This document shows, piece by piece, positions 1 through 26,282 of a DNA stretch of 26,282 nt. The position numbers were made by a program, and so were the translations under genes. The notes beneath the pieces are model-generated. The model was not told the DNA's origin, did no database searches, and saw nothing but the letters and a program-made list of their open reading frames with translations. Source of the stretch: a virus; the IMG/VR virus record IMGVR_UViG_3300038701_000620, positions 1 to 26,282 of that record. One strand, 5' to 3'. Within the stretch, counting starts at the first letter, position 1. Every line of letters begins with the position of its first letter.

Positions 1-360
1 ACTCACAAGCTCGGCCTTCTTTGGGTCGGGGCGAAGTTTTACCCGACGCCCTCGAACTTCCTGAACGAGGCGGGGGCGCAAGGGATCTCGAAGAGGATCG
101 CTCAAATCCCGAAGGACCTCGTCCTCGGCGAGACCCTGATCCTTCTCGCTCACCCGAAGGTCGTGATCAGGCGACCGCAACTCGGAGACGATCCCGCCTC
201 TTGCGAGGGTCCCGCCGTCTTTTCTTCCTTCCGCGCCGAGCGGATCGAGTATATCGTTCGAGGCGACGAGACCGACGAAGAGATCGAGGCCCTCGAAAAG
301 CGGGGAGTGACGCCCGTGATCGTCGAGAGGTCCGAGACCGGAAAACTTAACTTCACATAG
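1..360 (+). CDS. Conserved hypothetical phage protein, 5'-truncated by the window
   Basis: The frame is open from base 1 to a TAG at 358-360, giving the last 119 codons of a gene whose start lies upstream. The visible part begins THKLGLLWVGAKFYPTPSNF and contains a KDLVLGETLILLAH stretch. I have an impression of small conserved phage proteins with a similar FYPTP segment, but I cannot name a function. No membrane segment or catalytic motif is visible. The next gene starts 2 bases after the stop, so the two are probably co-transcribed. A shorter start at 163 is possible, but the upstream frame has the same codon style, so truncation is the better reading. Confidence 0.75.
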   Translation, partial: THKLGLLWVGAKFYPTPSNFLNEAGAQGISKRIAQIPKDLVLGETLILLAHPKVVIRRPQLGDDPASCEGPAVFSSFRAERIEYIVRGDETDEEIEALEKRGVTPVIVERSETGKLNFT

Positions 361-362
361 AC

Positions 363-683
363 ATGAAAAAAGAAACTTACGCCGATCAGCTTCACCGCAA
401 AGCATACGAGAACGAACACGCCGAAGCCGAGCGAGCCGCCGAGAGGTCCGCCGGTCTGAAGGTCGTCGCCTTCGTCTTCGGGGTCGGCTTGGCCCTTTGC
501 GGGTTCGGGATCTTTTTCGTCCTTGGCGGTTGCGTCTCGGGCGGTTGGCCTTGGGTCGCCCTGCTTTGGCCTTTCGCCGCCGCCGCCGCCGTGACCGTCC
601 TCTCTCTTCTCGCCGCCGCATTCCTCGGACTCGCGAACGGAATGAAGGCGAACCGGGACGACGGGAACGGTTGGCTGAACTGA
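363..683 (+). CDS. Small two-pass membrane protein
   Basis: This 106-residue protein has a charged N-terminal helix rich in Glu, Ala and Arg (about residues 1-30). Two hydrophobic segments follow, at about 32-54 (VVAFVFGVGLALCGFGIFFV) and 62-90 (VALLWPFAAAAAVTVLSLLA), then a short polar tail. That is the layout of a small inner-membrane protein. Function is not recognised. Phage proteins of this shape can be holin-like or membrane accessory proteins, but no lysin lies next to it, so I do not call it a holin. It starts 2 bases after the upstream gene and is followed by a strong terminator, so it ends its transcription unit. Confidence 0.75.
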   Translation: MKKETYADQLHRKAYENEHAEAERAAERSAGLKVVAFVFGVGLALCGFGIFFVLGGCVSGGWPWVALLWPFAAAAAVTVLSLLAAAFLGLANGMKANRDDGNGWLN

Positions 684-718
684 ATCTCGGGGCGAGTTGC
701 CCCGTTGCATGGGTGGAG

Positions 719-751
719 ACCCCCGCTCGGTTCGCGCCGGGCGGGGGTTTT
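719..751 (+). terminator. Rho-independent terminator
   Basis: The arms ACCCCCGC (719-726) and GCGGGGGT (741-748) pair perfectly, with an inner CGG/CCG extension, and are followed by a short T run. It lies 36 bases after the membrane-protein stop. A smaller GGGGC/GCCCC hairpin precedes it at 689-703. Confidence 0.8.
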
Positions 752-826
752 ACTTGGAACGAAAAAGTTTCATTTAGGGGTTGACTCTCCCGGGGAGAAT
801 GGTGTTTTCACGGCGTTATGACAAAC
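737..826 (+). repeat. Terminator-promoter-start cassette, copy 1
   Basis: This stretch runs from the right arm of the terminator through the promoter to the first codons of the next gene, and is closely matched at 20684-20779. Shared blocks are CCGGGCGGGGGT, AAAGTTTCATTTAGGGG directly before the -35, AATGGT before the -10, and GCGTTATG with CAAAC at the start codon. A shorter relative lies at 21600-21665. Confidence 0.75.
781..808 (+). promoter_or_regulatory. Promoter for the gene at 818 (leaderless type)
   Basis: TTGACT at 781-786 and TGTTTT at 803-808 are separated by 16 bases. The -10 aligns with TATTAT in the two related copies at 20756 and 21647. Only 9 bases separate it from the ATG at 818, so the transcript would start at or next to the start codon. 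Confidence 0.7.
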
Positions 827-1177
827 AAAGCAACTCGCCTCCCGGTTCTCTCAACCGCCCTTCTCCCCGGTCCTCTCTTCGAAGAGTATTCCGAGGAAGG
901 TGATCTTTATCACTTCTATTACGTCGCCCTCGAAGTGACGGTCGCCGACGGTCGCCGCTTCGTTCACGATCACCAAGTCGCCGGTTTTTCCGCTCGGGAT
1001 GAAATGGAAGCGTTCGAGGCGAAGGTGAAAGCCCGGGGCGTGATCACGGTCGAGAACGGTTGGAACGAAGCCGTCGAGGGTCCTTCTCTCGAAGAACGCC
1101 TCGGCGCTTACGGGATCGAGTGGGAGCTTGAAGCCCGCGATCGTCACGCCGCGACCGGTTCCTTCCTCCCCGCCTGA
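818..1177 (+). CDS. Hypothetical acidic phage protein
   Basis: The 119-residue product is acidic and mixed alpha/beta in appearance, with segments such as YHFYYVALEVTVADGRRFVH. It has no signal peptide, membrane segment or recognisable catalytic motif, and I cannot assign a family. The ATG at 818 is chosen because a promoter with a -10 ending 9 bases upstream points straight at it and the first codons match the helicase start at 20771. It is a single-gene transcription unit, bounded by the terminator at 719-751 and the one at 1200-1232. Confidence 0.7.
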   Translation: MTNKATRLPVLSTALLPGPLFEEYSEEGDLYHFYYVALEVTVADGRRFVHDHQVAGFSARDEMEAFEAKVKARGVITVENGWNEAVEGPSLEERLGAYGIEWELEARDRHAATGSFLPA

Positions 1178-1199
1178 TCGACCTCGAATCGATCCTTCA

Positions 1200-1232
1200 G
1201 CGCCCGCCCCTGACCCGGGGCGGGCGCTTTTT
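1200..1232 (+). terminator. Rho-independent terminator
   Basis: An 11-bp perfect stem, GCGCCCGCCCC (1200-1210) with GGGGCGGGCGC (1217-1227), is followed by five T. It ends the gene at 818-1177. Confidence 0.9.
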
Positions 1233-1235
1233 AGG

Positions 1236-1264
1236 TTGACGAGTGTTCGCGGGGAACGTAAAGA
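1236..1264 (+). promoter_or_regulatory. Promoter for the scaffold gene
   Basis: TTGACG at 1236-1241 starts 4 bases after the terminator T run. TAAAGA lies at 1259-1264 after a 17-base spacer. Unlike most promoters in the window, about 27 bases separate the -10 from the ATG at 1292, and no Shine-Dalgarno sequence is visible between them. Confidence 0.55.
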
Positions 1265-1291
1265 TCACGCACCGAAACAAATTCCCGACTT

Positions 1292-2116
1292 ATGCTCGAC
1301 CTCAATATTGATAAAGACGAATTCGAAGCCCTTCCCGATCGCCTTCAGGAAGAATACAAAGCCAATTCCGACGGGTCCTTCGACCTGCAAATTCCGACGG
1401 GCCTCGTCCCGAAGAAGAAGGTTGACGAGTTCAGGAAGACGAACGTCACCCTGAAGAAGAAGCTCGAAGCCTTCGGCGACCTCGATCCCGAGGAAGCGAA
1501 GGAAGCCGTCTCGAAGAAGGAAGAACTCGATACTCGGATCGCCGAGGCCGAAGCCGCCGCCGAGGGGAATTCCGCCGAGAAGATCCGCGAGAAGGCCGAG
1601 GAACTCGCGAATCAGCGGGTCGAGAAGGTCAAGAAGACTCACGACGCGCAACTCGCCGCCGTCGTCGGGGAGCGTGACAAGCTGAAGAACAAGCTCGAAA
1701 CGAAGACCCTCGCCGACGCTCTTCGCGCCGCCGGGACTTCCGCCGGGGTTCGAGCCGAAGCAATCGACGACCTGATCGCCCGGGGGACCGGGACCTTCAA
1801 GGTTGACGAGAACGGGAGCCTGATCGCCCTCGAAAGCGACGGCGAGACTCCCCGCCTGAACGACCGGGGCGACGCCTTCGGTCCCTCCGACTTCGTCGGT
1901 CAACTCACCAAGTCCGCGCCTCACTTGTTCGGCGAGACGAAGGGCTCGGAGACCCGGGGGAGCGGAGCGGGGTCGAGCGCCTCGGCCTCGGGAATCAACC
2001 CTTGGATGAAAGAGACCCTGAACGTCACAATGCAAGGCAAGATCATGAGCGAGGATCCGCAACGGGCGAAGGCCCTCGCCGCGAAGGCCGGAAAGGTCCT
2101 CGTGATTACTAAGTGA
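1292..2116 (+). CDS. Capsid assembly scaffold-like protein
   Basis: The 274-residue product is highly charged. Residues about 45-140 are rich in Glu, Lys and Ala and should form a long coiled coil (for example VDEFRKTNVTLKKKLEAFGD). A small C-terminal region ends in KAGKVLVITK. This architecture and its place ahead of the major capsid gene fit a procapsid scaffold, which chaperones capsid subunit assembly and leaves before or during DNA packaging. There is no sequence-specific signature of a named scaffold family, so the call rests on shape and position. Two unrelated genes (2184-3742) separate it from the capsid gene, which is unusual. Confidence 0.7.
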   Translation: MLDLNIDKDEFEALPDRLQEEYKANSDGSFDLQIPTGLVPKKKVDEFRKTNVTLKKKLEAFGDLDPEEAKEAVSKKEELDTRIAEAEAAAEGNSAEKIREKAEELANQRVEKVKKTHDAQLAAVVGERDKLKNKLETKTLADALRAAGTSAGVRAEAIDDLIARGTGTFKVDENGSLIALESDGETPRLNDRGDAFGPSDFVGQLTKSAPHLFGETKGSETRGSGAGSSASASGINPWMKETLNVTMQGKIMSEDPQRAKALAAKAGKVLVITK

Positions 2117-2142
2117 CCAATATTCACGCCCTGAGATTCTAA

Positions 2143-2183
2143 TTGACGCGCCCCCGTTCTAGTATTAGGACGGGGGCGTTCTT
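2143..2183 (+). promoter_or_regulatory. Promoter overlapping a terminator-like hairpin
   Basis: TTGACG (2143-2148) is followed by a perfect 9-bp hairpin: CGCCCCCGT at 2149-2157 and ACGGGGGCG at 2170-2178. TTCTT and the ATG at 2184 come next. A possible -10 (TTAGGA at 2165-2170) sits at the loop and right arm. The same DNA may end the scaffold transcript and start the next one with a very short leader. Confidence 0.5.
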
Positions 2184-2678
2184 ATGTCCAAAGCGAGTTA
2201 TTCAAAGCAAGACCGCGCCGTGATTGTAACGCTCCGAGACTCGGGGAAGTCATGGCAACAAACCGCAAAGGAAGCATCGGAAAAGATCGGGAGACATATC
2301 TCGGACAATGCCGCCCGCTTCCAATATCAACAAGAGAAAGGATCAGGCCGACCTCGACCGACGACCCGCGCCGGACGCGCCGCCGCTACCAAGTCCAATA
2401 AGCGAAAAGGTCACTCCCTCGAAGAGTTCAGGAAGACCTTCGACGTCGCGCAAAAGATCCGCGACAAGGTCGTCGAGCTTCTGAACAATGGGGGCGAGGA
2501 ATATTGGACCGACGACGAATTCCGTCAACTTTGCGGGGTCTCGGTTCAGAATTGGAGACGTCACGCCGAACTCGACGAGTTCAAAGATTATCAATTCAGA
2601 AAGCCGGGCTTCCATGCTTGGGCTCCCCCTTCCGTCGTGGAGGAAATGAAAGAGATCACCGGTCACGCCGGACACTGA
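2184..2678 (+). CDS. HTH-type DNA-binding protein
   Basis: The 164-residue product opens with a basic helix-turn-helix-like segment (about residues 5-50, including SWQQTAKEASEKIGRHISDN). A Lys/Arg-rich linker follows (about 52-80), then a second helical segment (DDEFRQLCGVSVQNWRRH, about 113-131) that again looks like a DNA-recognition helix. It is probably a sequence-specific DNA-binding protein. It precedes a metallophosphoesterase gene by 32 bases, so the pair may work together, for example with this protein supplying DNA targeting. A small-terminase role was considered because of the HTH, but no large terminase is adjacent and the size and order do not settle it. Confidence 0.6.
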   Translation: MSKASYSKQDRAVIVTLRDSGKSWQQTAKEASEKIGRHISDNAARFQYQQEKGSGRPRPTTRAGRAAATKSNKRKGHSLEEFRKTFDVAQKIRDKVVELLNNGGEEYWTDDEFRQLCGVSVQNWRRHAELDEFKDYQFRKPGFHAWAPPSVVEEMKEITGHAGH

Positions 2679-2710
2679 TCGCCGAACCCAAACCGAAAGG
2701 AACCGAACCA

Positions 2711-3742
2711 ATGCCAAAGCCGCCGAAAGGAAAAAACCTCGCCGACTTCGCGAAGGGCCTCGTTGACGAAGCCCAAGCCGAGAAGGAAGCCGCAACCCTC
2801 GCCGCGAAGGCAAAGCTTCGACGGTCCGAGATCAAGATCCGCAACCTCGAAAAGGACAACCTCGAATTGCTCGACCAATTCAACGGGCTCCGAAAGGCGA
2901 GCTACCCGAAGCCGGTCGTTCACCCGCGAGACGGTCGGCCCGGGAGAGGTAAGGACGATTGGATTCGTGTAATCATTCCCGACGTTCACGCCGCCGTTAT
3001 GGACCGCCCCGCCGTCGAGGCTTGCCTTCAAGAGGTCCGCCGCCTTGCTCCCGACGAAGTCGTGATCATGGGTGACCTTCTCGAATGCGGCGGGTTCCTC
3101 GCGAACCATATGACTCTCGGATACGTCTCGCAAACCGAGGTCACCTATCAACAAGACGTGACGGAGGCGACTTGGTTCCTCGACGAACTCGCGAAGGCCG
3201 CGCCCTCGGCCCGGGTTCACTATCTCGAAGGGAATCACGAAGACCGGGTCGAACGATGGTGCGTCGATCAGACGCAACGGCACGAACGCGAGGCCGAGTT
3301 CCTCCGTCAACTCGTCTCGCCCGAGTTCCTTCTGAACCTCGCCGAGAGGGGGATTGCGTATTACCGCCGGGGCGAGCGATATCACGACCTCGAAGAGCCG
3401 GGAATGATCAAGCTCGGGAAGGTCTTCTTCGTTCACGAATTGAGCGGGGCGAAGAACGCCGCCATGAATTCGCTTCAGTCGGTCGCCGCGAACGTGAACT
3501 TCGCTCACACTCACCGCGAGGATTCCGCCTCGCTCGTAATGACCGGGGTCGGCCTCGTCAAGGCTTGGAATGCCGGTTGCCTTTGTCGCCGTCAACCCCT
3601 TTGGCGACACTCGAATCCGACGAATTGGTCTCATGGCTTCGCGGTCGAGTTCGTCAACAAGTCGGGCGAGTTCCTTCACGTCAACGTTCCGATTTGGAAA
3701 GGAAAATCTCTCATGGGGTCGTTCCTCGGAGCCCTGAAATAA
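2711..3742 (+). CDS. Calcineurin-like metallophosphoesterase
   Basis: The frame is open further upstream, but the ATG at 2711 is preferred: it follows an AAAGGA element, and upstream translation would overlap the HTH gene. Residues 1-75 are a charged helical segment. The phosphoesterase core follows, with IPDVH (Asp91, His93), the GDLLE motif (Asp122), GNHED (Asn175, His176) and a late FAHTHRED histidine motif. Together these are the metal-binding set of the family. Such enzymes hydrolyse phosphomono- or diesters, including nucleic acid or nucleotide substrates; the substrate here is unknown. At 343 residues it is a usual length for phage members. It is followed by a strong terminator. Confidence 0.85.
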   Translation: MPKPPKGKNLADFAKGLVDEAQAEKEAATLAAKAKLRRSEIKIRNLEKDNLELLDQFNGLRKASYPKPVVHPRDGRPGRGKDDWIRVIIPDVHAAVMDRPAVEACLQEVRRLAPDEVVIMGDLLECGGFLANHMTLGYVSQTEVTYQQDVTEATWFLDELAKAAPSARVHYLEGNHEDRVERWCVDQTQRHEREAEFLRQLVSPEFLLNLAERGIAYYRRGERYHDLEEPGMIKLGKVFFVHELSGAKNAAMNSLQSVAANVNFAHTHREDSASLVMTGVGLVKAWNAGCLCRRQPLWRHSNPTNWSHGFAVEFVNKSGEFLHVNVPIWKGKSLMGSFLGALK

Positions 3743-3766
3743 AGGGGCCGGACGTCAATCAACAAG

Positions 3767-3794
3767 AAAAGGGGCGGGTTCGCCCCTTTTTTTT
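3767..3794 (+). terminator. Rho-independent terminator
   Basis: AAAAGGGGCG (3767-3776) and CGCCCCTTTT (3781-3790) form a 10-bp stem with a GGTT loop and a run of eight T. It ends the phosphoesterase transcript. The -35 of the capsid promoter begins 2 bases after the T run. Confidence 0.92.
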
Positions 3795-3795
3795 G

Positions 3796-3824
3796 TTGAC
3801 GGTGATCGCCTGAACGCTTAGACC
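3796..3824 (+). promoter_or_regulatory. Probable promoter of the major capsid gene
   Basis: TTGACG (3796-3801) and TAGACC (3819-3824) are separated by 17 bases, directly behind the terminator. The first ATG served is at 3940, which would leave a leader of roughly 110 bases. Confidence 0.5.
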
Positions 3825-3939
3825 TCGTTCGTCTTCAATTGAGAAGCTCGACCGCCGGGGGCGGTTTTGAGGAACGACGCCGGGGGCGTCTCTCGGATTC
3901 GAAGCGCGAACCGAACCAAACCGAACCACACTTAGACCA
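3825..3939 (+). promoter_or_regulatory. Structured leader of the major capsid mRNA
   Basis: Two small hairpins with the same GGG loop lie in tandem: ACCGCC/GGCGGT at 3851-3865 and GACGCC/GGCGTC at 3876-3890. After them comes an A/C-rich stretch up to the ATG with no Shine-Dalgarno sequence. CTTAGACC occurs both at the promoter (3817) and directly before the ATG (3931). The hairpins could stabilise the mRNA 5' end; no ORF is visible here. Confidence 0.45.
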
Positions 3940-4956
3940 ATGGCAAAGACCCTTGTTTCCGACGTAGTGATTCCCGACGTTTGGGTTCCGTATGTGATCG
4001 AGCGAACCGCCGAGCTTACGGAATTCATCACTTCGGGGATCGTGCAAAACGACTCCCAATTCGACTCCCTGATTCAGGACGGCGGGAAGTTCATCGATAT
4101 GCCCTTCTGGACCGACCTCGACGGAGACGACGAAGTCCCCGACGACGGCTCGTCCCTCACCCCCGGCAAGATCACCGCCGACCAAGACGTCGCCGTGAAA
4201 GTGATCCGCGCCCGGGCTTGGGCTTACAACGACCTCGCCGGTCTTCTCGCGGGCTCCGACCCCGGGGGCGCAATCGGCGATCTCGTCGCCGCTTACAAAG
4301 CCCGCCGCCTTCAGGCGCAACTCTTCTCGACGCTGAAGGGCGTCTTCGCCGCCGCTTCGATGGCGGTGAACACCCTCGACCTTCACGTCGCAAGCGGGGG
4401 CGCGACTCCGACCTCGGCGAACATCCTGACCGGGACGACCTTCATTGACGGCAAGCAAAAGCTCGGCGATCGCTCCCGTCGGCTTACCGCGATCATCGTT
4501 CACTCGGCGGTCGAGGCCCTGCTTCGCAAGCTCGGCCTGATCGACACGATCCGCGATCAGGACGGACAAGTCATGATCGAGTCCTTCCAAGGGCTTCGCC
4601 TGATCGTTGACGACACTTGCCCGACCGAGACCGTCGATTCGAAGACGGTTTACACGTCCTACCTCTTCGGGCAAGGCGCGATTGCAATGGGCAACTACCG
4701 CGACGCCGAGCCGCTCGACGGCGGATTCGGAACGTGGGAAGTCGAGTTCGAGCGCGACGCCCTCGCGGGAGACACGAACCTCGTTCACCGTTGGGGTAAC
4801 TTCATGCACCCTCGGGGCGTGAAGTTCGCAAACGACACGATCACCGGCAAGTTCCCCTCGAACTCCGACCTCGAAGTCGCGGCGAATTGGGTCCGCGTTT
4901 GGGAGTCGAAGAACGTCCCGATCGTCCGCATTCGCTCGAACGTGATCAGCCTCTAA
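3940..4956 (+). CDS. Major capsid protein (Gp13-like coat family)
   Basis: The 338-residue product matches the family of phage coat proteins that opens with a VIPDVWVPYVIERTAEL-type segment and continues with SGIVQNDSQFDSLIQDGGK, MPFWTDLDGDDEV, the LTPGKITADQDVAV segment and AYNDLAGLLAGSDP. In this family these blocks form the HK97-like shell subunit. The C-terminal half, with RGVKFANDTITGKFPSN and WVRVWESKNVPI, is also typical. Length is normal for the family. It has its own promoter and terminator, as expected for the most abundant virion protein. The ATG follows an A/C-rich leader without a Shine-Dalgarno sequence. Confidence 0.92.
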   Translation: MAKTLVSDVVIPDVWVPYVIERTAELTEFITSGIVQNDSQFDSLIQDGGKFIDMPFWTDLDGDDEVPDDGSSLTPGKITADQDVAVKVIRARAWAYNDLAGLLAGSDPGGAIGDLVAAYKARRLQAQLFSTLKGVFAAASMAVNTLDLHVASGGATPTSANILTGTTFIDGKQKLGDRSRRLTAIIVHSAVEALLRKLGLIDTIRDQDGQVMIESFQGLRLIVDDTCPTETVDSKTVYTSYLFGQGAIAMGNYRDAEPLDGGFGTWEVEFERDALAGDTNLVHRWGNFMHPRGVKFANDTITGKFPSNSDLEVAANWVRVWESKNVPIVRIRSNVISL

Positions 4957-4985
4957 TCGGGCCGAACCCGTAAAGCCTCAACCTG

Positions 4986-5016
4986 AAGGGGGCGGGGCGC
5001 AAAGTCCCGCCCCTTT
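4986..5016 (+). terminator. Rho-independent terminator after the capsid gene
   Basis: GGGGCGGG (4989-4996) and CCCGCCCC (5006-5013) form an 8-bp stem, followed by TTTCTATT. Confidence 0.85.
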
Positions 5017-5019
5017 CTA

Positions 5020-5047
5020 TTCAACCGAGACCTCTACAACCTACTTC
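5020..5047 (+). promoter_or_regulatory. Weak candidate promoter
   Basis: TTCAAC (5020-5025) and TACTTC (5042-5047) are 16 bases apart, and the -10 ends 5 bases before the ATG at 5053. The elements are poor matches; the main support is the same geometry as the stronger leaderless promoters here. Confidence 0.35.
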
Positions 5048-5052
5048 GAACC

Positions 5053-5673
5053 ATGTCCAAAGACACTATCTCAAAACTTCGGAACCGCGCCGCCGGGGGG
5101 ATCCTCCCCGCAATGGCGGTTCTCGCCCTCACGGGTCAACTCGCCGACGGCGACACGTTCGTCCTTGACGGGACGACTTACGAGGCCGATGACGACTCGA
5201 CGGTCACCGCCGGGAACGTCGCCGTCGATATCACCGCGAACGCCTCCGTCGCCGACGACTTCGACGATCTCGTCGCCGCCGTCAAAGCGAATCAGGGGGA
5301 CGACTTCCGCGCAATCGACGGAGCGACCTACGCCGCCTTTGTCAGCCGAAAGGCCGGTCCCTTCGATTCCGCCGCGACCGTCGCCGCCGGGGCGACTCTC
5401 GTCGAGACCGCGCCGGACGAGCCCGCCGCCGACGCGAATCTCGCCGTCATGGCAAGCCGCGCCGCCGTCGCCGGGGAAGTGACGCAAGCCGTCATGGCTT
5501 TCGCGCTTGGCCGGACGCCGTCGAGCGTGATCGCTCAAGTCCGAACCGCCGCCGGGGTCGTCAAGGCTTGGGACGGCGTCCTCGCGATCGACGGCGAAGT
5601 CGTGACCCTCGACAATGCCGGGACGACCGATTGGGCCGCGACCGACGTCGTGACGATCCTCGCCGCATTCTGA
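5053..5673 (+). CDS. Putative head decoration or structural protein
   Basis: The 206-residue product is rich in Ala, Asp, Val and Thr. It has a beta-rich domain at about residues 32-90 (GDTFVLDGTTYEAD and then AVDITANASVADDFDDLV). This pattern (GD-T-F, G-T-Y, then a helical LVAAVKAN stretch) recurs in the protein at 6370-7092 and is common in phage surface proteins. Directly behind the capsid gene and in its own unit, it is probably a capsid-associated or decoration protein. No enzymatic motif is visible, and the function is inferred from position and composition only. Confidence 0.65.
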   Translation: MSKDTISKLRNRAAGGILPAMAVLALTGQLADGDTFVLDGTTYEADDDSTVTAGNVAVDITANASVADDFDDLVAAVKANQGDDFRAIDGATYAAFVSRKAGPFDSAATVAAGATLVETAPDEPAADANLAVMASRAAVAGEVTQAVMAFALGRTPSSVIAQVRTAAGVVKAWDGVLAIDGEVVTLDNAGTTDWAATDVVTILAAF

Positions 5674-5699
5674 AGCCGAATCGGCTTTCCGTAGAAAAG

Positions 5700-5730
5700 A
5701 AAGGGCGTCCTTCACGGGACGCCCTTTTTT
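5700..5730 (+). terminator. Rho-independent terminator
   Basis: AAAGGGCGTCC (5700-5710) and GGACGCCCTTT (5717-5727) form an 11-bp stem with a 6-base loop and a run of T to 5730. A smaller AAGCCGA/TCGGCTT hairpin precedes it just after the stop codon. Confidence 0.92.
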
Positions 5731-5734
5731 CGTC

Positions 5735-5763
5735 TCGACAAATCTCGTCCTCGCCCCTACGGT
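5735..5763 (+). promoter_or_regulatory. Promoter for the gene at 5771 (leaderless type)
   Basis: TCGACA (5735-5740) and TACGGT (5758-5763) are 17 bases apart. Seven bases separate the -10 from the ATG at 5771, and there is no room for a Shine-Dalgarno sequence. Confidence 0.55.
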
Positions 5764-5770
5764 CCGCGAC

Positions 5771-6331
5771 ATGACCTCACCGACCGCCGACAAGATCGAC
5801 CCGACCCGAACGATGAAAACTCACGTCTCGGAAATGTCCCCCGCCGAGCGCCTTGCAATGTACGACGCCCGCGCCCGCGAAGCGAACGCCGGACTCGCCC
5901 CCGTGACGCCCTCCGAACCCGAGCCGAAGAAGCTGACCTTCGAGAACCTTTGCGGGGTCGTTCTCGACGTCGTGAAGGACTTCACCGCGAAGGGATATCA
6001 CCCGACGACGATCTCCCCCGATCACGTCGTCGAGAAGGCCCGTCAACGCTTCCCCGACGGCGTGACGCTTGTCGGGGAAGAGGTTTCGATCGAAGACACT
6101 CCCGACGCCGACCCTCTTCGCCTTGACCGCGTGAAGGGCGCAGACGAGGGAGGGGGCGACGGAATGACCGAGGGCGGGAACCCGATCGGATCCGAAGCCG
6201 CCGCCGAGGAAGTGACCGAGGCGAACGAGAAAGCCGCCCCGAAGAAGAAGACCGCCGCCCCGAAGGGACCGCCCGCCAAGAAGGCCCCGAAGCGCAAGCC
6301 CGCCGGGCCGAGCCCGACGCCGAAATCCTGA
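5771..6331 (+). CDS. Head-region protein with a histone H1-like basic tail
   Basis: The 186-residue product has an ordered-looking N-terminal half (KLTFENLCGVVLDVVKDF and later VEKARQRFPDGVTLVG). An acidic Gly/Glu linker follows at about 115-150, then a Lys/Pro/Ala-rich tail at about 155-186 (KKKTAAPKGPPAKKAPKRKP). The tail resembles those of histone H1-like bacterial and phage proteins and should bind nucleic acid or acidic protein surfaces. The N-terminal half is not recognised. It may package with the genome or serve as an internal head protein, but that is inference. The next gene starts 38 bases downstream, probably in the same unit. Confidence 0.6.
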   Translation: MTSPTADKIDPTRTMKTHVSEMSPAERLAMYDARAREANAGLAPVTPSEPEPKKLTFENLCGVVLDVVKDFTAKGYHPTTISPDHVVEKARQRFPDGVTLVGEEVSIEDTPDADPLRLDRVKGADEGGGDGMTEGGNPIGSEAAAEEVTEANEKAAPKKKTAAPKGPPAKKAPKRKPAGPSPTPKS

Positions 6332-6369
6332 CCCATCTCCCGAACCTCCGAACCTGAACTCTTGAATCA

Positions 6370-7092
6370 ATGCAATCCGACGCCTTAACCCACCAAAAAG
6401 GGACGATCACCGACGCGAATCCGGTCGTCCTTCCCCTCGTCCTCGGGGATCAATACCTTCTGATTTGTGGCCTCGCCGGGGATGACTTCAACTCGCAAAC
6501 CCTGACCCCTGAACTCTTCACGGGCGTCAATGGGGGAGCCGCCGCGCAAGGGACCTTGACCGTTGACGAGCAAGTGACCGTCGGCGATACGTTCACGATC
6601 GGAACGAAGACGTTCACGATCACGACCGCCGGGGATACCGGGGAAGGCAAGGTTCCGATCGGAGCGACCGAGGCCGCCTCGAAGGCCGCGATCGTCGCCG
6701 CGATCAACGGGACCGACGGCTCGAACTCGCCGATCGAGGTCACCGCCGCCGCCTTCGCCGCCGATGATTGCGTCCTGACCGCCCGCGCCGCCGGGACCGC
6801 CGGGAACGCTATCGCGACGACCGAGACCTTCGCCGCCGCCGGGACGATCTTCGACGCAGGGACCCTCGGAACGACGACCGCCGGAACCGACGATTACGAC
6901 GACGAGACCGCCGAGCTTCCGACGCCCGGCTCGGCGGACTCCGACGGGTCGCCGCAAGCGTTCGCCGCTCATGGAATGGTCTACTTCGACGCCGGTCTTC
7001 CGAACCTGATCCTTCAGCCCTCGGGAGCCCTGACCTCGGTTCGATACTTCCTGACGAAGGTCGGAACAATGCGGGGCCTTCTCGCTCAATAA
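6370..7092 (+). CDS. Putative head structural protein with duplicated-type beta domain
   Basis: The 240-residue product has an N-terminal segment resembling small phage structural proteins (residues 1-50). A middle domain at about 62-150 follows the scheme VGDTFTIGTKTFTIT, then AASKAAIVAAINGTDG, then AAGTAGNAIATTETF. This scheme is a common beta-rich module in phage head and tail proteins and is partly shared with the product of 5053-5673. The C-terminal third (residues 185-240) contains LILQPSGALTSVRYFLTKVG. No enzyme motifs are seen. Position between the capsid and connector genes supports a role on the head, possibly as a decoration or stabilising protein. Confidence 0.6.
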   Translation: MQSDALTHQKGTITDANPVVLPLVLGDQYLLICGLAGDDFNSQTLTPELFTGVNGGAAAQGTLTVDEQVTVGDTFTIGTKTFTITTAGDTGEGKVPIGATEAASKAAIVAAINGTDGSNSPIEVTAAAFAADDCVLTARAAGTAGNAIATTETFAAAGTIFDAGTLGTTTAGTDDYDDETAELPTPGSADSDGSPQAFAAHGMVYFDAGLPNLILQPSGALTSVRYFLTKVGTMRGLLAQ

Positions 7093-7100
7093 TCCGAGCC

Positions 7101-8048
7101 ATGCCTTCCCGATCCTCAGCCCTTGCAAGCTCGACCTCCCCCGCCAAGGGAACGACGTCACGCGATCAGCGTTCACCCCTTGGGGGAGTAGTCGCCGCCG
7201 ATTGGTTCACAATGATCGCCGACGCAAACCTTCTATTCGCCGGGGACGTTCGAGGCAAGGTCGGGGGTTCGACCGTGACCCTCGACGGGAACGGAGCCGC
7301 TTCAGTGATCGAGGACCTCTCGGGTCAAGGGAATGACGTCACGCACCGCAAAGGGGCCGGGACCCATAGCGAGAAGGCCCTTCTTCTCGGATCGATTCCC
7401 GATCAATACGTTTATGCGACCGGACTATCGGACGAGAAGCATTGGGGAATAAGGGACGACGAAATCGACACTTCCGCCCTAACCGAATGGCATATTTTCA
7501 CCGTCTTCTCGCTCGCCGGAACCCCGATCATTAAACCGGCGGACTCGTCCTCGGAATCGTCGAATCACTATCGATTCCCGAGTTCCTCGGGAACCGGGGG
7601 CCGACCGTCCCTCGGCTTCAGTTCGACGGGCGGACTCGGGTCGGGATCTTGGATCACGCAAGAAAACTCGGGAGGGGGAAGCTTGGTATCGCCGCCGTCC
7701 GTCAATATCGAAAGCCTGACCGGGCGAGCCGAGACCGACGCCGTCAATCGGGACGCCCTCGTCGAATGGCGACACGAAGGCGGGGGGAATCGTTCCGAGG
7801 TTTGGGTGAACGGTTACCTCGTCGAGTTCAACTCGTCCTCTGGAACCCCTGACGCGATGAATAATCTTCTTTGGGGGAAGCGGGACCTGAACCTTTCCGG
7901 GGGAGGGCAACGAATCAAAGCGATCGCGATCGGTCGCCCGGGCAAGTCCGGTCGCGACTTCACGACCGCAAACGCCGCGACGGTCCGCGCAGCCCTTCTC
8001 GCCGACTTCGGGATCGAGACTTGGGACGGATCGACTTATCCGTCTTGA
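7101..8048 (+). CDS. Lectin-like (concanavalin A/LamG-fold) head-region protein
   Basis: The frame is open upstream, but the ATG at 7101 follows the previous stop by 8 bases and avoids overlap. The 315-residue product contains IEDLSGQGNDVTHRKG (about residues 70-85), typical of concanavalin A-like or LamG carbohydrate-binding folds. Typical features continue with EWHIFTVFSLAGT, a Gly/Ser-rich loop region, and RSEVWVNGYLVEFNSSSGTP before a terminal DFGIETWDG helix. Such domains bind glycans. In the head module it may be a decoration protein that lets the capsid adhere to surfaces; a tail role is less likely from the gene order. No catalytic residues are evident. Confidence 0.65.
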   Translation: MPSRSSALASSTSPAKGTTSRDQRSPLGGVVAADWFTMIADANLLFAGDVRGKVGGSTVTLDGNGAASVIEDLSGQGNDVTHRKGAGTHSEKALLLGSIPDQYVYATGLSDEKHWGIRDDEIDTSALTEWHIFTVFSLAGTPIIKPADSSSESSNHYRFPSSSGTGGRPSLGFSSTGGLGSGSWITQENSGGGSLVSPPSVNIESLTGRAETDAVNRDALVEWRHEGGGNRSEVWVNGYLVEFNSSSGTPDAMNNLLWGKRDLNLSGGGQRIKAIAIGRPGKSGRDFTTANAATVRAALLADFGIETWDGSTYPS

Positions 8049-8073
8049 CCGACCGCCCCTCGGGCGATAGCGT
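8045..8073 (+). promoter_or_regulatory. Promoter of the connector operon (leaderless type)
   Basis: TTGACC (8045-8050) overlaps the stop codon of the preceding gene. TAGCGT (8068-8073) follows after a 17-base spacer. The -10 ends 6 bases before the ATG at 8080, so the mRNA should begin at the start codon. Confidence 0.65.
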
Positions 8074-8079
8074 CCAGAC

Positions 8080-8595
8080 ATGGCTTTGACTCTCACACTC
8101 GAAGACGGGACCGGTCTCTCGAACTCGAACTCTTTCGCAACCGTCGCCGAGGGTGACGGGTATCACGACGGCCACCTCTACCCTTCGACTTGGACGGGAG
8201 CCGCGACCGCGACCAAGGAAGCCGCCCTCGTCATGGCGACGCGCCTTCTCGACCGAAAGACCAAATGGCCGGGATCGAAGGTCAAATCGACGCAAGCCCT
8301 CGCTTGGCCGCGAGAGGACGTCGAATGCGACGGGTTCGAGATCCCCGCGAACCTCGTCCCGCAACCGGTCAAGGACGCGACCGCCGAACTCGCCCGGCTC
8401 TTGATCGGCGAGGACCTGACCGCCGAGGTCGCGCAAAACGAACTCGAATCGATCGGCCTCGGAAAGGGAGCCCTCGAAATCAAGTTCAACGGGAAGCCGA
8501 AGAAGCAAATTCCCCTGATCGTTGACGACTTGCTCGGTTGCTATGGTGACTTGACGACCGGGGCCGGATTCAATCAAGTCCAAACCGTTCGCTGA
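8080..8595 (+). CDS. Head-tail connector / adaptor protein (DnaT-like family)
   Basis: The 171-residue product begins with the pattern of the phage connector family often annotated as putative DnaT-like: an N-terminal EDGTGLSNSNSFATVAEGD segment, then helices with ATKEAALVMATRLLDRK, then a QALAWPREDVECDG strand region with PANLVPQPVKDATAELARLL. These proteins bind beneath the portal as head-completion adaptors; the DnaT label reflects a distant similarity only. It is the first gene of a tightly packed operon running to 9904, in the usual order connector, closure, neck, tail terminator. Confidence 0.8.
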   Translation: MALTLTLEDGTGLSNSNSFATVAEGDGYHDGHLYPSTWTGAATATKEAALVMATRLLDRKTKWPGSKVKSTQALAWPREDVECDGFEIPANLVPQPVKDATAELARLLIGEDLTAEVAQNELESIGLGKGALEIKFNGKPKKQIPLIVDDLLGCYGDLTTGAGFNQVQTVR

Positions 8596-8597
8596 TC

Positions 8598-8999
8598 ATG
8601 GCCCTCGATCTCCAATCCCTAGCGCAAACCGCCTTCACCCTCGCGAAGGATCTCGCCGGTCAAGCCTTCGAGCCGATCACTCTTCGGATCAATCCGACGG
8701 TCTCGATCTCGATCGCCGACGACCTCGAATCGACGACTTGGGAGCATGAAGTATCAGTCGCGAAGGCCCTCCGATTCGACGAGTCCGACGAGAGGATCTC
8801 TTCTCTTCCCGAGTTCCGCCTAAAGAACTTCCTCGTCGATATTTCCGACCTCCCCGACGGGCTAGCCCTCGACAAGATCAATCAGAATTCTGAGATCGTC
8901 ACCGCCGACGGAGTCGCTTGGGAGGTCTATCAGGCCGACGTCGATCCGACCGGGTCAGCCGCGACTTTCTTCACCCGTCGGGGAAGAGGTTCGGGATAA
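8598..8999 (+). CDS. Putative head closure protein
   Basis: The 133-residue product is mostly beta-strand in appearance, with SISIADDLESTTWEHEVSV and the later GVAWEVYQADVDPTGSAATF. The second segment resembles the end of small head-closure and stopper proteins that describe a single oligomeric ring at the neck. It starts 2 bases after the connector gene and is immediately followed by the neck gene. The assignment rests on size, beta content and position; no diagnostic motif was seen. Confidence 0.6.
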   Translation: MALDLQSLAQTAFTLAKDLAGQAFEPITLRINPTVSISIADDLESTTWEHEVSVAKALRFDESDERISSLPEFRLKNFLVDISDLPDGLALDKINQNSEIVTADGVAWEVYQADVDPTGSAATFFTRRGRGSG

Positions 9000-9410
9000 A
9001 TGGGATTCAACGACGCGAACATTCGCCGCTTCGAGACCGACCTCGCCGAGGCCGCGAAGGAATTGAACGTCGCGATCTCGACGGTCGTGATCAAGATCGC
9101 CCTCGACCTTCACGCGAAGCTAAGTCGCCGGACGCCGGTCGATACGGGCCGCGCCCGGGCTTCGTGGGATATCAAGGAAGGATCACCCTCGCCCTACGTT
9201 CCGCCCGAGGGGACTTATCAGGGTCCGAAGCCGCAAAGCGCCGACGCCCTGACCGGCGAGGATATTGTTTTCGTGACCTCGGCGGTCGAATACATGGAGT
9301 TCTTGAATCAAGGAAGCTCGAAGCAAGCGCCCGCGAACTTTATCGAGATCGCAATCGCCGAATTGGAAATTGAACTTGAAGCGATAGTCGCTAGAATCCG
9401 CAACTCATGA
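9000..9410 (+). CDS. HK97 gp10-like neck / tail completion protein
   Basis: The 136-residue product carries the signature of the HK97-gp10-like family: an N-terminal helical segment, then LSRRTPVDTGRARASWDI (about residues 41-58, the conserved TPVDTGRxRxSW motif), and later AVEYMEFLNQGSSKQAPANF. The family acts at the head-tail junction or in tail completion. The start codon follows the preceding TAA directly. The gene overlaps the next by 4 bases (ATGA), which suggests coupled translation. Confidence 0.88.
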   Translation: MGFNDANIRRFETDLAEAAKELNVAISTVVIKIALDLHAKLSRRTPVDTGRARASWDIKEGSPSPYVPPEGTYQGPKPQSADALTGEDIVFVTSAVEYMEFLNQGSSKQAPANFIEIAIAELEIELEAIVARIRNS

Positions 9411-9904
9411 AAGCCTTCACACTTGCCCGGGAACGGATCTTGACGAAGTTCGAGGAAGCCCGCGCTTCGTCGGCGGACTATCCGACCGACGCCGAATTCC
9501 CGATCGAGGCCCCGAACCGTCGCTTCAAGAAGCCCGCCTCGGGTCCTTGGGGACGCTTGACCCTCCAATTCGGCGAGCGGGTTCAGGTATCAATCGGGGG
9601 GAGCCTCGGACGAAAGAACCGCCGAAGGACGCCCTTCGTCCTGACCCTTCAAATCTTCGTCCCTGAAAATGCGGGCGAGTCGGTCGCTTACGATATCGCC
9701 GAGCAAATCATGGGACCTCTCGACGTAGTGACCGACGGGGTCTTGACGATCGTCCCCGGGAATAGTTGGCGGGTCGATACGATCTTCGAGACTTCTTCCC
9801 TGATTCAAGTCGGGAAAGCCGCCGGGGACGACGACGAGGGAGCCGCCGGGGTCTCTCAACTGAACGCCTCGATCTCGGGACACTTCGACGATATCGAGCT
9901 TTGA
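9407..9904 (+). CDS. Tail terminator protein
   Basis: The 165-residue product has the features of tail terminator proteins that cap the tail tube and join it to the head: an N-terminal helix, a central WGRLTLQFGERVQVSIGG-type strand segment, and FVLTLQIFVPENAGESVAYD leading to a helix (IAEQIMGPL). Position after the gp10-like gene and before the tube gene supports this. Its start overlaps the previous stop. After its TGA (9902-9904) the same frame stays open for 46 more codons; see the separate entry. Confidence 0.7.
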   Translation: MKAFTLARERILTKFEEARASSADYPTDAEFPIEAPNRRFKKPASGPWGRLTLQFGERVQVSIGGSLGRKNRRRTPFVLTLQIFVPENAGESVAYDIAEQIMGPLDVVTDGVLTIVPGNSWRVDTIFETSSLIQVGKAAGDDDEGAAGVSQLNASISGHFDDIEL

Positions 9905-10045
9905 TCTAAGGGGCAAACTTGCGGGGAGATCGGCGAGCTTCTCTCTCACGTCGAGGTCGGGACCTTCCCGCCCTTCGCCATTCATGCCGCCGTCGGGAAA
10001 CTGACAACGGGAATCGCCCCTCGGGGAACCTTCAAACTCAACTAA
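9905..10045 (+). other. In-frame coding-like extension after the tail terminator stop
   Basis: After the TGA at 9902-9904 the same frame continues for 46 codons to a TAA at 10043-10045. The peptide includes CGEIGELLSHVEVGTFPPFA and AAVGKLTTGIAPRGTFKLN, and its codon choice matches real genes here. There is no ATG, GTG or TTG start in this frame. It could be a readthrough extension of the tail terminator, the remnant of a lost gene, or a small gene with an unusual start. The other frames of this stretch look non-coding. Confidence 0.4.
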
Positions 10046-10054
10046 AAAGCTATT

Positions 10055-10324
10055 ATGTCAGACCTACTTCGGACCGTTCGAGTCCGCTTCAATTGGGGCT
10101 TCCACGACGCGAAAGCGGACCGCGAAGCCAATCGCCGGAACCGAGCCTATATCGCCGAGGGCGTTCTCTTCAGCCTTCCCTCGAAGACGAAGCTCGACCG
10201 AGCATATCGGGCCGGATACCTCGCCGCCCAAACGGGAGCGTTCGACGACGAGACGACTTCCGACCGAGCCTTCGCCGAGTCCGCCCTGAAGGACGACACG
10301 CCGAAGCGATATCGGTCCGCGTGA
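10055..10324 (+). CDS. Small hypothetical basic/charged protein
   Basis: The 89-residue product is rich in Ala, Arg and Asp and should be mainly helical (ADREANRRNRAYIAEG; LDRAYRAGYLAAQTG). No family is recognised. It lies between the tail terminator and tail tube genes, a place where phages often carry small accessory genes. The ATG at 10055 overlaps a TATTAT sequence but no matching -35 was found, so its promoter is unclear. A short hairpin with a T run lies at its 3' end. Confidence 0.6.
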   Translation: MSDLLRTVRVRFNWGFHDAKADREANRRNRAYIAEGVLFSLPSKTKLDRAYRAGYLAAQTGAFDDETTSDRAFAESALKDDTPKRYRSA

Positions 10325-10340
10325 CGGTCGTCACTTTTTT
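10321..10340 (+). terminator. Short terminator
   Basis: GTGACG (10321-10326) and CGTCAC (10329-10334) pair across the stop codon of the small gene and are followed by six T. The stem is short, so efficiency may be modest. Confidence 0.6.
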
Positions 10341-10341
10341 C

Positions 10342-10382
10342 TCGACGAAGAGGTTCCCGGGGCTTATGACTTCCGGGAACCT
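10342..10382 (+). promoter_or_regulatory. Tail tube promoter with the -10 in a hairpin loop
   Basis: TCGACG (10342-10347) and TATGAC (10365-10370) are 17 bases apart. The -10 lies in the loop of a perfect 10-bp hairpin, AGGTTCCCGG (10351-10360) with CCGGGAACCT (10373-10382), followed by a T-rich stretch. The predicted transcript would begin inside the right arm, about 15-18 bases before the ATG at 10394. Confidence 0.5.
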
Positions 10383-10393
10383 TTCCTCGTTCT

Positions 10394-11575
10394 ATGTCTG
10401 AAGCTAATCTCGCCTCGCTCGCCTTTATCGCCGAATCGACCCTCGGGACGACTCCCGCAACGCCTGAACTGACCGCCCTTCGATTCACCGGGGAAGACCT
10501 CGGGACGAACAAGGACACGGTCGCAAGCGAAGAGATCCGGTCTGACCGTCAAGTTCCCTTCGTGACGAAAGTCGGTCTGAACCCGGGCGGGTCCTTCGAT
10601 TACGAGTTCAGCTATTCGCCGTTTCAACCGTTCATCGCGTCGGCGCTCGGGAATACTCTTCAGACCGTAGATATTGACGCCGTGACGGTCAGCTTCGACC
10701 ATACCGCGCAAACGATCACCGGGTCGTCTTCCGACTTCGACGACGTCCGCGTCGGCTCCCTGATCAACGTCGCGAACGCCGCGACCGCCGGGAACGACGG
10801 GCTTCACCGCGTCGTCGGAAAGAACGCCGACGGGTCGGTCCTCACTCTCGCCGCCGGATCCCTGACCGCGACCGACGCCGCCGACGTCGTCGATATCGAC
10901 GGCTTGAATATCACGAACGGAACGCTGAAGCCGTCCTTCACTATCGAGAAGGGAATCGTGAACCTGAACGGGGCCGACTTCTTTCAAACCTTCCTCGGGA
11001 TGGTCGTCGATACATGGTCGATCGATATCGAGTCGAAGTCGATCGTCACCGGGTCCTTCGAGTTCCTCGGAATGACCGCGCCCGCCGGGTCCGCCGACAC
11101 GATCGACAACGACGGAACCTATACCGACGCCTCGTCCGATCCCGTCATGAACGGGACCGGGAACGTCGGAACGATCGAGGTTGACGGCGTGACCGCGACC
11201 GAGAAGTTCAAGTCGATCTCGATCGAGGTCGCCGCGAATCTTCGGGGCAAGGACGCAATGGGGACCGAGGGCTTCTTCGATATCGGGACCGGGACGATCG
11301 AGGTCACCGGAACCTTCATGATTTACTTCCTCGACAACGACTTCCTCGACAAGATCCGAAATCACACTTCGATCGCCCTCGAATTCTATATCGAGGACGA
11401 CGACGGGAACCGGGTTTACTTCTATCTCCCGAACGTGAAGTTGAACCAAGGCGACCCTGTGATCGAGGGGATCAATACCGACGTAATGGTCGAGACCGAG
11501 TTTCAGGCGATCCGCGACGCGACGACCGGGATCACAATGTCGGTTGACTTCGTCCCGACCGCCTTGATCCCGTAA
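10394..11575 (+). CDS. Major tail tube protein
   Basis: The 393-residue product begins like phage tail tube proteins (ASLAFIAESTLGTTPATPEL, then TALRFTGEDLGTNKDTVASE and EIRSDRQ). A GSFDYEFSYSPFQPFIASAL segment follows, and the C-terminal half carries GTFMIYFLDNDFLDKIRNHT and the strand pair FYIEDDDGNRVYFYLPNVK. Subunits stack as hexameric rings to form the tube. At about residues 95-165 there is an inserted-looking beta module (RVGSLINVANAATAGNDGLH) that recurs in two other structural proteins here. The gene is in its own transcription unit, as expected for an abundant protein. Confidence 0.88.
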   Translation: MSEANLASLAFIAESTLGTTPATPELTALRFTGEDLGTNKDTVASEEIRSDRQVPFVTKVGLNPGGSFDYEFSYSPFQPFIASALGNTLQTVDIDAVTVSFDHTAQTITGSSSDFDDVRVGSLINVANAATAGNDGLHRVVGKNADGSVLTLAAGSLTATDAADVVDIDGLNITNGTLKPSFTIEKGIVNLNGADFFQTFLGMVVDTWSIDIESKSIVTGSFEFLGMTAPAGSADTIDNDGTYTDASSDPVMNGTGNVGTIEVDGVTATEKFKSISIEVAANLRGKDAMGTEGFFDIGTGTIEVTGTFMIYFLDNDFLDKIRNHTSIALEFYIEDDDGNRVYFYLPNVKLNQGDPVIEGINTDVMVETEFQAIRDATTGITMSVDFVPTALIP

Positions 11576-11593
11576 AGGCTCAAACCCATAGAA

Positions 11594-11630
11594 CCCCGGG
11601 CTTGACTTCTTCAGGCCCGGGGCTTTTCAT
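11594..11630 (+). promoter_or_regulatory. Terminator and leaderless promoter superimposed
   Basis: CCCCGGGC (11594-11601) and GCCCGGGG (11615-11622) form a terminator stem followed by CTTTT. The loop begins with the -35 TTGACT (11602-11607), the right arm is the promoter spacer, and the -10 TTTCAT (11625-11630) overlaps the T run. The -10 ends 8 bases before the ATG at 11639. Confidence 0.6.
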
Positions 11631-11638
11631 TGCCCGCG

Positions 11639-12037
11639 ATGAACCTGAACGAATACAAGACCGACGAAACGAAGAAGAAAGAAGGGATTTGGGTCGAGTT
11701 CGACGACGCCCGCTTCCTGATCCGCTCGACCGATACCTCGAAGTATCGCCGCGCCGTTCAAGCCGCCGCCAAGAAGCGCAACCCCGCCGCCGTCCGAAAG
11801 GATATCGAGACGCAAACCGCCCTCGGGATCGAGGCGGTCGCCGAGGGGATCCTGATCGATTGGGAGGGCGTCGAGGACGACGGGACCCCGGTCGAATGCA
11901 ACCGCGAGAACAAGATCGCCGTCTTGACTCAAGTCCCCGCCCTTCGTGATCACTTGGCGACCGAAGCCGGGGACATGGCGAACTTCTCAGCCGAGGGCGT
12001 GTCGGCGGACGCTGACGACTTTCGCGAAGGCGATTGA
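11639..12037 (+). CDS. Tail assembly chaperone, zero-frame product (lambda gpG-like position)
   Basis: This 132-residue product (ATG at 11639) contains EGIWVEFDDARFLIRSTDTS and helical segments ending with ADADDFREGD. An in-frame TTG three codons upstream is less likely than the ATG, which has the leaderless promoter spacing. Lying between the tail tube and tape measure genes, with an overlapping second frame downstream, it fits the tail chaperone that wraps the tape measure during assembly. As in most siphophages, a fraction of ribosomes probably shift frame near its end to make a longer G-T-like protein. Confidence 0.8.
   Translation: MNLNEYKTDETKKKEGIWVEFDDARFLIRSTDTSKYRRAVQAAAKKRNPAAVRKDIETQTALGIEAVAEGILIDWEGVEDDGTPVECNRENKIAVLTQVPALRDHLATEAGDMANFSAEGVSADADDFREGD
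12017..12025 (+). other. Probable +1 programmed frameshift site
   Basis: In the zero frame the sequence reads GAC TTT CGC just before the chaperone stop (TGA at 12035-12037). The downstream frame is +1. Slippage of tRNA-Phe from TTT to TTC would join DDF to AKAIDWDIRFGDK. TTT CG resembles the known +1 site of influenza PA-X. The sequence does not prove the exact site. Confidence 0.5.
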
Positions 12038-12395
12038 TTGGGATATTCGATTCGGCGACAAGCTCGAATACTTCGAGACCCTGATTGATTGGGACGAGGG
12101 GAAGGTTCCCGGGCCGATCACCGACGAGCCCGATCTTCCGCCTCACCTTCAGCCGATCAGGGAGGCTTTTTGGGTCATGTCCGCCCGCCGGGGATTCGGC
12201 GGGGGACAAGTCCCGGTCCCGAACCCTCTCTCGGTCTCGGACGTCGTCGCGTTTGCGGGGGCGTTCGGGTTCGACCCGGTCCATTTTTTGCGCGTGACTT
12301 CTAAGGCCGACGAGGTTTATCTTCTCGAAGCCGCCCGCCGCGCCGAGAAAGCCATGAAGAAAGCTCGGTCTAAGAACCCAAAGCCTCGCCGATAA
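12024..12395 (+). CDS. Tail assembly chaperone, frameshifted C-terminal part (gpT-like)
   Basis: The frame is open from 11946 to the TAA at 12393-12395, with no convincing independent start. The protein-like part begins around AKAIDWDIRFGDKLEYFETL and ends with a helical, basic tail (EKAMKKARSKNPKPRR). Joined to the upstream ORF it would give a fusion of about 251 residues. In siphophages this longer chaperone recruits tail tube subunits to the tape measure. It is immediately followed by the tape measure gene (TAA then ATG), the standard order. Confidence 0.7.
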   Translation, partial: AKAIDWDIRFGDKLEYFETLIDWDEGKVPGPITDEPDLPPHLQPIREAFWVMSARRGFGGGQVPVPNPLSVSDVVAFAGAFGFDPVHFLRVTSKADEVYLLEAARRAEKAMKKARSKNPKPRR

Positions 12396-14819
12396 ATGGA
12401 TCTCAAACGCCTCGGAGTCTCGATTGACCCTCGCGGAGCCCGCCAAGGGGCCGCGCAAGTGAACAAATCCCTTCAGGAAATGGGGTCGAAGGCTCGTCGC
12501 GTCCTGACCGAGACCGATCGCCAAATGCTGAAAATGGGGCGCTCGGGTCAAGTCGCCGGGGACAAGATCAAGCAAGGGAGCGACAAGGCAACGGGAGCCC
12601 TGAAGAGGACCTCGAAGGCCGCGAAGCAAGCGGGGCGGTCCGCGAATGCCGCCGGGAAGGATCTCGCCTTCATGGAAGCGCAAGGGGTCCTCGCCGCCGC
12701 CGGGCTCTTCCGAGCGTCCGCCGCAATGGGAATGTTCGCGGGAGCCGCCGGGGGTGCTATGGCCGCGCTTGCGCCGCTTCTCGCCGTCCTTCTTCCGATC
12801 ATCGTCGCCGTGAAGGCTTTCAGCGCCCTCTTCGCCGCCGGGGTCGAGGGAACGAAGCTCGCCGGGGAGATCCAACGCCTTCACATTTCATTCACCGCCC
12901 TGACCGGTTCGAGCCGCGAGGCTACGAAGGTCCTTGACGAGCTTCGTCGGACCGCCCTTCAAACCGGGGTCGCCGTCGCCGACCAAGCGACGACCGTTCA
13001 AAAGTTCATTGCCCTCGGATTCTCGTCCGGCGACGCGATTCAGCTTCAGAAGAATATTCTCGACGTCGCCGGGGCGGTCGGCCTGACCGCGACCGAGGCG
13101 AAGCTTCTCGGATCCGCCCTCGCTCAAGTTCAGTCGAAGGGCGTCGTGAGCATGGAAGAGCTTCGCCAACAAATCGCCGAGAAAGGGATCCCGGCGATCG
13201 ACGAACTCATGAAGAAGACCGGAATGTTCGGGAAGGAATTCTTCGACGCGATCGCGAAGGGCGAGATCCCCGCGCAAGAACTGATCGACATTTTCTTGAA
13301 TCTCGAAGGGTCCTTCGCGAAGTTCGAGGGAGGGTCGAAGCGCCTCGCGAAGTCGATCCCGGGGCAAGTGAATATCGTCAAGACGTCATGGCAAGAACTC
13401 TTGCGGGTCATGGGGGAGCCGATCGCCGAAGCCGTCGGCCCGATCTTCGAGGACCTGATCAATATCCTTCAGACCGCGAAGCCATTCGCCGAGGCAATGG
13501 GTCGGGCGATCGGGGACACGATCAAGATTCTCTATCAAGCAATCTCCGACGGGACACTCTCCGAGCTTCTCGCAACCGCCTTCATGGCCGGAATCGAGAC
13601 CGGGCTGAACTTCCTCGCGAACGGATTCATTGAAGCCGTCCTTCACTTCGGATCCCTGATCGTGACCGCGATCGAACACGCCGGGGCGGTGATCGGGAAG
13701 GTCTTCATGGACGTCTTCGCCGAAGTGATCAATTTCTTCGCCGCCGGGATCGAGAAGATCCTTCGCTTCGCCTCGAACGCCGCCGTCAAGGTCGCCGCCG
13801 CCGCCGGTAAAGAGATCAGCCTCCCCCCGATTGCCGAGGGCGCGATCGGTCGCGTCGAGGGTGGCGGGGAAGTGACTCCTTTCGGCGATCGGCTCGCCGC
13901 GAACAATCAATTCGCCGCATTCGGGGCCGAGCAACTGAAGGACCCGTTCGGATCCTTCTTCAATGACCGCGCCGCCCGCCAAGCCGGGAACCTGATCGAC
14001 AAGTTCAATACCGAAAACGCCGGGAAGAACTTCACCTTCGCCGGGGGAGGGGACGAAGCCCTTCCGCCCGGGGTCGTCCCGACGACCGACCCGACGGGAG
14101 GGGGCGGGGCGGGGGCCGAGGGAACGAAGAAGGCGAACGAGGAACTTCGGGAGCAAGCGACGATCCTCGAATCTCTTCGGGATCGCCTCTCGGAGATCGG
14201 AACCGAATGGTCCGACCTCGGGGTGATCGTCGCCGATATCGCCGAGGGAGCGATCACGTCCTTCGCCGACAACCTCTCGAACGCCCTGACAAACGTCGCA
14301 ACCGGGGCCGAGTCCGCCGGGGAAGCCTTTCGGAACATGGCGAACGCCGTCGTTCAGTCGATCGTTCAAATGGTGATTCAAATGATGGTTCAGCTTGCGG
14401 TCGCGCAAGCCCTCGCCGCCCTCGGGGTCCCGGTCGGGACCTTCAGCGGAATTGCGGGAGCCGCCCGCGCCGTCCCCGTGAATCATGCCGGGGGGAATGG
14501 CGGGAACGTCAAGACCGGTCGGGGCGGAATGAGCAAGTTTCACGACGGCGGGGTCCTCTCGTCCGAGAACGTCGGCCTGACCGACCAGAACGAGACCGTC
14601 TTGACCCGCCGCCGGGCCGAGGAAGTCGAGCAAGCCCTGAAGGCGAATCAAACCCCGTCTTCGACCTCGGGGCCTTCTGAAGGCGGTCGTCCGCTTCAAA
14701 TCGTGAACGTCCTCGACAAGTCCGAGGTTCTCGAAATGGTCGCCGCGAACCCCGACGTCACGATTAACGCGATCAGCCGCCGCCGCCGACAAGTGAACGG
14801 AATGCTGAAGGAAAAATAA
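12396..14819 (+). CDS. Tape measure protein
   Basis: This is the largest complete gene in the window (807 residues). Residues 1-90 are helical and charged. About 95-150 form a long hydrophobic stretch (LLAVLLPIIVAVKAFSALFA). Residues 150-330 match the tape measure N-terminal domain family, with RLHISFTALTGSSREATKVL, TGVAVADQATTVQKFIALGF and EEILRQQI-like helices near KGVVSMEELRQQIAEKGIP. More hydrophobic helices lie at about 420-450 and 640-690, and the tail is basic (SRRRRQVNGMLKEK). The protein sets tail length and is ejected during infection. At about 0.15 nm per residue it would suggest a tail near 120 nm. Confidence 0.93.
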   Translation: MDLKRLGVSIDPRGARQGAAQVNKSLQEMGSKARRVLTETDRQMLKMGRSGQVAGDKIKQGSDKATGALKRTSKAAKQAGRSANAAGKDLAFMEAQGVLAAAGLFRASAAMGMFAGAAGGAMAALAPLLAVLLPIIVAVKAFSALFAAGVEGTKLAGEIQRLHISFTALTGSSREATKVLDELRRTALQTGVAVADQATTVQKFIALGFSSGDAIQLQKNILDVAGAVGLTATEAKLLGSALAQVQSKGVVSMEELRQQIAEKGIPAIDELMKKTGMFGKEFFDAIAKGEIPAQELIDIFLNLEGSFAKFEGGSKRLAKSIPGQVNIVKTSWQELLRVMGEPIAEAVGPIFEDLINILQTAKPFAEAMGRAIGDTIKILYQAISDGTLSELLATAFMAGIETGLNFLANGFIEAVLHFGSLIVTAIEHAGAVIGKVFMDVFAEVINFFAAGIEKILRFASNAAVKVAAAAGKEISLPPIAEGAIGRVEGGGEVTPFGDRLAANNQFAAFGAEQLKDPFGSFFNDRAARQAGNLIDKFNTENAGKNFTFAGGGDEALPPGVVPTTDPTGGGGAGAEGTKKANEELREQATILESLRDRLSEIGTEWSDLGVIVADIAEGAITSFADNLSNALTNVATGAESAGEAFRNMANAVVQSIVQMVIQMMVQLAVAQALAALGVPVGTFSGIAGAARAVPVNHAGGNGGNVKTGRGGMSKFHDGGVLSSENVGLTDQNETVLTRRRAEEVEQALKANQTPSSTSGPSEGGRPLQIVNVLDKSEVLEMVAANPDVTINAISRRRRQVNGMLKEK

Positions 14820-14821
14820 TC

Positions 14822-15388
14822 ATGGCCGATACCGACGACACGCCGACGAAGCTCGCGATCCTCCCCGATTGGAATCGCCGGGTCCGCCTTGTCGAAGAGT
14901 GGGACTCGAACGCGACCCGGTCCTTCGCCGGGAAAGAGCAACGGTCCGCGAAGAGGGTCAAGCCGATTTACCGCCTCGAATATTTCCGATCGGGAATGAC
15001 CGAGACCGAGGCACGGCGACGCCTTCTCGCGATCCGATCCGAATTCGAGGGTCCCCTGATCGTCCCATTTTGGCCCGACGGCGGGGTCCTCGCCTCGACA
15101 ATGACGACGCCGGTCTCGGACGACGTCGCCGTCCTCGAAAACGCATTGCCCGACGGATACGACTCGCCCTTCGAGGTTTACATTTACGACGAGGCGAACG
15201 GGGGCGAGTTCCGAACCGTCACGTCGGTCTCGGGGGCTTCTCTCACCCTCGACGGGTCCTCGACCCTTTACACGACCGGGGCCTTCGTGTTTCCTTGTCG
15301 CAAGGTGATTCGCGAGATTGACGCCGAGGGCCTGAACTCGATCAACGCCGAGACCGGAATCGAGCGAATCCGATACCTCTCCCTTTGA
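14822..15388 (+). CDS. Minor tail protein (distal tail region)
   Basis: The 188-residue product has a central TETEARRRLLAIRSEFEGPL segment followed by IVPFWPDGGVLAS. A small beta domain (EVYIYDEANGGEFRTVTSVS) comes next, and the protein ends IETGIERIRYLSL-like. The pattern of a helix, then a -PFWPDG/-PFYLPTW-like loop, is shared with the next gene and is typical of distal tail proteins right after the tape measure gene. An AAGGA sequence upstream of the ATG is one of the few Shine-Dalgarno-like sites here. Exact role is unassigned. Confidence 0.6.
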   Translation: MADTDDTPTKLAILPDWNRRVRLVEEWDSNATRSFAGKEQRSAKRVKPIYRLEYFRSGMTETEARRRLLAIRSEFEGPLIVPFWPDGGVLASTMTTPVSDDVAVLENALPDGYDSPFEVYIYDEANGGEFRTVTSVSGASLTLDGSSTLYTTGAFVFPCRKVIREIDAEGLNSINAETGIERIRYLSL

Positions 15389-15389
15389 T

Positions 15390-16037
15390 ATGTCGTGGAA
15401 GAACTACAATCGCCTTGCGACGATCCCGACCTTCGACCCGGTCCCTCACTCGGGCCTCGGGGAGGTCAGCCGGGGGCGCGTCGAGATCGGTCAGGCCGAG
15501 ACCTTCGCCCGTTGGAACGGAACGACCGGGCTCGCCTTCCGCTTCCGATACCTGACCCGGTCACGGTCCGAATGGAAGACCCTTCGAGACGAGCTTCGCT
15601 CTTCGCGAGGTCAAGGATCAGCTTTCTATCTTCCTACATGGCAACCCGATTTCGTAATTGCCGCCGACGCCGTCGCCGGGGCTTCTCAAATCCTCGTCGA
15701 AGACGGGGGATTCTCCGACCTGACCGACGACTTCCCCGACACCGAAGGCCGGATCGTCTTCTTCCTGAAAACCGACCTCTCGGTTCAGTTCAACCGGGTC
15801 ACCGCCGCCGCCGATAATGGGGCGAACGAGGACGTCTTCCTCGAAGACCCTCTCGACTTCGACCTCGAAGCCGACCTCGATATGATGGGGTTCGTTTACC
15901 TCGTCCGCCTCGCCGAGAATCAAATCGCTTTCGAATCGTTCGCGCCCGGGCGGGGATATTGCGACTTGCGATTCCTGACCGTCCGCGCCTCCCGCGACGT
16001 CAACACGGTTGAAACCGTAGAAAGCGAGGCCCCGTAA
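15390..16037 (+). CDS. Minor tail protein (distal tail-like)
   Basis: The 215-residue product resembles the preceding one in layout: FRYLTRSRSEWKTLRDELRS, then SSRGQGSAFYLPTWQPDFVI, a small beta module (ASQILVEDGG...RIVFFL), and a C-terminal CDLRFLTVRASRDVNTVETV segment. The last segment and the GSAFYLPTW loop are familiar from phage minor tail proteins near the tail tip. It starts 1 base after the previous stop and its own TAA overlaps the next ATG, so translation is coupled. It is probably part of the distal tail ring, by position and layout. Confidence 0.6.
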   Translation: MSWKNYNRLATIPTFDPVPHSGLGEVSRGRVEIGQAETFARWNGTTGLAFRFRYLTRSRSEWKTLRDELRSSRGQGSAFYLPTWQPDFVIAADAVAGASQILVEDGGFSDLTDDFPDTEGRIVFFLKTDLSVQFNRVTAAADNGANEDVFLEDPLDFDLEADLDMMGFVYLVRLAENQIAFESFAPGRGYCDLRFLTVRASRDVNTVETVESEAP

Positions 16038-17053
16038 TGCCAGTAACGAACCTAAAAGCCTTTCAGGATCTCGTCGCGAGCCACGACCTCCCGCACACTT
16101 ACGACCCGAAGCGCCCGACCGCCCTCGGGCCGGATAACTACGGGGCGAGCCAAACCGACCCATACTTCGAGAATTGGTTCTTCGAGATCGACGGAACGAC
16201 CGTCACGATCGGACGTCAAGACGGGCTCGGGTTCCCGACGACGACCGTCTCGTCGCTTTACGACTCAGCTTTCGAGACCGAGCATTTGTCGGGGACCTTC
16301 GACGACGTCGCGAAGGAAGTTCTAGCTTGGGATCTCGGGGTTGGGGCGAGCGGGGTCAAGGAAGCTCGCGTCGGGGCCTTCTTCGGGGGCGTCGAGGATT
16401 GGCTGACGTTCTCGGGATACAACCCGGTTTGCGTCAATACTTGGCCGATTGACGGCGACGCCGCGACCGCCGGGGACGCCGAGGTCGGGGTCTTCTATCT
16501 CCGAGAAGGCTTCCCGTATATTTTCTTCAGGACCAAGGGCGATAATTTCGCGACCGAATACGTTGCCCTCCGATCGCCCTCGGCCCCGTTCGCTCTTCAC
16601 TCCCTCGCCCTCAATGGGGCCTACCTCGAAATCCGAGGGATTGACGTCGGTCACCGAAAGACGGCTTGGCGGTCCCTTTACTCGCCCGCGATCCCGCCCG
16701 ACCGGGGTCTCGGAATCCTCGAACTCGTCGCCGGAAGCTTCGAATCGATTTATATCCTAGAGGACGTCGGTCAGGACGAAGGCGAAGGGACACTCGAACT
16801 CGTCGCCGGTTCCTTCGAGTCAACCGTGATCGCGACCGACGCTGGGATCGACGAAGGCGAAGGGACACTCGAACTCGTCGCCGGGGAGCTTCTGAATCTT
16901 CTCGTCCTGACCGACGCCGGTCAGGACGACGGAGTCGGAACCTTGACTCTCGCCGACGGGGCGTTTACCCTCACCGGCAAGCCGACCGAGACAACGTCCG
17001 ACGACGGAGTCGGAACCCTCGCCCTGATCGAAGGAACCTTTGAAATCCCGTAA
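16037..17053 (+). CDS. Tail protein with C-terminal 25-residue repeats
   Basis: The 338-residue product has an N-terminal domain of about 220 residues with many aromatic and beta-type segments (PYFENWFFEIDGTTVTIGRQ; EGFPYIFFRTKGDNFATEYV). A C-terminal array of five tandem repeats follows, beginning GLGILELVAG, GEGTLELVAG, GEGTLELVAG, GVGTLTLADG and GVGTLALIEG; the last is partial. No enzymatic motif is visible. In the distal tail module it is probably a baseplate or fibre-associated protein whose repeats form a stalk. The ATG overlaps the previous TAA (TAATG). Confidence 0.6.
   Translation: MPVTNLKAFQDLVASHDLPHTYDPKRPTALGPDNYGASQTDPYFENWFFEIDGTTVTIGRQDGLGFPTTTVSSLYDSAFETEHLSGTFDDVAKEVLAWDLGVGASGVKEARVGAFFGGVEDWLTFSGYNPVCVNTWPIDGDAATAGDAEVGVFYLREGFPYIFFRTKGDNFATEYVALRSPSAPFALHSLALNGAYLEIRGIDVGHRKTAWRSLYSPAIPPDRGLGILELVAGSFESIYILEDVGQDEGEGTLELVAGSFESTVIATDAGIDEGEGTLELVAGELLNLLVLTDAGQDDGVGTLTLADGAFTLTGKPTETTSDDGVGTLALIEGTFEIP
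16706..17050 (+). repeat. Tandem 75-bp coding repeats (4.6 units)
   Basis: Units run 16706-16780, 16781-16855, 16856-16930, 16931-17005 and 17006-17050 (partial). Each encodes a 25-residue unit beginning G-x-G-x-L-x-L and ending in two acidic residues. Units 2 and 3 start with nearly the same DNA (GAAGGGACACTCGAACTCG), so recent duplication is likely. Confidence 0.85.
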
Positions 17054-17055
17054 AA

Positions 17056-18462
17056 ATGAACGCCGCAAATCTAAAGCAAACCGCGAATCTCGGAGTCCGA
17101 GGGTCGGGACGATTCAAGATTCGAGTCCTCGACGGGAAGACGAAGAAAGTCCTCGAAGAGCGTCCTTGGCAAAAGAACTTGATTCTGAACCCGGGAATCC
17201 GAGATGCTGACGGAACGATCTTTCGGGATCAGCTTGGCAATTGTCGCGCCGGGACCGGAACGACGCCCTCGAAGGCGACCCTCGACGGAACCTTCGCCCT
17301 CTCAGGGACGACCCTCACTCGCTCGACCGGGGCCGGGACCTTCAGCGCCGGGGACGTTGATAAATACGTCAAATTCGGGACCGGCGAGGAACACCTGATC
17401 GTTTCTTACACGTCCTCGACCGAGGTCGAGGTCCGAGACTCGGGGACGGTCGCCGCGACGACTCTCGAACTTTACGACACGGCGAGAGTGGACCTCGACG
17501 CCGAGGTCACTGATCACACTTCCCTGAACGGCGACGCCGGGGCGAATACTGAAACGATGGACACGGCGACCGGGAACCTTCTCGTCAAGCGGACTTACGA
17601 CTTCGCCGTCGAGGTCGGAACGGTCAATTACAACGAAATCGGGATCTCGCGACTCGTCGCCGGGGACCTTTGGTCTCGAATCGTCCTCGCCTCAACCGTG
17701 ACCGTGAACGCCGGTCAGCAATTGCAAGTTGTATATGAACTTTCGCTCACTTGCTCGACATGGCTCACCCTGACCTCGATCACGCCGACGGTCTCGGGTT
17801 GGCCTTGGCAATATACAAATACGGACATCGCCGACACGGCGACCGAGTTCGTCGTGACCTTCGACGATGATCACCATTATTCAGTCGGCGACGAGATCAC
17901 GATCAGCGGGGCGACCCCGTCCGCCTATAACGGGACTTGGACGGTCGCCGCCGTCCCGACCTCCGACTCGATCGAGATCACGTCGGGAATCAACCCGGGA
18001 AATTCGACCGTTCACGGGACGACCGTCGGGACACTCGCCGCCGAGGTTCGCTTGAAGAGCGCCTCGAACGAGGTCCCCTTCGAGGATAGTGGGGGGAGCG
18101 CATGGCAAATTTGCGACCCAAATTCCTCGTCGAGCCAACTCGTGCTTGGGGCGGTTCAGGAGGCAAATGTAATGGCAACCCTCGGGCTTGGGACCGGAAG
18201 CATCACGACGTCGGGAGTTACTAATGCGACCCGGGCGAAGACCAAGTCCGCTATGGACTCGAATGATTTCTCTTGGGAGCGGACCGGGACCTTCGACATT
18301 GACGAGGCGAATTGGACCGACTTCCGTCAATATTGGCTTCAAGGGTATATCGGGACGAACAAGGCCGCGATCGTCGTCACCTTCGATCAGAACCAACGGA
18401 AAGACTCGGGGTATATTCTCACCTTGGGGTACAAGGTCACCTTCCGACAAGACCTTCCCTAA
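17056..18462 (+). CDS. Tail fibre-like structural protein
   Basis: The 468-residue product has an N-terminal segment, RGSGRFKIRVLDGKTKKVLE, followed by ERPWQKNLILNPGIRD. This resembles the start of phage tail proteins with a following beta-rich body. Ser/Thr/Gly-rich strands and short modules such as VGDEITISGATPSAYNGTWT (about residues 276-295) fill the middle. The C-terminus (GYILTLGYKVTFRQDL) looks like a closing beta structure. It is probably a fibre or baseplate-associated protein exposed to the host; receptor binding is an inference. It starts 2 bases after the previous stop. Confidence 0.6.
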   Translation: MNAANLKQTANLGVRGSGRFKIRVLDGKTKKVLEERPWQKNLILNPGIRDADGTIFRDQLGNCRAGTGTTPSKATLDGTFALSGTTLTRSTGAGTFSAGDVDKYVKFGTGEEHLIVSYTSSTEVEVRDSGTVAATTLELYDTARVDLDAEVTDHTSLNGDAGANTETMDTATGNLLVKRTYDFAVEVGTVNYNEIGISRLVAGDLWSRIVLASTVTVNAGQQLQVVYELSLTCSTWLTLTSITPTVSGWPWQYTNTDIADTATEFVVTFDDDHHYSVGDEITISGATPSAYNGTWTVAAVPTSDSIEITSGINPGNSTVHGTTVGTLAAEVRLKSASNEVPFEDSGGSAWQICDPNSSSSQLVLGAVQEANVMATLGLGTGSITTSGVTNATRAKTKSAMDSNDFSWERTGTFDIDEANWTDFRQYWLQGYIGTNKAAIVVTFDQNQRKDSGYILTLGYKVTFRQDLP

Positions 18463-18464
18463 TC

Positions 18465-19361
18465 ATGTCCGCGACCGCGATCAAGGGCGAGAACTCAAAG
18501 CCCGACGGCGTCCCCGTTTACGTTTACGCGATCCGATCCGAGATCGACGACGTCGAGTTTTATCTCGCAAACTACCCGACCGCGATCTCGATCTCGGGCC
18601 TTCCCGCTCGATTCGTCGGGGCGTCGGACCCGCAAAGCTTCACGCCCGCGCAAATCTCTCACGGGGCGGTCGAGCGCCGGGACGGTCTCGAACGGGTCAG
18701 CTTCGACGTGAACGTGCAAATCACCGACGCCCAAGCCTACGCCCGATTTATCCTCTTCGGGATGATACCTCGGATCGAGGTTAACGTGATAAAGGTCGTC
18801 GCGGGAGCCGCCGCCGCCGGTTCCGCCGTTTGGAACGCCGACACTGACCTAATTCAACAAGGGCTTGTCGAGAACCTTTCCTTCGAGGCTCACGAAATGA
18901 GCGTTCGCTGCACTCCCGAGCCCTTCTTTACGAATCAGACCGTCCCCCGTTGGCGGTTCACTCGGACTTGCAACCGGCAACTTTACGCCGCCGATTGCGG
19001 GGTCGATCGGACCCTCTTTCAGCATTCGAACTCAATCCTCGCCCTCGACGTTGACCTTCGACAAGTCACGATCTCGGGTCAAGCCGCCGGGTCGAGTTCG
19101 GGCTTCTTCCGAGGGGGAGTCCTCGAACATAACCCGACCTCGGTCAAGACCTCGATCCTCGATCATGAGAACTCGGGCGGGAATACGATCGTCACCCTCC
19201 AATCTTGGATCCCCGACCTTGCCGTGACCGACAACGTCGTCGTGAATGCCGGTTGCAATCATTCCTTCGCGCAATGCCGGGACCGGTTCTCGAACGAGGC
19301 GAACTTCGGCGGGTTCCGCAAAGTGCCTAATCGGAATCCCACTTTGCACGGGGCCGGTTGA
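18465..19361 (+). CDS. Baseplate hub protein, DUF2163 / BR0599 family (GTA gp13-like)
   Basis: The ATG at 18465 lies 2 bases after the previous stop, giving 298 residues. The N-terminal domain contains FVGASDPQSFTPAQISHGAV and a beta core. The C-terminal region carries the family signature: CNRQLYAADCGVDRTLF and then AGCNHSFAQCRDRFSNEANF followed by GGFRK. The paired cysteines match those in the family (associated with an iron-sulfur cluster in the Rhodobacter gene transfer agent hub). In related particles this gene is directly followed by the NlpC/P60 peptidase and the large tail protein; here a 5.1 kb island separates them. Confidence 0.87.
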   Translation: MSATAIKGENSKPDGVPVYVYAIRSEIDDVEFYLANYPTAISISGLPARFVGASDPQSFTPAQISHGAVERRDGLERVSFDVNVQITDAQAYARFILFGMIPRIEVNVIKVVAGAAAAGSAVWNADTDLIQQGLVENLSFEAHEMSVRCTPEPFFTNQTVPRWRFTRTCNRQLYAADCGVDRTLFQHSNSILALDVDLRQVTISGQAAGSSSGFFRGGVLEHNPTSVKTSILDHENSGGNTIVTLQSWIPDLAVTDNVVVNAGCNHSFAQCRDRFSNEANFGGFRKVPNRNPTLHGAG

Positions 19362-19384
19362 ATTAAGCGACCGTAAGATTTTAA

Positions 19385-19412
19385 TTGACCGACTCAAGCG
19401 GCGGGCTAAAGT
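19385..19412 (+). promoter_or_regulatory. Promoter for the HNH gene at 19419 (leaderless type)
   Basis: TTGACC (19385-19390) and TAAAGT (19407-19412) are 16 bases apart, and the -10 ends 6 bases before the ATG at 19419. Confidence 0.65.
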
Positions 19413-19418
19413 CCCCGC

Positions 19419-20054
19419 ATGAAATCAAAGCCGATACCTGATCAAGAAGGATACTCAGCCGACGAGAACGGCGAGATTTGGAGTCACCGGGGGACCGAGT
19501 CGTCGAAGATGATTTGCATAAACGAGGATCTTCAGATTTACCAAAAGATAACGAAGAGAACTCCGAAGACCGTGAAGCTTCGCGGGGCAGTGAACGGGGC
19601 GGGTTATCGCCAATATGAGATCAGGGGGAAACTCTTCACCGGACACCGCCTAGTCTTCGCCGCCTTTCACGGCGACCCGGGACGTCAACACGTTCACCAC
19701 AAAGACGAGGACAAGCTGAACAATAGGCCGGAAAATCTTGAATTGAGAACGGCGAGCCGACACTCAAAAGATCACCGCCAAGAAGACCGAGTCGAGGGGA
19801 CTTGCGAGATTTGCGGGAAACCATTCGACCGCCCCCGGGCAAGGAAGGAAGGGAACAAGTATTGCTCCGACGCTTGCAACTCAACCGCCTTCCGACGCCG
19901 TCACGGTCTTTCGACCGATCCGGTCGAATCGCCTTGCCTCGTTTGCGGCGAGACGGTCGTGAACACCGGCAAGAAGGGTCGGAAGAAGTATTGCTCGCGG
20001 GCCTGTAAGTCACTCGGTCGGAGCCCGAAGAACCGGAAATTCGGCGAAGGATGA
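19419..20054 (+). CDS. HNH homing endonuclease with two zinc motifs
   Basis: The 211-residue product begins with a NUMOD4-like segment (IPDQEGYSADENGEIWSHRG). An LVFAAFHGDPGRQHVHHKDE region follows, and then the HNH core HHKDEDKLNNRPENLE (histidines at about residues 93-94). Two zinc-knuckle-type motifs come after it: CEICGKPF with YCSDAC, and CLVCGETV with YCSRAC. This is the layout of phage-encoded homing endonucleases that cut at or near their own insertion site. It is freestanding, with its own promoter, between the hub gene and the next accessory gene, and shares a conserved DNA block with the HNH gene at 23955. Confidence 0.85.
   Translation: MKSKPIPDQEGYSADENGEIWSHRGTESSKMICINEDLQIYQKITKRTPKTVKLRGAVNGAGYRQYEIRGKLFTGHRLVFAAFHGDPGRQHVHHKDEDKLNNRPENLELRTASRHSKDHRQEDRVEGTCEICGKPFDRPRARKEGNKYCSDACNSTAFRRRHGLSTDPVESPCLVCGETVVNTGKKGRKKYCSRACKSLGRSPKNRKFGEG
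19647..19724 (+). repeat. HNH core DNA repeat, copy A
   Basis: This block encodes RLVFAAFHG through HHKDEDKLNN and is highly similar to 24117-24197, which is 3 bases longer. More diverged versions occur in the HNH genes at 21199 and 23441. Confidence 0.8.
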
Positions 20055-20062
20055 CTTTCACC

Positions 20063-20091
20063 TTGTCATGGTCTCTTGATCCTGCTTAGGT
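20063..20091 (+). promoter_or_regulatory. Promoter for the secreted protein gene (leaderless type)
   Basis: TTGTCA (20063-20068) and TTAGGT (20086-20091) are 17 bases apart; the -10 ends 7 bases before the ATG at 20099. Confidence 0.5.
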
Positions 20092-20098
20092 CGCCGCG

Positions 20099-20635
20099 AT
20101 GAATACCAACCGCCGCCCCCTCTTCGGGGCACTACTCGCCGGGGCGCTTCTCTTGAGCGCCGCAATCAGTTCAGCCGCCATCATGACCCTTGATTGGGAC
20201 GACGCCCCGCCGGAAGACGGAGCCGTCACCTATACCGTTCAGAAGAAGGCCGAGGGCGCGACTTCTTGGACCGACGTCGGGACGACCGAGAACTCGATCA
20301 TGTCGATTGACGTGACGTCCTCGGTTCGGACTCTCTACCGCCTGAAGATCACCAACGAATCGGGCGTCTCGGTTTACGATCCGAATATCGTCGCAAGCCC
20401 GCCGACCGCCGACTTGAACTTCGGCCTGAAGCCGGTCGCGACGAGCTACAACCTCCGCACCGACGAAGCTATGCTCGCCGAGTTCAAGGCCGCGATCAGC
20501 GAACCGGACCCCGAGACCCCGTCCTTCGATCTCGTCGAAGCCTTCCTCGGCTCTCAGGACCTCCACAAGACGCCGTTCGCCCCGCCGGGTCCTTCGAGGC
20601 GCGAAACGCTCGCGTCGCTCTTCTTGGTAAGCTGA
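20099..20635 (+). CDS. Secreted protein with fibronectin type III-like domain
   Basis: The 178-residue product has a clear signal peptide: MNTNRRP, then the hydrophobic stretch LFGALLAGALLLSAAISS, then AA with likely cleavage near residue 27. A Fn3-like domain follows at about 28-100 (MTLDWDDAPPEDGAVTYTVQ; SVRTLYRLKITNESGVSVYD). The last 75 residues are Pro/Glu/Ala-rich and unassigned. The protein should be exported from the infected cell's cytoplasm, so a role at the host surface or periplasm (for example altering adsorption) is a plausible moron function. This is inferred; no homologous system was recognised. Confidence 0.65.
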   Translation: MNTNRRPLFGALLAGALLLSAAISSAAIMTLDWDDAPPEDGAVTYTVQKKAEGATSWTDVGTTENSIMSIDVTSSVRTLYRLKITNESGVSVYDPNIVASPPTADLNFGLKPVATSYNLRTDEAMLAEFKAAISEPDPETPSFDLVEAFLGSQDLHKTPFAPPGPSRRETLASLFLVS

Positions 20636-20668
20636 CGGGCCGGGACTCCCGCAATTTCGCTACCATTC

Positions 20669-20699
20669 GACCCTCGCCCTTCACCGGGCGGGGGTCTTT
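20669..20699 (+). terminator. Rho-independent terminator
   Basis: GACCCTCGCCC (20669-20679) pairs with GGGCGGGGGTC (20686-20696) with one wobble, and is followed by TTTCTTT. Confidence 0.85.
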
Positions 20700-20779
20700 C
20701 TTTGGAAAAGAACAAAAAAGTTTCATTTAGGGGTTGGCGAGACCGCCGGTAATGGTATTATTCGGGCGTTATGGCAAAC
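20684..20779 (+). repeat. Terminator-promoter-start cassette, copy 2
   Basis: Matches 737-826 from the terminator right arm to the sixth base after the ATG, including AAAGTTTCATTTAGGGG, AATGGT, and GGCGTTATG followed by CAAAC. Confidence 0.75.
20734..20761 (+). promoter_or_regulatory. Promoter of the helicase N-terminal gene (leaderless type)
   Basis: TTGGCG (20734-20739) and TATTAT (20756-20761) are 16 bases apart. The -10 ends 9 bases before the ATG at 20771. Confidence 0.7.
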
Positions 20780-21166
20780 GATACTCAGACACTAAAGATC
20801 AGCGAGCTTTGCAAATGGTCACGCGGGAAGCGGGTCGAGACCCGTCGCGGTCCCCGAATGCTTCGCGAAGGAAAACCCGGCGAGGACTTTTGGAACGCAT
20901 GGCGCGAAGCCAAGGACACGCTAAAAGCCGCCGGGATCTCCCTCGGGAAGGACAAGGGCGAATGGGTCGCAAAATGGTGGGAGCCGGTCGAACTGACCGA
21001 GAAGCAGAAAGCCGAGAAGGAAGCCGAAGAGAAGCGCCGGGCCGAGTCGCTCGAACTCTCGAAGGCGACCGACGCCGACGTCGATCTTCCCTCTCCCGAG
21101 GGCCTCGAATATCTCCCCTATCAGAAGGCCGGGATCAATTACGCCCTTGCGATATTCGGAGATTGA
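20771..21166 (+). CDS. SNF2-family helicase, N-terminal part (split gene)
   Basis: The 131-residue product is the N-terminal arm of phage SNF2/SMARCAL1-like helicases. It has a segment with FWNAWREAKDTLKAAGISLG and WVAKWWEPVELTEKQKAE, a charged helical linker, the ATDADVDLPSPEGLEYLPYQ segment and then the Q motif YLPYQKAGINYALA. In intact relatives the Walker A block (GVLIGDEMGLGKT) comes within a few residues of this point. Here the reading frame stops at TGA 21164-21166, right after IFGD. The -35 of the HNH gene overlaps this stop, so the break coincides with the insertion. The product could pair with the C-terminal part in trans. Confidence 0.8.
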   Translation: MANDTQTLKISELCKWSRGKRVETRRGPRMLREGKPGEDFWNAWREAKDTLKAAGISLGKDKGEWVAKWWEPVELTEKQKAEKEAEEKRRAESLELSKATDADVDLPSPEGLEYLPYQKAGINYALAIFGD

Positions 21167-21192
21167 CGGAACGGGCTTTAGACCCATATCGT
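21163..21192 (+). promoter_or_regulatory. Promoter of the inserted HNH gene (leaderless type)
   Basis: TTGACG (21163-21168) covers the helicase stop codon. TATCGT (21187-21192) follows after 18 bases and ends 6 bases before the ATG at 21199. The promoter appears to have arrived with the endonuclease gene. Confidence 0.6.
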
Positions 21193-21198
21193 CACTTC

Positions 21199-21597
21199 AT
21201 GCCGCGATGGACAAAGAAAAGACCGACGATCGTTTGCGCGGTTTGCGAAAAGGAATTCACCGTCAGACCCTCCCGGGCTGGCAAGGCGAAATATTGCGAT
21301 TATCGTTGTCACCAAGTCGGCGAAGGCCGGAAGGGCGGGGTAGTGCGGGGCGAGCAACTGAAGAAGCAAAGTCAGGGGAAGGCTTACACGAAAACTCGGG
21401 GAAGGCACACTCACCGGGTCGTCGCCGAAGAGAAGATCGGTCGACCCCTTCAGCCCGGAGAGGTCGTCCATCATAGGGACGAGGACAAGCTGAATAATGA
21501 CCCCGACAATTTGGAGGTCCTCGAATCTCAATCAGATCACGTAAAGATTCACGTCCCCGAAATGCTCAAGAAACGCCTTGAAAAGAGGGGTTACTAA
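21199..21597 (+). CDS. HNH homing endonuclease inserted in the helicase gene
   Basis: The 132-residue product has a zinc-binding pair (Cys13 and Cys16 in CAVC; Cys33 and Cys37 in YCDYRC). A linker with GRHTHRVVAEEKIGRPLQPG follows, and then the HNH core VVHHRDEDKLNNDPDNLEVL (His91, His92, Asn99-Asn100). The ATG at 21199 is preferred over the longer open frame because of the promoter spacing. Homing endonucleases typically insert in conserved gene regions, and this one lies just before the DNA for the helicase P-loop. No complete group I intron could be recognised around it; the remaining non-coding DNA is short. Confidence 0.87.
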   Translation: MPRWTKKRPTIVCAVCEKEFTVRPSRAGKAKYCDYRCHQVGEGRKGGVVRGEQLKKQSQGKAYTKTRGRHTHRVVAEEKIGRPLQPGEVVHHRDEDKLNNDPDNLEVLESQSDHVKIHVPEMLKKRLEKRGY

Positions 21598-21599
21598 TA

Positions 21600-21665
21600 A
21601 GAACGGAAAAGTTTCGAAAAGTAATTGACCCGTCTCGGGAAAATGATATTATCAGAACCGTTATG
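21600..21665 (+). repeat. Promoter cassette, diverged copy 3
   Basis: GAACGGAAAAGTTTC is followed by TTGACC, a TATTAT -10 and CGTTATG. This follows the order and spacing of the cassettes at 737 and 20684 but lacks the ATTTAGGGG block and the terminator. Confidence 0.55.
21625..21652 (+). promoter_or_regulatory. Promoter of the helicase C-terminal gene (leaderless type)
   Basis: TTGACC (21625-21630) and TATTAT (21647-21652) are 16 bases apart, ending 10 bases before the ATG at 21663. Of the three related copies it has the best -35/-10 pair. Confidence 0.72.
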
Positions 21666-23444
21666 AACGACATGCACACTTCACAAAAAGGGCCGAAGGA
21701 GGCGGCTTCCCCATCTCGCGGCGTATTAATCGGCGACGAGATGGGGCTTTGACTAGGCAAAACCATTCAAGCGATCGGGATCTACAACGCGGTTCCGTCG
21801 ATCAAGAAAGTCCTGATCATTTGCCCCGCCTCTCTTCGTCTCAACTGGAAAAAAGAATGGGCGAAATGGTCCGTCCGCAAAAAAGATTCTGCCGTCGTGA
21901 ACGGTGGAGGAAAGACCGCTTGGCCCGAAAAGGCTGAAGTTGTCATCATTAACTATGACGTCGCCGCAAAGCACAAAGCGAAGCTCGACTCGGTTGAGTG
22001 GGATCTCGCGATTCTAGACGAAGCTCATTATCTAAAGAACCCGAAAGCTGCGAGAACGAAGGCGCTTTTCGGAGCGAAGAAGTCGAAAAACACGAAGACC
22101 GGAGCAGAGGTTCCGGCGATCCCCGCAATCCGCGCCCGCCGCAAGGTTCTCTTGACCGGAACCCCGATCGCGAACCGCCCGGTCGAACTCTTCCCGATCA
22201 TTCAATTCATCGATCCCGAGGGCCTCGGGAAGGACTTCTTCAAATACGCGAAACGCTATTGTGACGCGAAGCGGGGGTCCTTCGGTTGGGACTTCACCGG
22301 TTCCTCGAACCTCGACGAGCTTCAGACCGAGCTTCGCGCCCGGTTCATGGTCCGCCGCCTGAAGGCCGACGTCCTGAAGGACCTCCCCGCCAAGCGCCGC
22401 CAAGTGATCTCGATCCCCGCCGACAAGGGGAGCGCCGTCACCGCCGAGCTTGACGCCTTCCGTAATCATGAAGAGACCCTCGACAACCTCGCCGCATATT
22501 TGGAAATGGCCAAATGCGAAGAGGACGACGACGCGATCGAGCGGGCCGAGGACGAGTATCGCTCGAAGCGCCGCCTCGTCATTCAGGAAATGACCCGCCT
22601 TCGGAAGGAAGTCGCCCTCGAAAAGGTTGACAAGGCGATCCCCCTGATCGAAGCCGCCCTCGAAGAGGGTCCTCTGATCCTCTTCGTTCATCACAAGGAC
22701 GTCGTCGAGAAGATCATGAGGGCCTTCCCGGGCCGGTCAGGCAAGATCACGGGCGACGTGAAAATGAGCGACCGCGAGCAAGTCGTCGAAGACTTCCAAG
22801 CCGGGCGGATCGACCTCTTCGTCGGGAATATCAAAGCCGCCGGGGTTGGCCTGACCCTGACCGCCGCCTCGCGGGTTATGTTCCTTGAACTCGATTGGGT
22901 TCCCGGCAACCTCTCGCAAGCCGAAGACCGGGCTCACCGGATCGGGCAAACCGACTCGGTCCTCGTTCAGCATATCGTTCTTGAAGGCTCCCTTGACGAG
23001 ATTATGGCCGAGAAGCTCGTCTCGAAGCAAGACGTGATCGACCGCGCCCTCGACCGGGAAATGACTCCCGAAGAGAAGGCGAAGGCCGAGGAAGAGAAAG
23101 CCGCCGAGGTCGAGGTCACCGTTCAGAAGATCAAGCGAGTCACGATCAAGAAGGACGAGGTCGCCAAGCGAGCCGAGAAGCTGAAGCCCGAGCAAATCGA
23201 AGCCGCCCATTTGGGAATGCGCCGCCTCGCCGGAATGTGCGACGGAGCGCAAACGCTCGACGGTATGGGGTTCTCGGGTTGCGACGTTCGGATCGGTCAC
23301 TCGTTCGCCGGTCAGGACCGCCTGACCCCGCGTCAAGCCGTCCTCGCGATCAAGCTCGTCCGAAAGTATCGCCGCCAACTCGGGGACGACCTCGTCGATG
23401 CCGCGACCGGCAAGTCGAAGACCGTCGAAAGGGGGGGCGAGTGA
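21663..23444 (+). CDS. SNF2-family helicase, C-terminal part with an in-frame TGA in Walker A
   Basis: The ATG at 21663 opens a frame that reads 16 new residues, then SPSRGVLIGDEMGL, then TGA (21750-21752). The same frame goes on as LGKTIQAIGIYNAV and stays open to the TGA at 23442-23444. The ATPase core is complete: Walker A (split by the stop), ICPASLRLNW, LDEAHYLKNPKA (motif II, DEAH at 22017), LLTGTPIANRPVELFP (III), AAGVGLTLTAASRVMFLELD (V) and QAEDRAHRIGQ (VI). A further C-terminal domain follows. Without recoding, translation could only restart at GTG 21897, downstream of Walker A, giving a protein with no P-loop. SNF2 proteins are ATP-driven DNA translocases or annealing helicases. 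Either the TGA is bypassed or this part is inactive. The intact motifs argue for selection until recently. Confidence 0.8.
21744..21758 (+). other. Candidate translational hop site inside Walker A
   Basis: The codons are GGG CTT TGA CTA GGC. The stop lies between two Leu codons of the same CTN family. A hop of peptidyl-tRNA-Leu from CTT (21747-21749) to CTA (21753-21755) would skip 6 bases and give GLGKT with no extra residue. Plain readthrough would insert two residues into the P-loop. TGA CTA G is also a known leaky stop context in eukaryotic systems. None of this is proven from sequence. Confidence 0.45.
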
Positions 23445-23851
23445 ATTGGAAGCCGACCGAGGTCGCGGGGCTCGAAGCCTCCGACCTCGGCGAGATCCGA
23501 GGCCCGAAGGGCGTCCTGAAGGGATCGAACTCGAACGGATATCGAATGATCCGATTCAAGGGTCGCCGGTTCTACGCTCACCGCCTCGTCTTCTCCGCAT
23601 GGCACGGTAACCCCGCCGGGCTCGAAGTTCATCACAAGGACGACGACCGGTCGAACAATCGCCCGGGGAACCTCGAAGGGCTGACGAAGGGCGACCACAA
23701 GCGCCTTCACCTTCTGAAGAACCCTCTCCCTCTCGGGGGCGGGGGACGCCGCGCCCTCGACCTCGAAGCCGCCCGGGACGACAAGGGGCGAATCATCAAG
23801 GATTCAGCTTATTATCGCCGCCGCTACGCCCGCCGAAAACTTTCGTCATAA
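23441..23851 (+). CDS. HNH endonuclease with NUMOD4 motif
   Basis: The GTG at 23441 overlaps the helicase stop (GTGA), giving 136 residues that begin exactly with a NUMOD4 motif, WKPTEVAGLEASDLGEIRG. A segment like RFYAHRLVFSAWHGNPAGLE follows, and the HNH core is VHHKDDDRSNNRPGNLEGL (His64, His65, Asn72, Asn73). The C-terminal tail is basic. The longer open frame upstream overlaps the helicase and is rejected. The overlapping start suggests it is translated together with the helicase. No zinc motif is present, unlike the other three HNH genes. Confidence 0.83.
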   Translation: MNWKPTEVAGLEASDLGEIRGPKGVLKGSNSNGYRMIRFKGRRFYAHRLVFSAWHGNPAGLEVHHKDDDRSNNRPGNLEGLTKGDHKRLHLLKNPLPLGGGGRRALDLEAARDDKGRIIKDSAYYRRRYARRKLSS

Positions 23852-23890
23852 CACCCCGCCGAAAGGCGAAAAGGGGCGAATTTGCCCCCG

Positions 23891-23918
23891 AGCGCCCCGC
23901 GAGTTGCGGGGCGCTTTT
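23891..23918 (+). terminator. Rho-independent terminator
   Basis: AGCGCCCCGC (23891-23900) and GCGGGGCGCT (23906-23915) form a perfect 10-bp stem followed by TTT. A smaller GGGGC/GCCCC hairpin lies just upstream, at about 23875-23888. Confidence 0.9.
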
Positions 23919-23920
23919 CG

Positions 23921-23949
23921 TTGACCCCGGGGGCCTTTTCGTGTATCGG
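23921..23949 (+). promoter_or_regulatory. Promoter for the HNH gene at 23955 (leaderless type)
   Basis: TTGACC (23921-23926) lies 2 bases after the terminator. TATCGG (23944-23949) follows after 17 bases and ends 5 bases before the ATG. Confidence 0.65.
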
Positions 23950-23954
23950 GGCGT

Positions 23955-24458
23955 ATGCAAAAAGAACGCTGGCGAGCGATCCCGGGCTTCGAGCCATTCG
24001 AAGCTTCGAACCTCGGGAGAATCAGGGGGCCGCGAGGGATCATGAAGGGAACGGTCGCGGGAGGATACCGCCGGGTTTGTCCGAATCGATTCGGTCAGCG
24101 TCACCTTCGGGTTCAACGCCTCGTCTTCGCCGCCTTTCACGGTCCGATCCCCGAAGGCTTTCACGTTCATCACAAAGACGAGGACAAGCTGAACAATCGA
24201 CCGGGGAACCTCGAAGCCCTTTCTCGACCTGATCACGCCGTCGTTCACGCCCTCCCGGGCGACCCGGGCGACCGGAAACGGAAACGGGAGCGGGACGCCT
24301 ATCGCAAGTCGAAGGGGCTTCGCGAGATCCGCCGGGAATGCGATTGCGGCGAATCATTCCTGACATTCAAGAAGTCGCAAATCTATTGTTCGGAGAAATG
24401 CCGCAAAAGAGCCGAGGACCGCCGCCGGTCGCGAGCGTTGACCTCGGGGCTTGTTTAG
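23955..24458 (+). CDS. HNH homing endonuclease with NUMOD4 and zinc motif
   Basis: The 167-residue product opens with a NUMOD4 motif (ERWRAIPGFEPFEASNLGRI). It continues with RLVFAAFHGPIPEGFHVHHK and the HNH core HHKDEDKLNNRPGNLEAL (His72, His73). A basic helix follows, and a terminal zinc motif (CDCGESF with YCSEKC). It is the most typical of the four HNH genes. Its 3' end overlaps the promoter of the NlpC/P60 gene, whose -35 (24438) lies inside it, so the two genes are tightly fitted at the downstream edge of the island. Confidence 0.87.
   Translation: MQKERWRAIPGFEPFEASNLGRIRGPRGIMKGTVAGGYRRVCPNRFGQRHLRVQRLVFAAFHGPIPEGFHVHHKDEDKLNNRPGNLEALSRPDHAVVHALPGDPGDRKRKRERDAYRKSKGLREIRRECDCGESFLTFKKSQIYCSEKCRKRAEDRRRSRALTSGLV
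24117..24197 (+). repeat. HNH core DNA repeat, copy B
   Basis: Highly similar to 19647-19724, including CACAAAGACGAGGACAAGCT and GTCTTCGCCGCCTTTCACGG, separated by 4.5 kb. Confidence 0.8.
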
Positions 24459-24466
24459 CGTATTGG
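24438..24466 (+). promoter_or_regulatory. Promoter for the NlpC/P60 gene (leaderless type)
   Basis: TTGACC (24438-24443) and TATTGG (24461-24466) are 17 bases apart. The -10 ends 6 bases before the GTG at 24473, which supports that start over the longer open frame. Confidence 0.62.
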
Positions 24467-24472
24467 TCGGGC

Positions 24473-24970
24473 GTGAAATGGACCGAGACCGACCAAAAGA
24501 GACTTCGTGAAGCTTGCCAAGCTTGGGAGGGGACCCCTCACGTTCACCGCCGAATGATCAAGGGAAAGGGCGTCGATTGCGTTCACTTCGTCGCCGCCGT
24601 CTTCGCCGAGGCCGGGATCGTCGAGCCATTCGAGCGCCTCCCGAGCTACCCGACGACTTGGGGACTCGTCTCGCCCGAGAACGTCCTCGGGGTCGGCCTT
24701 CAGAAGATCCTCGAATGTGACCGCCTCCCTTGGGATCGCGTGAAGGTCCTCGAATTCGGCGACGTCGTGATCTTCAAGGCCGGGCGTCAATCGAATCACG
24801 CCGGGCTTTTCCTCGACGGTCGAATTTGGCACGTCATGACCGGGGGCGTCGTTCACCCCGCCCTTCCGATCCGGTTCGCGAAGGGGATTCAAGAAGTCGT
24901 TCGCCTGAAGAAAAAAGGATGGAAGACCGAGCCGAACTCGGTCAACGTTCACCGCCTTCTGAAATCATGA
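24473..24970 (+). CDS. NlpC/P60 family peptidase, baseplate (GTA gp14-like)
   Basis: The frame is open from 24338, but the first part overlaps an HNH gene in another frame. The GTG at 24473, placed by a leaderless promoter, gives 165 residues beginning MKWTETDQKRLREACQAWEG. The family core is clear: KGKGVDCVHFVAAVFAEAG with catalytic Cys36, VLEFGDVVIFKAG before the histidine motif, and RQSNHAGLFLDGRIWHVM with His109. In tailed phages this baseplate enzyme cuts peptidoglycan peptides during DNA entry. Its stop overlaps the start of the large tail protein (ATGA), the normal neighbour. Confidence 0.87.
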   Translation: MKWTETDQKRLREACQAWEGTPHVHRRMIKGKGVDCVHFVAAVFAEAGIVEPFERLPSYPTTWGLVSPENVLGVGLQKILECDRLPWDRVKVLEFGDVVIFKAGRQSNHAGLFLDGRIWHVMTGGVVHPALPIRFAKGIQEVVRLKKKGWKTEPNSVNVHRLLKS

Positions 24971-26282
24971 GTTCAAATTCAATCGGTCAGCTTGTAACGG
25001 GAATCGTTGGGGGAGTCATTGGCTTCATGGTCGGCGGTCCAATGGGGGCGCTTTACGGGTTCGGCCTCGGAGCCGTCGCCGGGGGCCTTCTCTTCCCTCC
25101 CGATCAGAATCAAGGGGGGATAAAGCCCGACGAGCTTCAATTCACGAACTCGACCGAGGCTCAAACTTGCCCCGTGATCTTCGGAACCGTCCGCCTTCCC
25201 GGGAATTATATCGGATACGATCCCGACTCGTTCACCGTCGAGGAACTGACCGACGACTCGGGAGGAAAGGGCGGGGGCGGGGGCGAGCAAGTCGTCGGAT
25301 ACAATTATAAGCTGACCTTCGACGTCGGCCTCGCAATGGGAGAGATCGACGAGCTTGTGAAGGTTCAGGGATCTCCCGGCGAGGATAATATGCTTTGGGA
25401 AGAGGAACGGATCACCCTGAACTCGAACGTCACCCTTTCCGCCGCCGGGAATACGATCACTTGGGTCTCGGGCGATACGTTCGGCGATCTCGCCGTCGGT
25501 CAGGATATCCAATTGACCGGGGCGACCGACGCCGGGAACAATGGCGAGTATCGGATCACCGCCGTCACTTCGACCGTGATCACGGTCGTCTCGGGGACGA
25601 TCGCCTCGGACGAGACCGGGATCGACGTCGAGATCCTCGCGACGACATTTCAGGCCGCGCAAGCCTTCGGAGGGTCGCCGATCACCGAAACCTTCTCGGG
25701 GACCGAAGACCGCGACGACGGGGGGACCGTGAAAATCTTCCCGGGGACCTCGTCGCAAACGAACTCGGCGGGAGACAATCACCGGGGAGTCTGCTTCGCC
25801 GCCTTCGGCCCGAAGTATAACATGGGGACGAGCGCCGCGCCGCGATCCTACCTCTTCACCCTTCGCCGCTTCCCGAAGGTCCGCGACTCGTCCGGCAATA
25901 TCATTGCGACGATCCCCGCCCGCGCCGCCGCCGACTCGACGGTCCCCGAATACGAGGACGCGAACCCCGCCGCCGTCGTTTGGGAACTCTTCACGCAAGG
26001 ATTCAACGACGGCGTGACGAGCGAGGCTTCTTGGGGCAAGGGGATGAACCCCGACAAGCTGAATCAAGAAGACTTCGAGGACGCCGCCGTTTACTATCAG
26101 ACGAATCGGATCGGGATCTCGACCTCGATCGGGGGAGGAACCGACGGGCTTCGCGATATCCTCTCGAAGCTTCGAGACCTCTTCGGGCTTTGGGTTTGGT
26201 GGGACGGCGAGCAATTGCGATGCCGGGTCTTTTGGGATCGGGACAACGCATATTCGCCGAGGATCCGAATCACCGAAGAGCT
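24967..26282 (+). CDS. Large tail tip protein, J-like / GTA megatron-like, N-terminal part
   Basis: The ATG at 24967 overlaps the NlpC stop. The frame stays open for 438 codons to the window end, so the gene is 3'-truncated. The start shows the usual Gly-rich hydrophobic stretch (about residues 6-45, GIVGGVIGFMVGGPMGALYG). Next come TEAQTCPVIFGTVRLPGNYI, a Gly-rich loop, and YNYKLTFDVGLAMGEIDELV, all typical of this family of central tail-tip proteins. A small beta module (about 160-215, VGQDIQLTGATDAGNNGEYR) interrupts it. Further on, FTLRRFPKVRDSSG and LSKLRDLFGLWVWWDGEQLR fit the family. It forms the baseplate tip and contacts the host. Confidence 0.87.
   Translation, partial: MSSNSIGQLVTGIVGGVIGFMVGGPMGALYGFGLGAVAGGLLFPPDQNQGGIKPDELQFTNSTEAQTCPVIFGTVRLPGNYIGYDPDSFTVEELTDDSGGKGGGGGEQVVGYNYKLTFDVGLAMGEIDELVKVQGSPGEDNMLWEEERITLNSNVTLSAAGNTITWVSGDTFGDLAVGQDIQLTGATDAGNNGEYRITAVTSTVITVVSGTIASDETGIDVEILATTFQAAQAFGGSPITETFSGTEDRDDGGTVKIFPGTSSQTNSAGDNHRGVCFAAFGPKYNMGTSAAPRSYLFTLRRFPKVRDSSGNIIATIPARAAADSTVPEYEDANPAAVVWELFTQGFNDGVTSEASWGKGMNPDKLNQEDFEDAAVYYQTNRIGISTSIGGGTDGLRDILSKLRDLFGLWVWWDGEQLRCRVFWDRDNAYSPRIRITEE

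Follow-up and report, generated by a model that had tools for sequence, protein, structure and literature searches.

Intrinsic terminators directly behind major structural genes have been described in LUZ100, where, according to an ONT-cappable-seq study, a local promoter precedes and a strong terminator immediately follows the major capsid gene (PMC10134795). Terminators and promoters may also stand close together: a survey places most terminators of E. coli and B. subtilis within ~1 kb of a start site and the start sites closest to T7, T3 and SP6 terminators at 14 to 1742 bp (PMC11347151), and a further study reports that RNA polymerase can slide after termination and restart at nearby promoters (PMC6978380). 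Leaderless bacterial genes of the TA-led type carry TANNNT ~12 bp before the start and no Shine-Dalgarno site (PMC3160421). A phrase search of the open-access literature found no natural nested terminator-promoter in a phage, and such a case may be in print elsewhere.

The junction studied here, where the tail assembly chaperone gene of an uncultured phage follows the tail tube gene, resembles the terminators after structural genes in its GC-rich stem, short loop and T run past the stop codon (PMC10134795), but it follows the tail tube gene and has a -35-like hexamer in its upper stem. With the TA-led genes it shares a -10-like signal ~12 bp ahead of the start codon, and ATG 11639 likewise has no Shine-Dalgarno site (PMC3160421), whereas the bases at 11625-11630 are TTTCAT and depart from TANNNT, to which other starts of the phage do conform. 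In contrast to the known terminator-promoter pairs, the two signals share bases, and termination and the proposed start would be ~10 nt apart.

The window, that is, the whole stretch of DNA analysed, is the 26,282-base viral record IMGVR_UViG_3300038701_000620. On its plus strand, the tail tube gene (10394..11575), located upstream of the element, matches phrog_290 'minor tail protein' (E 5.4e-68), and the counterpart of its product in phage relatives is annotated as tail tube or major tail protein. After a gap of 63 bases follows the chaperone gene (11639..12037, plus strand; phrog_313, E 1.7e-26), whose start at ATG 11639-11641 is backed by alignment with two relatives. The chaperone frames overlap within 11639-12395, the first stopping at 12037 and the second being open from 11946 to 12395, a layout as for the programmed frameshift of tail chaperones which by frame arithmetic would be +1 or -2. 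Another gene of the tail region contains a tandem repeat of 75-base units (16688-16959). Viral contig scans with the tail tube and chaperone proteins, their alignments, capsid and neck proteins brought up just two near relatives: L015, with 76% identity in the tail tube (it is the complete contig on which L006 lies, as do L012 and L028), and L007, with 60% (on one contig with L013 and L029). More distant loci were obtained as well, of which L002-L005 were viewed by eye at the upstream gap and L014 was left out. No further relatives of the junction were obtained from viral contigs with the 14822 gene as query or from scans of genome contigs, and an Rfam search gave no match at gathering scores.

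A hairpin at 11594..11622 (plus strand) begins 18 nt past the tail tube stop and consists of a 12 bp stem (11594-11605 / 11611-11622), nine pairs of which are G-C, and a loop of 5 nt (11606-11610). Folded alone it reaches -24.0 kcal/mol (z -5.2 versus shuffles), and it is followed directly by the U-rich tail CTTTTCATT (11623..11631, plus strand) with its T run at 11624-11627. Terminator-like hairpins are found at the same junction in both relatives despite sequence change: in L015 the hairpin CCCCGGACTTGACTCGCGTCGAGTTCGGGG is followed by TTTTTCTTTT, and in L007 a different, strong hairpin by TTTTGTTT. The earlier note had proposed that the element ends the tail tube transcript. Since a strong hairpin and T run stand right after the tail tube stop and terminator-like hairpins are present in both relatives, this terminator half is well supported, its RNA 3' ends being predicted from sequence. 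Further strong hairpins with T tails lie in other gaps of the window (718-749, 1199-1228, 2148-2179, 3766-3791, 4988-5014, 5699-5728 and 20669-20696).

The note had further placed a promoter inside this hairpin, with TTGACT opening the loop and a -10 overlapping the T run. The candidate -35, TTGACT (11602..11607, plus strand), does match TTGACA at five of six positions, and the hairpin, the T run and the position of the ATG are as described. However, TTGA is paired, forming the top four base pairs of the stem (one is G-U), and just CT belongs to the loop. The candidate -10, TTTCAT (11625..11630, plus strand), is located 17 nt past the -35, within the 16-18 of sigma70-type promoters, and 8 nt before the ATG, resulting in a distance of 37 nt from TTGACT to ATG 11639. 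It does overlap the T run, but its match is poor. A sigma70-type -10 would have an A at position 2 and a T at position 6, and the E. coli consensus needs the A at its second position. TTTCAT lacks this A, as does its L015 counterpart TTTTCT, and in neither genome is an A positioned where it could serve the candidate -10. The overlap itself may be the cause, as the terminator needs T where a -10 needs TA. Because of the missing A, the strict promoter scan passed over the site. A lax count, requiring 9 or more matches over the 12 hexamer positions, gives 11 plus-strand sites for the window, this one included, compared to 3.7 ± 2.1 in 40 shuffles, and a position-independent matrix scan ranked it 30 of 1627 plus-strand sites, with 12 minus-strand sites scoring equally high. 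With the strict scan negative and a matrix rank of 30, the general scan was rejected as support for the site.

Promoter-like sites of one class, however, recur at gene starts throughout this phage. About nine starts show the order -35, 16-17 nt, -10, 5-10 nt, start codon, and at 818, 5771, 8080, 19419, 20771, 21663, 23955 and GTG 24473 the -35 reads T[TC]G[AG]C. Examples are ATG 5771 (TCGACA-N17-TACGGT-N7) and ATG 19419 (TTGACC-N16-TAAAGT-N6), and, outside the training set, ATG 8080 (TTGACC-N17-TAGCGT-N6), ATG 23955 (TTGACC-N17-TATCGG-N5) and GTG 24473 (TTGACC-N17-TATTGG-N6). The last is probably the start of the NlpC/P60 gene (24438-24475 region), rather than 24338. The L015 orthologue of 5771 keeps TCGACA-N17-TACGTT-N6-ATG, although the arms of the preceding hairpin have diverged. 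Two of the starts lie in a 70-base repeat (757-826 / 20710-20779, 77% identical) with the plan A-rich box, TTGACT or TTGGCG, 16 nt, TGTTTT or TATTAT, 9 nt, ATG, and a third site of this plan (21604-21665) precedes ATG 21663 with its -35 at 21625 (TTGACC-N16-TATTAT-N10-ATG). A single further copy of the 21-base core of the repeat, AAAAGTTTCATTTAGGGGTTG, was found in IMG/VR, in the AT-rich contig L027 (224 kb). Many records of Streptococcus phages match the A-rich box at 24 of 25 bases (E 0.05). Among the 14 start-linked sites other than 11639 (818, 1292, 2184, 3940, 5771, 8080, 9407, 10394, 19419, 20099, 20771, 21663, 23955 and 24473), the -10 begins with TA in 12, the exceptions being 818 (TGTTTT) and 20099 (TTAGGT). 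Several gap genes, among them 5053, 6370 and 10055, have no promoter of this class.

Four HNH-type ORFs (19419-20054, 21198-21597, 23500-23851 and 23955-24458) have a 57-base direct repeat region, D2, in common; two of the four were confirmed as HNH_3 by Pfam. An SNF2-type helicase gene (20771-23444) is interrupted, its N-terminal part ending at 21166, followed by an HNH-like ORF and the remainder from 21897, and an in-frame TGA lies in its GDEMGL..GKT motif near 21748.

For the tail tube gene itself, the candidate promoter is located at 10342..10370 (plus strand; TCGACG-N17-TATGAC, in L015 TCGACG-N17-TATCTC), with the T6-CTCGACG and TTAT blocks conserved. The stretch from this candidate to the start (10342-10393) overlaps an inverted repeat at 10346-10389 with TTAT in its loop, and L015 keeps the inverted repeat and TTAT, though the arms differ. 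At five places in the window, just 4-7 nt separate a hairpin stem from the -35 behind it (stem end 1228, -35 at 1236; 3791, 3796; 5728, 5735; 10334, 10342; 23914, 23921), the 10334 stem having 5 bp and the distances for 5728, 10334 and 23914 being read by eye. The element at 11594 would be in line with an overall plan of gene boundaries that puts putative terminators next to putative promoters, the -35 at 11602 being shifted into the stem. A second nested-looking case lies at 2143-2186, where TTGACG stands directly before a 14-bp hairpin (2148-2179) ending 4 nt from ATG 2184. Its -10, TAGGAC, is found at 17 nt, inside the hairpin, with 12 nt to the ATG; the site fails strict tests of leaderless geometry and ranks 6th in the general scan.

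Position relative to the start was evaluated against control ATGs. Controls were all ATGs outside a hand-made gene list (n = 325), some of which may be real starts, and the training sites and the promoter model were chosen after inspecting the gaps. Matrix 1 was derived from seven sites with leave-one-out and matrices 2-4 from three other training sets, one being the textbook consensus alone; 11639 was excluded from all of them. Fourteen gap genes, a set that includes 21663 (found via its promoter) and omits 8080 (gap 31), 23955 and 24473, outscored control ATGs at leaderless geometry, with p = 0.0001 for 185 plus-strand and p = 0.0002 for 142 minus-strand controls. ATG 11639 scores 9 of 12, a value reached by two of the 185 plus-strand and none of the 142 minus-strand controls, and with the four matrices it was equalled or beaten by 0, 2, 1 and 0 of the 325 controls; taken at their distance from the start, its -35 and -10 are better than those of control ATGs, as in the leaderless class. 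The corresponding counts for the L015 orthologue were 0, 2, 2 and 1 of 325. Shuffles of the 63-base gap of 11639 reached its score in 17, 5 and 2 of 3000 cases with matrices 2-4. Of the 46 plus-strand copies of TTGAC, 6 lie in gaps (hypergeometric p = 0.035), an enrichment that is weak alone and depends on a gene list set by hand from ORFs.

ATG 11639 has no Shine-Dalgarno site. Its best pairing, -5.0 kcal/mol, derives from the GGGG of the hairpin, which ends 16 nt upstream of the ATG, at the outer limit of the region searched (from -22). In this phage, 23 of 29 starts pair more weakly than -5.9 kcal/mol, and genes without upstream gaps likewise have no Shine-Dalgarno sites. As their absence is the norm here, it was rejected as proof of a leaderless message, and a leaderless chaperone message would follow only if the promoter works.

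Comparison of the junction in L015 demonstrated that TTGACT is kept (at 7882), within the hairpin and at nearly equal distance to the ATG, the distance from stem to ATG being 15 or 16 nt according to how an extra A-T pair is counted. The TTTTC.TT of the terminator tail is conserved, all stem positions that differ retain pairing, and the CT of the loop is conserved as well, although pairing does not constrain it. Hairpin, tail, -35 match and geometry are thus all present in both phages. Nevertheless, conservation of TTGACT was rejected as proof of a promoter, as it covers two genomes only, pairing is kept and the hairpin explains much of it. Against a nested promoter, TTGACT is retained in only this one relative. 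The hairpin of L007 contains no TTGACT; a separate promoter-like site past it (GTGACA-N17-TAGAAG-N6-ATG 4562) is only suggestive of a promoter, since 21 of 325 controls equalled or beat it once it was removed from the training set.

With lax hairpin criteria, 14 junction gaps were examined, those of the window, L015, L007 and eleven phage records. At least one hairpin with a T-containing tail was detected in ten (the window, L015, L007, R5C, R26L, Bhz59, BREN6, BL57, Colossus and phiEap-2), the T tails being poor in R5C, R26L, BL57 and Colossus, and none in Pan1, Mwe-JY26, Xp15 and Azospirillum Cd. In three further phages (QDWS359, PaMx74 and DoCa5) tail tube and chaperone genes abut with no gap. 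According to this survey, a predicted terminator at the tail tube/chaperone junction is common but not universal, and, in the phages examined, TTGACT is no part of it outside L015.

Taken together, we lean slightly towards a terminator in which a weak leaderless promoter is nested, the 45 bases at 11594-11638 forming a compact terminator-promoter junction. Junctions of this kind recur in the phage, the present one being a compact variant, and we infer that termination, initiation and leaderless translation would all be directed by it. The interpretation given in the note stands in part. Read from sequence, the promoter half is plausible, since it agrees with the recurring class in the 37 nt from -35 to ATG, in its spacer (16-17 nt) and in having no Shine-Dalgarno site, and TTGACT is present in L015. 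It is nevertheless weak and not settled, owing to the missing -10 A in either genome, the L007 hairpin without TTGACT and the scan rank of 30. As RNA, the hairpin and U run would stop most tail tube transcripts at ~11627-11631. As DNA, a host RNA polymerase of housekeeping type would read TTGACT in the upper hairpin as the -35, the right hairpin arm as spacer and the T run as a weak -10. A new transcript would begin at ~11637-11639, and the chaperone message would have no leader or almost none. Such an arrangement probably serves stoichiometry, with tail tube high and chaperone and tape measure low, and no antitermination step.

The main rival, quite possible though we would not bet on it, is a plain terminator. 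The hairpin would trim a strong tail tube transcript, chaperone and tape measure would be expressed by read-through with translation initiating without a Shine-Dalgarno site on the U-rich stretch past the hairpin, and TTGACT would be mere stem sequence shared with L015 by descent. The terminator-like hairpins found at this place in L015 and L007, the TTGAC-free terminator of L007 and the hairpins with U-containing tails in the more distant phages R5C, R26L, Bhz59, BREN6 and phiEap-2, with no TTGA in the junction stem-loop (in phiEap-2 TTGA occurs in one unrelated, far-downstream hairpin), are all consistent with this, as is the lack of a proper -10 in the window and L015; nor is a leaderless start needed, because gapless genes manage without Shine-Dalgarno sites too. 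What a terminator alone leaves to coincidence is that -35, spacer and ATG distance agree with a site class recurring in the phage, and that the unpaired CT of the loop is conserved.

RNA processing, in which the hairpin protects the 3' end and cleavage past the stem yields a chaperone message with a short leader, appears improbable: it requires no promoter, and stem-loops without a T run were seen by eye at the junction in Pan1, BL57 and Colossus, but the T runs of the window, L015 and L007 are not required by processing. Even less credible is an operator bound by a phage regulator sitting on the promoter, for although the tail tube promoter candidate (10346-10389, and the matching place in L015) and the 2143 site are overlapped by inverted repeats too, their centres lie at differing distances from the putative starts, their sequences differ, and the T run at 11624 is explained by a terminator only.

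A bolder form of the favoured reading, the nested terminator-promoter, strikes us as rather doubtful. Here the shared element would be under selection: the polymerase that ends the tail tube RNA would stay over the -35 and restart ~10 nt on, which would tie the output of chaperone and tape measure to that of the tail tube, and the same compact punctuation, fused or nested, would mark many gene boundaries, with leaderless messages throughout.

If the nested promoter is real, 45 bases would do three jobs, the stop of one transcript, the start of the next and the start of leaderless translation, and recycling of RNA polymerase between an adjoining terminator and promoter could be studied at a natural junction. 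A compact late region would in this way set the ratio of tail tube to chaperone without antitermination. Even without a working nested promoter, this would be a phage with recurrent leaderless-type promoters.
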